A stretch of DNA of 64,000 nt from Candidatus Methylacidithermus pantelleriae (lineage in GTDB: Bacteria > Verrucomicrobiota > Verrucomicrobiia > Methylacidiphilales > Methylacidiphilaceae): the NCBI RefSeq assembly GCF_905250085.1, contig NZ_CAJNOB010000001.1:314624-378623 (forward strand). The letters are read 5' to 3'. The notes beneath the pieces were generated by a model, which was not told where the DNA came from, did not search any database, and saw nothing but the letters and a program-made list of their open reading frames with translations. The number at the start of each line of letters is the position of its first letter. Position 1 is the first letter of the stretch. Shown here piece by piece: positions 1 through 64,000 of this stretch. Both the position numbers and the translations under genes were made by a program.

Positions 1-1
1 G

Positions 2-634
2 ATAGAAGAATCGCTAGGCATTCGTGTGGAGGATGCCGAGCTAAGAAACTTGCGGACGCTCGGTGATGTGGACCGGTTTTTGGAACAAAAACTTTCTGGG
101 GCCGGTGCGGAGGGCAAGGGGCAGAGGCTTTCCCGAGAGGAAATCGCTCTGGTTTTACCCCAGCAACCTCCTTTCCTTTTTCTGGACGAAGCCCTTGTGG
201 AGGGGGAGCGGGTGGAGGCTCGGTACTTGCTCAAAGGGGATGAGTTTTTCTTTGAGGGGCATTTTAAGAATCGACCGTTAACCCCGGCTTCGATCGTCTT
301 TGAAGCAGCCGGGCAGGCCGCTTGCCTGTGGCTCCTCCAGTGCGGGCCTGGGCGTGTAGGCCGGGCCATCGGAGGTCATGAACTTTTGTTTCTTTCGGTG
401 GAGGAGGCCCATTTCTATCGCCAAACAGCACCCAAGGCGCTACTGGAAATCCAAGCTACGCTTGTGCGACTCCGCCCTCCCGTGGCGGTTTTTTCAGCTG
501 TCGTCTCGGCAGGTGGAGAACGGGTGGCGCGTATGGAAAGACTGACCCTAGCTTTTGGGGAATCTCCGGGTCTAGGGAAGGACGAGGGTAATGAGGCCCT
601 CGGTCCCCAAGCTACTGACCCGTCAGCTAGCTAA
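2..634 (+). CDS. Acyl carrier protein / 3-hydroxyacyl-ACP dehydratase fusion, 5' end outside window
   Basis: The open frame runs back through the window edge. Its first ~30 codons (IEESLGIRVEDAELRNLRTL..DVDRFLE) read like helices III-IV of an acyl carrier protein; the Ser that carries phosphopantetheine would lie upstream of the window. A GTG at 26 could be taken as a start, but that would cut the ACP fold in half. From about 2-frame codon 48 a FabZ/FabA hot-dog domain follows. It keeps the GHF histidine and, 14 residues later, the glutamate of VFEAAGQ, the same spacing as the catalytic pair of E. coli FabZ. The usual LPHRxPF entry motif is LPQQPPF here. It should dehydrate 3-hydroxyacyl chains in the cytosol, perhaps on its own tethered ACP. 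The ketosynthase and SDR downstream would supply the condensation and reduction steps. The dehydratase assignment is firm; the substrate is unknown. Confidence 0.8.
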   Translation: MEESLGIRVEDAELRNLRTLGDVDRFLEQKLSGAGAEGKGQRLSREEIALVLPQQPPFLFLDEALVEGERVEARYLLKGDEFFFEGHFKNRPLTPASIVFEAAGQAACLWLLQCGPGRVGRAIGGHELLFLSVEEAHFYRQTAPKALLEIQATLVRLRPPVAVFSAVVSAGGERVARMERLTLAFGESPGLGKDEGNEALGPQATDPSAS

Positions 635-680
635 GCAGGGTTCAGTAGTGGGCGGAGGGGAAGCTTTTCTGCGAAAGCCT

Positions 681-1961
681 ATGCGAACCCCCACCATGCG
701 AAGAGTGGTAGTAACGGGGCTCGGGTTTATTACCAGTATCGGGAACGACCGGTCCACGGTGGAGCGAAGCCTTCGGGAAGGGATTCACGGGATCGAACGC
801 TGGCCAGAGTTTGAGAACCCGCAAATCCCGGTGAAATTGTTAGGATCGATCAAGGGGTTTGAGTTTCCCTCTCTAGACTGTGACGACTGGGTTTATCCTA
901 AGCGCTATCGGATTTCAAGAGCGCTTCTTCGTTCCATGCCTCCCCACGGCGTTTTTGCCTATTGTGCTTTTGTCCAGGCGGTAGAGGATGCCCAGCTTCC
1001 GAAAGAATTGATTTCCCATCCGCGCACAGGTGCTGTGTGTGCCTCGGGTGGGTCCATGTGGATCAGCTATCACAATCTCCATACCATGGTAACGCGTGGC
1101 GTGCAGCACTGTTACCCCTTGGCAATGGTGGCTAGCATTGCGGGGACACTGAACATCAATATCGCGGCTGCCTTCGGGATCAAAGGAGCCCTGCAAGGTT
1201 TTTGCACCGCGTGTGCATCGAGCGCTCACGCGACGGGCGCGGCGTTTGAACTCATTCGCTCAGGCAAGCAAGACATCGCCTTTGTCGTTGGGGGTGAAGA
1301 CTGTAATCTCTTTTCCAGCCTTCCTTTTGCCGGGATTCGTGCTCTGAGTACCCAGTCGGATCCGGAGAAAAGCCCAGCTCCCTTCGATCGCTCTCGGGAT
1401 GGGTTTGTGGCAAGCGGTGGGAGCACGGTTGTTGTTCTGGAAGAACTGGAGCATGCTCTCCAGCGGGGAGCACCGATCTATGCGGAAGTTCTCGGATGGG
1501 GAGAAGCAAGCGATGGGTACAATGTCATGGCTCCCGAACCCAATGGGGAAGGGTTAGCCCGGGCGATGCTTTTGGCTCTTGCCGATGCGGGAATCACAGA
1601 TCCTTCTCAAGTGGACTATATTAACGCGCATGCTACCGGGACCTATCCGGGAGATCTCGCAGAAGCGCGTGCCATTCGAAAGGTTTTTGGTTCTTCTCGT
1701 CTCCCTATGGTTAGCAGTACCAAGGGATTAACTGGGCATGCGCTCTCCCTTTCCGGGGTGATGGAAGTTGCCTTTTGTTGCCTCTGTCTAGCCAAAAAAT
1801 TTGTTCCGGCATCGGCAAAACTCGAGCAACCGGACGACGAGTGTGCTCTTCTCCCCCTGGTTCGAAAGACCACTCCGATTGAGCCTCGGATCGTTATGAG
1901 TAACTCTTCCGGTTTTGGGGGCTCTAACGTGAGTATTGTCCTTGGGGCGTGGCCCCGGTAG
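681..1961 (+). CDS. fabF: Beta-ketoacyl-ACP synthase, KAS I/II type
   Basis: This is a condensing enzyme that extends an acyl chain with malonyl-ACP. From the ATG at 681 the protein is 426 aa, the normal length. The nucleophile is Cys178 in CTACASS. The two histidines lie in NAHATGTYPGD and GLTGHALSLSG, the latter preceded by the conserved Lys of STKG, and the C-terminal glycine-rich loop reads SSGFGGSN. The frame is open further upstream to 591, inside the preceding dehydratase gene, but the domain proper begins at MRRVVVTGLG (ATG 696), so 681 or 696 is the likely start; the GGCGGAGGGG stretch near 651-661 may serve as the ribosome site. It sits between an ACP-dehydratase fusion and an SDR, which suggests a dedicated type II fatty-acid or polyketide-like pathway rather than the general fab operon. 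The exact product cannot be told from sequence. Confidence 0.85.
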   Translation: MRTPTMRRVVVTGLGFITSIGNDRSTVERSLREGIHGIERWPEFENPQIPVKLLGSIKGFEFPSLDCDDWVYPKRYRISRALLRSMPPHGVFAYCAFVQAVEDAQLPKELISHPRTGAVCASGGSMWISYHNLHTMVTRGVQHCYPLAMVASIAGTLNINIAAAFGIKGALQGFCTACASSAHATGAAFELIRSGKQDIAFVVGGEDCNLFSSLPFAGIRALSTQSDPEKSPAPFDRSRDGFVASGGSTVVVLEELEHALQRGAPIYAEVLGWGEASDGYNVMAPEPNGEGLARAMLLALADAGITDPSQVDYINAHATGTYPGDLAEARAIRKVFGSSRLPMVSSTKGLTGHALSLSGVMEVAFCCLCLAKKFVPASAKLEQPDDECALLPLVRKTTPIEPRIVMSNSSGFGGSNVSIVLGAWPR

Positions 1962-1990
1962 GAGAGTGGTTTGTCCCCAACCCGTGCGCG

Positions 1991-2803
1991 ATGACCAAGA
2001 CAGTGTTTCTAACAGGAGCTAGTCGAGGAATCGGATATGAAATTGCGCAGGCACTCCTTGCCAACGGCTATGAAGTATGGGGGACATCGCGTCATCCGGA
2101 ATACCTCTTTCAAAAGGAACACTTTCATCCCGTCCGGCTTGACCTCGAGGATCCGGAGCAGTTACGGGAGGCATTCCAGCAAGCAGAGGCCGAGTCAGGC
2201 GGATTTGAGGTTCTTATCAATAATGCAGGCTTGGGACTGGCCGGGCCAATCGAGTGTTTTAGCCCGGAGCTTTTGGATCGGCAATACCGGGTTCTTTTGC
2301 GGGGTCCATGGGAGCTAGTTCGCATGGCCCTGCCTGGGATGCGCAAGCGTGGTAGGGGGACGATTATCAATGTAAGCTCGCTGGCAGCACGCTTCCCCGT
2401 GCCCTTTATGGGCCCATATAGTGTGTTTAAAGCAGGTCTTTCTAACCTTTCGCTTTCTTTGCGGCTGGAGCTAGCCGGCACCAATATCCGGGTGATCGAT
2501 TTTCAGCCAGGAGATCTTCGGACCAGTATGCGAAGCGCTACACGGCGGTTGGAAGGATCGGAGCTTGATCCCTACCAGCCCTGGTTTGATCGGGTATGGG
2601 ACATTACGGGCAAAAGGTTTGAGGAGTCTCCGGGACCTCGACTCGCCGCGGAATGCTTAATGGCGGTCCTGGAATCTCCTAACCCGCCTCCCGTAGTTAC
2701 TGTCGGCACCTTCTTTCAAGCCCGGTTAGGTCCCCTTTTGGCACGGCTGGCTCCCCCAGGATGGGTTGAGTGGTTTTTGCGGCGTTACTACGGGCTACCT
2801 TAG
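1991..2803 (+). CDS. Short-chain dehydrogenase/reductase
   Basis: This is a classical SDR of 270 aa. The NAD(P) motif TGASRGIG begins at residue 8, followed by NNAG, the catalytic Ser in INVSSLA, and the Tyr-Lys pair in YSVFKAG. The ATG at 1991 places the Rossmann fold at the N-terminus as expected. An in-frame ATG at 1949 lies inside the ketosynthase gene and would add 14 unrelated residues. The gene follows the ketosynthase after 29 bases, so the two are probably co-transcribed. By context it may be the 3-ketoacyl reductase of the cluster, but it looks more like the DltE-type or general oxidoreductase branch than FabG, so the substrate is left open. Confidence 0.8.
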   Translation: MTKTVFLTGASRGIGYEIAQALLANGYEVWGTSRHPEYLFQKEHFHPVRLDLEDPEQLREAFQQAEAESGGFEVLINNAGLGLAGPIECFSPELLDRQYRVLLRGPWELVRMALPGMRKRGRGTIINVSSLAARFPVPFMGPYSVFKAGLSNLSLSLRLELAGTNIRVIDFQPGDLRTSMRSATRRLEGSELDPYQPWFDRVWDITGKRFEESPGPRLAAECLMAVLESPNPPPVVTVGTFFQARLGPLLARLAPPGWVEWFLRRYYGLP

Positions 2804-3433
2804 CTTGCCCCCGGGGAGGAGAGAAAAGCGTCTCTGGGAAGAGACGCGTGAAGGGCAAGGGCGGGAAAGTTGGCCCTGGTTAGTTCGAATGGGCCGTTGT
2901 TTCTGTCGCCAGTGGCCTCTTTGACCTGCAGAACGATACTGCTTGGATCCAGAGGCCGAAGAACCGGGCAGGTTCTGGATCGGGGACGAAAGCGGATCTG
3001 GCCCATCCAAAGAGAGAATCATTGCGTTTGAGTCGACCCAGCCGGTCTAAGGTAGGCAAGATCACACCAGTAGCACACGTTGACTCTTGGATGCTCATAC
3101 CGACGCTCGATCGTAGAGGCGAGCAGTGGTGGAGTGCGAGGGAACAGAGCCAGAGCTCAAAGCGCTCCCTTCGGGATGTTACTGCTCGGGGTTCTCTTCG
3201 TTTCCTCCCTTACCTCCTTCCGGAGGCGCCAAGCGCATCCGGGAGCTTCTAACCTCTTTCTTCACTCGCCCATGTCTTTCGCTTCTTCCGAGGTTTCCCT
3301 GGGGTACATTCTGGGCCCTCCCTTCCCAAGGCCTTTTCTCGGAGCTTTTTAGCTCCTATGGACCCATCTCCGACTCGTACCTGGCCCGGTCTTCGGCTTC
3401 TCACCGGGCAGCGGTTGGTCCGTTTGGGGCTCA
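2804..3433. other. Intergenic stretch with no recognisable gene
   Basis: Apart from the hairpin, I find no frame with a known domain. On the minus strand around 2880-3098 several short frames read protein-like (for example LQVKEATGD), suggesting an eroded gene, but I cannot name it. The stretch ends at the left terminus of an IS1634-type remnant. Confidence 0.4.
2828..2847. terminator. Hairpin after the SDR gene
   Basis: GCGTCTCT and AGAGACGC form a perfect 8-bp stem around a GGGA loop, 24 bases after the SDR stop. On the minus strand the stem is followed by TTTT, so it would work as an intrinsic terminator mainly in that direction; on the plus strand there is no T-run. It may only stabilise the 3' end of the cluster transcript. 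Confidence 0.45.
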
Positions 3434-5284
3434 CGTAACTTCCCCAGGTTTTGAACCTTTGGAGTTGCAAGTCCAGGACTTATAAACACGTGCGTAGGGT
3501 CGATAAATGAAGGAGCTACAGGCAAACGATTTTTATAATCGGATCACATATCTTGTAAGTTGCAGGCATGTATGTCCAGGAGGTTTGTACCGATCCCAAC
3601 GGGAAGGTGTGCCGGCAGGTGGGGGGGTCGCCAGTCCTACCGCGTGGCGAAAGAGGGAAAAAGAAGGAATTGGGCCAATCGGAGCCGGCTTCCGGTTGAA
3701 ACGCAAAAGCTTTGTCGCACAAGCGTGAAAGGGCAGAAGCTTGTCCCCCTGGAGGCCTTACAGGTGGAGGAGCCGTTAGATAATTGGGGGGTTAGGGGAC
3801 GGGAAAAGGTGTCCCGAAGGTGGGGTCTAGCGGAAACCCTTGGGGGGGAGCCGGCTCGGACGAGAAGCGGCGGTTCAATAAAGCGATCGCTTTTGGGGCG
3901 GATTTTTTCCTCTTCCAGGTGTGCGTTGCAGGAGAAACCAGGCGGGAGGGTTTTAGGGGAACTGTGCGGGGTGCGGGCAAAAAACTTGGGGGAAGAGGGG
4001 CTCTGCCGGGCGAGGGATGGGTGACACGGGCTTTGGAGCTCGGTGGAGAAGAAAGTCTATCGGGAGGATTCCCTGCGGGGAACGAGTCTTGTGCTTTCTG
4101 ATTGATCCCGTGTGTCCTTTGAGGGGGTAGGGCCGGAGGGACTCGCCCGTTAGGGAGAGAGCCGGAATCACCGAGGGGATCGACGGCACCTTTTTCTTCT
4201 CGATTGCGACCCATGCTCAAGGGGTTTCCATCCATGGGGAGGTTTTGCGGACAAACCGGGCGGATTCGAAGACGCTTCTGCCGTTGCTCGTGACACTCCC
4301 ACGACGGTTAGCGATTCAAGAAAGAACGTTTCTTTTTGATGGAGGAAGGAAAAAGGCCGTGGAACTTGGAAGCACTCGAAGAAGAGGGGGGCTTGCGTAT
4401 CCTTGCTTGAGTCAAGCAAGGCCAGGCTCCAAGAGGTATTCTCGGGATCTTCCCAAAAGATCGCTAGCCTTGGCTTATCGAGCGGAGTCAAGTGATCGAG
4501 GTGGACGGCAATGGCACTAGATACGTCATTGCCGGAGAAAAATGGCCTAGGCCTCGAGCGATCGGGCCCGACGGGAAAGCGGGGTGGCTTCTCCCAAGGA
4601 GGGATTGGCCGAGATTCCGAAAACGATCGTGAAAAAAGCCGATCCGCTCAAACTGGGGAGCCCGGTCGGTTGGGGGCATTCTCTTGCCTCCAAGCCTATA
4701 AAAAAATAGTCTGCAGTACGGGTGCCGACCCTCGCGGCCGATTCTCGTGGAAACGGAAAGAGACGGGCGGATCCCCGAAGAGGAAGCGATCGATGGATGG
4801 TATCTGGCTGGAGATCCGTCTCTGCCGGCCGGAAACTTTGCCCGGAGGGGCCCTCACTCATTATGAGCGACTCGCCGTGGTTGAAATGGGGCTTTCCCCA
4901 GCCCAAAAGCTCCCTGGAAGTCTCTACCGTGTAACCTTGGGGGCCGGCGACCCGAGTCCGCAATCCCATCCGGATCTTTTTCCTGGCCTAGAGGCTCACA
5001 CCGCCGGCCTGTGAGCCCAACGGGTCTCGAAAGGCTTCCACGAACGGATCCCCCAAACCCTTCGCCGGCTTCAAGCCATCCGCGAAGCGCGGCTTCTGCC
5101 CGAAGGCAAATCTTAGAGCGCCGAATGCTTTGTGAAATACCCAGAGAAGGAAACCGAGCTACTCCAGAAAAGGTGGGCCTTCTTGCTCTTTTTTCTCAGA
5201 GGCCCAAGTGGATCAGCTAGGCAGGACGAAACCATTCAGTTGCTCGGCTAGAGCCATGTACGTTCAAACAGGGTCGAAGTTAAG
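3434..5284 (+). mobile_element. Degenerate IS1634-family element, copy A
   Basis: The element is about 1.85 kb. It is bounded by CGTAACTTCC at 3434-3443 and GAAGTTAAG at 5276-5284, whose reverse complement is CTTAACTTC: short imperfect terminal inverted repeats. The same architecture, with clear nucleotide similarity along the whole length, recurs at 38891-40746 and in reverse at 63072-64000. Size and transposase match the IS1634 family. No target-site duplication is obvious. All three copies are broken, so this is an old expansion. Confidence 0.7.
3568..5220 (+). pseudogene. IS1634-family transposase, multiply frameshifted
   Basis: The span would encode about 550 aa, the usual length of these DDE transposases. 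It starts at ATG 3568 with MYVQEVC..NGKVC, a typical IS1634 N-terminus, and ends at the TAG of KWIS* at 5220. Between these the reading frame changes many times. Recognisable pieces include ANRADSKTLLPLLVTL and ERTFLFDGG (4245-4360), the catalytic-core region seen in IS1634 proteins as xGNxxDxxTL and a metal-binding Asp strand. Further pieces are an HYERLAVVEMG piece near 4860-4890 and RQILERRMLCEIPREG near 5100-5150. Several apparent ORFs on both strands here are shadows of this ruin. No functional product is possible. Confidence 0.75.
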
Positions 5285-5830
5285 CTAGCTCCAACGCCTG
5301 CGGGATCCCCCTTTCATGCTTGTCCATTGTCCTTCGGGTACATGCCTTCGGCCAGGAACCCGGCGGCTCTCCCCAGCCCACCTTTGGTTCTTCTTTCCAG
5401 GAACACGCTGGGTGTTATCGGCCGAGACGGGAAGCGTCTGCATCGCCCGTTTTCCGGGGTTTATTGGGACCCTCCATTTCGTCAGGGGGCTCTTTATCGA
5501 TTCTTTCGATTTCCGGGCCTTTGAATGATGAGCTTTGACCATCGGCGTTAGCTCTTGTAGGCGGTCTCTGAGTGCTTCCGGCGCGAGTCGTCGCTGCAGG
5601 ATGGTGATGGCTTCCTTCCTGGGTGAACCCCCCTTTGCACGGCGTCCGCCAAAGGCGGCGTATGGCCGGCCATGGTTGCCAAGCCATCCACTCTCAAGGA
5701 AAAGAGCCTAGAAAAAACCCGGCTTTCGAAAGATCGTATCTTTGGAGTTCTGCAGGGATCGCCCGAAAAGGTCGAGGTTCTTTCTTGGTTAGATAGATCC
5801 TTCGTAAAAGATGATAAGAAGGGTTACCAT
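5285..5830. other. Non-coding stretch with possible gene remains
   Basis: No intact gene is visible. On the minus strand, 5285-5690 contains short open frames in different registers, one reading like ITILQRRLAPEALRDRL once frameshifts are allowed. This could be the tail of another decayed transposase, but the signal is too weak to name. Confidence 0.35.
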
Positions 5831-6256
5831 CTAAGACCCGGCTCGACGTTTCGCCGTTTTTCTTTCCCGAAGTTCGAAAGCAAGACGGGCTATGGCAGCC
5901 TGAACCGCTGTTATTTCTTGGTTGTCGGCATCCAGCTGGGTTAACCTGTCAATGGCCCCTTGCTCAACGAGGGCAAGGCCTTCTTTTAAAAGGCTTTCGT
6001 CTGCAACGGCAACGTCGACTAAAAGTGAAACCTCTTGCGCTGTGATCTGAGCGAATCCCTCTCCGGTAACAAGAAAGTGGAAATCTCCCTTTGGCCTTTG
6101 GAGCCGAACTTCACCTGGACCCAACTTTACAAATAGGGCTGTATGCCCGGGAAGGATCTCCATCTGACCTTCCGCACCCGGCAAGGAAACTCGACTCACC
6201 TGCCCAGAAAAGATCTCTCCTTCTGGGGTGATGACCCTAAGAATAATCACGTCCAC
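5831..6256 (-). CDS. atpC: F-type ATP synthase epsilon subunit
   Basis: The 141-aa protein is of normal length for AtpC. The N-terminal beta-sandwich has the signature VITPEGEIFSGQVSRVSLPG and GxMEILPGHTALF, followed by a C-terminal two-helix part rich in Ala, Glu and Arg. As part of the rotor stalk it couples and inhibits the F1 motor on the cytoplasmic face. The start is a GTG at 6256, 13 bases after the surA stop, so it is probably expressed with mfd and surA. It is odd that no atpD lies next to it: in most bacteria atpC follows atpD at the end of the atp operon. Either the F1 genes are split in this organism, or this is the epsilon of a second ATPase. The family call is firm; the complex it joins is not. 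Confidence 0.88.
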   Translation of the reverse strand: MDVIILRVITPEGEIFSGQVSRVSLPGAEGQMEILPGHTALFVKLGPGEVRLQRPKGDFHFLVTGEGFAQITAQEVSLLVDVAVADESLLKEGLALVEQGAIDRLTQLDADNQEITAVQAAIARLAFELRERKTAKRRAGS

Positions 6257-6269
6257 AGAAACTCTCTGG

Positions 6270-7268
6270 TTAAAACATTTTAATAAAGGCTTTTGCTCGT
6301 AACTTATTTAACCATTTTTCTTGGAGTTTTTGCCTTTCTTCCTGTACCAGCGTTTTTTCGATATCTTTTCGTACTTCGGAAAGTGGTTGTACTTTAGCCG
6401 GCTTCACGTCCTCTACCATGGCGATATAGTATCCATCGTCGGTCGGGATGACTTCGCTTAGCTGGCCTGGATGCAGCGAGAACACGACATCAGCGACTTC
6501 CTTGCGGAGAGTGTCCCGTGTAACCCATCCCATGTCACCGCCGGCGTCCTGTTTAGGACCCTCCGAATATTGGCGAGCCAGCTCTGCGAAGTCTTCCCCG
6601 GTTTTCAGCCGGAAAAGAATTTCTTGAGCTCTTTGTAAGGCAGGATCAGGGGGAGCCGGACCGCTCGGGGAATCCAAGGGATCTTCCGGGGGCACCGATT
6701 TTTTGATAAAGATAAGCCATAGTTTGACCTGGGGATCTTCGGTAAACTGTTGGATATGCTCTTGGTAGTATCTCTCCACCTGATAGGGTGAAATCACCAC
6801 TTGGGAAGGGACATTTTTAGCCCGCATCGCCTGAATGATAATCTGGTTTTTTAAGTCCTCTTTGTACTGGTCTATGGTCATCCCATTGGCCTGCAGAGTT
6901 CGGATCATTGTAAGCCGATCCCCTTCGAACTGAGTGCGTATGATCTCACGAAGACGCTCTTCAATAACGTGATCGGGAATGATGTACCCCTCCTTTTTAA
7001 AATTTTGAATGATCAATTCGCGTTCGATGAGCGCTCGGAGCGCGCTGAGCCGGGCTTCCTTGATTCGTTCAACCAGCTGGGGTCCAGAGTAGCTTTCTTT
7101 GAGGATCCGTTCCGTGGGCTCCACCTGACGGCGAACCTCAGAAAAAGTGATCACTTTATCGTTCACAATGGCCGCAATTCCGTCGACGGACTGGGCCGCC
7201 AGGCGAAAACCGGAAAGGATGAGGAGGAAAGAGAAGGAAAGGGAGATTAGCTGAGGGTTTCCACCCAT
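6270..7268 (-). CDS. surA: Periplasmic peptidyl-prolyl isomerase, SurA/PpiC type
   Basis: The protein is 332 aa. Residues 1-25 form a signal peptide ending near LAAQ, and the mature part starts with the SurA-like VDGIAAIVNDKVITFSEV. A helical chaperone region follows, then one parvulin domain at roughly 170-290 with the hallmarks FAELARQYSEGPKQDAGGD, GWV and FSLHPGQLSEVI. E. coli SurA has two parvulin domains; this one has a single domain, as in many non-proteobacterial homologues. It should help outer-membrane proteins fold. The ATG at 7268 overlaps the end of mfd by 22 bases, which indicates coupled translation; atpC follows after 13 bases. Confidence 0.85.
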   Translation of the reverse strand: MGGNPQLISLSFSFLLILSGFRLAAQSVDGIAAIVNDKVITFSEVRRQVEPTERILKESYSGPQLVERIKEARLSALRALIERELIIQNFKKEGYIIPDHVIEERLREIIRTQFEGDRLTMIRTLQANGMTIDQYKEDLKNQIIIQAMRAKNVPSQVVISPYQVERYYQEHIQQFTEDPQVKLWLIFIKKSVPPEDPLDSPSGPAPPDPALQRAQEILFRLKTGEDFAELARQYSEGPKQDAGGDMGWVTRDTLRKEVADVVFSLHPGQLSEVIPTDDGYYIAMVEDVKPAKVQPLSEVRKDIEKTLVQEERQKLQEKWLNKLRAKAFIKMF

Positions 7269-10200
7269 TTTTCAATTTCTTTGATTCGTTCCATGGGGTT
7301 GTGCGAACAAATCCTGGGAAGTCTATGGCCCAGAAGAATCGGCTCTCCGTGGCGACGCAAGAGAAGCTTATCCCCCACCGTTTCGATCGATTCGAGACCC
7401 TTTTGGGCACCTTGCAGGCGAAGTCGTGCCAAGCCAGCTAAAAGCTCTACTTCTTGGGGAAGGGGGCCGTAGCGGTCCCTCCAGGAAGAGAGAAGCTCGT
7501 CCAGTTCTGCCAAGCTCTCCGCTTGAGCCAGGGCCCGGTAGGCGGCTACCCTGACCCGGGGATCCGGAAGGTAGGAGGGAGGAATGGTAGCCGAAACGCT
7601 AGCAAAAGAGCCGTTTCCAAGAAAATCCAGATGGATTTTGCATTCCGCTAGCACCGGTTGCTTCTTTCCCTTCAATTGTTGGATGGCTTGCTGGAGGAGT
7701 CGGCAGTACAGGTCGAAACCAACCGCGGACAAGTGACCACTTTGATCGGTTCCCAAAAGACTTCCCGCTCCCCGAATCTCTAGGTCACGAAGCGCAATCT
7801 GAAAGCCGGAGCCCAGTTCCTTGTATTGTTCCATAGCCGAGACTCGTTTGCGGGCATCCTGGGAGATGAAAAACCCCTTGGGCAAAAGCAGGTAAGCGTA
7901 CGCTTTTTCTCCGGCACGTCCTACGCGCCCCCGGATCTGATACAGGTCGGCCAAGCCAAAGCGATCGGCACGGTCAATCAAGACCGTGTTCGCATTGGGA
8001 ATATCCAAGCCATTTTCGATAATCGAGGTGGTCAAAAGGATGTCAATCTTTCCATCCACAAACCGCTGCATGACGTCTTCGATCGTCCGTTTGGGCATTC
8101 TTCCGTGGATGATTTCTACGGACGCTTTAGGAACCAAAAGGGCAAGTCGTTCACGAAGTTGTGGGAGTGTCCCGATTCGGTTGTGGAGGAAGTACACTTG
8201 CCCCCCGCGGGCAAGCTCGCGTTCGATAGCCGTTCGGATGAGTCGTTCGTCGTAAGGGGCAATAATGGTCTCTACCGGCTTGCGGTTAGGGGGCGGGGTC
8301 TCTAGCAAGCTCATGTCCCGGACGCCTGCCAGGGCAAGGTAGAGCGTGCGCGGAATGGGCGTGGCGGAGAGGGAAAGAACGTCAACCCGTCGAAAGATTT
8401 CCTTAAAGCTTTCCTTCTGACGTACCCCGAAGCGTTGCTCTTCATCAATTACGACAAGCCCAAGGTCACGAAACCGCACATCAGGGGAAAGAAGCCTATG
8501 GGTTCCGACGACGACGTCGAGATTTCCGCAGGCCAAGCCTTGGAGGATCTTTTTTTCTTCAGATGGGGATTGGAAACGGCTCAAAAGCGCAACCGAAATC
8601 GGGTAGTCGGCAAAGCGTTCTTGCAGAGTCCGGTAATGTTGGCGGGCCAGGACCGTGGTGGGGCAGAGAAAAGCGGCCTGTTTTCCTGCAAGGACCGCCT
8701 TAAAAATCGCGCGAATGGCGACCTCTGTCTTCCCGAATCCTACGTCTCCGCAGATGAGCCGATCCATGCATTTGGGCGATTCCATGTCCCGTTTCGTTTC
8801 CTCAATGGCCCGCAATTGATCCGGGGTTTCTTCGTACAAAAAAGCGTCCTCAAACGTTTTTTGCCAGGCGTCGTCCGGAGGGAACGCATATCCCGGCAAG
8901 GTTTGCCGCTCCGCTTGGATGCGGAGAAGTTTCGCCGCATATTCCATGGCGGCTTTGCTTGCGGCGGCCAGTGCCCGGCCCCAACGCGGCCCTCCCAAGA
9001 CATCGAGAGGAGGCTTTCTTTTGCCCGGGCCCACGTAGCGGGTTACCAGGTGGCAGTGAGATAAAGGAACATAGAGCCGGGCTCCCTGGGCAAACTCCAA
9101 AAGTAAGGCTTCACCCCTTCCGTCCGGCATGGGGTGGAGACCCCGAAAGCGCGCGATTCCATGATGGGCATGTACCACAAGTGTCCCTTCCTCCCAGTCC
9201 ATCCAGTCCGCGGTCTGGACACGCCCACGCAAAAGATCCCAGCTTTTCCGGGCGCGGATCGCCCGGGTGATCGCCCGCTCGTAGCGCCCAAAAATCTCGT
9301 TATCCGTGAGGACCGCAAGTTTACCCTCCCTCCAGGCAAATCCTCGCGTCATCGGGCGACAGAAAAACTGGATCGCCTTGGACCCCTGGATGTTCTCTTC
9401 CGCAAGGATCTGGCTTAGTCGTTGCTTCTCTCCCTCGCTATTGCAGAAAATAAGAATTTCCCATTGGTCCCGAACCCATTGCCGGAGATGGAAAAAGAGG
9501 AGCTCGCGGCGTTTTTCCTCAAGGATCCAGTCCCCTCGCGGCCCGTGAAGAAAATCATGTGTGTAAAAGGATCCGTGAAGAACGGGCCCCTCAATCCGCA
9601 AGTCCCCATAAAGAAAGAGGGTCGTTTTGGGGAGATACTCAAAAAGCGTCGCTTCCCCAAGCGCCGAGGGGTCGCTCGGATTCCAAAGACAGACACTGGC
9701 CCGCTCCAGTTGCCGGATCGAAGACTGTGTGACTGGATCAAATTCTCGAAGGGAGAGGAGAGTTTCTCCATCCCATTCGCAGCGAACCGGAAGGGATTGA
9801 GTCCAGGAGAAAACGTCCGTGATACAGCCCCGCACGGCGTATTGCCCTCGCCCTTCAACTTCGATCTCTCGGTGGTACCCGCTGGCTTCAAGTTTTCCTA
9901 AAAGAAGATCCCTTCCCGTAGTTTTACCTGGTTCTAGCACAAGGGATGCATCCTGAAGCTCTTTGGGTGCCGGAAGCCGGGCTTGCAGGGCCTGAGAACT
10001 CACCAAAAGGATCGTCCGGGGGTTTTCCAAGGTCAGCCATGCCGTGTACAAGGCCTGGGCGAGAAGATCTGGGTCGGGAAGCGCATCATTTGTCCCTGCT
10101 TTTTCCCATTCGGGAAACCTCCTTGGGGGCACTCCCCAGGCTTCCAGATCGATCGCCAGGGTTTCCTGCGTTTGGTTATCCGGGACGACGACCACCACAG

Positions 10201-10357
10201 TCGTTGGGATTTTCTGATACCATGCGGCTATAAGAACTGCCCAGGCTGGCTGGGGCAATCCGGCAAGGGAGTAAGACCCACCCGGGGCCAGGGGGCCCAT
10301 TTCTTTTTCGATCGCCTGGGCGGCCCGCGAAAGATATCGGGTAATGGGATCCCTCAT
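7247..10357 (-). CDS. mfd: Transcription-repair coupling factor
   Basis: Mfd removes RNA polymerase stalled at lesions and recruits UvrA. The protein is 1036 aa, slightly shorter than the ~1150 aa of E. coli. In order it has a UvrB-like N-terminal module, an RNA-polymerase-interaction domain near 390-450 (VHAHHGIARFRGL), and a RecG-like translocase with Walker A GDVGFGKTE near residue 540. DEEQRFGVRQKE lies near 637, then SATPIPRTL, and QIRGRVGR as motif VI, and the C-terminal D7 region. The ATG at 10357 gives a natural N-terminus. It is first in the mfd-surA-atpC run. Nothing in the motifs looks broken. Confidence 0.95.
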   Translation of the reverse strand: MRDPITRYLSRAAQAIEKEMGPLAPGGSYSLAGLPQPAWAVLIAAWYQKIPTTVVVVVPDNQTQETLAIDLEAWGVPPRRFPEWEKAGTNDALPDPDLLAQALYTAWLTLENPRTILLVSSQALQARLPAPKELQDASLVLEPGKTTGRDLLLGKLEASGYHREIEVEGRGQYAVRGCITDVFSWTQSLPVRCEWDGETLLSLREFDPVTQSSIRQLERASVCLWNPSDPSALGEATLFEYLPKTTLFLYGDLRIEGPVLHGSFYTHDFLHGPRGDWILEEKRRELLFFHLRQWVRDQWEILIFCNSEGEKQRLSQILAEENIQGSKAIQFFCRPMTRGFAWREGKLAVLTDNEIFGRYERAITRAIRARKSWDLLRGRVQTADWMDWEEGTLVVHAHHGIARFRGLHPMPDGRGEALLLEFAQGARLYVPLSHCHLVTRYVGPGKRKPPLDVLGGPRWGRALAAASKAAMEYAAKLLRIQAERQTLPGYAFPPDDAWQKTFEDAFLYEETPDQLRAIEETKRDMESPKCMDRLICGDVGFGKTEVAIRAIFKAVLAGKQAAFLCPTTVLARQHYRTLQERFADYPISVALLSRFQSPSEEKKILQGLACGNLDVVVGTHRLLSPDVRFRDLGLVVIDEEQRFGVRQKESFKEIFRRVDVLSLSATPIPRTLYLALAGVRDMSLLETPPPNRKPVETIIAPYDERLIRTAIERELARGGQVYFLHNRIGTLPQLRERLALLVPKASVEIIHGRMPKRTIEDVMQRFVDGKIDILLTTSIIENGLDIPNANTVLIDRADRFGLADLYQIRGRVGRAGEKAYAYLLLPKGFFISQDARKRVSAMEQYKELGSGFQIALRDLEIRGAGSLLGTDQSGHLSAVGFDLYCRLLQQAIQQLKGKKQPVLAECKIHLDFLGNGSFASVSATIPPSYLPDPRVRVAAYRALAQAESLAELDELLSSWRDRYGPLPQEVELLAGLARLRLQGAQKGLESIETVGDKLLLRRHGEPILLGHRLPRICSHNPMERIKEIEKWVETLS

Positions 10358-10457
10358 CGCTTACAGCTCCCCGTAAAACCTATACTAAGAGCTCCAAAAG
10401 GAATTGGGGTTTAGCTCCGGGAAACGCAAGGCCCCCTTTCGGGCCCCCGTTGCTCAG

Positions 10458-11387
10458 CTAGGCGCGCAAGCTTGCCACCTTGGCAAAAAGTCCCTCAATT
10501 TCCTTCGCCGTGCGCTGGAGGCATAAAAGTTCTTCTTGGGAAAGAGATAGCTCCTGGATTGCTTCGATTCCCTCTCTCCCCAAAAGCACCGGGAGTCCTA
10601 AGTAAGCCCCTCGGATCCCGTAGGGCCCGTCGCACCACACACTGGCAACCAGGATCCGCTTCTGGTCTAAGAGGATGGCTTCGACCATTTCAACGACCGA
10701 CACCGCGGGTGCGTAAGAGGCACTTCCTTTCTGGAGAAGTCGCACAATGTCGGCGCCTGCCTCGCGCGTTTTCCTCACCAGCTCGTCCCATTGGGCCTGG
10801 GAAATTTTTTCTTTGACGGGAACTCCCCCGACAAAGGTATAGCCTAAAAGCGGGAGCATCTGTTCCCCATGACTTCCCAGGACAAGGGTTGACACATCCT
10901 TGGGGGCGACTCCTAACTCTTGCCCAAGCAAGTAGCGAAGCCGGGCTGCGTCCAGTACTCCGGCCATTCCCAACACACGCTTTCGTGGGAATCCGGTCAC
11001 TTCGGCTACCAGCCACGTCATGACGTCTAACGGGTTGGTGACCACAAGGACCGTTGCGCCTGGCGCATAAGCTCGCAAGGTTGCCGCAACTTCTCGTATG
11101 GTGGCTGCATTTTGTTCCAATAGCTCTTCCCGAGTCATTCCCGGCTGTCGGGTTCGGCCGCAAGCGACCACCACAAGCTCGCTCCACAGACAAGCTTCCA
11201 GCTCGGTGGTTCCGCGGATCGTGCGGGTAAATCCCAGTATTGGGGAGGCATGCAGGATGTCTAATGCCTTACCTTCCGCAAGCCCGGGGACGACATCCAC
11301 GAGAACAACGTCGGCAAGATTTCGCTCGACGATTTTTGCGGCGATGGCAGTTCCGACTGCCCCGGCGCCGATTACAGCGACTTTCAT
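10458..11387 (-). CDS. mdh: Malate dehydrogenase, complete copy
   Basis: This is an NAD-dependent 2-hydroxyacid dehydrogenase of the LDH/MDH family, 309 aa. It shows GAGAVGTAIA at the N-terminus, VDVVPGLAEGKALDI, VTNPLDVMTW, and the catalytic His in LGSHGEQM. The mobile-loop residue that selects the substrate is Arg in TRQPGM, where lactate dehydrogenases carry Gln, so malate/oxaloacetate is the likely substrate. It would serve the TCA cycle in the cytosol. Codons 1 to about 292 lie inside the duplicated segment; only this copy keeps the true C-terminus (ending KVASLRA). It is divergent from the secreted-protein gene at 11648 across a 260-base intergenic region. Confidence 0.9.
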   Translation of the reverse strand: MKVAVIGAGAVGTAIAAKIVERNLADVVLVDVVPGLAEGKALDILHASPILGFTRTIRGTTELEACLWSELVVVACGRTRQPGMTREELLEQNAATIREVAATLRAYAPGATVLVVTNPLDVMTWLVAEVTGFPRKRVLGMAGVLDAARLRYLLGQELGVAPKDVSTLVLGSHGEQMLPLLGYTFVGGVPVKEKISQAQWDELVRKTREAGADIVRLLQKGSASYAPAVSVVEMVEAILLDQKRILVASVWCDGPYGIRGAYLGLPVLLGREGIEAIQELSLSQEELLCLQRTAKEIEGLFAKVASLRA

Positions 11388-13767
11388 CGGCCTTTTTTGC
11401 TACTGGGGACTGGCACGTGGGGAAAGAAAAAAAGTTGTTTCGGAAGTCTGCCTTCCGGTAGGACCCATCGGCGCCTTCCATTTCTTATTGAGGAATCCTG
11501 TGGGCAAAAGAGGCATCTCCCAGACAAAAAGGAGGCTGGGGAACGGAAACAAACGCAGGTCGGGAAAAGACGTGCAACGCTAGGGAAAAAATAAGCTTTG
11601 GTGGGCAAAAGAATTGACAGGAACTTTTCGAGGATGAAAATTGGGGCATGTCCTCCACCCTTAAGCCTGGTTTGGTGCGCCTGTCGGTTGTAGCGAGCCT
11701 TTTTCTAGGCACCCTTCTCTGGACTTCGCCCGCAGCTTGGGCTCATGGGGGAGGAGGGAGCGGTCCATCCTGCGCCATCTTAGAAAAAAGCGGCTACGCG
11801 GTTCACCTGGATATCTACGTTCAGGCTTCTCCGGGTTCTGCGGCCCTCTCGTACTGCCAGGATGTACCGGCAACAGGCCAACTAGTTCTGGCCTTTGACT
11901 TGATCACGGATGACCTCAAAAAAGTTCCCATTGCGATTGAGGTCAAGGACTCCTCCGGCAACGTTGTTTTGCGTGAGCCTGCCCGGAAGTACCCTGCGGG
12001 TGTGATCGCCTTACCGGGCCAGTTTTCCAAGGGGCGTTACGTTGCAACCTTGACGGTCATCGGTGCGAAGGATCCCAAGACGGGTGGTCCCCTACGCTTT
12101 GATTTTGTCGTCAACGCCGGTTCAACGGGCCTGCTCGTAGCTGTGGTCCCGTGGATTGGTCTGGGAGTTGCGGCCCTTGGAGCCCTGTGGGTCGGCTGGA
12201 GGGTTGCCAGGCGTCGCTCGGAACCGGAGCTTGAACAAAGCCCCGAAAAGCCCTAGGGTTGCCGCGGCTTTGCTCCTTTTGGTTACGTTTGCCCGCCTTT
12301 TTCGTCCTGTCCCTCTTCTTTGAAAGAGATTGTTTTGGCCGGATGGTTTGCTCCTAATCGGTGGAGATGATCCTTTTTGGGTCAGACTCTCGCCGCCCCC
12401 CATCTGATTGGGGTCCAACTGCGTCTTGGCTCTTTCCCGGCGCCTCGGTAGGGGTTTTAGCCGTTCTTTGCATGGCCATCTCTTTGGAGACACAGGAAAA
12501 GGTGACAGCGACGCCCTTCTTTGCGGCTGCGTTTCCTCTCTCCTACGATCCCAAACCTGGCGCTTCTCTTTCCGAGCCCCATACGGTTACTATCCGGTTC
12601 ACTGAGCCGATTGCGCGAAGCTTCACCAGCCTTTTTTGGGAACGGGGGACCCTCCGCGGTTCGCTTGACCGGCTCCATCTTCTTTCGGACGGGCAGGGGC
12701 TTCAGGGCGTATTGGGTGCAAACCGGCCACTCTCTCCGGGTCTTTATTGGGTCCGGTGGCAGGCTCTTTCGCTGCGGGATGGAACCTTTAGCCAGGGAGG
12801 CTTTCCGGTATACTGGAAAGCGGAATCGCCGTATCCTGCCTCTCGTTTACGTCCTTGGGTTGAGGTACACCGGGTGAGTTTTTGGCCCACGGTTTGGGTC
12901 AGTTATGCGGCCCATCTGGGCTACGCGTTTGTTTTGGGGTCTGCCCTCGCGAGCGTACTATTTACCCGGTTACGAACCGGAGTTCCCCCGCTCGGTCTAG
13001 GGTGGAGCCTATTGCAGAAATGGAAAAAAAAGGGTGGGGTTTTCGCTTGGTTCGGTTTTCTTGTGGCGTTGGCGGGAGCAGCCGGGGAGGCTCTTTTGCC
13101 CGTGTGGGACGGCAAGGAATTTCTGGGGATTTCCCCAGGGGCTGCCTTACGTCTTTATCTTGGCACATCACCGTTTTGGGGAGGTACCGCTCGGCTTTTC
13201 GGCGCCTTAGTTGCATTTCCTTCGCTCTGGATTGCCTACAGGCACTTTGCCACTCCACGGAAAACGTTTTCTTTGGAACTTGTCGCGGTCCTTTCTCTGG
13301 TCGCGGCGGAAGTTGTCCCAGAAGGGTGGGCTTACCTAGCTCCATGGTGGGAAATCGGTAGAGGTTTTCTCTTTGCTTCGACGGAAGCGTGGCTAGGGCT
13401 TCTCCTTGTTTCAGCTTGGGTCCTGGCTCCTGTCATCCGCAAAGCGGAGAATCGCTCCGTTGCATCCTGGCTACTGGGCAAACTTGGGGTTTTTTTGGTA
13501 CTCCTCTTGGGAGGAGGAGTGGCGGTTGGAACGTGGTTTTGGATAGAACTCTTTGGGAAGACTGTGGATCTTTGGCGCTCGGAATGGGGACAAGATCTTG
13601 CTCGAGCGGTGATGCTTTTTGGATGCCTCGTTCTGGTCCGTTCCTACCATGTGTTCCGCGTTGGGCCCTGCTTAATGGGAGAGGAAAGCGTCTTTGCTCC
13701 GATCGGAAAAAGACTGGGACTATCGTTTGGGAAACGCCAGGCCCCTCGAAGGTTACCCCTCCCGATC
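10512..13767. repeat. Tandem direct duplication, unit 1
   Basis: The unit is 3256 bp and is repeated directly downstream. It runs from inside mdh (GCGCTGGAGG at 10512) to inside the copD-like gene (CCCGATCG at 13761-13768). All encoded proteins in both units are identical except near the last ~130 bases, where I count 11 substitutions between 13635 and 13762 and the matching stretch of unit 2. At the junction only the single G at 13768 fits both parents, so the duplication did not arise between long homologous repeats. Confidence 0.92.
11648..12256 (+). CDS. Secreted, membrane-anchored protein of the copper locus, copy 1
   Basis: The protein is 202 aa. Residues 1-33 are a signal peptide (LFLGTLLWTSPAAWA), and the mature protein begins HGGGGSGPSC. 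A beta-rich periplasmic domain of about 120 residues with two cysteines (SC and SYCQDV) follows, then a transmembrane helix near 160-182 and a short basic cytoplasmic tail. I do not recognise a named family. The N-terminal His and the Cys residues, together with its place immediately before a CopC/CopD protein, suggest a role in periplasmic copper handling; this is inference. A TTGACA hexamer at 11614-11619 may be a promoter element. The copy at 14904 encodes an identical protein. Confidence 0.75.
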   Translation: MSSTLKPGLVRLSVVASLFLGTLLWTSPAAWAHGGGGSGPSCAILEKSGYAVHLDIYVQASPGSAALSYCQDVPATGQLVLAFDLITDDLKKVPIAIEVKDSSGNVVLREPARKYPAGVIALPGQFSKGRYVATLTVIGAKDPKTGGPLRFDFVVNAGSTGLLVAVVPWIGLGVAALGALWVGWRVARRRSEPELEQSPEKP

Positions 13768-13782
13768 GCGCTGGAGGCATAA
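12361..13782 (+). pseudogene. Truncated copy of the CopC-CopD fusion gene
   Basis: The first ~468 codons match the intact gene at 15617, including the CopC-like domain and the CopD-type membrane domain. At 13768 the frame runs into mdh sequence and stops after five foreign codons (ALEA and stop at 13782). About 580 C-terminal residues are lost. The membrane part is complete, so a shortened protein could still be made and work as a simple CopC-CopD protein, but it is most simply the left-over end of the tandem duplication. It also has substitutions absent from the intact copy, for example Gly for Glu at the VGPCL/VEPCL position. Confidence 0.8.
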
Positions 13783-14643
13783 AAGTTCTTCTTGGGAAAG
13801 AGATAGCTCCTGGATTGCTTCGATTCCCTCTCTCCCCAAAAGCACCGGGAGTCCTAAGTAAGCCCCTCGGATCCCGTAGGGCCCGTCGCACCACACACTG
13901 GCAACCAGGATCCGCTTCTGGTCTAAGAGGATGGCTTCGACCATTTCAACGACCGACACCGCGGGTGCGTAAGAGGCACTTCCTTTCTGGAGAAGTCGCA
14001 CAATGTCGGCGCCTGCCTCGCGCGTTTTCCTCACCAGCTCGTCCCATTGGGCCTGGGAAATTTTTTCTTTGACGGGAACTCCCCCGACAAAGGTATAGCC
14101 TAAAAGCGGGAGCATCTGTTCCCCATGACTTCCCAGGACAAGGGTTGACACATCCTTGGGGGCGACTCCTAACTCTTGCCCAAGCAAGTAGCGAAGCCGG
14201 GCTGCGTCCAGTACTCCGGCCATTCCCAACACACGCTTTCGTGGGAATCCGGTCACTTCGGCTACCAGCCACGTCATGACGTCTAACGGGTTGGTGACCA
14301 CAAGGACCGTTGCGCCTGGCGCATAAGCTCGCAAGGTTGCCGCAACTTCTCGTATGGTGGCTGCATTTTGTTCCAATAGCTCTTCCCGAGTCATTCCCGG
14401 CTGTCGGGTTCGGCCGCAAGCGACCACCACAAGCTCGCTCCACAGACAAGCTTCCAGCTCGGTGGTTCCGCGGATCGTGCGGGTAAATCCCAGTATTGGG
14501 GAGGCATGCAGGATGTCTAATGCCTTACCTTCCGCAAGCCCGGGGACGACATCCACGAGAACAACGTCGGCAAGATTTCGCTCGACGATTTTTGCGGCGA
14601 TGGCAGTTCCGACTGCCCCGGCGCCGATTACAGCGACTTTCAT
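13753..14643 (-). pseudogene. Truncated copy of malate dehydrogenase
   Basis: This is identical to mdh at 10458-11387 over the first ~291 codons, then broken at the duplication junction. The last residues of the real enzyme are replaced by DREG and a stop at 13753, shortening the protein from 309 to 296 aa. The lost part is the final helix, so the product may be unstable, although all catalytic residues remain. It faces the second copy of the secreted-protein gene exactly as the complete mdh faces the first. Confidence 0.82.
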
Positions 14644-17023
14644 CGGCCTTTTTTGCTACTGGGGACTGGCACGTGGGGAAAGAAAAAAAGTTGTTTCGGA
14701 AGTCTGCCTTCCGGTAGGACCCATCGGCGCCTTCCATTTCTTATTGAGGAATCCTGTGGGCAAAAGAGGCATCTCCCAGACAAAAAGGAGGCTGGGGAAC
14801 GGAAACAAACGCAGGTCGGGAAAAGACGTGCAACGCTAGGGAAAAAATAAGCTTTGGTGGGCAAAAGAATTGACAGGAACTTTTCGAGGATGAAAATTGG
14901 GGCATGTCCTCCACCCTTAAGCCTGGTTTGGTGCGCCTGTCGGTTGTAGCGAGCCTTTTTCTAGGCACCCTTCTCTGGACTTCGCCCGCAGCTTGGGCTC
15001 ATGGGGGAGGAGGGAGCGGTCCATCCTGCGCCATCTTAGAAAAAAGCGGCTACGCGGTTCACCTGGATATCTACGTTCAGGCTTCTCCGGGTTCTGCGGC
15101 CCTCTCGTACTGCCAGGATGTACCGGCAACAGGCCAACTAGTTCTGGCCTTTGACTTGATCACGGATGACCTCAAAAAAGTTCCCATTGCGATTGAGGTC
15201 AAGGACTCCTCCGGCAACGTTGTTTTGCGTGAGCCTGCCCGGAAGTACCCTGCGGGTGTGATCGCCTTACCGGGCCAGTTTTCCAAGGGGCGTTACGTTG
15301 CAACCTTGACGGTCATCGGTGCGAAGGATCCCAAGACGGGTGGTCCCCTACGCTTTGATTTTGTCGTCAACGCCGGTTCAACGGGCCTGCTCGTAGCTGT
15401 GGTCCCGTGGATTGGTCTGGGAGTTGCGGCCCTTGGAGCCCTGTGGGTCGGCTGGAGGGTTGCCAGGCGTCGCTCGGAACCGGAGCTTGAACAAAGCCCC
15501 GAAAAGCCCTAGGGTTGCCGCGGCTTTGCTCCTTTTGGTTACGTTTGCCCGCCTTTTTCGTCCTGTCCCTCTTCTTTGAAAGAGATTGTTTTGGCCGGAT
15601 GGTTTGCTCCTAATCGGTGGAGATGATCCTTTTTGGGTCAGACTCTCGCCGCCCCCCATCTGATTGGGGTCCAACTGCGTCTTGGCTCTTTCCCGGCGCC
15701 TCGGTAGGGGTTTTAGCCGTTCTTTGCATGGCCATCTCTTTGGAGACACAGGAAAAGGTGACAGCGACGCCCTTCTTTGCGGCTGCGTTTCCTCTCTCCT
15801 ACGATCCCAAACCTGGCGCTTCTCTTTCCGAGCCCCATACGGTTACTATCCGGTTCACTGAGCCGATTGCGCGAAGCTTCACCAGCCTTTTTTGGGAACG
15901 GGGGACCCTCCGCGGTTCGCTTGACCGGCTCCATCTTCTTTCGGACGGGCAGGGGCTTCAGGGCGTATTGGGTGCAAACCGGCCACTCTCTCCGGGTCTT
16001 TATTGGGTCCGGTGGCAGGCTCTTTCGCTGCGGGATGGAACCTTTAGCCAGGGAGGCTTTCCGGTATACTGGAAAGCGGAATCGCCGTATCCTGCCTCTC
16101 GTTTACGTCCTTGGGTTGAGGTACACCGGGTGAGTTTTTGGCCCACGGTTTGGGTCAGTTATGCGGCCCATCTGGGCTACGCGTTTGTTTTGGGGTCTGC
16201 CCTCGCGAGCGTACTATTTACCCGGTTACGAACCGGAGTTCCCCCGCTCGGTCTAGGGTGGAGCCTATTGCAGAAATGGAAAAAAAAGGGTGGGGTTTTC
16301 GCTTGGTTCGGTTTTCTTGTGGCGTTGGCGGGAGCAGCCGGGGAGGCTCTTTTGCCCGTGTGGGACGGCAAGGAATTTCTGGGGATTTCCCCAGGGGCTG
16401 CCTTACGTCTTTATCTTGGCACATCACCGTTTTGGGGAGGTACCGCTCGGCTTTTCGGCGCCTTAGTTGCATTTCCTTCGCTCTGGATTGCCTACAGGCA
16501 CTTTGCCACTCCACGGAAAACGTTTTCTTTGGAACTTGTCGCGGTCCTTTCTCTGGTCGCGGCGGAAGTTGTCCCAGAAGGGTGGGCTTACCTAGCTCCA
16601 TGGTGGGAAATCGGTAGAGGTTTTCTCTTTGCTTCGACGGAAGCGTGGCTAGGGCTTCTCCTTGTTTCAGCTTGGGTCCTGGCTCCTGTCATCCGCAAAG
16701 CGGAGAATCGCTCCGTTGCATCCTGGCTACTGGGCAAACTTGGGGTTTTTTTGGTACTCCTCTTGGGAGGAGGAGTGGCGGTTGGAACGTGGTTTTGGAT
16801 AGAACTCTTTGGGAAGACTGTGGATCTTTGGCGCTCGGAATGGGGACAAGATCTTGCTCGAGCGGTGATGCTTTTTGGATGCCTCGTTCTTGTCCGTTCC
16901 TACCATGTGTTCCGCGTTGAGCCCTGCTTAATGGGAGAGGAAAGTGTCTTTGCTCCAATCGGGAAAAGACTGGGACGATGGTTTAGGAAACGCCAGGTTC
17001 CTCGAAGGTTACTCCTCCCGATC
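13768..17023. repeat. Tandem direct duplication, unit 2
   Basis: This is the second unit of the 3256-bp direct repeat, carrying the truncated mdh, the intact secreted-protein gene and the start of the intact copD-like gene. After about 17024 the sequence (GGTTGGCTTC) continues the real copD frame and is not present in unit 1, which marks the right boundary. Confidence 0.92.
14904..15512 (+). CDS. Secreted, membrane-anchored protein of the copper locus, copy 2
   Basis: The protein is identical over all 202 residues to the one at 11648: signal peptide, periplasmic Cys-containing beta domain, one C-terminal transmembrane helix. This copy is the one directly upstream (about 105 bases) of the complete CopC-CopD fusion, so it is likely co-expressed with it. 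Two identical intact copies would raise the dose of this protein. Confidence 0.75.
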   Translation: MSSTLKPGLVRLSVVASLFLGTLLWTSPAAWAHGGGGSGPSCAILEKSGYAVHLDIYVQASPGSAALSYCQDVPATGQLVLAFDLITDDLKKVPIAIEVKDSSGNVVLREPARKYPAGVIALPGQFSKGRYVATLTVIGAKDPKTGGPLRFDFVVNAGSTGLLVAVVPWIGLGVAALGALWVGWRVARRRSEPELEQSPEKP

Positions 17024-18766
17024 GGTTGGCTTCTAGGGTCGTTTCCCCTAGAATGTGTTCTCTGCGCGGTTTTCCTCTTTTTTGGAGCCCGCCTAGAGGT
17101 GGATCCTGCGGCCTCCTTTGTTGTGAGCAGCCCATCCAAAAGATGGAGCCAAACGGCAACAGATGGGAAGCTACGGCTCCTCTGGGAGGAGTGCCGAGCG
17201 GATCGGATGGACGTAGAGTTCCTCCCAGACTCCCCTGGAGAGATCGAGCTTTTTTCGGTGCCTCTCCTTTCCCTTTCAAACGCGTCTAACCCTTTGGCAA
17301 AAAAAACCTTTGTTGGCCATCAGGATGGGTACCGGCTGTGGTCGTTTCCCGTCAAGCTTCTCGAGCGCCCCGGAAAATGGACTCTTGAAATTCAATGGAT
17401 AGATGCTAGCCAGTCGGCGCGACAAAGTGTTGTGTGCTTTTCATGGCCACCGTGGGATTCGCCGGCCAGTGGCCGGTTTGAGGCTCAGGACAGGTGGGGG
17501 AAGTCGCTAATGGGCCTCGGAGCAGTAGCCGTTGCAGGTGTGCTGGTTTCCCAATGGGTCATATTGCGACGGATACGGGCAAGCGTTTGGAGGGAGCTTG
17601 CGGAAGGAAAATCTCCTGGGGTCGATCCTCATTTTTCCTTTCCCATTCGTTCTTGGCTGTGGGGTTTGGGCGTAACGGCTATTGTCCTTTTTGTCGCGAG
17701 CTTTGTTGTGAACAAGCGCTTGAAAACGGATTTTCAGCGGGACTGCCGGAGGCAAGGGGGGCTCTGGGCGTTTTCCTATCCTGTGAACGAGGGCAGAGCC
17801 CTTTCAGACAAAGCTTGTCTTGGGTGTACCTTGGAAGCTTCCTTGGAGCATTTTTCCCTTTTTGAGGCCTACCGGTTTTTTTTGCGGCCCACCGAGCTCG
17901 ACACCGTGTTTTCCTGGGAACCCCGCGAGCCCATTGCAGGTCGGCCCCTCAAAGTGGAGGTGACACTTAAGGAGCAAGAGATCTTTCCCTTTCCGTATCC
18001 CTCTTTTGAGCACCGAACGCAAATGGACGAGGTCGGCCGAGAACCCTGGCAAGTATTTATCGTGGACAAAACCTTCTCTTACTTCTGCCGGATGAGTCTT
18101 TCCGACGCGAATTTTAGGCTCGATGCCCAAGGTCTCCCAGCCATTGCTTTCCAATGGATTCCTCCCAGACCTGGCACCTATGGAATTTGTGTCGCTTATC
18201 GAAGTCATGGCCATGAACGAGAGCCCTACTTCCTTTTGGAAGTAAAAAAAACCAAACGACCGGACGGCCAGGAGGCGGTCCGAAAGGATGACTCTACCCT
18301 GTTGGTTTCGGGGGCTCCTCGGGTTCGATGTGGCAAATATTGGGTAAGCTTGCAGGCACCCCGCACGATCCGTGCCGGTCATACTTGCCGGCTTTCGTTG
18401 AGCGTGCGGGATGGTCACGGCAGGAGCGTTCTTTTAGAGCCATGTGGCGGGGCTGCGGTTTGCGGGGTGGCCATTCGTTCCGATCTCCAACAATGGGTTC
18501 CTTTTCAAGGCCGGCCAAAGCTAAAGGGAAGCGTTTTTTTCCAGCGCAGTTTTCCGCGCTGGATGGGAATGCCCTATCATGCAACGCCCGAGCGTTTTGT
18601 GGGTCTTGTTGAGTTACCGCTCAATTTTGTCCTCGGGGGAGCCTACCGGCTTTGCCTGCAATTTTTTGAGGGAACGCAAACCTATACAGCCGTTTTCCCT
18701 TTGGAAGTGGAAGGCGCTATGCGCCCGTGGTGGTTACCCCCTAACCGGGCCAGGCCTCGATTCTAA
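15617..18766 (+). CDS. copD: CopC-CopD-like copper protein with a ~580-aa C-terminal extension
   Basis: The 1049-aa protein starts at GTG 15617 or ATG 15623. The order of parts is: a hydrophobic signal/anchor near 22-41; a CopC-like domain near 50-150 (TVTIRFTEPIARSF and LSPGLYWVRWQALSLRDG, compare the CopC motif SxDGHPxxG); a CopD-type multi-helix membrane domain near 170-455. A further helix lies near 475-495, a periplasmic-looking domain at ~500-620, two more helices near 632-652 and 675-695, and a large C-terminal domain to 1049. The C-terminal domain contains several Cys and His residues (SYFCRM, CVAYRSHGHERE, CGGAAVCG). CopC binds copper in the periplasm and CopD is thought to bring it inward. 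The extension is not part of the family and I do not recognise it; it could be a metal-receiving or partner-binding module. Confidence 0.75.
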   Translation: MEMILFGSDSRRPPSDWGPTASWLFPGASVGVLAVLCMAISLETQEKVTATPFFAAAFPLSYDPKPGASLSEPHTVTIRFTEPIARSFTSLFWERGTLRGSLDRLHLLSDGQGLQGVLGANRPLSPGLYWVRWQALSLRDGTFSQGGFPVYWKAESPYPASRLRPWVEVHRVSFWPTVWVSYAAHLGYAFVLGSALASVLFTRLRTGVPPLGLGWSLLQKWKKKGGVFAWFGFLVALAGAAGEALLPVWDGKEFLGISPGAALRLYLGTSPFWGGTARLFGALVAFPSLWIAYRHFATPRKTFSLELVAVLSLVAAEVVPEGWAYLAPWWEIGRGFLFASTEAWLGLLLVSAWVLAPVIRKAENRSVASWLLGKLGVFLVLLLGGGVAVGTWFWIELFGKTVDLWRSEWGQDLARAVMLFGCLVLVRSYHVFRVEPCLMGEESVFAPIGKRLGRWFRKRQVPRRLLLPIGWLLGSFPLECVLCAVFLFFGARLEVDPAASFVVSSPSKRWSQTATDGKLRLLWEECRADRMDVEFLPDSPGEIELFSVPLLSLSNASNPLAKKTFVGHQDGYRLWSFPVKLLERPGKWTLEIQWIDASQSARQSVVCFSWPPWDSPASGRFEAQDRWGKSLMGLGAVAVAGVLVSQWVILRRIRASVWRELAEGKSPGVDPHFSFPIRSWLWGLGVTAIVLFVASFVVNKRLKTDFQRDCRRQGGLWAFSYPVNEGRALSDKACLGCTLEASLEHFSLFEAYRFFLRPTELDTVFSWEPREPIAGRPLKVEVTLKEQEIFPFPYPSFEHRTQMDEVGREPWQVFIVDKTFSYFCRMSLSDANFRLDAQGLPAIAFQWIPPRPGTYGICVAYRSHGHEREPYFLLEVKKTKRPDGQEAVRKDDSTLLVSGAPRVRCGKYWVSLQAPRTIRAGHTCRLSLSVRDGHGRSVLLEPCGGAAVCGVAIRSDLQQWVPFQGRPKLKGSVFFQRSFPRWMGMPYHATPERFVGLVELPLNFVLGGAYRLCLQFFEGTQTYTAVFPLEVEGAMRPWWLPPNRARPRF

Positions 18767-18808
18767 CAAACGCCCTACGTTCAGAAGGAAGGTTTCTTCT
18801 TGGATGAG

Positions 18809-18834
18809 GCCGGATCCCCCATAACGAATCCGGC
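18809..18834. terminator. Hairpin between convergent genes
   Basis: GCCGGAT and ATCCGGC form a 7-bp GC-rich stem with a 12-base loop, between the copD stop and the convergent gene ending at 18843. It lacks a clear T-run on either strand. Position and stem strength make it a candidate transcription barrier for both genes. Confidence 0.4.
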
Positions 18835-18842
18835 GTTGCCTA

Positions 18843-19706
18843 CTAGGGCAACTCAATGGGTTGGATACCCCGGTACTCAAAGCGCGGCTTTTGAATCCAC
18901 CGGCCGTTTTCGAGCACGGGCTCCTTATGGATCCTAACTTCGGTAACCTCTAAGCGGTGATCCTTGGGTGCGACCCAAAAGTCCAGATCGTAGAGCTTTT
19001 CGGGTTCCCCAACCGGATGGAAGTCGGTGCAGGCAAAGTAACCTTTGCCCGGCAGTTTGCGGACCGGGTCATGAATAGCCACCAGCTCAAGCTCCAGGTC
19101 TTTACCGCTTTTGGGGTCATGAATCCGAAACGTTCCTTCCGGAGAGCCTTTCTGGCCGGCAATGTACTGGTGGATTGCGGCCTTGATCTCCCAGGCGCGC
19201 TTCTCCTCCCTCTCTCCCGGGTGTTCTGTGACCGGGACCCACCACCACAGAAGGGGTTGCCGGGTCACCTCGACCCATTGACCCCCGCGCTCCGCGGGCT
19301 CTTTATAAATTCGGATATCAACGATCTTAGGTTTGCCATCCTTTTCTTCCACCCAGAAGTTCAACCGGTAGTGTTTCTGGGGTTCCTTATGAACGGCAAA
19401 CTCCACGTCCACGAAATCCCCGTAGGGGGGCATTCCTCGAATCCCTTGAACACCAACAAAATCGAGAAGCAAACGATCCCCCGTTTTTTCGTCGCGGTAA
19501 AGAAAGCTTCCGTTCTTGCTTCTGCTTTGGATATAGCGTTCCACCGTTTTTTTGACCTCTTCTGCTGGAACGAGGGCCCGGGTGGGTTCGAAGGACGATC
19601 CGACAAAAAGGAGACAGGCAAGGAAAGCCGTCCCCCAGGAGCTTGCCAAGCCCGAAAGACCAAAGATCGTGCTTTGCGTTTTGTGGCTTTTTCGAACGAA
19701 ATCCAT
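18843..19706 (-). CDS. Secreted protein with two tandem copies of an unknown domain
   Basis: The protein is 287 aa. An N-terminal signal region (LASSWGTAFLACLLFVG) is followed by two related repeats of about 110 residues. The first contains YRDEKTGDRLLLDFV, GDFVDVEFAVHKEPQKHY, RLNFWVEEKDG and DIRIYKEP. The second contains IHDPKSGKDLELELV, GYFACTDFHPVGEPEKLY, DLDFWVAPKDH and EVRIHKEP. The alternating pattern suggests a small alpha/beta sandwich. I do not recognise the family. It is transcribed divergently from xoxF with only 114 bases between the two genes, so the two could share regulation; a role near methanol oxidation or metal handling is conceivable but not shown. It could equally belong to the copper locus. 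Confidence 0.7.
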   Translation of the reverse strand: MDFVRKSHKTQSTIFGLSGLASSWGTAFLACLLFVGSSFEPTRALVPAEEVKKTVERYIQSRSKNGSFLYRDEKTGDRLLLDFVGVQGIRGMPPYGDFVDVEFAVHKEPQKHYRLNFWVEEKDGKPKIVDIRIYKEPAERGGQWVEVTRQPLLWWWVPVTEHPGEREEKRAWEIKAAIHQYIAGQKGSPEGTFRIHDPKSGKDLELELVAIHDPVRKLPGKGYFACTDFHPVGEPEKLYDLDFWVAPKDHRLEVTEVRIHKEPVLENGRWIQKPRFEYRGIQPIELP

Positions 19707-19761
19707 GGCTCCGAAACTAGCTTGGGAAGTGGTTGAGGAAAAAGAAAATTTGCGTTTATTG

Positions 19762-19790
19762 TTGACTTAGCAAACTTCGGCGGATAATGG
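19762..19790 (+). promoter_or_regulatory. Candidate promoter of xoxF
   Basis: TTGACT at 19762-19767 and TAATGG at 19785-19790 are 17 bases apart, close to a housekeeping sigma consensus; GATAAT at 19783 is an alternative -10 at 15-base spacing. A strong ribosome site AGGAGGA near 19807-19813 precedes the ATG at 19821. This fits the very high expression expected of a methanol dehydrogenase. Confidence 0.55.
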
Positions 19791-19820
19791 GAACGACCTA
19801 GGAACAGGAGGAAGACGCAT

Positions 19821-21650
19821 ATGATTTCCAAAACATCTCAAAGGATCCCAGGCACAGGCCGTGCCTTTCTAGCATTGCTCTTAGGTATAGGAACCCTTCC
19901 CTTGGGGGTGCAAGCCAATGAGGAACTCATTCGGCTCAGTAAAAACCCTGGGGATTGGCCGATGCCGCGTAAGAACTATTCTGCGACGGCGTATAGCGAG
20001 CTAAACCAGATTAACACCCGAAATGTGGGTAAGCTTACCCAGGTATGGTCGTTTGCGACGGGTGCTTTGCGGGGTCATGAGGGATCTCCGCTGAAAATCG
20101 GGGATACGCTCTACGTGCACTCGGCCTTTCCCAACCATGTTTATGCCCTTGATCTTACAAAAAAACCGTATGCGATTAAATGGAAGTACACCCCTGCTCA
20201 GAATCAACAGGCGGTGGCCGTTGCCTGTTGTGATACGGTCAACCGGGGGCTGGCCTATGGGGATGGAAAGATCATTTTAGTCACCCTCGACGGCCAGGTG
20301 ATCGCATTGGATGCGCAGACCGGAAAAGAGGTCTGGAAGGCGAAGAATGCTGACCCCACCAAAGGGGAGACCATCACGGCAGCTCCTTTGGTGGTTAAAG
20401 ACAAGGTACTGGTAGGAGTTTCGGGTGGAGAATTTGGAGTTCGGGGCCGGATGACTGCCTACAACCTGGCCAATGGGGAGCGAGCTTGGCTAGGGTACAA
20501 TCAGGGCCCGGATGAGGATATTCTTTTGGATCCTGACTTCAATAAGGAATGCCCTCACCATGGGGGGCCGGGAGATGGGGTGAAGTCGTGGCCGGACGAG
20601 CAGTGGAAAATCGGGGGTTCCACGGTGTGGGGCTGGTTCTCCTATGATCCCGAACTTGACCTCGTGTACTACGGGACCTCGAACCCTGGGACATGGAATC
20701 CGGATCAGCGCAAAGGGGGCGATAACAAGTGGTCTTGCTCTATCATTGCCCGTCACCCCGACACCGGCAAAGCTCGGTGGGCATACCAGATGACGCCGTG
20801 GGACCATTGGGATTACGATGGAATCAATGAGAATGTGCTGGTGGATCTAAACTTTGGCGGAAAGAAGGTTAAGGCACTGGTCCATTTCGATCGTAACGGT
20901 TTTGCGTACACGTTGGATCGCGAGACGGGTAAGGTTCTGGTGGCAGAGCCGTTTGTCTATGTCAATTGGGCTAAGGGAATTGATAAAAATACCGATCGCC
21001 CCATTGAGGTTCCCGAAAAACTGACCAAGCAGGGGGTTGATACGAAAAATATCTGCCCATGCGCCATGGGTGGGAAAGACCAGCAGCCCTCTGCCTATTC
21101 TCCCCAGACCGGTCTTCTGTACGCCGGAACCAACAACATGTGCATGAACTATGAGGGAGTCGAAGTAAAGTATGCGGCCGGAGCTCCCTATGTGGGGGCC
21201 AACGTGCTTATGTTTTCGGGCCACGAAGGAAAAGATGATTACTGGGGCGAGTTTATCGCTTGGGATCCCGTAAAGGGCAGGAAGGTGTGGGGAATTAAGG
21301 AGAAATTCCCGGTGTGGAGTGGCGTGCTTACCACCGCCGGTGGGGTGGTCTTTTACGGAACCATGGACGGGTGGTTTAAAGCGGTGGATGCCAAAACCGG
21401 CAAAATCCTCTGGCAGCATAAAGTGGGTTCCGGCGTCATTGGTAACCCCATGACCTTCTTGGGACCGGATAAAAAGCAGTATGTGGCTGTCTATACGGGG
21501 GTCGGAGGGTGGTTCGGACTTCCAGTTGCTCAAGGGCTACCTCCAGATGACCCCTTTGGTGCGCTGGGTGCGATTGGGGCGGCTTACCAATCGGGCTTGG
21601 ACAAGGCAACAAGCGTCGGCGGAGAGCTTGTCGTTTTTGCTCTTCCGTAA
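19821..21650 (+). CDS. xoxF: Lanthanide-dependent PQQ methanol dehydrogenase
   Basis: XoxF oxidises methanol in the periplasm using PQQ and a rare-earth ion. The protein is 609 aa with a signal peptide ending near GVQANEE. It has the eight-bladed propeller pattern of quinoprotein dehydrogenases (repeated W-motifs such as ALDAQTGKEVWKAKN). The adjacent-cysteine pair that stacks on PQQ is C136-C137 in AVACCDTVN. The metal site contains D331-Y-D333 in WDHWDYDGINE. The second Asp is the extra lanthanide ligand of XoxF enzymes; calcium-dependent MxaF has Ala there. The best match by feel is the verrucomicrobial XoxF2 clade. xoxJ and xoxGJ follow on the same strand. The call is firm. Confidence 0.96.
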   Translation: MISKTSQRIPGTGRAFLALLLGIGTLPLGVQANEELIRLSKNPGDWPMPRKNYSATAYSELNQINTRNVGKLTQVWSFATGALRGHEGSPLKIGDTLYVHSAFPNHVYALDLTKKPYAIKWKYTPAQNQQAVAVACCDTVNRGLAYGDGKIILVTLDGQVIALDAQTGKEVWKAKNADPTKGETITAAPLVVKDKVLVGVSGGEFGVRGRMTAYNLANGERAWLGYNQGPDEDILLDPDFNKECPHHGGPGDGVKSWPDEQWKIGGSTVWGWFSYDPELDLVYYGTSNPGTWNPDQRKGGDNKWSCSIIARHPDTGKARWAYQMTPWDHWDYDGINENVLVDLNFGGKKVKALVHFDRNGFAYTLDRETGKVLVAEPFVYVNWAKGIDKNTDRPIEVPEKLTKQGVDTKNICPCAMGGKDQQPSAYSPQTGLLYAGTNNMCMNYEGVEVKYAAGAPYVGANVLMFSGHEGKDDYWGEFIAWDPVKGRKVWGIKEKFPVWSGVLTTAGGVVFYGTMDGWFKAVDAKTGKILWQHKVGSGVIGNPMTFLGPDKKQYVAVYTGVGGWFGLPVAQGLPPDDPFGALGAIGAAYQSGLDKATSVGGELVVFALP

Positions 21651-21842
21651 CCCTCTAGCAAAGTTCCACGAGAAACGTCTTAAGGCTGGATGGGCGTTTA
21701 GGAAGAGCGTGAAGGGGTCGCTGCAGCGGAGTGAATCTTTTCCCTGCAGCGATCCTTGTTGTGGGCCCGTACGGTAGTCGCTCTTTTTTTCAAAACGGAC
21801 CTTTTGACAACAATGGGGTCTCGCAGGTGGAAAGGAAGATCC

Positions 21843-22817
21843 ATGATCGAAGCAAGGGCCAGAAAGATTGGCGTGGGTCTGGGATTAGTGATTGGCTTGG
21901 CGATGGTCGGTTTAACGATTCCCGTTTCTAGCTTTGCCAAGGGCGTTTTACGTGTTTGTGCGGACCCGGCGGACCTTCCGTTTTCCAACCGGGCCAAGGA
22001 GGGATTGGAAAATCGCATTGCGGAGGTGGTGGCTTCGGCCCTCGACTGGGATCTCCAATACTACTGGTGGCCTCACCAGCGCGGTCTTGTGCGGAAGACT
22101 CTCCAGGCAAGGCACTGCGATGTCTTAATTGGCGTTCCCTCCGACTATGATCCGGTTTTGACGACGCGTCCTTACTATCGCAGTACCTATGTACTTGCCT
22201 ACCGGTCGGATCGAGGGATAACCATTCGCTCTCTCCAGGATCCGGTTCTGTCCCAATGGAAGATTGGGGTCCACTGGGATACCCCCGGACACGTTCTTCT
22301 GGCTGAGCGAGGTCTTACCCGCCATCTGGTTCCCTACTCTTTGATCTACGATCCTGTTTTTCATCCGGAAAACTATCCGGGTCGGATTATGGAGGATCTT
22401 CTTTCCGATAAGATAGATGCGGCGGTCGTTTGGGGGCCCATCGCCGGGTATTTTGCAAAAAAGAAAGGAGCTCCTGTGGCCATTTTCCCCTTGGATCGCG
22501 AGCCATGCCGCGTCCCGCTGAGCTTCAATATCTCGATGGGGGTTCGAAAAGGGGATTTTGTGCTGAAGGAAAAGCTCGAATCTGTGTTAACCGCTAAAAG
22601 TCAAGAGATTCGGAAGATCCTCGAAGAGTATGGCGTGCCGATACTTGAGCCGTTACCCCAGAAGCCCAAACGGGAAAAGCATCCTCACGGACCTGTTCAT
22701 TCTCATTCGCACACCGCCGACCAAGCATGGGTGCGGCCGACGGCCGTCATGGTTTCTAATAACGCAGGTGCCGGCGTTGGGCCGGGATCCAACACGCCTC
22801 GAGGTTTTGTTTGTTGA
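21843..22817 (+). CDS. xoxJ: XoxJ-type periplasmic binding protein
   Basis: From ATG 21843, preceded by AAGGAAG, the protein is 324 aa; the frame extends upstream to 21756 without a ribosome site. A signal peptide (LVIGLAMVGLTIPVSSFAKG) is followed by a solute-binding-protein fold with the typical VLRVCADPADLPFSN start, DVLIGVPSDYDPVLTTRPYYRSTYV and DAAVVWGPIAGYFA. XoxJ proteins are found next to XoxF and are thought to activate or bind the apo-enzyme; a transport role is not known. The C-terminus carries a His-rich stretch (HPHGPVHSHSHTAD) that could bind metal. A second XoxJ-like domain is fused to the cytochrome in the next gene. Confidence 0.85.
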   Translation: MIEARARKIGVGLGLVIGLAMVGLTIPVSSFAKGVLRVCADPADLPFSNRAKEGLENRIAEVVASALDWDLQYYWWPHQRGLVRKTLQARHCDVLIGVPSDYDPVLTTRPYYRSTYVLAYRSDRGITIRSLQDPVLSQWKIGVHWDTPGHVLLAERGLTRHLVPYSLIYDPVFHPENYPGRIMEDLLSDKIDAAVVWGPIAGYFAKKKGAPVAIFPLDREPCRVPLSFNISMGVRKGDFVLKEKLESVLTAKSQEIRKILEEYGVPILEPLPQKPKREKHPHGPVHSHSHTADQAWVRPTAVMVSNNAGAGVGPGSNTPRGFVC

Positions 22818-22846
22818 ATGAGCCAATCTAGCCGTGGAACAAACGT

Positions 22847-23830
22847 ATGAAGTCCAGCATGAAAAACGGTGTTCGCAGATACCTTGGGCGAGAGAATACC
22901 CTCCCTAACGTCGGGTTTGGATGGGTAGTGGTCGGTGTAGCAAGCTTGGGACTCTTTTTTGTTCCTCTCGGTGGCTACGGGGCCACTAAGAACCCGTATC
23001 AAAACGATCCTAAGGCAATTGAGGAAGGCAAAAAGATCTGGTTTAGCGTTGGTTGTACAGGATGTCATGGAGCGGGAGGCGGAGGTGGGATGTGTCCGTC
23101 CGTGGGCGATGATATATGGGTCTTTGGGGGGGACGATGAGACGCTGTTCCGCTTGATCAAAGGACAGATCCCCCAGCAAACGATGCCACGGACCTTTGGC
23201 CAAATTTTAAGCGACGACCAAATTTGGAAAGTTCTTGCCTTCGTGCGAACGTTGAAATTTGCGGGGGGAAGTTCTGGCAGTGCCACGGGAGTTCCTGGGG
23301 CTTCCATGGATGCCCACGGTCCAACTACGGTCTCCATCCCCATGGAGGAAAGGTCCTGTGCCGTCATCGCGGCTAACCGGAGGCTTCTTACCACCTTGCT
23401 TCCCTCGGTGCCCGGGTATCGACGGAGCTATGTTTGTGTGTTGAGCTCGAATCTTTCCGTGGATTCGATTGAAGGGTTAGTCTCAAAGAAGGCTCAGGTC
23501 AGAGCAGAGAAAGGATTCGGGGAAGCTCTGGCAAAGCGATGGAAACTCCCGGTTCAGGCGTTTGATGATTCGGTTGACGCTTTTGAGACTCCGGTCGAAG
23601 AGATTTTAGCGGGAAAGCTAGACGCAGCGATTTTGTGGGCCCCTATGGCGGGGTTTGCTTTGTGGCACCTGGATAAAGGACACAAGTTGAAGGTGTTGCC
23701 TTTGAAAGAGACAGCGGAGCCACCGGAAGGTTATCGAGGCCAAAGCGGGGGTTCAGGTTACGTTGAGAAATGTGCGCAGGCGATCGCTGCGGTTCTGGGT
23801 TCCTACGGCGTAAAGCCTTCGGGCTCTTAA
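22847..23830 (+). CDS. xoxGJ: Cytochrome c / XoxJ fusion, electron acceptor of XoxF
   Basis: The protein is 327 aa. An N-terminal export signal spans about 22-45 (FGWVVVGVASLGLFFVPLG). A class I cytochrome c domain follows with heme site C70-T-G-C73-H74 and axial Met113 in QTMPRTFG. A Gly/Ser linker near 140-155 leads to a XoxJ-like binding-protein domain from about 165 to the end (CAVIAANRRLLTT, SVDAFETPVEEILAGK, AAILWAPMAGFALW). A natural cytochrome cGJ fusion is known to accept electrons from XoxF in Methylacidiphilum fumariolicum, and this gene has the same layout. The J part is shorter and more divergent than the separate XoxJ upstream. The gene starts 29 bases after xoxJ. Confidence 0.9.
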   Translation: MKSSMKNGVRRYLGRENTLPNVGFGWVVVGVASLGLFFVPLGGYGATKNPYQNDPKAIEEGKKIWFSVGCTGCHGAGGGGGMCPSVGDDIWVFGGDDETLFRLIKGQIPQQTMPRTFGQILSDDQIWKVLAFVRTLKFAGGSSGSATGVPGASMDAHGPTTVSIPMEERSCAVIAANRRLLTTLLPSVPGYRRSYVCVLSSNLSVDSIEGLVSKKAQVRAEKGFGEALAKRWKLPVQAFDDSVDAFETPVEEILAGKLDAAILWAPMAGFALWHLDKGHKLKVLPLKETAEPPEGYRGQSGGSGYVEKCAQAIAAVLGSYGVKPSGS

Positions 23831-24453
23831 GTTCCACAAGAACCCCGATGCGGGGCTCCCGTTTAGGGATGGCCAGAGGGGGGACCTTTTCCCACGGGCT
23901 GGCCGGGAGAAAAGCAGGTTTTGGGTAGGCGATCCTCGACCCAAGACTGCCTTTCAGGCCAAACGAGAGAGCTTAGGATTCAAGAGCTTTTTCATCCCTT
24001 GCCGGGGAGAATGCGGCCAAGCTTTTTCCTCGCGGCGAGTTCTAGACGTGGGCATTTTGGGTTGGCCGAAGGAAAATAAACCAATCCTTTCCTTTGGCTG
24101 GGGACGACGGTTACTTCTTTTTGCTTGTTCCTTTTCTCTTCGCCAGGGCAAGAGGCTTCGTGCCTTGTGCTCCAAAGGGCCACAAGCCCGATGCCCACAT
24201 GCATTGGGGCCGCACTTGATTAGCTTTTGGGAAAAAGCGCCGGGTTCTCCATTTCCAGTTTGGGTCGTTTTGCCCAAAAGTTCTTGGGAGTGACAGTCGT
24301 AGGAAGCAAAGAAATCGCTTCGTAAAAGTTGACCAGGAACGGGAGCCATCGGTAAAGTAAAGCACGCTTAGGTGCCAGAGCGAGTCCTTTGCCAGCCAAA
24401 AGGACTCTTTGCGAAAGCGGTGGGTTTACCCGCCGGAAGGGTCTGGGGCGCCG
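23831..24453. other. Intergenic stretch after xoxGJ
   Basis: A short hairpin CCCCG-ATG-CGGGG at 23843-23855 lies 13 bases after the xoxGJ stop and may end the operon, although the T-run is poor. The rest of the 620 bases shows no gene, RNA fold or repeat that I recognise. Short minus-strand frames here lack coding character. Confidence 0.4.
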
Positions 24454-25830
24454 ATGGCCAGTTCTTTCAATGATTTTGTTTTGCAAACGGCTCTCGAGCG
24501 CGGGTGGATTAGCCATGGCCAGTTGGAGTCCATCCAAGCGGCCCGACAGTCGCTTCCCGATGTTTCCCTCGCAGATCTCCTTTACGAGCAACAGATCATT
24601 AGCGTAGAACAAAGGGACTGGCTCTTGGAGACATATCGAAGCCAAGCCAAGGAGTGGGAAGCCAATCTTTCCGGCAACGAGCGTTCCGGGGCAGCGGAGC
24701 TTGTCCCATCTGCCGTAGAAAATTCCACCACGGAGGAAGTTACCGAGTCGCTGGAGATCCTCAACCGTTATTTGGAACATGCGTTTTCCCTGGGCGCAAC
24801 GAGCTTGCATTTATCTCCAGACCGACCGTTGCGTGTCCGGCTCGAGACCAACCTTCAACCTCTCTACGAAGAGGCGTTTCTCATCCCGGCAGAGGCCATT
24901 GAGCCGGTTGCCAAGGCGATCCTTGGACCCAGGCGGTGGGAACGAGCTCGAGAGCGAGGATCGGTGTCTTTCTCCTATGCGGTAAGGGGATTAGGACGTT
25001 TTCGTGGGCACCTGTTTCGCGAGCGTCAGGGTTGTCACGTGGTCTTTTTCATGCCACTAGGCAAACCGAAAGGTGTTGAGGAACTCGGACTTCCAGAGGT
25101 TGTGCGAGGTTTAACCAAAAAGAAAGGAGAACTGGTTCTGGTCGCAGGAGGACGGGGCAGTGGTCGAACCACCACGCTGGCCGCGTTGGTGGAAGAGATA
25201 AACCGCACGCAGGGCGTTTATGTCGTCACGGTCGAGGATCCTATGGAACTTTGGCTGGAGCCCAAGCAAGCCATGATTGCCCAGAAAGAAGTGGGACTCC
25301 ACTGTTCGGATATGGCTGCCGGTATTGAAGCCGCTCTTGCGGAAAATGCCGACGTACTTGCCATCGGCTGTCTAGAGGATCCTGAGAGCATCCGACTGGC
25401 ATTGGAAGCGGCCGACCGCGGGCTTCTGGTCCTGGCCACCATCCTGGGGAACTCTGTCCCAGAGGTGCTTCATGGTCTGGTCCACTCGTTTCCCGGGGAA
25501 GAGGAGGGGATCGTGAGACGGTTACTTGCGGAGCTTCTCGGGGGTGTGGTTTGTCAAAAACTGGTTCCTTGCCGAGACGGTCTGCGGAAGGTTTTGGCCT
25601 CCGAAATCCTGCTCCCCGCACCGAAGGTTGTCCAGGCGATTGCTGCGGGAGCGTGGGGAGAGATTCCTGAGCTTTTACGCGAGAGTCGCCCGTTGGGGAT
25701 GCGGTCTATGGAGGATTCGCTGGGGGAACTCGCCGCCAAGGGACTGGTGGCTTTGGATCCGGTATCCGGTGTTGCCGACTCGTCCCGTGCGTATGCAAAC
25801 TGGATTCCCCTCGGGGGGACGGCGCCTTAA
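24454..25830 (+). CDS. PilT/GspE-type secretion ATPase paralogue
   Basis: From ATG 24454 (with GGAAGGG ahead) the protein is 458 aa. Residues 1-80 resemble the MshEN/GspE-type N-terminal helical region (LERGWISHGQLESIQAARQ). An N2 domain follows, then the P-loop GGRGSGRTTT near 245, in which the usual Lys is Arg. The Asp-box VEDPMELW is kept. The Walker B region reads DVLAIGCLEDPESIRLA against the usual DVILVGEMRDxETIxxA, and the His-box LHTxSA is ILGNSV. Such changes should weaken ATP hydrolysis. PilT proteins retract type IV pili; here the motor may be regulatory or inactive. The next gene is a second, also eroded, member. Confidence 0.75.
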   Translation: MASSFNDFVLQTALERGWISHGQLESIQAARQSLPDVSLADLLYEQQIISVEQRDWLLETYRSQAKEWEANLSGNERSGAAELVPSAVENSTTEEVTESLEILNRYLEHAFSLGATSLHLSPDRPLRVRLETNLQPLYEEAFLIPAEAIEPVAKAILGPRRWERARERGSVSFSYAVRGLGRFRGHLFRERQGCHVVFFMPLGKPKGVEELGLPEVVRGLTKKKGELVLVAGGRGSGRTTTLAALVEEINRTQGVYVVTVEDPMELWLEPKQAMIAQKEVGLHCSDMAAGIEAALAENADVLAIGCLEDPESIRLALEAADRGLLVLATILGNSVPEVLHGLVHSFPGEEEGIVRRLLAELLGGVVCQKLVPCRDGLRKVLASEILLPAPKVVQAIAAGAWGEIPELLRESRPLGMRSMEDSLGELAAKGLVALDPVSGVADSSRAYANWIPLGGTAP

Positions 25831-25845
25831 GTAAGCCCCTTTCCT

Positions 25846-26904
25846 GTGAAAGACTTTTTCTCGTTGCTGGAAGCGGCTGTAGCGGGAGGAGCTTTAGATC
25901 TTTACCTCTTCGAAGGGTATCCTGTTCGCATCCGAGCTGGAGGAAGTCTGCAGACGATTCGTCCCAAACCGTTAGGGGGGGATGAGCTAAGGACAATGCT
26001 CGAGCCGGTGGTCCCTTCAGCTGGTTGGACGAAACTCAAGGATGGTGGAGAGGTTTGCTTTTCGTTTGCTCTGCGCGACAAGGCTCGAGTTCGTTGCGTC
26101 CTTTTTCGACATGCTCAAGGGTTGGGAGCCTCCTTGCGGCTTTTTCCCTTGCCTTTGCCTGAGTTGTCAAGCCTTGGGCTGCCCGCAGAGTTCCTCCAAA
26201 GTCTTGGCGAATGGTCGCAGGGACTCGTTTTGGTAGTGGGTCCCACGCGGAGTGGAAAATCGACCACGCTAGCTTCTCTGGCTCAGGAACTGGCCCGATC
26301 AGCTTCCCGCCACATTGTGACCCTTGAAAAACCTATTGAATGGATTGTGGCTCCAGGAAAGTCCATCGTAAGCCAGAGGGAGATTCCGGCGGATGTGCCG
26401 AGCTTCGCGTTGGGGCTGCGGGAGCTAGCGTACGAAGATGCGGATGTTGCCATTGTAGGATCGCTTGATCAAGCCGATTCGATCGTGCCTGCTTTTCGGT
26501 TGGCCGAGCAGGGAGTTTTTGTGGTGGGAGCGTTATGCACGATCGCGCAACCGCTGGCGATTCTCCAGCGCCTTATGGCTCTGTTCGGCGAGCGGACACG
26601 CGACCAGATTCGTTCTTTGCTGAGTCGACAGCTCCGGGCGATCCTTGGTCAGCGTTTGCTTCCCCAATCGGATGGGAGAGGATGGGTGCTTCTGGCGGAG
26701 GTTGTGGTGTTTGACGAAACCGCGCGAGCCCTATTGGGGGAGGCACGCTTCGAAGAGCTGGCGCGCTGGCTCAAAGAGAACCGAAGGGACTCATCACCTT
26801 CCCTTCGGCTTTCTTTGGAAGAGCTGGCGACCAAAGGAAAAATTGGTTTGGGGGAAGCCAAAACGGAACTCGTCCTTTTGGAACGGTCGGAGCAGTGGCT
26901 TTAG
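25846..26904 (+). CDS. PilT-like ATPase paralogue, second copy
   Basis: The 352-aa protein begins at GTG 25846, 15 bases after the previous stop, so the two genes are probably translated from one message. It has the length and domain layout of PilT, with an intact P-loop GPTRSGKSTTLAS near 130. The Asp-box glutamate-aspartate is replaced (TLEKPIEW for TIEDPIEF), the Walker B is IVGSLDQADSI (no GExRD), and the His-box reads ALCTIAQ. It probably binds ATP but may not hydrolyse it like a canonical retraction motor. The two proteins are clearly related to each other and might form a mixed hexamer. Confidence 0.75.
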   Translation: MKDFFSLLEAAVAGGALDLYLFEGYPVRIRAGGSLQTIRPKPLGGDELRTMLEPVVPSAGWTKLKDGGEVCFSFALRDKARVRCVLFRHAQGLGASLRLFPLPLPELSSLGLPAEFLQSLGEWSQGLVLVVGPTRSGKSTTLASLAQELARSASRHIVTLEKPIEWIVAPGKSIVSQREIPADVPSFALGLRELAYEDADVAIVGSLDQADSIVPAFRLAEQGVFVVGALCTIAQPLAILQRLMALFGERTRDQIRSLLSRQLRAILGQRLLPQSDGRGWVLLAEVVVFDETARALLGEARFEELARWLKENRRDSSPSLRLSLEELATKGKIGLGEAKTELVLLERSEQWL

Positions 26905-27439
26905 GGCTTAGCTGGGAAGCGAGGCAAATAGGGCGGGGAAGATATCGAATTTCGCTTGCGGGTTGGGCCGCGTGGAGGGCTAGGGCAGATTTTTTCCCGT
27001 ACGGTCAGCGGTCCCAGCCTGGGTGTGGGCTTGGAAAGTGGCCAGCTGGGGCGTGGGCTTGTGCGACGGAGCCCTATGGAGAACGTCTTTCGGTTTTCCA
27101 AAAGCAAGGGGGGGATTGTGGCAGGTGGTGTCTTTCCTTGAGTGACCGGAAAAAGGAACTGCAACATGCCTGATCTTTTTAAGAGAAATCTCCTTGGGCT
27201 TTTCCGTCGGTTTGCCCTTCGGAAAGAAAGAGTTGCGCTCTGGGAAACGGGTTTCGGGCTAGGGTAAAGGAACGCTTTGGAGCGGTTTGTTTCCTTGTCC
27301 CGTTCTTTGCTGCCTCGAAAGCTTTCGGGTGAGCGGAGAATCGAAAGCCTTTGGATCACCAACGGCTTTTTGCTACAACAAAAAACAAAGACCCTGGAAG
27401 GTACGAAAGGTAAATGGAGGTCTTAGCAGTCCATGCCCC
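26905..27439. other. Intergenic stretch with no supported gene
   Basis: These 535 bases lie between the second PilT-like gene and the Lon-type protease. Short open frames (for example 26956-27141) have no recognisable domain and no good ribosome site. I see nothing firm here. A GGAGG at 27416-27420 lies 19 bases before the protease start. Confidence 0.4.
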
Positions 27440-29857
27440 ATGATCGATCGAGAAGAATTATCTTGGCAACTGCTGCGGCGTCGGTGCGATCCCAACCAAT
27501 TTGAGTTCGAGACAACGGAAGCAATCGCCGACTCGGCAAGACCCTTGGGGCAAGAACGCGCAGTCGAGTCCCTCCGGTTTGGGGTTGAGATCCACCAGCC
27601 TAATTTTCACCTTTATGTGATGGGGCCTCCTGGCACCGGGAAACACTCCCTGGGCTTACAGTTGGTGACGGAGCAGGCCCGCAGGGAGCCGGTTCCTGAT
27701 GACTGGTGTTACGTGTTTAACTTTCAGGATCCTTCCAAGCCAAAGAGTTTGAGGTTTCGAGCCGGCAGAGCTCGCCTTTTTGCCAATGCGATGCAGCAGT
27801 TGGTGGAGGACCTTAAGGTTGCGATCCCTAGCGTGTTTGAAAGTGATGAATACCGGCTGCGGGTCAGCGAAATTGAGCAGAGCTTCCAACGCAGGAGGGA
27901 ACAGGCCCTGCAGGAGCTGCGGTCAAGAGCTGAGTCGGCTGGCCTAGCCCTTCTCCAAACCCCCGCAGGGTTTATCTTTGCTCCTGTGCGGGGCGGCCAA
28001 GTTTTGGACCCGGAAACCTATAACCGTCTTCCTCCAGAGGAACGAAATCGAATCGAAACCACGATCAAAGAGTTGCAGGAGGAACTGGTGCGGATCATCC
28101 GGGAAATTCCTCGATGGCGAAGGGAGGCCCAGCGGAAAATACGGGAGCTTAACCGAAGTTTTGTCCAGGCGGCTGTAACGGGGCTCGTGGAGGAAGTACG
28201 AAAGAATTTTTCGGATCATGCTGAGGTTTTGGACTATCTGGCCGACGTGGAGAAGGATCTTCTACTTCATACGGAGACGTTTCGGCAGCCTCGAGAAGAG
28301 ACAAGCCCGATCCCCGGTCTACCCTTGCCGCAATGGGACCCTTTGGAGATGTTTCTTCACCGGTATCAGGTCAATGTGCTCATTGACCATTCCCAGTCCC
28401 AGGGAGCCCCGGTGGTATATGAGGACAACCCTACGTATCAAAACCTGGTGGGCAGAATTGAACATGTCCCTCATTTAGGGGCTTTGGTCACAGACTTTAC
28501 TCTCATCCGATCAGGCGCGCTCCACCGGGCCAATGGCGGATATCTCCTGCTGGATGCGTGGAGGCTTTTGACCCAACCCTATGCCTGGGAAGGACTCAAA
28601 CGGGTACTCTATTCGGGAAAGATTCGGGTCGAATCACTCGGGCATGCTCTGGGATGGGCCGGAACGGTTGCACTGGAGCCACAACCTATCCCGGTTCAGG
28701 TGAAAGTGATCCTGATTGGGGAAAGATTTCTTTATTATCTTTTGCATTCCTTAGATCCCGATTTCCGGGAGCTTTTCCAGGTGATTTCGGATTTTGAAGA
28801 AGCAATTGCGAGGGACCCTCGCACCGAGCAGGAATACGCACAACTTTTGGCCTCCATGGCTCGCTCGGAAGGGCTTCTTCCTCTCGATCAAGGGGGTATA
28901 GCTCGCATGGTGGAAGAGAGCTCCCGGATGAGCGGAGATGCGGAGAAACTTTCTATCCAAACCGGACAGATCTCAACCCTTCTGCAGGAGGCCGACTACT
29001 GGGCCAGGTCTCGGGGATCGAAAGTGATCGGAAGGGAGGATGTGGAGAGGGCGGTTGCGGCGCGTGTACGAAGAGCTGATCGAGTCCGGCAAAGGATCTT
29101 GGAGGAAACTCTTCGGGGCCGGCTTCTCATCGATACGGAAGGCTCCATCATTGGGCAAATCAATGGATTATCGGTCTGGCAACTGGGCGACTACACGTTT
29201 GGACATCCTACCGGGATCACGGCGCGGGTTCGCTTTGGGAGCGGCAAGGTTGTAGATATTGAGCGGGAGGTTGCTCTGGGAGGACCGATCCACTCAAAAG
29301 GGGTTCTCATTTTGACTGGATTTCTTCTCGGACGCTATCTTCCAGAGGAACCTCTATCCCTGGCCGCTACGCTTGTCTTTGAGCAAAGTTACCAGGGTGT
29401 CGAAGGAGATAGTGCTTCGGCGGCTGAGCTCTTTGCTCTTTTGTCGGCGCTGGGAGGGGTGCCGATCAAGCAAGCCATTGCGGTCACCGGTTCGGTTAAC
29501 CAGCATGGGATCATTCAGCCGGTCGGTGGGGTCAACGAAAAAATTGAGGGTTTTTTTGACGTTTGCCGCGCCCGCGGATTGACCGGAGAACAAGGGGTGA
29601 TCATCCCAGCGGCCAACCGGACACAACTCATGCTCCGGGAGGATGTGGTCGAAGCTGTCCGGGAGGGAAAGTTTCATATCTACGCGGTGGAAACAGTAGA
29701 CCAGGGAATGGAAATTCTTACGGGAATCCCTGCGGGAGAAAGGGGATCCGACGGACGGTTTCCTCCGTCCACGATCAATGGTAGAGTGGAAGCGCGCTTG
29801 GCAGAATTCGCTCAAAGAGCACGTGCTTTCCAGCCGGAGCGGGCGGAGGTCAAATGA
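27440..29857 (+). CDS. ATP-dependent Lon-family protease (LonB/AAA_32 type)
   Basis: From ATG 27440 the protein is 805 aa; 51 further in-frame codons upstream do not look like protein. It has an AAA ATPase part with Walker A GPPGTGKHS near 65 and a long inserted helical region near 110-300 (many Glu/Arg, coiled-coil-like). The ATPase core includes LGALVTDFTLIRSGALHRANGGYLLL split over 355-385, and a C-terminal Lon protease domain. In that domain the catalytic Ser is in EGDSASAAEL and the catalytic Lys in GVNEKIEGFF. It lacks the long N-terminal domain of LonA and has no membrane helices, so it matches the cytosolic Lon-like proteins of the AAA_32 group. Its stop overlaps the ATG of the next gene. 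Confidence 0.88.
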   Translation: MIDREELSWQLLRRRCDPNQFEFETTEAIADSARPLGQERAVESLRFGVEIHQPNFHLYVMGPPGTGKHSLGLQLVTEQARREPVPDDWCYVFNFQDPSKPKSLRFRAGRARLFANAMQQLVEDLKVAIPSVFESDEYRLRVSEIEQSFQRRREQALQELRSRAESAGLALLQTPAGFIFAPVRGGQVLDPETYNRLPPEERNRIETTIKELQEELVRIIREIPRWRREAQRKIRELNRSFVQAAVTGLVEEVRKNFSDHAEVLDYLADVEKDLLLHTETFRQPREETSPIPGLPLPQWDPLEMFLHRYQVNVLIDHSQSQGAPVVYEDNPTYQNLVGRIEHVPHLGALVTDFTLIRSGALHRANGGYLLLDAWRLLTQPYAWEGLKRVLYSGKIRVESLGHALGWAGTVALEPQPIPVQVKVILIGERFLYYLLHSLDPDFRELFQVISDFEEAIARDPRTEQEYAQLLASMARSEGLLPLDQGGIARMVEESSRMSGDAEKLSIQTGQISTLLQEADYWARSRGSKVIGREDVERAVAARVRRADRVRQRILEETLRGRLLIDTEGSIIGQINGLSVWQLGDYTFGHPTGITARVRFGSGKVVDIEREVALGGPIHSKGVLILTGFLLGRYLPEEPLSLAATLVFEQSYQGVEGDSASAAELFALLSALGGVPIKQAIAVTGSVNQHGIIQPVGGVNEKIEGFFDVCRARGLTGEQGVIIPAANRTQLMLREDVVEAVREGKFHIYAVETVDQGMEILTGIPAGERGSDGRFPPSTINGRVEARLAEFAQRARAFQPERAEVK

Positions 29858-30678
29858 ACACCGGACCGATTGTGGTAGCCTTGGATGCTTCCCCCTCCAG
29901 CCTTGCGGCTCTGGAAGCGGCTGCTGTTCTGGCGGCTCATCGGGGCAGCGAGCTATGGGGCCTCTTTGTGGAAGACCAGAATCTTTTCCGTTGTGCAGCC
30001 TACTCCTTTGCGTCCGAAATCGATGCCGTTTCGGGACAGGTGCGGCGCGTGGATCCCCAGGCCATCGAAGCGACCTTGGAAGCCCTTGCAGCGGAAGCCC
30101 GCCGGGCGCTCGAGGAGGTTGCAGGCCGGGCTGCTTTGCGCTTTCGGTTTGTGGTGATCCGGGGGATAGTTGAGGAAAAGCTTTTGGAATGGGCCAGCCA
30201 AGCTGAGCTGGTGGCTTTGGGCCGTGCGGCCGGGCAAGAAGCAAGCCTTCGGATCGGCTCGACTACTCGGAGACTCATTTTGGAGACTTCGACCCGTGTG
30301 TTGGTTCTCCAGCAACGATCGGTTCTTAAGGCGCCGGTTGCGGTACTTTTGACTCCTAGGGATAGCTGGGAACGGCCCCTGGAGATTGCTCAGGATCTGG
30401 CCCGGGCTTGTGGGGATGGAATTGTTTTTTTTCTCCTGTTGGAACGCCTGCAACGAGCCGAAGAGGCCTGGGAGCAAAAGGCAAAAGAGTTTGTGGCTCG
30501 GCTCCATGTTCCGGTAACGATTCGGAGGGTCGTTGCGCCTCGAGGGGTAACGCTTCAAGCAGAGCTATGGAAGGAGAAGGCCGGAGCGGTTGTCGCCAGC
30601 CGGGCCCATGTGGTTCGGGATGAAGGGTTTTTCCAAGAACTTCTGGCTGGGCTGGATTGCCCTTGGCTCATCGTCTAA
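29854..30678 (+). CDS. Tandem universal stress protein
   Basis: The protein is 274 aa with two UspA-like domains. The first starts IVVALDASPSSLAALEAA and has an ATP-binding-type end (IGSTTRRLILETSTRVLVLQ), close to the GxxGSVxxxV pattern. The second (about 158-274) is shorter and lacks the glycine-rich loop. The start ATGA overlaps the protease stop by 4 bases, so the two are translationally coupled and may act together under protein-damage stress. The exact ligand is unknown. Confidence 0.82.
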   Translation: MNTGPIVVALDASPSSLAALEAAAVLAAHRGSELWGLFVEDQNLFRCAAYSFASEIDAVSGQVRRVDPQAIEATLEALAAEARRALEEVAGRAALRFRFVVIRGIVEEKLLEWASQAELVALGRAAGQEASLRIGSTTRRLILETSTRVLVLQQRSVLKAPVAVLLTPRDSWERPLEIAQDLARACGDGIVFFLLLERLQRAEEAWEQKAKEFVARLHVPVTIRRVVAPRGVTLQAELWKEKAGAVVASRAHVVRDEGFFQELLAGLDCPWLIV

Positions 30679-30793
30679 AAGACCAGGGTATAGCGCGAGC
30701 TGGGGAGGGGATTCGGCCCGTTCCTGTCGAAAGAGAAAACGGGTGGACGCTTTGCCTGGGGCCGATTAGGCTCTGGGGCAGGGGAGCTTTTCG

Positions 30794-31246
30794 ATGAGTG
30801 GACCGGTGAGTGAAGGGGTGAGAGCGCCCCGCTGGGAACATTTTCCTCATGGGGCCGATGTCGGCATTCGCGGCATCGGGACCACCCAAGAAGAGGCCTT
30901 TGAACAAGCAGGCATTGCCCTCATGGCCGTTATGACCGACCCGGCGAAGGTTGGCACACAGACGGTGGTGGAGGTGGAGCGAGAGGCTCCTCAAGAAGAA
31001 CTTCTCCTTCTGGAATGGCTCGATAGCATTATCTACCAGGTGGCAGTTCATGGGCTGGTATTTGGGAAGTTTCTCGTTCGGTTCCCTGAAAAACATCGCT
31101 TGCAGGGGGCCATGTTGGGTGAGCCTTTGGATCCCTCGCGGCATGAGCGTCGGGTAGAGGTCAAAGGACCAACGTGTACGGAACTTCTCGTGCGCCAGGA
31201 CCCTACGAGCGGGCTGTGGGTCGCCCAGTGTGTTGTGGACGTGTAA
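30794..31246 (+). CDS. Archease, RtcB activator
   Basis: The protein is 150 aa, the family's usual size. The hallmark HTADxGIR appears as PHGADVGIRGIG, followed by TQEEAFEQAGIALMAVMTD. The acidic LLLEWLDSIIY helix and the C-terminal strands (TCTELLVRQD..LWVAQCVVDV) contain the metal-binding acidic end. Archease lets the RNA ligase RtcB turn over by promoting His guanylylation. rtcB itself lies 2.9 kb downstream, with a dead insertion element between the two, which suggests that they were once adjacent. The Thr to Gly change in the first motif is unusual but not in a ligand position that I can identify. Confidence 0.85.
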   Translation: MSGPVSEGVRAPRWEHFPHGADVGIRGIGTTQEEAFEQAGIALMAVMTDPAKVGTQTVVEVEREAPQEELLLLEWLDSIIYQVAVHGLVFGKFLVRFPEKHRLQGAMLGEPLDPSRHERRVEVKGPTCTELLVRQDPTSGLWVAQCVVDV

Positions 31247-31345
31247 GGAGGGATCTCAGAGCAAACCTGAGGGTAGTGGGGTTGCCAACGGCTTACCAAT
31301 ATGGCGACGCGTAAGGCTATGGATGCTAGCCTATCCGCAGGAGGT

Positions 31346-31925
31346 TTGAGTGCATGGGCCAAGCGGCAGGGTGTTTGTTACAAGAAGGCTGGCGGATGTG
31401 GAGAAGGAGGAGCGTTTGCCCGTTCCCACAGAAGAGGTGCCGATCGAAACCGTAACCGTGCGTGTGGAGGCGGTACCACCCGATGGTGTGGCCCTCTGCC
31501 CGGGGATGTGCAAGCGCCGATCAAATAGCGGATTGAGAGAGACAATGCGGTTAGGTTCTCCGAGTTGGGTCGCAAGCAAAAAGTTGCGCAACGTCACGGC
31601 CGGTAAGGAGGTCGGCTCCGGGATGAACGACCATCGTAGAGGGGTGGTCAGGGAGGTCTGTGATCCGAAGGCCCGCGTCATCCTGGTCGAGTAGTGCGGC
31701 AGGCTCTACGGGCTTCGGTTTTGAGTATGGAGAAGCGGCATTGGCTGCCGAGAGTCGATCGATTCTGGTAGTGGATCCCAATGAGATGACCGACGGTATC
31801 GTGCGCGACCTCCATGAGGTGATCGTTCGATTGTGTGCCAGGGTTTACAGGGGGAAGAGGTCTATTGGCAACCGCTGCCAAGAACGCGCTCGAAGCCATT
31901 CATGAGGAAACTTCCGATTTTCACA
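31346..31925 (+). pseudogene. IS607-type serine recombinase, frameshifted
   Basis: Reading across frames gives a consistent resolvase of this family. A MerR-like DNA-binding start SAWAKRQGVCYK comes first, then KEERLPVPTEEVPIETV, a catalytic-core beginning CKRRSN where a functional enzyme has the active Ser in YARVSSADQ, and EVGSGMNDHRRG. DPKARVILVEY and FGFEYGEAALAAE come next, and the C-terminal VRDLHEVIVRLCARVY. At least three frame changes and lost active-site context make it dead. The probable start is TTG 31346 after GCAGGAGG. Confidence 0.65.
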
Positions 31926-33560
31926 TGAGAGAGACGTTTGACGCTAAGACCGGAAAAGGTTTTTCACCTCTTAACATGTAGGCTGCGCTCGCCGGACGGG
32001 GGAGCGGAGTTTTTTCGGCTCGATGTGGGCTCGTGTCTCGCTCAAAGAAGCTTAAGCGATCCTTGCTGCCACGGTTTGGTCTCCCCGCCAGAGCGTTCCA
32101 AGCCCCTCTGGGTCCGAGCTTAAAGGAAGGATCGCTTCGCTCGGCGAAAGGCGGCCCGAGCTCATTGAGAAAGCTAAGGAGCGGGATGCGGAGAACGGAA
32201 ACGGTGATCCACAAACTCCAGAAAAAATGCCGGGATCGAACGTTTTGCATGAGAAAAACGGGCGGCGAGCCATCCTGTGGACGCAGCAGAATGCGCTCCT
32301 GGACGATCAGAAGTCCCGAGCGGGTGTGTGTCTCTGTTTCGGTTCCCTGCATCCCTTCGGCAAGGAGTTTTCCTGGAAGAAAACCGATACGCTAACCACC
32401 CGCACTGGAAGAGGGATCGGCAGGCGGAGCGGAGGGGCCCGGTCTGTGTGCCTGGCTCGAAGGACAAGACCTCCGGAAACCCCTCCTGCCAAGCCGGATT
32501 CGCCACCGACAGAAGCCTATCGGCTTGCGGTTGCGGCTGCCGGACGGATTGGGAGCCTGAGCCAATACCTGGTTCTTGAGGGCGTGCGCTTTCGCCCACG
32601 GCCAACAGGCGATCGTCCAGGTGCCCTCCGCGCCAGCGGGATGGGGACCGCGTCAATGAGAGCTTGGGACACTCGTCCGGAGGCGGCAGAAAACTGCGGT
32701 AAAGCTACCGCTTCGTGCGGGAGCGCGAAAGGGGTGGTGGGTATTTGCCAAGCGTCGAGGCGCGGACCCGTCGCCCTGGTGACACGCTGCCTTACTGGGG
32801 CGCTAGGCACCGACACGAACGAGGATCATCTCACCGGCGCCGAAATGGACCGGGTTTGGCAAGCACCCAAAAATCCGCGGCATCCAAGGGAGTCTCCATG
32901 GCGAGAGCGGGTAGTAGGCCAAAGCCGTTTTTGCCCATGGGTGCAAGGCGGTTGTGATCGGAACAGTTGGATCGTGGCAAGAGGAAGGTCGATGTGGAGT
33001 GGGTGGATCCCGTTTGCGGCTCGTTTGCTCTCCTTCTAGGCCTGCCGCTTGAGGCGAGCGCAATGCTCAAGGCCGCTTTTTTTCGCGCGGGGTCGTGCTG
33101 ATCGGAGTTGACCCGGGCGTACACGTCTCTCCTCGGCGCGCTCACCTACGGGGGTCTTCATGGCACGATTTCTCAGAAGCGCGCGGGCTTGTGTTCTCGC
33201 TCGGAAAAGGATTGGGTTTCTTGGAACGCCCATCCGTGCCAGAGGCACTCGTGGCTACTTTGGCAATGGCGGCCGTGTCAGCTTGGTCCCATCCCCAAGC
33301 GATCGGAGGAAGGATACATGGGCACCTCTATGGCGGGGGTTTGGGGAAGACGCAAAGCGGCGCATGCAGCCAATGCCTGGTTGGGAGGCAGTCGGCTGGC
33401 TGCCGTGCCTCTGTCGCCGAAGACGCGGGACTGACCGCTACCCGGGCTTTGCGGGTGAAACCGGGGCAGGCGAATCGGGGGGGAATGCTATTGAGCCGGC
33501 GTCGCGCACGAGCTTCCCCAGGAGAAAAATGGTTGTCTAGGGTTTTCGGAACGGTAACCG
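31925..33560 (+). pseudogene. TnpB-related accessory protein of the IS607 element, frameshifted
   Basis: Pieces match the long TnpB-related proteins of IS605/IS607 elements. These are LLPRFGLPARAFQA near 32070, a Lys-rich helix (HKLQKKCRDRTFC) near 32210, GPVCVPGSKDKTSGNPSC near 32430-32490, and YLVLEGVRFRPR near 32570. VDPGVHVS/LGALTYGG near 33115-33150 corresponds to the conserved VxPAFTSVIG segment, and LGKGLGFLERPSVPE follows near 33200. Many frame changes and stops separate them. A 270-codon open frame at 32227-33039 crosses this ruin but is not the gene. No RNA-guided nuclease activity is expected. Confidence 0.6.
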
Positions 33561-34126
33561 GTTGGAATCGTTTTTGAAAGGAAGTGAAGTCCCGGGGTTG
33601 TCGTTTGGGGGAGGAGGGGATGCCACGGGTTTTGGCGAAACATCTTGGAGCAGGTTAGATGCCGATGGGAAAAGTGTGGGGGTGTTTTTCGAAGAGCTTT
33701 GTCCTATTTCCATTCCATTTGGGTTGTGCAGCAGTGCACGGTTCTTTTCCTTGCGGGCTTGCTGGCAATCTTCCCTGTGAGGATCTGTGGAGAAAAACGA
33801 AAAGCTTGTGGGAAGAGCTTTGGTAGCGAAAGCTTAAGACTGGCCGCGATGAGAGGATGCTCGTAGAGGGAAAACCTTGCCGGCGTTGTGAGAAAACGAG
33901 CAAGGGCCACAGCGAAAAGCCCACCGCACCGAACCGACATCCCTTGCACTGGGAAGGTGGGCGACAAAAGGCGGGTTTTGAGTGGAAAAGCCCTGGAGGC
34001 AAACGGGGTTGGCAAGCTTGGCGAACTGTTTCATCTTTGTATGGTGAGATTCGGGATTTCTTTCCTAGGTGAAGTTCAGCGCTTGGAAAGCAAGGAAAAA
34101 AGGACACAGCTAGTTTTAGGGAAACG
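33561..34126. other. Intergenic stretch before rtcB
   Basis: Several open frames exist on both strands, but none has a recognisable domain, ribosome site or neighbour-like codon use. It may include the right flank of the IS607-type element. Nothing else is seen. Confidence 0.4.
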
Positions 34127-35557
34127 ATGGATAAGTCAGTGTTACAAAGAAGAGGCCCGTGCAAATGGGAGCTTCCTGCAGGGGAGTCGCGCCGAGTCCC
34201 GGTGGTGATCTTCGCGACAGAAGAGCTTTTGGAGGAGATGGACCAAAAGGTCCTGGAGCAGGCAAGCAACGTGGCTAGCCTGCCGGGAATCCAGAAAGCC
34301 TCCTTTGCCATGCCGGATGCTCACTGGGGTTATGGATTTCCCATTGGAGGCGTTGCGGCTTTTGATCCCGAAGAAGGCGGAGTGGTTTCTGCCGGGGGGG
34401 TGGGGTTTGACATCTCCTGTGGGGTCCGAACGCTTCTCACCGGTCTAAAGAAAAAGGACCTCCTGCCCAAAGCGGAAATTTTGGCAGACAAGCTTTTTGA
34501 AGTGATTCCAGCTGGGGTGGGGAGCCGTGGAAAAATCCGTCTCTCTCCCAAAGAGATGGACCAGATGCTCCTAGGCGGCGCCCGCTGGGCCGTGGAACAG
34601 GGGTGGGGAAGACCGGAGGATCTAGAAAGGATTGAGGAAAAAGGTTGCATGCCGGGTGCTTGTCCGGACGCTGTTTCCCCGGAGGCGAAGAAACGTCAAG
34701 AAGCCGAGATGGGGACACTAGGTTCTGGAAATCATTACCTAGAGGTCCAAGAGGTGGCTGAGATCTACGACCCGGAAATTGCGAAAAAGTTTGGTTTAGA
34801 GCTGGGGGATATTGTTGTAAGCATTCACTGCGGTTCCCGGGGTCTCGGGCACCAGATTGGGACAGACTTTTTAAAAAAGATGGTTTCCGCTGCTGCCTCC
34901 TACGGGATCCAACTACCCGAGCGAGAGCTTGCCTGTGCACCCCTCCAGTCTCCCCTTGGCCGGGAGTATCTAGGGGCGATGAGGGCAGGGATCAACTGTG
35001 CGCTAGCGAACCGGCAGATTCTCACCCATTTAGCCCGAAAGGCATTTGAAGAAATCTTCCCCGGGGTTGAGCTGGTGCTTTTGTATGATGTTTCTCACAA
35101 TACCTGTAAGGAAGAAGTGCATGAGATTAACGGTAAAAAGAAGCGGGTTTTTGTGCATCGAAAAGGGGCCACGCGAGCCTTGGGACCCGGGCATCCTGAT
35201 TTACCGAAGGACTTACGCGAAGCGGGCCAGCCCGTTTTGATTGGAGGCAGCATGGGAACGCACTCCTACATCTTGGTCGGTACGGACACAAGCGAGGAGC
35301 TTGCCTTTAGCTCGGCGATCCACGGGGCCGGGAGAGCCATGAGCCGTCACCAGGCAACGAAACTGTGGAAAGGACGAGAGATCATTCGGGAGTTGGCGGA
35401 AAGAGGAATTTTGGTCCGGAGTGTTTCCGAGCGGGGGGTTGCCGAAGAAGCACCTAAGGCCTACAAGGACGTGAGCCTGGTCGTTGAAGCTGCCCACCGG
35501 GCAGGGTTAGCTAAAAAGGTAGCGCGTCTGGATCCTTTGATCTGTGTTAAGGGCTAG
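34127..35557 (+). CDS. rtcB: RNA-splicing ligase RtcB
   Basis: RtcB joins 2',3'-cyclic phosphate or 3'-phosphate RNA ends to 5'-OH ends using GTP and Mn2+. The protein is 476 aa, normal for the family. Visible signatures are MPDAHWGYGFPIGGV and GGVGFDISCGVR (metal-binding Asp and Cys), then the metal-site HCGSRGLGHQIG. VLLYDVSHN, VHRKGATRALGPG and GGSMGTHSYIL follow, and IHGAGRAMSR carries the His that receives GMP. All ligands I can place are kept. The ATG at 34127 sits where the fold begins. The upstream archease gene is its expected partner. The pair may serve RNA repair or tRNA processing. Confidence 0.95.
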   Translation: MDKSVLQRRGPCKWELPAGESRRVPVVIFATEELLEEMDQKVLEQASNVASLPGIQKASFAMPDAHWGYGFPIGGVAAFDPEEGGVVSAGGVGFDISCGVRTLLTGLKKKDLLPKAEILADKLFEVIPAGVGSRGKIRLSPKEMDQMLLGGARWAVEQGWGRPEDLERIEEKGCMPGACPDAVSPEAKKRQEAEMGTLGSGNHYLEVQEVAEIYDPEIAKKFGLELGDIVVSIHCGSRGLGHQIGTDFLKKMVSAAASYGIQLPERELACAPLQSPLGREYLGAMRAGINCALANRQILTHLARKAFEEIFPGVELVLLYDVSHNTCKEEVHEINGKKKRVFVHRKGATRALGPGHPDLPKDLREAGQPVLIGGSMGTHSYILVGTDTSEELAFSSAIHGAGRAMSRHQATKLWKGREIIRELAERGILVRSVSERGVAEEAPKAYKDVSLVVEAAHRAGLAKKVARLDPLICVKG

Positions 35558-35819
35558 GGATCGCGTGAGCGCAGAAAAGGTGGGTTTTGGGCGCGCAAGA
35601 TTGAGGGCTCTTTTTTCCGTTTTTCCTCCCTTCGATCCAGAGTCACAATTGAACGCTTTTCTTTATGGCGAGCCTTGATGGAAAACAACTTTGCCAGGCA
35701 AGTTCTCGGACGGAAAGTGGGGATAGGGGAAGACAAGGGTGGGAGTTGAACGCGTCCTGGCGAGCCCGCTTTCAACCGGCCTTAGCGCGGATCGCGTCAC
35801 GAAAAGACCGGAACCGTTC

Positions 35820-36908
35820 ATGAAGGGGGCTTGGAAAATCGGCGAGGTTTTGGGGATCGGGATTTATGTCCACTTTACTTTCCTGCTTCTGGTCACCTGG
35901 GTCGCGGTTTCTCAGTATGCCGTCGCGGGGAACCTGAGCGCGGTATGGGAAGCGCTCCTTTTCCTTTTTTGTCTTTTCACGATCATTGTCCTCCATGAGC
36001 TAGGTCATGCCTTGGCGGCCAAGCGTTTTGGCATCCGGACCCGGGATATCGTCCTTTTGCCGATTGGCGGTGTGGCTCGTTTGGAACGGATGCCGGACAA
36101 TCCGTGGCAGGAGTTGGTGGTAGCGTTGGCAGGGCCGGCCGTTAACGTCATCCTGGCGTTGATCCTGTATCTGTTTCTTTCCCACTACGATCCCAATTGG
36201 CAGCTCGGGCACTGGAGCCCTGTTCGGGGCACCTTTGCCGGACGCTTGTTCGGTGTCAACGTTGTGCTGGCACTCTTTAACCTTTTGCCTGCCTTTCCGA
36301 TGGACGGGGGGAGAGTTCTCCGAGCTCTTTTGGCAACGCAAATGGACTATGTCCGGGCTACGCATTGGGCGGCCTGGGTGGGGCAGGCCATGGCCATTCT
36401 TTTCGGTTTGGCTGGGCTTTTTACACCCAATCCCATGCTTCTATTTATCGCACTCTTCGTGTGGATTGGAGCGGCCCAGGAAGCCAGCATGGTAGAGCTT
36501 CGATGGGCGCTGGGTGGAATTCCGGTTTGGAGAGTCATGATCACAGAGTTCCACACGCTTCACCCGGAAGATCCCTTGAGCAAGGCGGGGCAGTACATTC
36601 TGGCTGGGTATCAGCACGATTTTCCTGTCGTAGACAACGGCAAAGTGGTTGGAATTCTTACGCACACGGCTCTTTTGTCCGGATTGTCCCGGTTGGGGGA
36701 GACAGCAACAGTGAAAGAGGTGATGGAACAAACCTTTGATACCGCGGAAGCAAACGAGATGGTTCAAATGGTTTTTGAGCGCCTGGACCCGGGCAGTGCA
36801 CCTTGTATACCAGTTCTCCGTCGTGGGGAGCTAGTGGGTCTTCTCACGAAGGAAAATCTTGGGGAGTTTCTCCTTATTCAATCAGCTCTTCGTAAGGAAA
36901 GAGCTTAG
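35820..36908 (+). CDS. Site-2 protease family metalloprotease with CBS pair
   Basis: From ATG 35820 the protein is 362 aa; the frame also opens at 35739 with 27 unlikely residues. It is an integral membrane zinc protease of the M50 family. HELGHALAAKRF carries the HExxH site in the second hydrophobic segment, and NLLPAFPMDGGRVLRAL supplies the third zinc ligand (Asp). Further helices lie near 15-35, 105-125 and 185-225. The C-terminal ~130 residues form two CBS motifs (FPVVDNGKVVGILTHTAL and CIPVLRRGELVGLLTKENL) that often bind adenine nucleotides. Such proteins cleave membrane-bound substrates, possibly in response to cell energy state. The substrate is unknown. Confidence 0.88.
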   Translation: MKGAWKIGEVLGIGIYVHFTFLLLVTWVAVSQYAVAGNLSAVWEALLFLFCLFTIIVLHELGHALAAKRFGIRTRDIVLLPIGGVARLERMPDNPWQELVVALAGPAVNVILALILYLFLSHYDPNWQLGHWSPVRGTFAGRLFGVNVVLALFNLLPAFPMDGGRVLRALLATQMDYVRATHWAAWVGQAMAILFGLAGLFTPNPMLLFIALFVWIGAAQEASMVELRWALGGIPVWRVMITEFHTLHPEDPLSKAGQYILAGYQHDFPVVDNGKVVGILTHTALLSGLSRLGETATVKEVMEQTFDTAEANEMVQMVFERLDPGSAPCIPVLRRGELVGLLTKENLGEFLLIQSALRKERA

Positions 36909-37308
36909 GGCGTAGGAGGACCCAGAACCAAGGGAGAAACGTGCCGCGACCTCTCTCTGGGGAGCCTTTGAAAAAACGGGTTTTCCCTGGCGGAAAAACT
37001 GGGCCTTTTTTGTTCCAAAAGAAGTCTTTCCCGATAAGCCTGTCGTCGGGCTAGATCCCTTCCAAGGCGTCTGTCATAGTGAAAAGGGGCCCTGTCCTTT
37101 TTTTCTAGCAAAACCTCGGAGAATGAGGGGGCCACTTTATGCCCCGTTAGGCGCGGGCGATTCCCGTGACGGCTCAGCAAGATTGGGGTGATCACATTTC
37201 AGAAGCGCCAGACCTTGTATCTTGATTGTGTGTGGATCCACTTCTCAGTGGTGGCGGCGTGGGTTTTTGGGCTTGCAATATTAGGCCGTTAGGCAATAGT
37301 GAAAACGT
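36909..37308. other. Intergenic stretch
   Basis: These 400 bases contain no supported gene. Weak AT-containing stems occur near 36975-37010 (TTTTCC...GGAAAA followed by CCTTTTTTG), perhaps a terminator for the protease gene. No promoter stands out before 37309. Confidence 0.35.
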
Positions 37309-37674
37309 ATGAGTAAAACGATCTTGGTGGTGGGTTCCGTTCTCCTTTTCCTCGTACCGGCTTTGAGCGCGAACGCTCAGGAACAAAAGGACGAAGAGAC
37401 GGTAACGGTCACAGGAGAAGTTTTGGATATGGTCTGTTACCTGGACCATGGGGCTAGTGGCCCGAAACACGCCAAGTGTGCTCGGACCTGCATTAACTCC
37501 GGTTTGCCGGTCGGCATTAAGGATAAGTCGGGAAAGGTGTATCTGGTAGTCGGCGAACACAAGCCTTTGAATCGGGAGCTTGCAGGGCGCGCGGCGAGCG
37601 TGGTCACCCTGAAAGGAAAGCTCGTGAGCCGGGATGGGATCAATCTTTTGGAAGACGCGGAAATCATTAAATAG
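37309..37674 (+). CDS. Small secreted protein with conserved Cys/His cluster
   Basis: The protein is 121 aa. Residues 1-23 form a clear signal peptide (LVVGSVLLFLVPALSANA). The mature part starts as an OB-like strand pattern VTVTGEVLDMVCYLDHG and contains a Cys/His-rich segment (CYLDHGASGPKHAKCARTC), in which three cysteines and two histidines fall within 21 residues; GKLVSRDGINLLEDAEI closes the fold. I know similar secreted proteins from several phyla only as hypothetical. The spacing suggests a metal or heme site, or a disulfide. The gene stands alone between the site-2 protease and a small membrane protein. No function is assigned. Confidence 0.72.
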   Translation: MSKTILVVGSVLLFLVPALSANAQEQKDEETVTVTGEVLDMVCYLDHGASGPKHAKCARTCINSGLPVGIKDKSGKVYLVVGEHKPLNRELAGRAASVVTLKGKLVSRDGINLLEDAEIIK

Positions 37675-37969
37675 TCTAAGCAAGACTTCGCTTTGCCCTG
37701 GGAAGGAGCTGAGGTTTGCGTGAAAGACAAAGGTTGAGACTCACTGAGAAAAATCCTTCGGTGGCTGTGTCCCATTGGCTGTCCTCCTCACATAAAGCTG
37801 TAAGTAGGACATAAAGACGGTTCGCAATCCCTTGTGGCTCTGGCCGGCTGGGTTCTCACCTGGCATTGGCCACGGGTGGTGACTGACACCGGCGGGCACC
37901 GTGGATTAGGAGGTTGGAGGTTTTGGTTGGTGCCGGCGGAGGAAGGGGGACCTTTCGGGAGAAAGATAT

Positions 37970-38545
37970 TTGTCCCCGGAATGGAAAACGGTGAACGAAC
38001 TGCGACAAGTCATTGAAACATTCAGTCAACCTGAATATGTTCACACCATTCTCAATCCCCTTCCCTCCTATGGTCTTCTGGTGGCCTTGGTGGGTCTTCT
38101 TTGCTGTGCAATCTTCCGGACTCGAGCGGGCCAAATCGCTTGTCTCATTCTGGTGATACTGACATCGGGTTCCGCTGGCTTGGTTCGATACTATGGGGAA
38201 GAGGGGTACGACCGCGTGAAATCGATGACCACCCGGAAAGAGGAAGCTTGGCTGGAAGCCCATAAAAAACGGGGCGAGAGTCCCTGGTTTTGGTCTTTCT
38301 ATGTGACCGCGGCGTTTGCGCTTCTGGCGCTTGTATTTGCCTTGGTTTTTCCCAAAATTTCAGGCCCGCTGACAAGTCTAACGCTTCTTTCAGGTCTTCT
38401 TTCGGTCGGGGTCGCGGCGTGGATTAGCCATGCCGGCGGCTTAATTCGGCATCCTGAATTCTATCAGGGCCCGCCTCCAGAAGCTGAAAGCGCAACTCCA
38501 CTAGCTCCCTCGACTCCGGAGGGGCAGCCTTCTTCGCCTCCGTAA
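37970..38545 (+). CDS. Four-helix membrane protein, function unknown
   Basis: The protein is 191 aa from a TTG at 37970, with a GGGAGAAAG ribosome site 5 bases ahead; a GTG at 37991 is the alternative. It has about four transmembrane helices (near 32-50, 53-75, 107-125 and 130-150), with a charged loop RYYGEEGYDRVKSM between the second and third and a Pro-rich C-terminal tail. The beginning (HTILNPLPSYGLLVALVGL) resembles the DUF2231-like membrane proteins, but the match is only by eye. It might accompany the secreted Cys/His protein 300 bases upstream. The intergenic region 37675-37969 holds nothing else I can name. Confidence 0.65.
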   Translation: MSPEWKTVNELRQVIETFSQPEYVHTILNPLPSYGLLVALVGLLCCAIFRTRAGQIACLILVILTSGSAGLVRYYGEEGYDRVKSMTTRKEEAWLEAHKKRGESPWFWSFYVTAAFALLALVFALVFPKISGPLTSLTLLSGLLSVGVAAWISHAGGLIRHPEFYQGPPPEAESATPLAPSTPEGQPSSPP

Positions 38546-38890
38546 AACCAAGGAAGACCTGGATCCTTGGGTGTGCAGCCGGCTCGAGGCATTGACTCCT
38601 GGCAGGTCCTCCTGCTGGTGGCGTGCGGTGATTTTTAAGGAGCCCCAGCGTCGTCTTTTTTCTGCCGGCTTTCGTGGGTGGTAGCCAGCTGGGCCACAAA
38701 TCCTTTTCCAACCGTTGACCGTGGGGTTTCCCAGAGAAGCTTTGGTCTGGCTTCACACACTGGAAGAAAAAAAGCTTTGTACTCGCGACGTGCCGACGGA
38801 CGGCAAGGACCCTTCACCGTCTAAGCAACCCCCAGCGAGCACTTCTAGGTCGCTAGCAAACCTTCCGGGAAAAGAAGCTCTCCTCCCTAG
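38546..38890. other. Intergenic stretch before the second IS1634-type remnant
   Basis: A 7-bp stem CCAAGGA/TCCTTGG at 38548-38570 directly follows the stop of the membrane protein gene and may mark its transcript end; it has no T-run. No gene is seen in the rest. Confidence 0.35.
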
Positions 38891-40746
38891 CTTAACTTCC
38901 TGAGGTTTTTACCTTTGTAGTTGCAAGTCAAGGATTTATGGAAAAGTGTGTAGGGTCGATAGGGAAATCGGTTGTGAATCCATGCTTTTAGGCAGGAGAG
39001 TGCTATGTGTCGCAGGTTGTCGGCATGTATGTGCACGAGCCTTGTAGCTATCGCAACGGAAAGGTGTACCGGCGGTGGGGGTTCGGCCGTCCTCCCGGGT
39101 AGGGAAAAAGGTGAAGAGAAGGAATTGGGCCAATGGGAGCCGGCTCCCGGTTGGAGCCCAAAAGCTTTTTCGCGCAAGTGTAAAAAGGGCAGAAGCTTGT
39201 CCTGCTGGAGGGCTTACAGGTGGGGACGAGGCGTTCGATCAAGGGGGTTCGGGCTACGGGAAGAGGTGTCGCAAAGCTGGGGTCTAGAGGAAGTGCTTGC
39301 AGGGGTGAGAAGGGAACGGAAGGCGCGGTTCGTTACAGCGGTTGCTTTTGGGGCGGTTTTTTTCCGCTCTTTCCAAGTGTGCGTTGCGCGAGAAACCAGG
39401 GGGAGGGTTTTAGGGGAGCTGTGCGGGGTGCGGGCAAAAAACTTGGGGGAAGAGGGGCTCTGTCGGGCGAGGGATGAGTGACACGGGCTTTGGAGCTCGG
39501 TGGAAAAGAAAGTCTATCGGGAGGATTCCCTGCGGGGAACGAGTCTTGTGCTTTCTGATTGATCCCGTGTGTCCTTTGAGGGGGTAGGGGCGGAGGGACT
39601 GGCCCATTATGGAGAGAGCCGCGATCACCGAGGGGATCAGCGGCACCTTTTTCTTCTCGATTGCGACCCATGCTTAAGGGGTTCCCATCCATCGGGAGGT
39701 TTTGGGGGCAAACCGGGCGGATTCGAAGAGGCTTCTGGGGTTACTCGTGACCGTCCAGCGACGGTTGGGGATCCAAAAAAGAACGTTTCTTTTTGATGGA
39801 GGAAGGAAAAACCCCACGGAGTTTGGAAGCGCTGGAAGGAGAGGAGGCTTCCGTATGTCGCCTTGAGCTAAGAGAGGTCAAGCTCTAAGAGGGATTGTCG
39901 CGGTCTTTGCAAAAGAGTGGGAGCTTTGGCTTACCGACCGGAGTTAAGTCATGAACACGGAAGGCAGTGGGGTTCGAGCGGTGATTGCCGGAAAAAATGC
40001 CCTAGGCCTTCAGCGATCGAGCCCGCCGGGAAAGCCGGATGGCTTCTCCCAAGGAGGTATTGGCCCGAGATTCCCAAAACGATCACGAAAAAAAGCCGAT
40101 CCGCTCAAACCGGGGAGTGCGGGCGGTTGGGCCGCTCTCTTGGCTCCAAGCCCATACATACTTTGGAGTAGGGGGTCGACCCTGGTGGCCGCTTCTGGTC
40201 GAAACGTAAAGAGAGGAGCGGACGCAAGGAGAGGAACCGGTCAATGGATGGTATCCCCTGGAGATCCGTCTCCCCCGGCCGGAAACTTTGCCCGGAGAGT
40301 CTCTCACTCATTATGAGCGAGTCGCCCGAGGTTGAAAGAGTGCTTTTCCATAGCTGAAAAAGCTCCCTCGAAGTCTGTCGCGTGCATCGCTGGCTCCTGC
40401 CGCTTGGTGAACCGAGTCCGCAATCCCATCCAGATCTTTTTCCTGGCCTAAGGGCTGACACCCCCGGCCGGCGAGCCAACGGATCTCGAAAGGCTTCCAG
40501 AAAGTAGTCTCCGAAACCCTTGGTCGCCTTGAAGCTATCCGCGTAGCGCGGCTCCTGCCCGAAGGCAAATGTTAGAGCGTCGAATGCTTTGTGAAATAGG
40601 CAAAAAAAGGAAACCGAGCTATTGCAAAAAAGATGGGCCCGCTTCCTCTTGTTTCTCACGGAGCCCCAGTGGATAACGCAGGCAGGAGGAAGCCGTTCAG
40701 TCCTTCGGGTGCGGCCATTTATCTTCAAAAACAGTGTCGAAGTTAC
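38891..40746 (+). mobile_element. Degenerate IS1634-family element, copy B
   Basis: The length is 1856 bases, almost the same as copy A (1851). The left end is CTTAACTTCC (38891-38900) and the right end GAAGTTACG (40738-40746), giving the same short imperfect inverted repeat as copy A. The two copies align from end to end by eye but differ at very many positions and carry different frame breaks. They therefore decayed independently after insertion. Confidence 0.7.
39025..40676 (+). pseudogene. IS1634-family transposase, multiply frameshifted
   Basis: It starts MYVHEPC..RNGKVYRR at ATG 39025, the same N-terminus as copy A, and ends about 40676, where a point change has removed the stop that copy A has after KWIS. 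Typical pieces are SGGFGGKPGGFEEASG near 39690 (degenerate substrate-site region) and RTFLFDGGRK near 39785. SQGGIGPRFPKRSRKKADP lies near 40045, and PGNFARRVSHSL with HYERVA-like remains near 40280-40320. About 550 codons are needed for the full protein, and many frame changes are required to read it. Confidence 0.72.
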
Positions 40747-40868
40747 GTTAGGCTTATTCCGAGCCGGTCGGACAAAAAGGCTAGGCCCGATCGACTGAGC
40801 TCTAGCAAATCGAAAGGACCCGGTCTTTTTGGATAAAAGATCTTTCCGGCAGGATCAAACGGGGATCC

Positions 40869-42470
40869 CTACGGTTCGCTGGTCCGCTTGATGACTACAT
40901 AGTGCATGATATTTCGCGTCCAGACGCGCAATAGGAGGCGATCCTCTTGCACCTGTTTGGCGACGGTCAAAACCTCGCGCACGCTCCGCACCGGCCTGCG
41001 GGCGACCTCTACGATGACATCTCCAGGACGAAGGCTATCCCTTCCTGGTCCTGCCGCGGGGGAGTCAGGCTCCACATTGGTCACGAGGACTCCCTGAAGG
41101 CTCGGAGGGATTCCAAACTGCTGGCGTAAAAGCGGGGTTAAATCGGCAATCTCCACTCCCGGAATAAAATCCGACGCAGGTTGCTGTTCACCTCCAGATC
41201 CGCCAGAGGAAGCTTCGGGGGTTTCCCGCTCTTTCAAAGTGGCCTCTAGGACTCTTTCGTGACCATCCCTCCAGATTTTGAGCGTGACACGGGTACCAGG
41301 CTGCGTTTGGGAGACGGCTAACCGAAGATCTCTCGGATCATTCACCTTGTTGCCATTGAACTCCAAAATCACGTCCCCTGGTTTGATCCCTGCTTTTTCG
41401 GCCGGGCTGTCAGGATTGACCTGTTCGACCAAAGCCCCCGTCGGTTGGGGGAGCTTGAAAGCCGTCGCCAGTTCCGGGGTCACTTCCGAGATGCTTACTC
41501 CCAAAAATCCTCGAATGACCCGCCCATGCGCAAGAAGCTGTTCCATGGCATAGCGGGCCATGTTGGAGGGTACTGCAAAGCCAATCCCAAGGTTTCCAGG
41601 ACGTCCTGGGCTCACAATGGCCGTATTGATTCCTACCAGCCGTCCAAGGATATCCACAAGTGCCCCTCCCGAGTTGCCTGGGTTAATCGCAGCATCTGTC
41701 TGGATGAAATCTTCGTATTCCTCGATTCCCACGTCCTTTCGACCCACGGCGCTAATGATCCCCATGGTGACCGTCTGGGTGAGATCGAAAGGATTCCCCA
41801 CAGCAAGCACGATATCCCCCACCTCGGCTTTGTCGCTATCGGTAAAGGTGATCGGAGGAAGATCGCGAGCCGGGATCTTGATGAGCGCGATGTCCGCCAA
41901 TGGATCCTTGCCCACAACTTTGGCGGTAAATTCCTTTTTGTCATTCCCGAGCATCACCTTAATTTCATCAGCAACATCGACCACATGGTTATTGGTCAGG
42001 ATATAGCCATCGGCTGTCACAATCACCCCTGAGCCAAGCCCTCCGGCACGTCGTTGCTGGGGAGCCCGGGGAACCCGCCGCGGATTGGACCCCTGGTTGT
42101 CTTCATCTGGCAAACCGAAAAACCGCCGAAAGAACGGGTCATTGAAAAACGGGAACCCCCAGCCTTCGGGAACACGAATCTTCTGGGTCGTGAAGATTTT
42201 GACGACACTGGGCACTACCTTCTTTACTACAGGCGCAAAGCTTGTCAGAAGACCTGTAGTCGACCGGTTGATTGGCTGGTTATCCACCAGAATGTTGGGA
42301 AGTTTCGACTCGGATCGTTCCGCTTTGCCCAGAGGCCAGAAAGCGGCTTGGGAAGCAGGGGAGAAAAGAAAAACCAACCCACAGCTTAAGAGTACACTCA
42401 CGGAGGTTAGGCGAAGCTGCCTGGGCAGAGAAAAGCGCTTTTGAGAAGTTTCGTTTTCCATGACCGACAC
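40869..42470 (-). CDS. degP: Periplasmic serine protease DegP/HtrA
   Basis: The protein is 533 aa with an uncleaved or cleaved signal near 20-42 (LTSVSVLLSCGLVFLFSPASQA). The trypsin-like domain carries His in LTNNHVVD, Asp in DIALIK and Ser in NPGNSGGAL. Two PDZ domains follow (FLGVSISEVTPELA and GVEIADLTPLL), joined by a Ser/Gly-rich linker. The DegP family degrades or refolds damaged envelope proteins; a surface loop rich in Asp, Arg and Phe (FFRRFFGLPDEDNQG) matches loop LA. The ATG at 42470 or the one 9 bases later may be used. It is transcribed away from the 42680 operon. Confidence 0.93.
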   Translation of the reverse strand: MSVMENETSQKRFSLPRQLRLTSVSVLLSCGLVFLFSPASQAAFWPLGKAERSESKLPNILVDNQPINRSTTGLLTSFAPVVKKVVPSVVKIFTTQKIRVPEGWGFPFFNDPFFRRFFGLPDEDNQGSNPRRVPRAPQQRRAGGLGSGVIVTADGYILTNNHVVDVADEIKVMLGNDKKEFTAKVVGKDPLADIALIKIPARDLPPITFTDSDKAEVGDIVLAVGNPFDLTQTVTMGIISAVGRKDVGIEEYEDFIQTDAAINPGNSGGALVDILGRLVGINTAIVSPGRPGNLGIGFAVPSNMARYAMEQLLAHGRVIRGFLGVSISEVTPELATAFKLPQPTGALVEQVNPDSPAEKAGIKPGDVILEFNGNKVNDPRDLRLAVSQTQPGTRVTLKIWRDGHERVLEATLKERETPEASSGGSGGEQQPASDFIPGVEIADLTPLLRQQFGIPPSLQGVLVTNVEPDSPAAGPGRDSLRPGDVIVEVARRPVRSVREVLTVAKQVQEDRLLLRVWTRNIMHYVVIKRTSEP

Positions 42471-42620
42471 GTTACTCGATAGCCTAAGCTATGCCAGTTT
42501 GTTTCTATGGGGTGGGTTATCTTAATCAACCACAGGGCTAGCTTGCGCCCGTTTCAAGCCCGACCCCTTGGGGTTTTGGGGGCCAATTTCATCCCGAGAT
42601 CTTCGCACGGTACAACAGGA

Positions 42621-42650
42621 TTGGACGCCTCTTTTCACCGCGTGTAATAT
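42621..42650 (+). promoter_or_regulatory. Candidate sigma-70-type promoter
   Basis: TTGGAC (42621-42626) and TAATAT (42645-42650) are separated by 18 bases. The pair lies 30 bases upstream of a 37-codon gene and would drive that gene and the NYN-nuclease, trpS, scpA, scpB run. The intergenic region shared with degP is otherwise empty. Confidence 0.55.
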
Positions 42651-42679
42651 AAAGAGGGTTTTGAGTAAGCGCTAGCCTC

Positions 42680-42793
42680 ATGAGCAAGCAGTGGAAAAAA
42701 ATCCTCAAGCGGAGGAGGCGGAAGCGATACCAGGAAAGGAGGAAGGAACGCGCCAAGCTCCTTACCAAGGGGGCGCGATTGGGTCAGGGGTAA
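42680..42793 (+). CDS. Very basic 37-aa peptide, possibly ribosome-associated
   Basis: The small frame ATG 42680 to TAA 42793 encodes 37 residues, 18 of them Lys or Arg, in a helix-like run (KKILKRRRRKRYQERRKE). The composition resembles tiny ribosome-associated proteins such as bS21-like or AURKAIP1/COX24-type peptides, but I cannot match it to one. Support for its being real: it lies 30 bases downstream of a good promoter, and 31 bases ahead of the NYN gene in the same direction. The ribosome site is weak (AAGAGGG at 42651-42657 is too far). Confidence 0.5.
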   Translation: MSKQWKKILKRRRRKRYQERRKERAKLLTKGARLGQG

Positions 42794-42823
42794 AGGTTCC
42801 CATCCTTTCGGAGGGCCTGGCCT

Positions 42824-43270
42824 ATGGGAAGTCGGTACATGATCGTGGACGGTCACAGTGTCATCTTTGCCTGGCCCGAGTTACATAAGCTTCACAGGAA
42901 TGACCCGGGAAAGGCTCGGGACGTTCTTGTCCGGAGGCTAGAGGAGCTTTCCGACGCTAGCTTTTGGAAGGTGACCGTCGTTTTTGATGGCCGCAGCTCC
43001 TCTCGTTCCTCGTTTGTTCCGAGGGAAGGGGTGGAAGTGTGGTACACCCGTGGGCAGGAGTCAGCGGATAGCTTGATCGAAGCTATGGTAGCACAAGCTC
43101 CCGCTCCTACCGAACTTGTGGTCGTCACGGCCGATCAGGGAGAGCGCTGCCTTGTAGAAGGGTTGGGGGCGTTTTGTGTTTCACCCGACTGGCTTCGAAT
43201 GGAGTGGGAAAGCAGCCGCCAGGCATTGGAACAGAGGTTACAGCAGGTCCATCGGCGGGCGCGGTGGTAG
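42824..43270 (+). CDS. YacP-like NYN-domain nuclease
   Basis: The protein is 148 aa. The PIN-like NYN fold is recognisable by MIVDGHSVIFAWPEL (first acidic residue), VTVVFDGRSSSRS, QESADSLIEAMVA and VVVTADQGERCLV, which supply the usual acidic metal site. YacP (Rae1) of Bacillus is a ribosome-dependent mRNA endonuclease; this protein is slightly shorter and lacks its C-terminal extension. It lies between the tiny basic peptide and trpS. The start is ATG 42824; a second ATG five codons later is possible. Confidence 0.8.
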   Translation: MGSRYMIVDGHSVIFAWPELHKLHRNDPGKARDVLVRRLEELSDASFWKVTVVFDGRSSSRSSFVPREGVEVWYTRGQESADSLIEAMVAQAPAPTELVVVTADQGERCLVEGLGAFCVSPDWLRMEWESSRQALEQRLQQVHRRARW

Positions 43271-43306
43271 AACCCCGCTCTGTTGGGAAAAGTCATCCAG
43301 ACGACG

Positions 43307-44269
43307 ATGCGGATTCTTTCAGGTATTCAACCCTCTGGGTCCTTGCATCTGGGCAACTACTTCGGCATGATGCAACGGGCGATTAGCTGGCAGGAAAAGG
43401 GCGAAGCCATTTACTTTATTGCCGACTACCATGCTTTAACCTCCCTCCAGGATCCTTCCTCCTTGAGGCGGAACGTCCTGGAGGTAGCGCGGGCCTTTCT
43501 TGCTTGCGGGCTGGATCCCGACCGGGCAACTCTTTTCCGGCAAAGCGACGTACCTTGGGTTGTGGAACTGGCATGGCTTCTCTCTTGCTGTACACCCGTG
43601 GGACTTTTGGAAAGGTGCCATAGCTATAAGGACAAAATCGCGAGGGGTCTCCCGGCATCCCACGCGTTATTCTCGTACCCGGTATTAATGGCCGCTGACA
43701 TCCTTCTTTACCAAGCGGAAATGGTGCCCGTCGGCAAAGATCAGAAACAACACCTGGAAATCACTCGAGATATAGCCGCGAAGTTTAACCAGCGTTTTGG
43801 ACCGGTCTTCCGCATTCCGGAGCCGGATATTCAACCTGATGTGGCCGTTGTTCCCGGTATTGACGGGCAAAAAATGTCTAAGAGCTATGGTAATACCGTA
43901 GAGATCTTCGCAGATCCTGAGGAAATCACTACGCGGGTGATGGCCATTAAAACCGACTCCACTCCGGTAGAAGCGCCCAAACCCGTGGAGGGATCCATTT
44001 TAGCTTCTCTCTACAAGCTTGTTAGCTCCCCCGAGGAATACCAGGAGTGGGTGGCGAGCATGCGTCGAGGAGGCATTGGGTATGCTACCTATAAAAAGGA
44101 ACTGGCTGCCAAGATTCTTGGCTACTTTGCGCCGATACGAGAGCGCTACCGTCAGCTAGGTGAGAAACCAAGCTATGTTGAAGAAGTCCTGGCCCAGGGT
44201 GCGGAACGAGCTCGAAAACTGGCGCGTCCTACCCTGGAGATGGCACGCCGTGCTGCCGGTCTTGACTAG
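43307..44269 (+). CDS. trpS: Tryptophanyl-tRNA synthetase
   Basis: A class I aminoacyl-tRNA synthetase, 320 aa from ATG 43307 (RILSGIQPSGSLHLGNYFG, containing the HIGH-type motif as HLGN). The KMSKS loop is intact (GQKMSKSYGNTV). YSYPVLMAADILLYQ is also typical. The frame opens at a TTG 24 bases upstream, but the family N-terminus fits ATG 43307. It starts 37 bases after the NYN gene. Confidence 0.95.
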   Translation: MRILSGIQPSGSLHLGNYFGMMQRAISWQEKGEAIYFIADYHALTSLQDPSSLRRNVLEVARAFLACGLDPDRATLFRQSDVPWVVELAWLLSCCTPVGLLERCHSYKDKIARGLPASHALFSYPVLMAADILLYQAEMVPVGKDQKQHLEITRDIAAKFNQRFGPVFRIPEPDIQPDVAVVPGIDGQKMSKSYGNTVEIFADPEEITTRVMAIKTDSTPVEAPKPVEGSILASLYKLVSSPEEYQEWVASMRRGGIGYATYKKELAAKILGYFAPIRERYRQLGEKPSYVEEVLAQGAERARKLARPTLEMARRAAGLD

Positions 44270-44329
44270 TGCCACAAAAGACGGCTGACGGTTCGGGGGG
44301 ACGCTTGGCGCAAAAAGGGAAATCGGCGG

Positions 44330-45094
44330 ATGAACCCCACAGGGCTTGTGCGAGTCGAGTTACACAACTTTCAAGGTCCGGTTGAGCTTTTGCTTCTTTT
44401 GGTCCAAGGGGACGAGATTAACCCATGGGAGATCCGTGTGGCCCAGGTGGCTGCTCACGCGCTGGCGCTTGCAACCCGCGGGAATGAGGTGGGCTGGGAG
44501 GTCCGGGTTTACGCCCTTTGGATTACTTCCGTTTTGGTTTGGACCAAGAGTCGGGTCTTGTTGGCGCGGCCGTCCCAAGGGCTTGAAGAGGAGGAAGAAG
44601 AGGTAGTTGCTTTACCGGGAACTCTTTTGGGAGGGGGTGCGTTGTCGCGTCATCTTCGCGGGATCCTACAAGGGTTGTTAGAGAAATACCCTGAGCGGGC
44701 GCAACGGCTTCCGGTTCCACCCTTGGAGGATTTGCTCCCCGACTCCTTCCTTGTTCCGCGGAAACCATGGCCAGTATCGCATTTGGCCCAAGCTTTGGAA
44801 GCGCTTCTTTTGCGAAGGAGCTCCAGGCCTTTTGTTCCAAGACCGCTAGAGCGGGGTAGCAGTGTGGCGGAAAAGACGTTGTGGCTTTTGGAGAAGCTAA
44901 GCTTTTACCGGGGACCCTGTGCTTTTTCCGAGCTCATCCCATCGGGAACCACGCGCTTGGAGATTGCGTCGGTATTCCTTGCGATCCTGGAGCTTGTGCG
45001 GCAAGGAAAGCTCAAAGTTTGGCAAAGGGATGCTTTAGAGAACGGTTTTTGGGTCGAATGTCCCTCGGAGGCCATGGAGCCATGCCCAGTCTAA
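44330..45094 (+). CDS. scpA: Segregation and condensation protein A
   Basis: The protein is 254 aa. The N-terminal kleisin-like helices read FQGPVELLLLLVQGDEINPWEI, the ScpA signature (FxGPLDLLLxLI). The middle is acidic (LEEEEEEVV), and a winged-helix end FSELIPSGTTRLEIASVFLAILELVRQGKL binds SMC. ScpA closes the SMC ring that organises the chromosome. The gene overlaps scpB by 13 bases, a typical arrangement. The conserved helix reads VYALWITSVLVWTKSRVLL, in which a long hydrophobic stretch replaces the usual more polar one. Confidence 0.9.
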   Translation: MNPTGLVRVELHNFQGPVELLLLLVQGDEINPWEIRVAQVAAHALALATRGNEVGWEVRVYALWITSVLVWTKSRVLLARPSQGLEEEEEEVVALPGTLLGGGALSRHLRGILQGLLEKYPERAQRLPVPPLEDLLPDSFLVPRKPWPVSHLAQALEALLLRRSSRPFVPRPLERGSSVAEKTLWLLEKLSFYRGPCAFSELIPSGTTRLEIASVFLAILELVRQGKLKVWQRDALENGFWVECPSEAMEPCPV

Positions 45095-45660
45095 AAGCGA
45101 TCCTGGAGGCGCTTATTTTTGCTTCTCCTGAGCCCGTAACAGCTCGTCGGATGCTGGCGATCGTCAAGAATGTGCCCGGAGTCTCGGAAGACCCCGACTC
45201 CCTCACAGAGCAAACAATCGAAGAAGCAGTGGAAGAATTGCGGGCTGATTATGGGAGTCGTCACTGTGGGATTGTTCTGGACCGCGCGGCGGGGGGCTAT
45301 CGCTTTTACACCCATCCGGAAGTGGCTCCCTGGCTGCGGGAACTGCGGGGGGAGGAGAGCTTTCCTAAGCTTTCTCCGGCCGCATTAGAAACGCTTGCTC
45401 TCATTGCCTATGCTCAACCGGTGAGCCGATCCCAAATCGAGGCAGTTCGAGGTGTTGCAGTTGACAGTGTTCTATCTGGGCTTTTAGAAAAGGGACTGAT
45501 TCAGGTTGTGGGCCGGTCCCCCTCCCTGGGCAAGCCTCTGTTGTATGGCACAACCACCCGTTTTCTTGAGTGGTTTGGACTCCAGCGCTTGGAGGAGCTT
45601 CCCGACAGGCAGGAATTACGTGAGGTTTTGCTTAGGATCCTCCAAGAGGATGCGGGTTAA
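45082..45660 (+). CDS. scpB: Segregation and condensation protein B
   Basis: From ATG 45082 the protein is 192 aa, normal for ScpB. Two winged-helix domains are evident: LKAILEALIFASPEPVTARRM at the start, and LSPAALETLALIAYAQPVSRSQIEAVRGVAVDSVL in the middle, the family signature. GRSPSLGKPLLYGTT and LEWFGL close the fold. It forms a dimer that stabilises ScpA on SMC. An upstream in-frame start at 44881 lies wholly inside scpA and is rejected. Confidence 0.92.
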   Translation: MPSLKAILEALIFASPEPVTARRMLAIVKNVPGVSEDPDSLTEQTIEEAVEELRADYGSRHCGIVLDRAAGGYRFYTHPEVAPWLRELRGEESFPKLSPAALETLALIAYAQPVSRSQIEAVRGVAVDSVLSGLLEKGLIQVVGRSPSLGKPLLYGTTTRFLEWFGLQRLEELPDRQELREVLLRILQEDAG

Positions 45661-45701
45661 GAGGCGAAACGCATCTTTGAAGCTTCCTTGGGTATTCTAC
45701 C

Positions 45702-46559
45702 ATGGATCTTAATGACGTGCGTGAAGAGATCGATCGGGTGGACCGCCTTTTGGTCCGGTTGCTCAATCGGCGCGTCCAGCTGGCGGATAAAATTGGTCGT
45801 GTCAAAAGAGAGGAAAAGGTCAATATTTTTGATCCTTCTCGAGAAGGATCTCTCTGGGGAAAATTAGATAGCTACAATCGAGGTCCCCTCTCGGGGACTG
45901 CGCTATGTGCCATTTACCGCGAGATCCTCTCGGAATGCCGCGCCCGGCAAGGAGGAGTTACCGTTGGCTGGGTAGGATCGCACGATCGGGGAAGTTGGAT
46001 TGCGGCAGTTTTGCGTTTCGGTGTTCGAGCAATGTTCGGTCCAGCCGAGGATTTGGTATCCCTCCTAGAAGGGATCTTGCAGGGCCGGTGGGCCGCTGGT
46101 GTTGTCAAGGTGAACCAAGTGGTCCGGGCCCTTCGGCGCCGTCTTTCACCTTGGCCATTAGGCCAGGGTGTCTCGGTATATGAAGAGCTCCGGCTACCCA
46201 TGGGAAAGAAAAAGGCGGAGTGTTTCTGGGTGCTCTCAGGGGGCCAAAGCCGCTGCGGAAGAAGGCTACTTTTATGGTGCAAGGAAAAAGAAGGGAAAGA
46301 ACTCCTTGGGGAGCTCAACCGGCTCTTTTTTGAGGAAAACGTCCGGTGCCTTTGGAAACAAAAGATGGAGCTCGCCCGCGCCTGGCTTTACGAAACAGAA
46401 TTTTCGGAGGATGTCGATTTCGTTTGGGGGGTTGGGAAGGATTTGTCGGGTTTTCTTACCAAGGTTGAGCGGGGTTCCGTGCACTGGCTGGGGACCTACT
46501 CTTGCTATGAGCTTTTGTCTGCACCGGTTGTGGAAGAAAACACGGAACCAACTCCGTAA
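45702..46559 (+). CDS. Chorismate mutase with degenerate prephenate-dehydratase-like part
   Basis: The protein is 285 aa. Residues 1-85 form an AroQ-type chorismate mutase (LNDVREEIDRVDRLLVRLLNRRVQLADKIGRVK), the usual first domain of PheA in many bacteria. From about 87 the pattern GVTVGWVGSHDRGSWIAAVLRFGV replaces the dehydratase opening VAYLGPxGTFSHxA. The motif TRF that is essential for dehydratase activity is not found, and no ACT regulatory domain (ESRP) can be seen. Full PheA proteins are about 360 aa. So the mutase is probably active, while the C-terminal part may have lost catalysis or gained another role. It follows scpB by 41 bases. Confidence 0.7.
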   Translation: MDLNDVREEIDRVDRLLVRLLNRRVQLADKIGRVKREEKVNIFDPSREGSLWGKLDSYNRGPLSGTALCAIYREILSECRARQGGVTVGWVGSHDRGSWIAAVLRFGVRAMFGPAEDLVSLLEGILQGRWAAGVVKVNQVVRALRRRLSPWPLGQGVSVYEELRLPMGKKKAECFWVLSGGQSRCGRRLLLWCKEKEGKELLGELNRLFFEENVRCLWKQKMELARAWLYETEFSEDVDFVWGVGKDLSGFLTKVERGSVHWLGTYSCYELLSAPVVEENTEPTP

Positions 46560-46741
46560 TCTTCCTAGCGTGATGAGGGCTTGGTTGGGCCGGGCGGCGT
46601 GTGGCGGTATGCAATACGTCTTATGGGCGGTCCGGCCGTTCTGGGCGGCTTTTCGTAAGCTTGGATGTTCCTTGGGTTCGAGCCGAGCAAAACGGGTTGA
46701 CTGGGTGGAGGGGAGGGAGCGAAACGGAGCGGAGTTTTTCT

Positions 46742-48058
46742 ATGAGCTCGGGATTTGATTCTGAGTCCTCCTACTTGCGTTATCTCCGACAGAAGGAGTT
46801 AGAGAGAACCAATCGAAGGACAAGTGTTTCTGCCCCCGGCCAAGCTCCTGGCGATTCGGAGAAAAGCGCCAGCAAACCCTCCCTCCCCCCGCCTCCCACA
46901 GGTGGACCCCGTTTTCCGGGAGGCAAGGGAAAGGGCGGTCAGGGGGACGAGGAGGGGAAGCGTGTCAGATCGACTTTCGGGTTGCGACAACTGATTGGGG
47001 CGGCAGCGGTCTTTCTGTCGAGTTGGCTCATCTATTTAAGCCTCCGCCAAAGCCAGGTCGAGATCGTGTGGCAATGGGACCAGTTGCCATCCCCTACCAA
47101 GGTATACCTCGTGGGAGACTTCACAGGGGATTTGCGGGCGCTGCGGCAAGAGTACCGGCTGGCGGAGGAACCTTTTGAACAGGAAATACGAGTCAAAAAG
47201 GAGTCTCTGCGACGGGTAGAGTCGGATTTGGCGGGGCTAGAGGAAAGGATTGGGCTATTACGAAACGAAAAAGGAACAGTGGAAAAGGAACTCAAGCACC
47301 TGGTGGAAGAAAATGAGAAAAAAAGCCAGGAGATTTGGGAAAGAAAAGGACTGACTTTAGAAAGGAAAAGAAAGCAAAAGCTTCTTGCCCTCGAGCAATT
47401 GATCGAGTCGCGCGCGCAGTCTCTCCATCTTTCGCTAAAACTCCGGGCCGATGCACCTAAGGATCCCGAGGTCTGGGTGAACGCGTTTCGCCTGGCTCTC
47501 TATGATGCCCCCAGAGATATTCCGGTGGGCAAGGAGCGGAAGTGGGCCGAGGCTCTCCTGGAAGACTGGCACCGGTCCGAGGAAGAGTACCAGAAGGAAA
47601 AGGCGTCCGTCGGTAAGGAGTTGGAACGGCTCCGCGTTGCGATTCGAGAGCGGGCCGCTAGTTATCTGGCCCGCTTGCGTGAGCTCGACCGGAGAATTCA
47701 TGAAGCCGAGGAAGAGAAAAAACCGATCGAAACGGAACGGCAAGCCGGCACGGTTGCTTTGGATGCCTCCAAGGGAAGGAAGGATTCGATCCAAGACAAT
47801 TACGCCCTAACCATCCGGAATATTCCGAAGCGCTATGTGGTGGGAGAACTTTCCCGGGGGGCGGATGGACGTTACCACTGGATCGGATGGGATCAGGATC
47901 CGAAAAGTGCGATTCGTCACTGGTACCTCTGGGCTTGCACTGAGAAGGACAGGGAGCAATATTGGTCGTTGGTCCAGCTGCCCTTGGAGCGTTTTACCAA
48001 GGTGGTGCTAGTTTTACGGCCGGAGAGTTTTGTCCGGGTGAGGGATCTTCTCCAATAA
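46742..48058 (+). CDS. Membrane-anchored coiled-coil protein, unknown function
   Basis: From ATG 46742 the protein is 438 aa. Residues 1-78 are polar and Pro/Gly/Ser-rich. One transmembrane helix lies at about 83-101 (QLIGAAAVFLSSWLIYLSL). Residues ~140-225 form a long Glu/Lys/Arg heptad stretch typical of coiled coil, a second helical stretch follows to ~345, and a compact C-terminal domain (IRNIPKRYVVGELSRGADG, WIGWDQDP, HWYLWACTEKD) ends the protein. I do not recognise the family. With this topology the coiled coil is probably periplasmic. It converges with aroD and overlaps its 3' end by 45 bases. Confidence 0.65.
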   Translation: MSSGFDSESSYLRYLRQKELERTNRRTSVSAPGQAPGDSEKSASKPSLPPPPTGGPRFPGGKGKGGQGDEEGKRVRSTFGLRQLIGAAAVFLSSWLIYLSLRQSQVEIVWQWDQLPSPTKVYLVGDFTGDLRALRQEYRLAEEPFEQEIRVKKESLRRVESDLAGLEERIGLLRNEKGTVEKELKHLVEENEKKSQEIWERKGLTLERKRKQKLLALEQLIESRAQSLHLSLKLRADAPKDPEVWVNAFRLALYDAPRDIPVGKERKWAEALLEDWHRSEEEYQKEKASVGKELERLRVAIRERAASYLARLRELDRRIHEAEEEKKPIETERQAGTVALDASKGRKDSIQDNYALTIRNIPKRYVVGELSRGADGRYHWIGWDQDPKSAIRHWYLWACTEKDREQYWSLVQLPLERFTKVVLVLRPESFVRVRDLLQ

Positions 48059-48769
48059 GCGCTCTAAGGACAGGTGTTCCAGCAGGTTCCGGACGATCGC
48101 AAGTGCTGGCTGGCCTGGAGCCGCCGGTCCATCTAGCCCCCCATAAACGAGGCAGGAGCCCAGAGCGGGAAACAATGCCCGGGAAAAAAGCGCCCAGGGG
48201 CCGGTCGCCATGGCTGCCCAGGGAGTGGGTAACCGGGACAAAATTTGCTCAGCCAGCCAAAGGAGTTCTCTAGGGTTTTCCACAAAAACAGCGAGCTTGG
48301 CGCAGTCAGGCGAAACAGTGGGAAACGTGTCTAGCGCGTCAAGGATCCGATCCTTTGGAAGGGGAGTGGTAAATTCGTGCACGGAGAAAATGAGCCACTT
48401 CCCTTCCTTTTGGGCTTTCTGGACCAGGGCCAGTTGCTCGTGAGCGTATCGAAGTTCCAGATCAAGCCCCTCAGCCAAGGGGATAAGTTCCTCCAATACA
48501 CGGGATCGATCGATTCCCCTCACCCGTAGCCCTCCCTCGTCGGGATGGCGAAAGGTAAGGATCGCGGCGTATCGCCGCCGGTCAAGGGAACGGCGTAGTT
48601 CCTGGGGCGATACCCCATCCTCCAACAAACAATCCAACCGCAGTTCGACACAGTCTAATCCGGGCCACGGGGAATCTAGGAAGGCAAGTCCGGCCCGTGT
48701 TCGGACTGTGCCAACCCAAAGGAAGGGCTTCTGACGACGGAGGAATTGAAACCGTTCCTTGCCGTTCAC
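48014..48769 (-). CDS. aroD: Type I 3-dehydroquinate dehydratase
   Basis: The third step of the shikimate pathway. The protein is 251 aa, the normal length. The type I active site is visible: CVELRLDCL with the acidic residues of the strand, SVHEF with the catalytic His, CAKLAVF with the Schiff-base Lys, MATGPWALFSR, and GPAAPGQPAL (SAPGQ loop). It lies opposite the chorismate-mutase fusion gene of the same pathway, 1.5 kb away. Its 3' end overlaps the convergent coiled-coil gene by 45 bases. Confidence 0.92.
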   Translation of the reverse strand: MNGKERFQFLRRQKPFLWVGTVRTRAGLAFLDSPWPGLDCVELRLDCLLEDGVSPQELRRSLDRRRYAAILTFRHPDEGGLRVRGIDRSRVLEELIPLAEGLDLELRYAHEQLALVQKAQKEGKWLIFSVHEFTTPLPKDRILDALDTFPTVSPDCAKLAVFVENPRELLWLAEQILSRLPTPWAAMATGPWALFSRALFPALGSCLVYGGLDGPAAPGQPALAIVRNLLEHLSLERLLEKIPHPDKTLRP

Positions 48770-50606
<1,837 letters not shown>

Positions 50607-50687
50607 AGGAAAAGGGGCCTGGTGCTAGCTGGATTCTCGTTTGTGAAAAAAGGTCACCATCGGACATAGGGTCGTTCCTGCCCGTTC

Positions 50688-51590
50688 ATGTTGGACAAAA
50701 AGTCTCACATCCAAGTAGTGGGCGAAGAAGATTCCGTCCCGGTATCGGAAAAGCGAAGAGGCCGGATCGGCTGGACCTGGTATGTCGTGGGCAGCCTTCT
50801 CCTTGCGGGGCTTCTTGGTACGGCCGCACCCGCTACGGTCCACAAGAAGTTGCACCAGTGGGGACTGGAAGCTCTTTCTCCTTTTGTCTGGGTGACGGAG
50901 ACCGCGCGGACGGCTATTGAGAACTTCCGGTTAGGTTTGAAAACCCTTGAAGAAACCCAAGCCGAGGTTAAGGTGCTGCGGCAACAAAATGCCGAACTGG
51001 CTATGCAGGTGAGTTACTTAAAAAATCTTGCGCAAGAGAATGCTCGCCTGCGGGAGATGCTGGGCTTTAAGTCCAGCACGCATTATCGGCTGCTTGCTTG
51101 CCGAGTTGCAAGCCGGGATCCAGCAAGCTGGTGGAACACCGTGCTGATTGATCGGGGTTGGGCGGATGATGAGAACCTGACTTCCGATCTCCCAGTGGTA
51201 ACTCCTCGAGGGGTGGTTGGGAAGACAGGAGTGGTTTCGCGCAATGTCACAGAGGTCATCCTTTTGGTGAATGAAAACTGCAAGATTGCCGCAATCACGG
51301 AGGCTTCCCAGGAACAAGGGCTCTTGGTGGGTAGTGGTTTTGGAGGGGAGGAGCGGCCCCGGGCGCGGCTAACCTATGTCCGTCGTAATGCCCAGGTAGG
51401 GATTGGGGAACGGGTCTTTACAACCGGTTTAGGAGGGGTGTTCCCTAGCGGGTTGCTCCTCGGGGTGGTAGCGGAAGTTCCCCCTGTGGACGCCGGCAAA
51501 ACCATGGGGCTCTACCGGGAAGTAATCGTGGATCCGATTGTCGATCTGACCCAGCTGGACGAGCTTTTTGTCGTTGTTTCGACGAAGTGA
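50688..51590 (+). CDS. mreC: Rod-shape protein MreC
   Basis: The protein is 300 aa with a short cytoplasmic start, a transmembrane helix near 29-48 (WYVVGSLLLAGLLGTA) and a coiled coil near 80-125 (LEETQAEVKVLRQQNAELAMQV). The beta-rich MreC domain includes LACRVASRDPASWWNTVLIDRG and VVTPRGVVGKTGVVSRN. MreC is the periplasmic scaffold that activates PBP2. It lies 81 bases after mreB. Confidence 0.93.
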   Translation: MLDKKSHIQVVGEEDSVPVSEKRRGRIGWTWYVVGSLLLAGLLGTAAPATVHKKLHQWGLEALSPFVWVTETARTAIENFRLGLKTLEETQAEVKVLRQQNAELAMQVSYLKNLAQENARLREMLGFKSSTHYRLLACRVASRDPASWWNTVLIDRGWADDENLTSDLPVVTPRGVVGKTGVVSRNVTEVILLVNENCKIAAITEASQEQGLLVGSGFGGEERPRARLTYVRRNAQVGIGERVFTTGLGGVFPSGLLLGVVAEVPPVDAGKTMGLYREVIVDPIVDLTQLDELFVVVSTK

Positions 51591-51689
51591 ACCGCAAGAA
51601 TCGGGGTTTTCGTCTTGGCAGGCAGGCTCGTCGGGGAGACAGGGGAGCGGTGTAACGACACTGTGGAAGGGAGGAAATAACCAACCCAG

Positions 51690-52259
51690 ATGGTGCAGTG
51701 GCTTATCCTCGTCGGCGTCGGTGCATTGTCGGTAATGCTTGTGCCTCTTTTTCCGTTGCTTCCCTGGGTTGAGGTGCGGCCGTATCTACCGCTTCTGGTG
51801 GTAAGCTACGCAGCCGTGCGTTTCCCTTTGGTGCTATCAATGGTTTTGGCAGCCTTCGTGGGAGCCCTTTGGGATGTCGTTTGTTCTCCGTACTTCGGTC
51901 TCCATTTTTTTCTGTGCCTTTTCTTTTCTTTTTTCTTTTCTCTCCAGACGGCTGCCCTGGGAAAAAGTGGAGCTCTGAGCTTTCTAGCGCTGGTGGTAGG
52001 TGCCTCTTTTCTCTATTTTCTGGGAGGATACCTCTTCTATCTCTGGAGGGAGACGGCGTGGCGATGGTCCATGCAAGTGCTCTACCAGGCGGCGTACGCC
52101 GCTTTGCTTACAGGAATGTGCGCTCCTTTGGTCCTCCTAGGGTTTGATTTTCTTTTGTTCCGGGATGAGACCGCGACGCTTTTTGGCAAGCCTCGACAAG
52201 AGGCAACCCATTTGAACGACGATGGCAACGAAGGCAGCTCTGAACAACCGGGCGGCTGA
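51690..52259 (+). CDS. mreD: Rod-shape protein MreD
   Basis: The protein is 189 aa with five or six hydrophobic helices (LILVGVGALSVMLVPLFPLL, FPLVLSMVLAAFVGALWDV, and a very Phe-rich FFLCLFFSFFFSLQTAAL). Family identity rests on position between mreC and mrdA, length and topology rather than on motifs. Its 3' end overlaps the ATG of mrdA by 38 bases, which implies coupled translation. Confidence 0.85.
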   Translation: MVQWLILVGVGALSVMLVPLFPLLPWVEVRPYLPLLVVSYAAVRFPLVLSMVLAAFVGALWDVVCSPYFGLHFFLCLFFSFFFSLQTAALGKSGALSFLALVVGASFLYFLGGYLFYLWRETAWRWSMQVLYQAAYAALLTGMCAPLVLLGFDFLLFRDETATLFGKPRQEATHLNDDGNEGSSEQPGG

Positions 52260-54330
52260 CGCCCACGAAGAACGAGAGGAAGAGGTAGGGGGTTACGCAA
52301 AGGCCCCGCGTCTGGCGGTAGCCGTGCTCGCCGTGGTGGGTGCTTGTGCCGTGCTGGTCTTGCGTCTCTGGCGGCTTCAGGTGGCCGAAGGGGAGGCGTA
52401 CGCGGCGAAACTTCGAGGCCAGACGACACTAGCCATCCAGCTTTTACCGGCCAGAGGTCCCATTGTGGATCGCAATGGAATTCCGCTAGCTGAGAATCGA
52501 CCAAGTTTTGACATGGATCTCTATTTGGACGAGCTGGTTCGCTACTACTCTCGGCAGCATAGAGGCAGGGTTCCCTTCATCGAGGTCGAGAGGCGTGCCG
52601 GAGAGAAAATCCTCCGCCGCAAGGAGCCGGATGTAGCTCGGATCGTCAGCGAGTACCTGGAGCCCATTACCCGGACCCTTAATCTTTCGGTACCGTTGGA
52701 TCCGAAGGAGCTTCAGCGACATTATTACCAGACTCCCAACGTTCCCTATCACTACCTGCCGGACATTGACTTCCGACTGGTGGCCCAGTTTTCCGAACGC
52801 AATCTGGGCATTCCGGGCATTTCTATTGCTCCCAGGCCGGTTCGCTACTATCGCTTCGGAGCTCTAGCTCCCCACATCCTCGGTTATGTGGGGGAGCCTG
52901 CGGACCGGGAGCAACTTTTGGAAAGGATGGGGTACGTCCCGGATATGGTTGGTCGGGAGGGGGTGGAAAAGATCTTTGATAGCCAGCTACAGGGTGAGCC
53001 TGGGGGACGGATTCTGCGGGTCAATTCGCGGGGTTACATCCTTAGCGAGGAAGCCTATCGTCCGCCTCACGTAGGCGGAGCGGTCTATTTGACCCTCGAT
53101 GCAAGGATTCAAGCGATTCTCGAGGCGGTGTTACGCAAAGTGGGGAGGGCAACGGCCATTGTCATGGACCCTTGGACAGGGGACATCCTGGCCATGGCTT
53201 CGGTGCCGAACTACGATCCCAACGTCTTTATTCCCAAGGTCAGTCCTGAGGAGTGGAAACGACTCACCACCGATCCGACCGCTCCCCTGGTGAATCGTGC
53301 CATTTCTCCCTACGCACCGGGATCGACGTTTAAGGTGCTGGTGGCTTTGGCGGCTTTAAAGTATGGGGTCATTACACCCAAGACCAAGATCTATTCCCCA
53401 GGGGGAATCGATATTGGGGGAAGAGTCTTCAAGGACTGGACCCCGGGGGGACGGGGTGACATTACTGTCTATGATGGAATTCGATACTCCTGCAACACCT
53501 TTTTTTACCAGGTAGGGATTCGTACGGGGATTGATCGGATTGTGGAACTGGGCCGGGTGGTAGGGTTTGGTGCCAAGACCGGTATTCCTTTAAATAATGA
53601 ATCGCCGGGGATTTTGCCTGATCCGGCCTGGATGAAGGTCCATTATCCCCGCGAACGATGGACCATTGCGCACACGGCCAATGTTTCCATTGGTCAGGGA
53701 TTTCTCCAAGTCACCCCCCTTCAAATGACGGTTCTTATGGCGGCGGTAGCTAATGGAGGGACGGTACTCTATCCAAGGCTGGTCCACGGGGTCATGGATT
53801 GGAGAGAGGAAGTCAAGGCTTCCATCCCGGTTCGGGTGCGTGGTGAGCTAGGCGTCCGACAGGAGGATCTGGACGCCCTTCGAGCGGCATTGCGCGGGGT
53901 AGTGGAATCGGGTACGGGGCATTCGGTAGATACCCCGCATTGCCATGTGGCGGGTAAGACCGGCTCCGCTCAGTTTAAACGGTGGCTCAATGGAAAACTG
54001 GTCAAGGATACCCGGGCCTGGTTCTACGGATATTTTCCGTACGAAAAACCTCGCTATGTCTTTACCGTTATGGTGGAGGGAGGTGTAAGCGGTGGGAGCA
54101 CGGCCGGACCACTGGCTCGAGAAATCGTAGAAAAGATTCTCCAATTGGAGCAATCTGGTCAGGCACCAGATCTTGGGTATTTTCGGCCTGCGGTGGGGAA
54201 CTTTAACGGGGTAACAGAAGTGGGCGTCGAGGAGAGGAGGCCGTCTGTAGAACCCGCTGTGCGCAGGGCAGTACCGGTGATCCCCCAGCCTGTGCCACCG
54301 GAAACCGAAGAATCAGAGGAGACCCAGTAA
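52222..54330 (+). CDS. mrdA: Penicillin-binding protein 2, elongasome transpeptidase
   Basis: The protein is 702 aa. A transmembrane anchor lies near 30-50 (LAVAVLAVVGACAVLVLRLW), followed by the PBP dimerisation region beginning ARGPIVDRNGIPLAENRPS. The transpeptidase domain carries S371 in GSTFK, SCN in RYSCNTFFYQVG, and K579 in GKTGSAQ. It is longer than E. coli PBP2 (633 aa), partly through a ~70-residue insertion near 85-160 and a Pro/Glu-rich tail. With RodA it makes and crosslinks side-wall peptidoglycan. The rodA gene is normally directly next to it; here a dead tnpB lies between. Confidence 0.95.
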   Translation: MATKAALNNRAADAHEEREEEVGGYAKAPRLAVAVLAVVGACAVLVLRLWRLQVAEGEAYAAKLRGQTTLAIQLLPARGPIVDRNGIPLAENRPSFDMDLYLDELVRYYSRQHRGRVPFIEVERRAGEKILRRKEPDVARIVSEYLEPITRTLNLSVPLDPKELQRHYYQTPNVPYHYLPDIDFRLVAQFSERNLGIPGISIAPRPVRYYRFGALAPHILGYVGEPADREQLLERMGYVPDMVGREGVEKIFDSQLQGEPGGRILRVNSRGYILSEEAYRPPHVGGAVYLTLDARIQAILEAVLRKVGRATAIVMDPWTGDILAMASVPNYDPNVFIPKVSPEEWKRLTTDPTAPLVNRAISPYAPGSTFKVLVALAALKYGVITPKTKIYSPGGIDIGGRVFKDWTPGGRGDITVYDGIRYSCNTFFYQVGIRTGIDRIVELGRVVGFGAKTGIPLNNESPGILPDPAWMKVHYPRERWTIAHTANVSIGQGFLQVTPLQMTVLMAAVANGGTVLYPRLVHGVMDWREEVKASIPVRVRGELGVRQEDLDALRAALRGVVESGTGHSVDTPHCHVAGKTGSAQFKRWLNGKLVKDTRAWFYGYFPYEKPRYVFTVMVEGGVSGGSTAGPLAREIVEKILQLEQSGQAPDLGYFRPAVGNFNGVTEVGVEERRPSVEPAVRRAVPVIPQPVPPETEESEETQ

Positions 54331-54416
54331 ACGACTCATAACGGAACTCGCAGGCTTGATTGTAGGACAAGCTCCCGCCCATCCCCGACATTGGGTGGGT
54401 TCCCAGAAGCGCTTGG

Positions 54417-55493
54417 CTAGACCGCACTCCTGCTGATCCTAGTAAGATTCCGACTAGCATTGACGTCGTTATGCGTCCCCAGATCCCAAGTGTCACACAC
54501 GAAACGATCTTTGACCCTTTGATCCGCCGACTTGTACGTCGGCCACGTTGAGCGGGTGCCAACTGGGTTGACGTTTGAAACGACAATGCCAGCCACTTTT
54601 TTCTTGTACGAGGCAAACGTCGGAAGCTCTCACTCTGCCTAGCGATGGAGGCTGGCGTGCACGGGTTTTTCCTGCTGACATCCGGTAGCACATGTGGGTA
54701 AGCTTTTCCCCCGATCGATTGGGCACCGATTTGCATCCCTCGGCGAGGATGGCCTTGCTAGTTTCATGGATTGACATGGCTCACAAGCCAAGCCTTCTTG
54801 CGCCAATCCTGCCGGAGCTTTGGTTTGGCGCTCGGGCTAGGGCTGGACGAAAGACGCCCTTGGAAGGTAAGGGAGCGATTCCGCCGATCGGAAAGAGGAT
54901 TGGCGCTGAAGACCTTCCCCGTACACATGGCAACAAGCGTCTTTTGTCCCATTTCGGCACCGATCACCGGACCGGTTACAGCAGGTTGCTTGTCGGCCGA
55001 TTCGATAAGGAGGGTGAAAAACCAGTGTCCGTTGCGAAAGACCGGTTAGGCCTTTCTGGGGCGGCCGCTATGGGAGGATGCGCCGCTGGCGTTTGCCCAG
55101 GCGCAGGGCAGCGGGAGGCGGCCGGAAAGCGTAGGGAGTTCGACGGTTTGGCTTTGGATACTCAAGGGAGCCTCGTCGAAGGGCACGCTGGCGTCCTCGA
55201 AGCCGATAGCCGGGATGAGCGCGGTCTTGATTGAAGAATGCCCGAGTACCGGTAGCGTCTTGGAAGCCTTGCCGACCGTGAAAATGGAGTTGCGGCCGAT
55301 CGAGCTTCTCAAAGGGAGTCTCGGCGCGCAGCATCGCGCAGGCGCGATTGCGCAGCGCCACCCGGTTCCAGATAGAATACTCCCCAATGAGGGGAACGGA
55401 TCGGTTGCAGGTATCCGCGGAGGGCGCTTGAGGCGCAGCGAGTCGATTCGCTGCGTCCGTCGTGACATCCAACCGGATCGACGCCGTGCGCAT
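54417..55493 (-). pseudogene. IS200/IS605-type TnpB, frameshifted
   Basis: Read on the minus strand across frames, the pieces assemble into a typical TnpB of about 360 aa. In order they are MRTASIRLDVTTDAANRLAA at the start and FTVGKASKTLPVLGHSSIKT. Then come VIGAEMGQKTLVAMCTGKVFS, where active proteins have xGVDxGxxxLA, and SDRRNRSLTFQGRL. HETSKAILAE follows, and the end NDVNASRNLTRISRSAV* lies at 54417. The first catalytic Asp is gone, and the zinc-ribbon cysteines are changed (WPTY for CPTC). It is dead. It sits between mrdA and rodA on the opposite strand. Confidence 0.75.
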
Positions 55494-56005
55494 GATCGCT
55501 CATCGCCTCTCCAGTGGGGAGCTTGGCGCAATCGACGTAGCATCGAATTGTCACAAGACGGGTGTTGCCCGCCGTGCCGGCGTCGCACCACGGCGATCCC
55601 GGGTTTTTGTGCCACAGCACTTTCACGGGCGCTGCGAGCGACGAAAAGAAACGGCGCGCTGCGACATGCCCTTGAGCACCTTGACTGTATGGGTTACGGT
55701 GATAGCCAAAGAAGGAGTAACGCAGACGTGGATGAGATACGGCCGGATCTCCTGGGAGACTACCGGCTAGACTCGTTCCACGCAACTCCCATGGAGGATC
55801 ACTCCTGGATCCTCAGGCCTCGTTCCCATCAAGATCTTATGCCGATGTTTCGGACAGCCGATCACAGCGCAGGAGGCTATTGGGTAGACACCGTTCCGGT
55901 TTGGGACGACATCGACCACGGATCCGAGGATCGACCCCATCGTGTGCTTCGTCCAAGCGCACTTTCTCCCGTGATCGCCATCGCGGATTCCTTAGGGGAG
56001 CTTCT
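55494..56005. other. Remnant sequence between dead tnpB and rodA
   Basis: This stretch has protein-like frames on both strands, for example DLLGDYRLDSFHATPMEDHSW on the plus strand near 55755-55815, but no family can be recognised. It may hold the rest of the insertion element or the eroded end of another gene. The bases CTTAGGGGAG at 55991-56000 include the ribosome site of rodA. Confidence 0.4.
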
Positions 56006-57166
56006 ATGAAGTTGTGGAAGGATTCCTCCCAGTTAGTCCTTCTTTATCGCAAGATCCTTAGGATGGATTGGCTTCTGGTTCTTGTGGTAGTGGCGCTGTC
56101 CGGATTCGGGGTCGCGGTGGTCTATAGCGCCACCTATTCGGAAGGGGGCGGACTCTACCGCAACGCCCATCTTGCCCAGATGGCTTGGCTTATGGGGGGA
56201 CTGGCGGTTTTACTGGTTCTCTCGCTTACGGATTATCGAGTATGGGTCCGGTGGTCTTGGGTGTTTTTTCTGGTTTCGTTGGTTCTTTTGGTCGTTGTGC
56301 TCAAGGTGGGAACGGTAGTCAATGGGGCTCGAAGCTGGCTTCGTTTGGGACCGGTTTCGTTAGAGCCGGCGGAGCTGGCTAAGGTAAGCTTTATTCTTTT
56401 GCTTGCCTGGCTTTTTCAAAGGGTGAAAGACCGCGGGTTGTTGATGTCGCTTTTGGTTCTGGCGCTAACCGCTCTCCCGGTGGCCCTGGTGCTGAAGCAG
56501 CCGGCTTTGGGTTCGGCCAGCGTGTTTTTCCCGATTGGTTATGCCGTGTGCTTGGTGGGAGGGCTAAAAAAGCGATATCTTCTTTTACCCCCTTTGAGCG
56601 CAGCGAGCGCAGGCGCCTATGCCTTTTTTGGCGTCTACCAGCGGGGATGGGTGATTCCCGGTCTTAAGCCTTACCAATTGACGCGCATCCGGACGTTTTT
56701 TGACCCCAATCTTGATCCCTTGGGTGCGGGATGGACGATCAATCAATCCTTGATTGCCATTGGCTCTGGGGGATTGTGGGGGAAAGGTTTTTTGCATGGG
56801 GAACAGAATATCTATGGCTTTCTTCCCAAAAAAATCGCCTACAACGATTTTATCTTTTCGGTTGTCGGTGAGGAGTGGGGTTTCGTTGGCGCGTCGGCCG
56901 TAGTTGTGGCAGAGTGTATCATCCTTTTGCTATGTCTTCGGGCAGCTTGGGTGAGTCAAGATCTTGCCGGTTCGCTCATTGCCGCCGGGATAGCGGGGAT
57001 GTTTTTTGGACACATGGTGGTCAATATTGGGATGACCATCGGGCTTTTACCCGTGACCGGTATCCCGTTACCCTTCGTCAGTTATGGAGGAACGTTTCTG
57101 GTCATCTGTCTTGGGGCGATAGGACTCGTACAGAGCGTATGCGTGCATGGTCGCCCGCTCCGGTAG
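56006..57166 (+). CDS. rodA: Peptidoglycan glycosyltransferase RodA (SEDS family)
   Basis: From ATG 56006, 6-13 bases after AGGGGAG, the protein is 386 aa with about ten transmembrane helices. SEDS signatures are seen: YSATYSEGG, GARSWLRLGPVSLEPAELAKV with the family's Glu-Lys region, RIRTFFDPNLDPLGAGW, GEEWGF and GIPLPFVSYGG. RodA rather than FtsW is chosen because of the mreBCD-mrdA context. It polymerises glycan strands and works with PBP2. Upstream frame to 55880 is remnant DNA and not part of the protein. Confidence 0.92.
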   Translation: MKLWKDSSQLVLLYRKILRMDWLLVLVVVALSGFGVAVVYSATYSEGGGLYRNAHLAQMAWLMGGLAVLLVLSLTDYRVWVRWSWVFFLVSLVLLVVVLKVGTVVNGARSWLRLGPVSLEPAELAKVSFILLLAWLFQRVKDRGLLMSLLVLALTALPVALVLKQPALGSASVFFPIGYAVCLVGGLKKRYLLLPPLSAASAGAYAFFGVYQRGWVIPGLKPYQLTRIRTFFDPNLDPLGAGWTINQSLIAIGSGGLWGKGFLHGEQNIYGFLPKKIAYNDFIFSVVGEEWGFVGASAVVVAECIILLLCLRAAWVSQDLAGSLIAAGIAGMFFGHMVVNIGMTIGLLPVTGIPLPFVSYGGTFLVICLGAIGLVQSVCVHGRPLR

Positions 57167-57362
57167 AGGCCGTTTTACTGGCCGGTTTCTTTGGGGGGCC
57201 GGTAGGCCCGAAGGGAGAGGGTGTTTTCTCTAGATGGTTTTCCTGGGTGAGATGTTTCCTGTGCTTGGCGACCGGGACACAAGATCGGCTTTATTTCCTA
57301 AGGGATGATCTTTCGGACCGGGTTCTCCAGGAGGCTTCTGGGGAACCCATGCGAGGTTTGCC

Positions 57363-58943
57363 ATGTTTTTCGACAAGTTACGGCGTTTTATCGGTCTTAA
57401 AAAAAAGGGCGAAACTAAAGAGATTCTCGTCAGTTGTGAACCTCTAGAGACCCGGGTAGCTCTTCTGGAAGGGGGGATACTGGAGGAGTTCGCCGTCGAA
57501 CGGGGGGGAGCGAAGGAGATCGCTGGGAATATCTATAAGGGAAGGGTGCACAATGTCGAGCCCGGTCTTAAAGCGCTATTCGTCGACATTGGGGTGGAAA
57601 AGAATGCGTTTTTGCACTACTGGGATGCGGTCCCGGCCGCTCTGGATGCGGGCGTGGAAGCGGTCGAACGGAAGGGGAGGAAAAGGAAAACACGATCGAT
57701 TAGCGCCGATGATATCCCTCAACTTTACCCTCCGGGATCTGAGGTGGTCGTCCAGGTCAGCAAAGGACCGATTGGGAATAAGGGGGCGCGTGTTACCACC
57801 AACATCACCTTGGCGGGCCGTTATCTGGTCCTTCTTCCCTATTCAGAGCAATTTGGCATTTCCCGGAAAATTGAGGATCCCAAAGAGCGGATGCGGCTTC
57901 GGAAAATTCTTCAGGAACTCGATGTTCCGGAGGGGATGGGGTTGATTATCCGAACTGTGGGAGAAGGGAAAAAGGCGCGGTATTTTGTCCGGGATCTCGC
58001 CATGTTGCTCGAGCAGTGGAGAGCGATTGAGGAAAGAATCCGAACGGAGAAGGCACCGGCTCTCCTTTATGCCGAGCCGGACTTAATTGAACGGACGGTG
58101 CGGGACTTTTTGACCGAGGATGTTGACCAGATTGTCGTCGATGATGAGCAAGCCTACGGACGGATCCGAGAATTGGTAGGGAAAATTTCCAAAAGGTCGC
58201 AACGAAAGATTCGCCTGTATAAGGAATCGGTCCCCATTTTTGAACGCTTTAACGTGGAAAAGCAAATTGATACGGCTTTTCGGAGACAAGTATGGCTCCC
58301 GAGTGGGGGCTATATCGTCATTGATGAAACGGAGGCTTTGGTGGCGATTGATGTAAACACGGGGCGCGCGAAGGCTAGCGGCCGGGAAGAAAATACGATT
58401 CTTCAGACGAATCTAGAGGCAGCTGAGGAGGTTGCCCGCCAGCTGCGGCTGCGGAATATCGGGGGGCTTGTCATCATTGACTTTATCGATATGCGGTCCA
58501 AAAGGGACCAAAATCTTGTGGTTCATCGTCTCAAAGAGTGCTTGCGGCGCGACAAGGCGCGGACCCATGTCCTACCGATTAGCCCGTTGGGTTTAGTCGA
58601 GATGACGCGGCAGCGGGTGCAGGAGAGTATTTGGCAGTCCCAGTACGTGCAATGTCCTTATTGTGAGGGTCGTGGGGTGATTAAATCTCCGGAGACGATG
58701 AGCGTCGAAATCCAGAGAGCCATCACCACGGTGATGCGGAGTCATCCCGAAGTTCGGGAACTGCGCATTGTGGTCAATCATCTTGTGCTTGAGCGTTTGA
58801 AAACGGAGGATGAAGATATTTTGGTTGACCTTGAGCGAAAGCTTCAGGGGAAGCTCTTGTTCCGTGCGGATCCGAAGGTGCATGTGGAAGAGTTTCACAT
58901 TTATAACGCAGTTACGAATCAGGAGTTGTATCACCGGCCCTGA
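57363..58943 (+). CDS. rng: Ribonuclease G/E family endoribonuclease
   Basis: The protein is 526 aa, the size of RNase G. An S1-like RNA-binding region starts near 50 (GNIYKGRVHNVEPGLKALFVDIG). The 5'-sensor region follows (YSEQFGISRKIEDPKERMR), then the DNase I-like catalytic part with Asp in VAIDVNTG and IIDFIDM. The zinc-link CPYCEGRG is near 430. It lacks the long disordered scaffold of RNase E. It should process rRNA and turn over mRNA. The gene follows rodA after 196 bases and precedes prc by 29 bases. The association with mre genes (cafA) is common in bacteria. Confidence 0.94.
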   Translation: MFFDKLRRFIGLKKKGETKEILVSCEPLETRVALLEGGILEEFAVERGGAKEIAGNIYKGRVHNVEPGLKALFVDIGVEKNAFLHYWDAVPAALDAGVEAVERKGRKRKTRSISADDIPQLYPPGSEVVVQVSKGPIGNKGARVTTNITLAGRYLVLLPYSEQFGISRKIEDPKERMRLRKILQELDVPEGMGLIIRTVGEGKKARYFVRDLAMLLEQWRAIEERIRTEKAPALLYAEPDLIERTVRDFLTEDVDQIVVDDEQAYGRIRELVGKISKRSQRKIRLYKESVPIFERFNVEKQIDTAFRRQVWLPSGGYIVIDETEALVAIDVNTGRAKASGREENTILQTNLEAAEEVARQLRLRNIGGLVIIDFIDMRSKRDQNLVVHRLKECLRRDKARTHVLPISPLGLVEMTRQRVQESIWQSQYVQCPYCEGRGVIKSPETMSVEIQRAITTVMRSHPEVRELRIVVNHLVLERLKTEDEDILVDLERKLQGKLLFRADPKVHVEEFHIYNAVTNQELYHRP

Positions 58944-58972
58944 GCCGGGGTTTATCGTGGCAAAGAACCGAT

Positions 58973-61162
58973 ATGAAAGAGGGTAAGAGGAGAGAAGCTT
59001 GTAGCAATCGGTCGCGATGGGCTGGCGGGCTTGTCGCTTGCCTGATTGGGTGGGTGTTCTTATGGCCTCAACAAGCCGGTGCAACGATGAGCCGGGCGCA
59101 GGCGGGGAAAGTGGCCAAGGTCGTCGCCTATCTTTTGCAGCAGGGCCACTATTCCCGCAAGCCTTTTGATAGTAAGCTTTCGCAGGTTTTTCTTCGCAAC
59201 TATCTGGATGCGTTGGATTTTAACCACATGGTTTTTGAGCAGTCCGATGTCGATGAGCTCACCTCGACGTATGGGTCGGTGCTGGATCAGTGGACGCGGC
59301 AAGAAAATATCGAGCCTGCCTTTGCGATTTATTCCCGTTTCTTAAGCCGGCTGGCGGAAAAGCAGGCTTGGGTTCAGGAATTTTTGTCGACGGAGCCTGA
59401 TTTTACGGTCGATGAAACGTATGTTCCGGAACGTGGCAAGCTTCCCTGGCCCAAGGACACAGCGGAAGCGCGGGAATTGTGGCGCAAGCGAATCAAATAC
59501 GAACTTCTCCAAGGGCGCTTAGCGAAAGAAAAACCTGAAACGACCCGTGGGATGATCTCGCGGCGTTACATGAGGCTTCTCAAAGAGATGCGGGAAGCGG
59601 ATGTGGAGGAAATTTTGGACTACTATCTCAATGCTCTGACCCATGCGTATGATCCTCATTCCGATTATCAGACTCCGGCCGAGGCAAGAAACTTTGAAAT
59701 TGGAAGCATTAAACTTTCGTTGAGCGGGATTGGGGCCGTTCTTAAAAGTGAGGACGGATATCCCAAAATTGTCAGTTTGGTCGCCGGAGGGCCAGCCGAT
59801 TTGGATAAGCGGCTCAAACCCAACGATCGCATTGTGGCGGTTCAGCAAGAGAAAGGAGAGCCGGTCGACGTGGTCGACATGAAACTTTCCAAAGTAGTCG
59901 AACTTATCCGTGGGGAGAGGGGAACGAAGGTGACTCTTACGGTAATCCCGGCCGAGGCGACGGATAGCTCTGTTCGGAAGGTGGTTACACTCGTGAGGGA
60001 TGAAGTCAAATTAACGGAACAGCGGGCGAAGGCACGAATGTATGAGTGGCCGGGGCCCGATGGTCGGACCCGGAAATTGGGGATTGTCATTCTGCCCGGT
60101 TTCTACGAGCGGTCTACTCGAGACGTGGCCCAGCTCCTCCGGCGGCTCGAAGAGTCGTCGGTGGAAGGGGTTGCTCTGGATCTGCGGCATAACGGTGGGG
60201 GGATGCTTGAGGAGGCGGTCAGTCTCACGGGGCTTTTCATGCGGGATGGACCGGTGGTCCAGGTGCGAGACTATCTCGGACGGGTCCAGCCCATCCGAAG
60301 CTTTGGGGGGGCTGCCCGTTATTGGGGTCCTCTTACGGTTTTGGTGAGCCGTCTGAGTGCGTCGGCTTCCGAAATCGTGGCGGCGGCTCTCCAGGATTAC
60401 GGCCGGGCCGTGATTGTTGGGGATAGTCAGACTCATGGCAAAGGGACGGTTCAGAGCCTGGTTAACCTGACCGAGTTTCTCCCTTGGGATTTTGGTGCCG
60501 ATCCAGGAAAGCTTAAGATCACCGTACAAAAGTTTTACCGGGTTACGGGTCTTTCCACCCAGCAGCATGGGGTAAGCTCAGATGTCGTTTTGCCCTCGCT
60601 CGATGACTATTTGGAAATCGGGGAGTCTTACCTCCCTCACTGCCTTCCCGGAGACCAGATCCAGCCGCTATCCTATCCAAAGCTCCATGACCTAGCACCA
60701 GTCATTTCGATCCTTCGCAAGCGTTCAAGCCAGCGGGTGGCCGCCAATCCCGAGTTTGCGTTCATCGAAGAAGATATCCGGTTGCTTAAGGAAAGAATGG
60801 CCCATAAGGAAATTTCGCTGAACGAAGCGAAGCGTTTGGCGGAGCGGAAAGAAGAAGAGGAGAGGAAGAAGGCTCGCGACCAGGAACGCCGGGAGCATCC
60901 GGCCCCGAAAGTTCGGGTGGTCGAATGGGATGCAGACGCGGCGGCTGGAAAACATCCGGCCAAAGTTTGGATGGCAAATGGAGTGGAGGAGGTGCCCGAT
61001 CCGTTGGCGGAATCGGTAGAGGTTCGGCGTGAAGGTCGGGAAACGGAGGGGGCATCGAGGCGAGATGTTCATCTGGAGGAAAGTTTGAACGTGCTTTCGG
61101 ATCTTGTCGCGATGACCGAATCCAAAACGGGGGAACTTGTGTTGCGGGCGGAGCACAATTAA
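58973..61162 (+). CDS. prc: Tail-specific carboxy-terminal protease, Prc type
   Basis: The protein is 729 aa with a signal segment near 18-38 (GGLVACLIGWVFLWPQQAGA). The Prc N-terminal helical domain runs to about 230 (LDALDFNHMVFEQSDVDEL), the PDZ domain lies near 245-325 (IGAVLKSEDGYPKIVSLVAGGPAD), and the S41 protease core contains the Ser of RLSASASEIVAAALQDYG and the Lys of HGKGTVQSL. The C-terminal Prc region (LLKERMAHKEISLNEAKRLAERKEEEE) is Lys/Glu-rich. It removes or degrades proteins from their C-termini in the periplasm. It starts 29 bases after rng. Confidence 0.93.
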   Translation: MKEGKRREACSNRSRWAGGLVACLIGWVFLWPQQAGATMSRAQAGKVAKVVAYLLQQGHYSRKPFDSKLSQVFLRNYLDALDFNHMVFEQSDVDELTSTYGSVLDQWTRQENIEPAFAIYSRFLSRLAEKQAWVQEFLSTEPDFTVDETYVPERGKLPWPKDTAEARELWRKRIKYELLQGRLAKEKPETTRGMISRRYMRLLKEMREADVEEILDYYLNALTHAYDPHSDYQTPAEARNFEIGSIKLSLSGIGAVLKSEDGYPKIVSLVAGGPADLDKRLKPNDRIVAVQQEKGEPVDVVDMKLSKVVELIRGERGTKVTLTVIPAEATDSSVRKVVTLVRDEVKLTEQRAKARMYEWPGPDGRTRKLGIVILPGFYERSTRDVAQLLRRLEESSVEGVALDLRHNGGGMLEEAVSLTGLFMRDGPVVQVRDYLGRVQPIRSFGGAARYWGPLTVLVSRLSASASEIVAAALQDYGRAVIVGDSQTHGKGTVQSLVNLTEFLPWDFGADPGKLKITVQKFYRVTGLSTQQHGVSSDVVLPSLDDYLEIGESYLPHCLPGDQIQPLSYPKLHDLAPVISILRKRSSQRVAANPEFAFIEEDIRLLKERMAHKEISLNEAKRLAERKEEEERKKARDQERREHPAPKVRVVEWDADAAAGKHPAKVWMANGVEEVPDPLAESVEVRREGRETEGASRRDVHLEESLNVLSDLVAMTESKTGELVLRAEHN

Positions 61163-61188
61163 TTGTGTAGTAGAAAGAAAAAGCGCAT

Positions 61189-61467
61189 ATGGCAGGCAAC
61201 ACGATTGAAGTGGAAGGCACGGTGGTGGAGGTCCTTCCGGGGACAATGTTCCGGGTGGAGCTAGACAATAAACACCGGGTGCTTGCTCATATTTCCGGCC
61301 GGATGCGTAAGAATTTTGTTCGGCTGACCTTTGGAGATCGAGTGCGCTTGGAAATGTCTCCGCATGATCTTACCAAAGGGAGAATTCTCTATCGAATCGA
61401 TCGCGTTCCGGCTTCGGCAACGCATGGCCAAGCTCACCGGCCCCGAGTAGGGTCTCGCCGCTCGTAA
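61189..61467 (+). CDS. infA: Translation initiation factor IF-1
   Basis: The protein is 92 aa. The OB fold is typical: [57 protein letters not shown]. The family is normally about 72 aa; here a basic tail of about 20 residues ([14 protein letters not shown] at the end) follows. It binds the 30S A site during initiation. It comes 26 bases after prc. Confidence 0.95.
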
Positions 61468-61527
61468 GCCTATCCCAGGGGTTATGGTTCCTGTCGTAAG
61501 GAGAAGGAAAACCTACGTCGGTCCTGG

Positions 61528-62475
61528 GTGGAACCAAAGGTCGAGGTTGGTTTCCCTAGGATCGGTGGGGAAGCCGGTGTGGGTCCTAGGCTTGCCAACC
61601 CAACGAATGCTATTTGCCCTGTGAGCCGTCGCCGGCGAAAAAATTTCGTGCTCGACATTCTCTTACCCTCCCTTTTCATCCGACGGGAAGGGACACCCTG
61701 TAAACCGATTTTTCCGGAGATCCCAGAGGGAAAAGTCTGTCTTACCTGGATCGGTCATGCATCCTTTCTCATTCAGACGTCGAAGCATAACATTCTGATT
61801 GATCCTAACTGGGCGAACTGGATTATGGTCATCCGGCGTTTGCGACATGCGGGGCTTGCGATTGAGGATTTGCCCAACGTGGACCTTGTGCTGGTGACCC
61901 ATGCCCACTTTGACCACTTAAACCGTAAATCACTGCGGGCCATCGCGGCTTCCCAGCCCATCGTGGTGCCGTACGGGGTAGGAGGGCTCGTCTCAGGTCT
62001 GGGGTTTACACAAATTCACGAGATGCGCTGGTGGGACCAGTGGGAGTTCCGGGGTCTTTCGATTACTTTTACTCCGGCGCGGCATTGGGGAGCACGCTTT
62101 GTAGCGGATCGACATCGTGGCTATGGGGGCTTCTGCCTGGCGTTTGAAGACCGGAGGATATATCACTGCGGAGACACCGCCTACTTTGCCGGTTTCCGGG
62201 AAATCGGTCGGAGGTTACAACCCCAGATTGTGCTGATGCCCATTGGCGCCTACGAACCTCCCTCCGGGCGTGATGTCCACATTGATCCAGAGAAAGCCGT
62301 TCAAGCTTTTCTTGAACTGGGCGCCGAGGTAATGATTCCCATGCACTTTGGTACCTATCGTATGAGCTATGAACCCTTGTACGAGCCTGCACAGCGCCTT
62401 TTGGTGGCCGCCGCCCGTAGCGGTGTGCTTTCGAGGATTCGCTTTCTTCACGAGGGAGTCCCCTCTCTTTTTTAA
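61528..62475 (+). CDS. Metallo-beta-lactamase-fold hydrolase, UlaG/NAPE-PLD-like
   Basis: The protein is 315 aa from GTG 61528, or 284 aa from GTG 61621, which better matches the start of the conserved part (SRRRRKNFVLDILLPS). Metal ligands are plain: THAHFDHLN, the HWGAR motif, HCGDTAYFAGF and the final MHFGTYRM. The sequence WIGHASFLIQ and PIGAYEPPSGRDVHIDPEKAVQ resemble the NAPE-PLD/UlaG branch (lipid- or lactone-type hydrolases). The substrate cannot be inferred. It probably ends the infA transcript. Confidence 0.82.
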   Translation: MEPKVEVGFPRIGGEAGVGPRLANPTNAICPVSRRRRKNFVLDILLPSLFIRREGTPCKPIFPEIPEGKVCLTWIGHASFLIQTSKHNILIDPNWANWIMVIRRLRHAGLAIEDLPNVDLVLVTHAHFDHLNRKSLRAIAASQPIVVPYGVGGLVSGLGFTQIHEMRWWDQWEFRGLSITFTPARHWGARFVADRHRGYGGFCLAFEDRRIYHCGDTAYFAGFREIGRRLQPQIVLMPIGAYEPPSGRDVHIDPEKAVQAFLELGAEVMIPMHFGTYRMSYEPLYEPAQRLLVAAARSGVLSRIRFLHEGVPSLF

Positions 62476-62585
62476 GCAGGGAGTCGCGCATCGCTCTGCG
62501 AGTTGTGGATACAGGCCTGCCGTCCCGGTTGTGGCACTGCTTGGATTGTGTTTGGAGTGGCAGAGCCAGATTCCACAAGCCGTTC

Positions 62586-63071
62586 CTAAAGCATAGACAA
62601 CCATTTCCCTATCAGGGAAGCGTCCTCCAGGACACGCCGGCCGAGGCCGGAACAGTGCTGCCGACGATTCGCGTGCCGGAGTTTCACCGGTAAAGCGCAG
62701 GTAGCCCCTAGTCCCGCGTTTACGGAGACAGAAGCACGAGAGGCAGTCGATTTCTCTGGACCGGGCATTAGCTGCTTGCGCCCGCTTTGAGTCAGCCCCG
62801 AACCCCAGGCCAGAACGACCATACATGCGTCATCCGATTGCTTGCGGATCGGGCGAAGGCGAGATGACCGCCTTTGCAAACTAGGGAAAACTGCTTCTCG
62901 CACGCATGGGCGTGCGGAGAGCCCCATGCTTTTCGGGCGACCGCATAAGCCACGCCCTGGCGAGAACCGATGCGGTGACGGCGCGCGTGGTTCACCGCAC
63001 GGATCACAGACGGGTAGGCCGGGTCGACTTCGATCACAGGAACTCTGGCGCGAGACGAAGCCGCCTTGACA
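62586..63071 (-). pseudogene. C-terminal fragment of a TnpB-related protein
   Basis: The minus strand reads IEVDPAYPSVIRAVNHARRH, which corresponds to the VxPAFTSVIG segment of the TnpB-related accessory proteins. AYAVARKAWG follows, then the shifted frames KGGHLAF and KQSDDACMVVLAWG. It is the same class of protein as the pseudogene at 31925-33560, but a different copy. The N-terminal part is absent and the fragment begins at the end of the IS1634-type remnant, as if that element had inserted into it. Confidence 0.6.
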
Positions 63072-64000
63072 CAACTTTCGACACGGTTCGGAGGTAACCG
63101 ATTCGAGCCGCAAGAGTTACTGGTTTCGTCCTGCCTACCGAATCCACCTGGGCCTGTGAGAAAAACGAGGCAGAAAGACTCACTTTTTTGGAGTAGCTCA
63201 GTTTTCTTCTCTGGGTATCTCGCAAAGCATGCGGCGCTCTAACATTTGCCTTGGGACAAAAGCCGCGCTTCACGGATGGCTTGAAGCCGGCGAAGGGCTT
63301 AGGGGATCTGTTTGTGGAAGCCTTTCGAGATCCATTGGGCTTGGGAGGCGGGCGGTGTGAGCCCTTAGGCCACGAAAAAGATCCGGACGGGATTGAGGAG
63401 TCGGGCCCCTCCGGCCCCACCAAGGATAAACGGAAAAGACTTCCAGGGAGCTTTTGGGCTCGGGAAAAGGCCCCATTTCAATCTTGGCGAGCCGCTCATA
63501 ATGACTGAGGGCCTCCCCGGGCAACGCTTCCGGCAGGGGGAGAGACGGGGCTGCACGAGACACCATCCATCGATTCCTTCCTCTTCTGGGATCCGCCCGT
63601 CTCTTTACGTGTCCACCAGAAGCGGCTGCGAGGGTCGCCCCGTTCAAAGTATCTATGGGCTTGGAGGCAAGAGAGCGACCCAGCCGACCGGGCTTCCCAG
63701 TTTGACTGGATCGGTCTTTTGCGCGACGGTTTTGGGAATTTCGGCCAACAGTTCCTTCGCACGAGCCACCTGGCTTCCCAGTCGGGTCGGATCGCTCAAG
63801 GCCTAGGCCATTTTTCCCCGGCAATCACCGATCGAGCCCCATTCCTTTCCGCCTCCTTAACGTAACTCCGGTCGGCAAACCGAAGCTCCCAATCTTTTGG
63901 GAAGATTTCGACAATGGCTCTTGGAGCTTGGCCTCTCGAAGCTCAAGTGAGATACGCAAGCCCTCACCACTTTCAGCGCTTCCAAGTTCCCAGGGCTTTT
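63072..64000 (-). mobile_element. Degenerate IS1634-family element, copy C, cut by window end
   Basis: This is the reverse-oriented right half of the same element as copies A and B. Its terminus CAACTTTCGAC at 63072-63082 matches the short inverted repeat imperfectly. The flank GCAGGACGAAACC (reverse complement at 63121-63135) is shared with copy A. The rest of the element lies beyond the window. Confidence 0.65.
63135..64000 (-). pseudogene. IS1634-family transposase C-terminal half, frameshifted
   Basis: Minus-strand frames give PGKNGLGLERSDPTGKPGG, RLGRSLASKPIDTL, HYERLAKIEMGPFPEPKSS and LFRGLRAHTARLPSPMD. These align with matching parts of copies A and B. The stop corresponds to the TAG at 63135-63137 (after a one-base shift relative to copy A). 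One 184-codon open frame at 63270-63824 is the longest surviving piece but covers only part of the protein. Confidence 0.65.

Follow-up and report, generated by a model that had tools for sequence, protein, structure and literature searches.

A twice-printed 3.1-kb segment with two differing tails as a candidate branch point of sequence variants in a short-read metagenome assembly

De Bruijn metagenome assemblies are known for collapsed repeats and strain bulges: similar sequences share edges of the graph, differences survive only where the paths part, and most strain differences are reported to be collapsed as bulges by metaSPAdes (review, PMC8021871). The locus described here resembles these cases, except that its shared edge is printed twice within one contig and has a one-loop (tandem) topology. 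A second resemblance is to bacterial tandem duplications that arose recently through an illegitimate junction, where there are two direct copies, border genes that are intact once and hardly any homology where the copies meet. Such a duplication, if plain and recent, would have identical tails, whereas the tails found here differ by 8%. A third likeness is to tandem repeats that evolve in concert through gene conversion, which also have an identical body with divergence near the edge, but in the present locus only one of the two edges diverges.

The window, that is the whole stretch of 64,000 nucleotides that was analysed, covers positions 314624-378623 of the 401,379-bp contig 1 of a 71-contig genome which is alone in its genus. 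Ungapped comparison of two direct units in this window (10512-13767 and 13768-17023) gave 11 substitutions and no indels, and the blastn alignment of the pair spans 3,257 bp and also contains 11 mismatches. The first 3,123 bp are base-for-base the same in both units at the DNA and the protein level. This shared segment is printed first at 10512-13634 and again at 13768-16890, and it contains most of a malate dehydrogenase gene, a pmoD-like gene and a CopC-CopD-like frame up to codon 424. The differences begin at codon 425 of that frame and are found at positions 13635, 13664, 13689, 13701, 13707, 13721, 13724, 13729, 13742, 13743 and 13757, all in the last 133 of the 3,256 bp, for which the chance under random spread is about 5e-16. 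We refer to 13635-13767, which joins the start of unit 2, as tail 1 and to the matching 16891-17023, which runs into the intact 3' part of copD, as tail 2. A preliminary description of this DNA had already placed 11 substitutions at the end of the unit, and our comparison confirms this and shows its unit borders to be right to the base; the range which it gave for them, 13635-13762, starts correctly and is slightly wide at its end. The roughly 3.1 kb said there to encode identical proteins before the tail proved to be identical as DNA as well, and our base-by-base alignment contained no scattered differences in the first 3,123 bp of the unit, where an assembly made with k=127 could not display any.

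The differences become denser toward the junction, from which they lie 133, 104, 79, 67, 61, 47, 44, 39, 26, 25 and 11 bp away, and the sequence is clean on either side of the tail. The two edges of the unit are unequal, with no difference over at least 127 bp at the left edge and 11 in 133 bp at the right. Transitions outnumber transversions by 8 to 3 (P=0.009 against random substitutions). Five of the changes, each taken singly, are synonymous and the others alter an amino acid; the excess of synonymous changes does not reach significance (P about 0.1-0.26). Both tails keep an open reading frame, which would happen by chance with P about 0.6. The changes are not strand-coordinated and, going from tail 2 to tail 1, they are mostly from A/T to G/C (8/10). 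At the junction itself (13767/13768) there is a microhomology of 1 bp, an ambiguous G, and the flanks are otherwise unrelated, with 22-25% identity in 40 bp. Only the two units match when the whole genome is searched for another copy or a source of tail 1; two weak hits of 25 bp were attributed to chance.

The end of one unit is thus joined to the start of the next, and each of the border genes is whole only once. The malate dehydrogenase is intact in unit 1 (10458-11387, minus strand, 309 aa; Pfam PF00056/PF02866, NF004863) and truncated in unit 2, where a second frame of 296 aa (13753-14643, minus strand; Pfam and comparison with relatives) has lost its last part at the junction. The reverse holds for copD, as the CopC-CopD-like frame of unit 1 is cut off at the junction (12361-13782, plus strand, 473 aa; Pfam) and that of unit 2 extends to its full length of 1,049 aa (15617-18766, plus strand; Pfam). 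Between the border genes lies a PmoD-like membrane-anchored protein of 202 aa, encoded at 11648-12256 on the plus strand (PDB 6cpd PmoD, E 5.8e-6) with a second copy at 14904-15512 in unit 2. Homologues of this protein are present in all 12 relatives, and the malate dehydrogenase is a single-copy gene in the same 12, being split in two pieces in one of them; there, the two pieces overlap (G007 C1:1374613-1375511) and a frameshift is probably responsible. For the 1,049-aa CopCD protein, no homologue was found at E<=1e-3 in 29 related genomes and none was confirmed in a collection of genome contigs; CopC (PF04234) was not found in the 12 members of the family. A search of a plasmid collection also gave no match. 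As no CopCD homologues were found, the ancestral tail, and with it the polarity of the changes, cannot be set.

The contig belongs to the PQ17 MAG of 'Ca. Methylacidithermus pantelleriae', which derives from a geothermal soil metagenome sequenced on Illumina MiSeq (2x300, Nextera XT), for which MEGAHIT v1.0.3 is named as the assembler and CheckM gave no strain heterogeneity (PMC8170126). Our comparison of the assembly covered 1.735 of its 2.460 Mb (71%). 27 pairs of contigs were observed to have exactly 127 bp in common, almost all at contig ends, and the assembly therefore carries the signature of a de Bruijn graph with k=127. MEGAHIT prints each k-mer once. A few contigs cross branch points (C21:444-570, C11:1248-1374 and C67:1157-1283) and internal repeats of at least 128 bp occur as well, which together point to an assembler that walks paths, or to re-assembly at k=127 at a later stage. 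Exact repeats of at least 128 bp number only six in the 1.735 Mb, with lengths of 3,123 (this locus), 368, 242, 194, 163 and 148 bp. Metagenome fragments are usually shorter than 1,000 bp (review, PMC8021871), and the 3,123-bp repeat alone is beyond the normal bridging of 2x300 read pairs, the small repeats being within reach.

At k=127 the locus resolves into a graph of four edges: one of 1,639 bp with the left flank, one of 3,123 bp that is used twice, a loop of 387 bp that holds tail 1 and the junction, and one of 2,237 bp with tail 2 and the right flank. The same graph arises from a true tandem, from a single copy together with junction molecules, or from a circle of 3,256 bp, and the contig therefore cannot show that tails 1 and 2 lie on one molecule. 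No layout other than a tandem, which this repeat has, lets a graph walker print a segment twice in the absence of reads that bridge it. The identity of the 3,123 bp is also partly imposed by the method, as isolated differences would be collapsed. In the preliminary description it was argued that an even clock cannot produce such a distribution of differences. This is correct for the printed sequence and is not transferable to the genome. To treat the 3.1 kb of identity as an evolutionary observation is unsafe, since at k=127 this stretch amounts to one edge of the graph, printed twice.

Taken together, we consider that the pattern reflects the branching of two sequence variants in the graph of a short-read assembly, where strain-level alleles were joined, with a probability of roughly 0.57. 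The assembler would have followed a path from the left flank through the segment to tail 1, and then through the segment again to tail 2 and the right flank. The single 3,123-bp edge would be walked twice in this way and its two printings would be identical by construction, while any isolated true differences within it would have been collapsed as bubbles. The tails would escape such collapse, since the paths through them run to different places and leave no bubble to be closed; differences are therefore visible at the end of the unit only. Tails 1 and 2 would be two alleles of the CopD linker that differ by about 8% and most likely come from strains of the species living side by side, and one of these alleles would be carried by molecules in which the end of copD is joined to the end of malate dehydrogenase. 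Two parts of this reading are inferred, namely the assignment of the alleles to different cells and the double printing of the segment by a loop-walking step.

Collapse alone was also considered as the cause of the pattern. Uniform divergence followed by bubble collapse was simulated in 4,000 runs at each of eight rates. A left edge free of differences, combined with 11 of them within the last 140 bp, never appeared, and this candidate was rejected. The failure of the simulation implies that the tail is unusually diverged in its own right, so that a distinct tail allele is needed. At the left edge, a true match is required over 127 bp or more. Tail 1 is thus best read as a genuine second sequence, with two alleles of the CopD linker, on one chromosome or in two strains, as the simplest reading. 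This agrees with one of the two options offered in the preliminary description, namely that the truncated copD end comes from a second allele or strain, which fits best given the 8:3 ratio of transitions to transversions, the absence of indels, the open frame and the linkage to the junction haplotype. Furthermore, the junction is linked to tail 1 and not to tail 2, which argues against a library chimera of the main sequence.

Signs of a mixture of strains elsewhere in the assembly are not decisive. Against the preferred reading, CheckM gave no strain heterogeneity for the MAG, the named assembler MEGAHIT prints each k-mer once, and no full-length allelic contig was found in the 0.97 Mb compared. 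Partial allele-like pairs are formed by C28 and C49 (94% over 1,181 bp) and by C5 and C22 (97.6% over 1,032 bp). C28 (1-1181) and C49 (1-1179) start with the same 127-mer, remain alike through genes that resemble those for polysaccharide export and then part; their starts could be either paralogues or strain alleles. The end of C5 resembles a transposase by eye.

The strongest alternative to the branching of two alleles is a real and recent tandem duplication in one genome with a mosaic right end, which we regard as possible though distinctly less probable. Here, sequence from a diverged strain would have entered by ordinary homologous recombination, while the duplication formed or later, and would have replaced what lies from about 16891 rightward or supplied tail 1; the 3.1 kb would stay identical and the last 133 bp would differ by about 8%. 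The 11 linked differences of the junction haplotype suit a duplication too, as they speak against a library chimera made from tail 2, and the presence of one intact malate dehydrogenase (in unit 1), one intact copD (in unit 2) and a junction with 1-bp microhomology is what a tandem would leave behind. Since each of the 12 relatives has one copy of the malate dehydrogenase, the duplication, if real, would be young and confined to this lineage. Against this, the contig does not place the two tails on the same molecule, and two independent events that end no more than 133 bp apart would be required.

Gene conversion, the other option in the preliminary description, would have kept an older duplication identical and failed near the edge of homology. 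Conversion falls off near the ends of homology, and the crowding of the differences toward the junction is in line with it. Divergence would then be predicted at both edges; the left edge is equally near to an end of homology and the malate dehydrogenase of unit 2 is truncated there, but 127 bp or more of this edge are free of differences. Identity in the middle of the unit is not measurable in a k=127 assembly. Conversion is disfavoured, and we consider this explanation unlikely.

It is slightly more doubtful still that errors of sequencing or of the consensus, at a graph edge of low coverage, produced the 11 differences. An edge as short as 387 bp could arise from a few reads, but 8 of the 11 changes are transitions, indels are absent and clean sequence flanks the tail; the open frame weighs little, as it would often be kept by chance. 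Least probable of all is a real tandem duplication in which error-prone replicative repair left a one-sided burst of changes while forming the junction: the cluster abuts the junction on one side only and thickens toward it, and the microhomology is compatible with replicative end-joining, but the changes lack strand coordination and run mostly from A/T to G/C, and 11 changes in 133 bp far exceed the known rates of error-prone polymerases.

With the branching of two alleles as the preferred reading, the locus combines ordinary strain variation with a known property of metagenome assembly from short reads, and the contrast between tail and body says little about the evolution of the copies. In MAGs built from short reads, perfect identity of long tandem copies comes in part from the assembler, and therefore arguments from a clock or from gene conversion should not be made on such copies without read depth. 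The sample probably contains a second linked haplotype, in which copD is joined to malate dehydrogenase. Should the duplication be real, two copies of the pmoD-like gene, whose product is probably a copper protein, would lie closely upstream of xoxF.

A PQQ-dependent methanol dehydrogenase (TIGR03075) is located downstream of the unit and is taken to be xoxF; the PmoD-like gene adjoins the CopC-CopD fusion just upstream of it. The paper on the MAG gives one pmoD only, MPNT_60058 near pmoCAB, and apparently the PmoD-like gene of the window was left uncounted there (PMC8170126). After the methanol dehydrogenase, the region 21756-23830 encodes a periplasmic binding protein, followed by an ORF (22847-23830) which, by eye, joins a cytochrome c to a second, shorter part that resembles a binding protein. 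This ORF may represent a fusion of the XoxG/J type next to a separate XoxJ; the MAG paper describes such fusions for Methylacidiphilum alone (PMC8170126).

In addition, two families of more diverged repeats were noticed. Repeats of about 1.85 kb, 70-81% alike, occur in the window at 3436-5288, 38893-40751 and 63121-64000 and recur throughout the genome (C1, C2, C12, C34, C51 and others). By eye, they may be decayed insertion sequences, as their broken frames resemble the transposase pieces at the end of C5. The second family consists of repeats of about 2.3 kb that are 64-73% alike, and the stretches read contain at least seven of them (G000 C1:87525-89821, C1:345902-348178, C12:3562-5836, C12:95378-97659, C12:121964-124278, C12:136690-138984 and C34:77437-79704).
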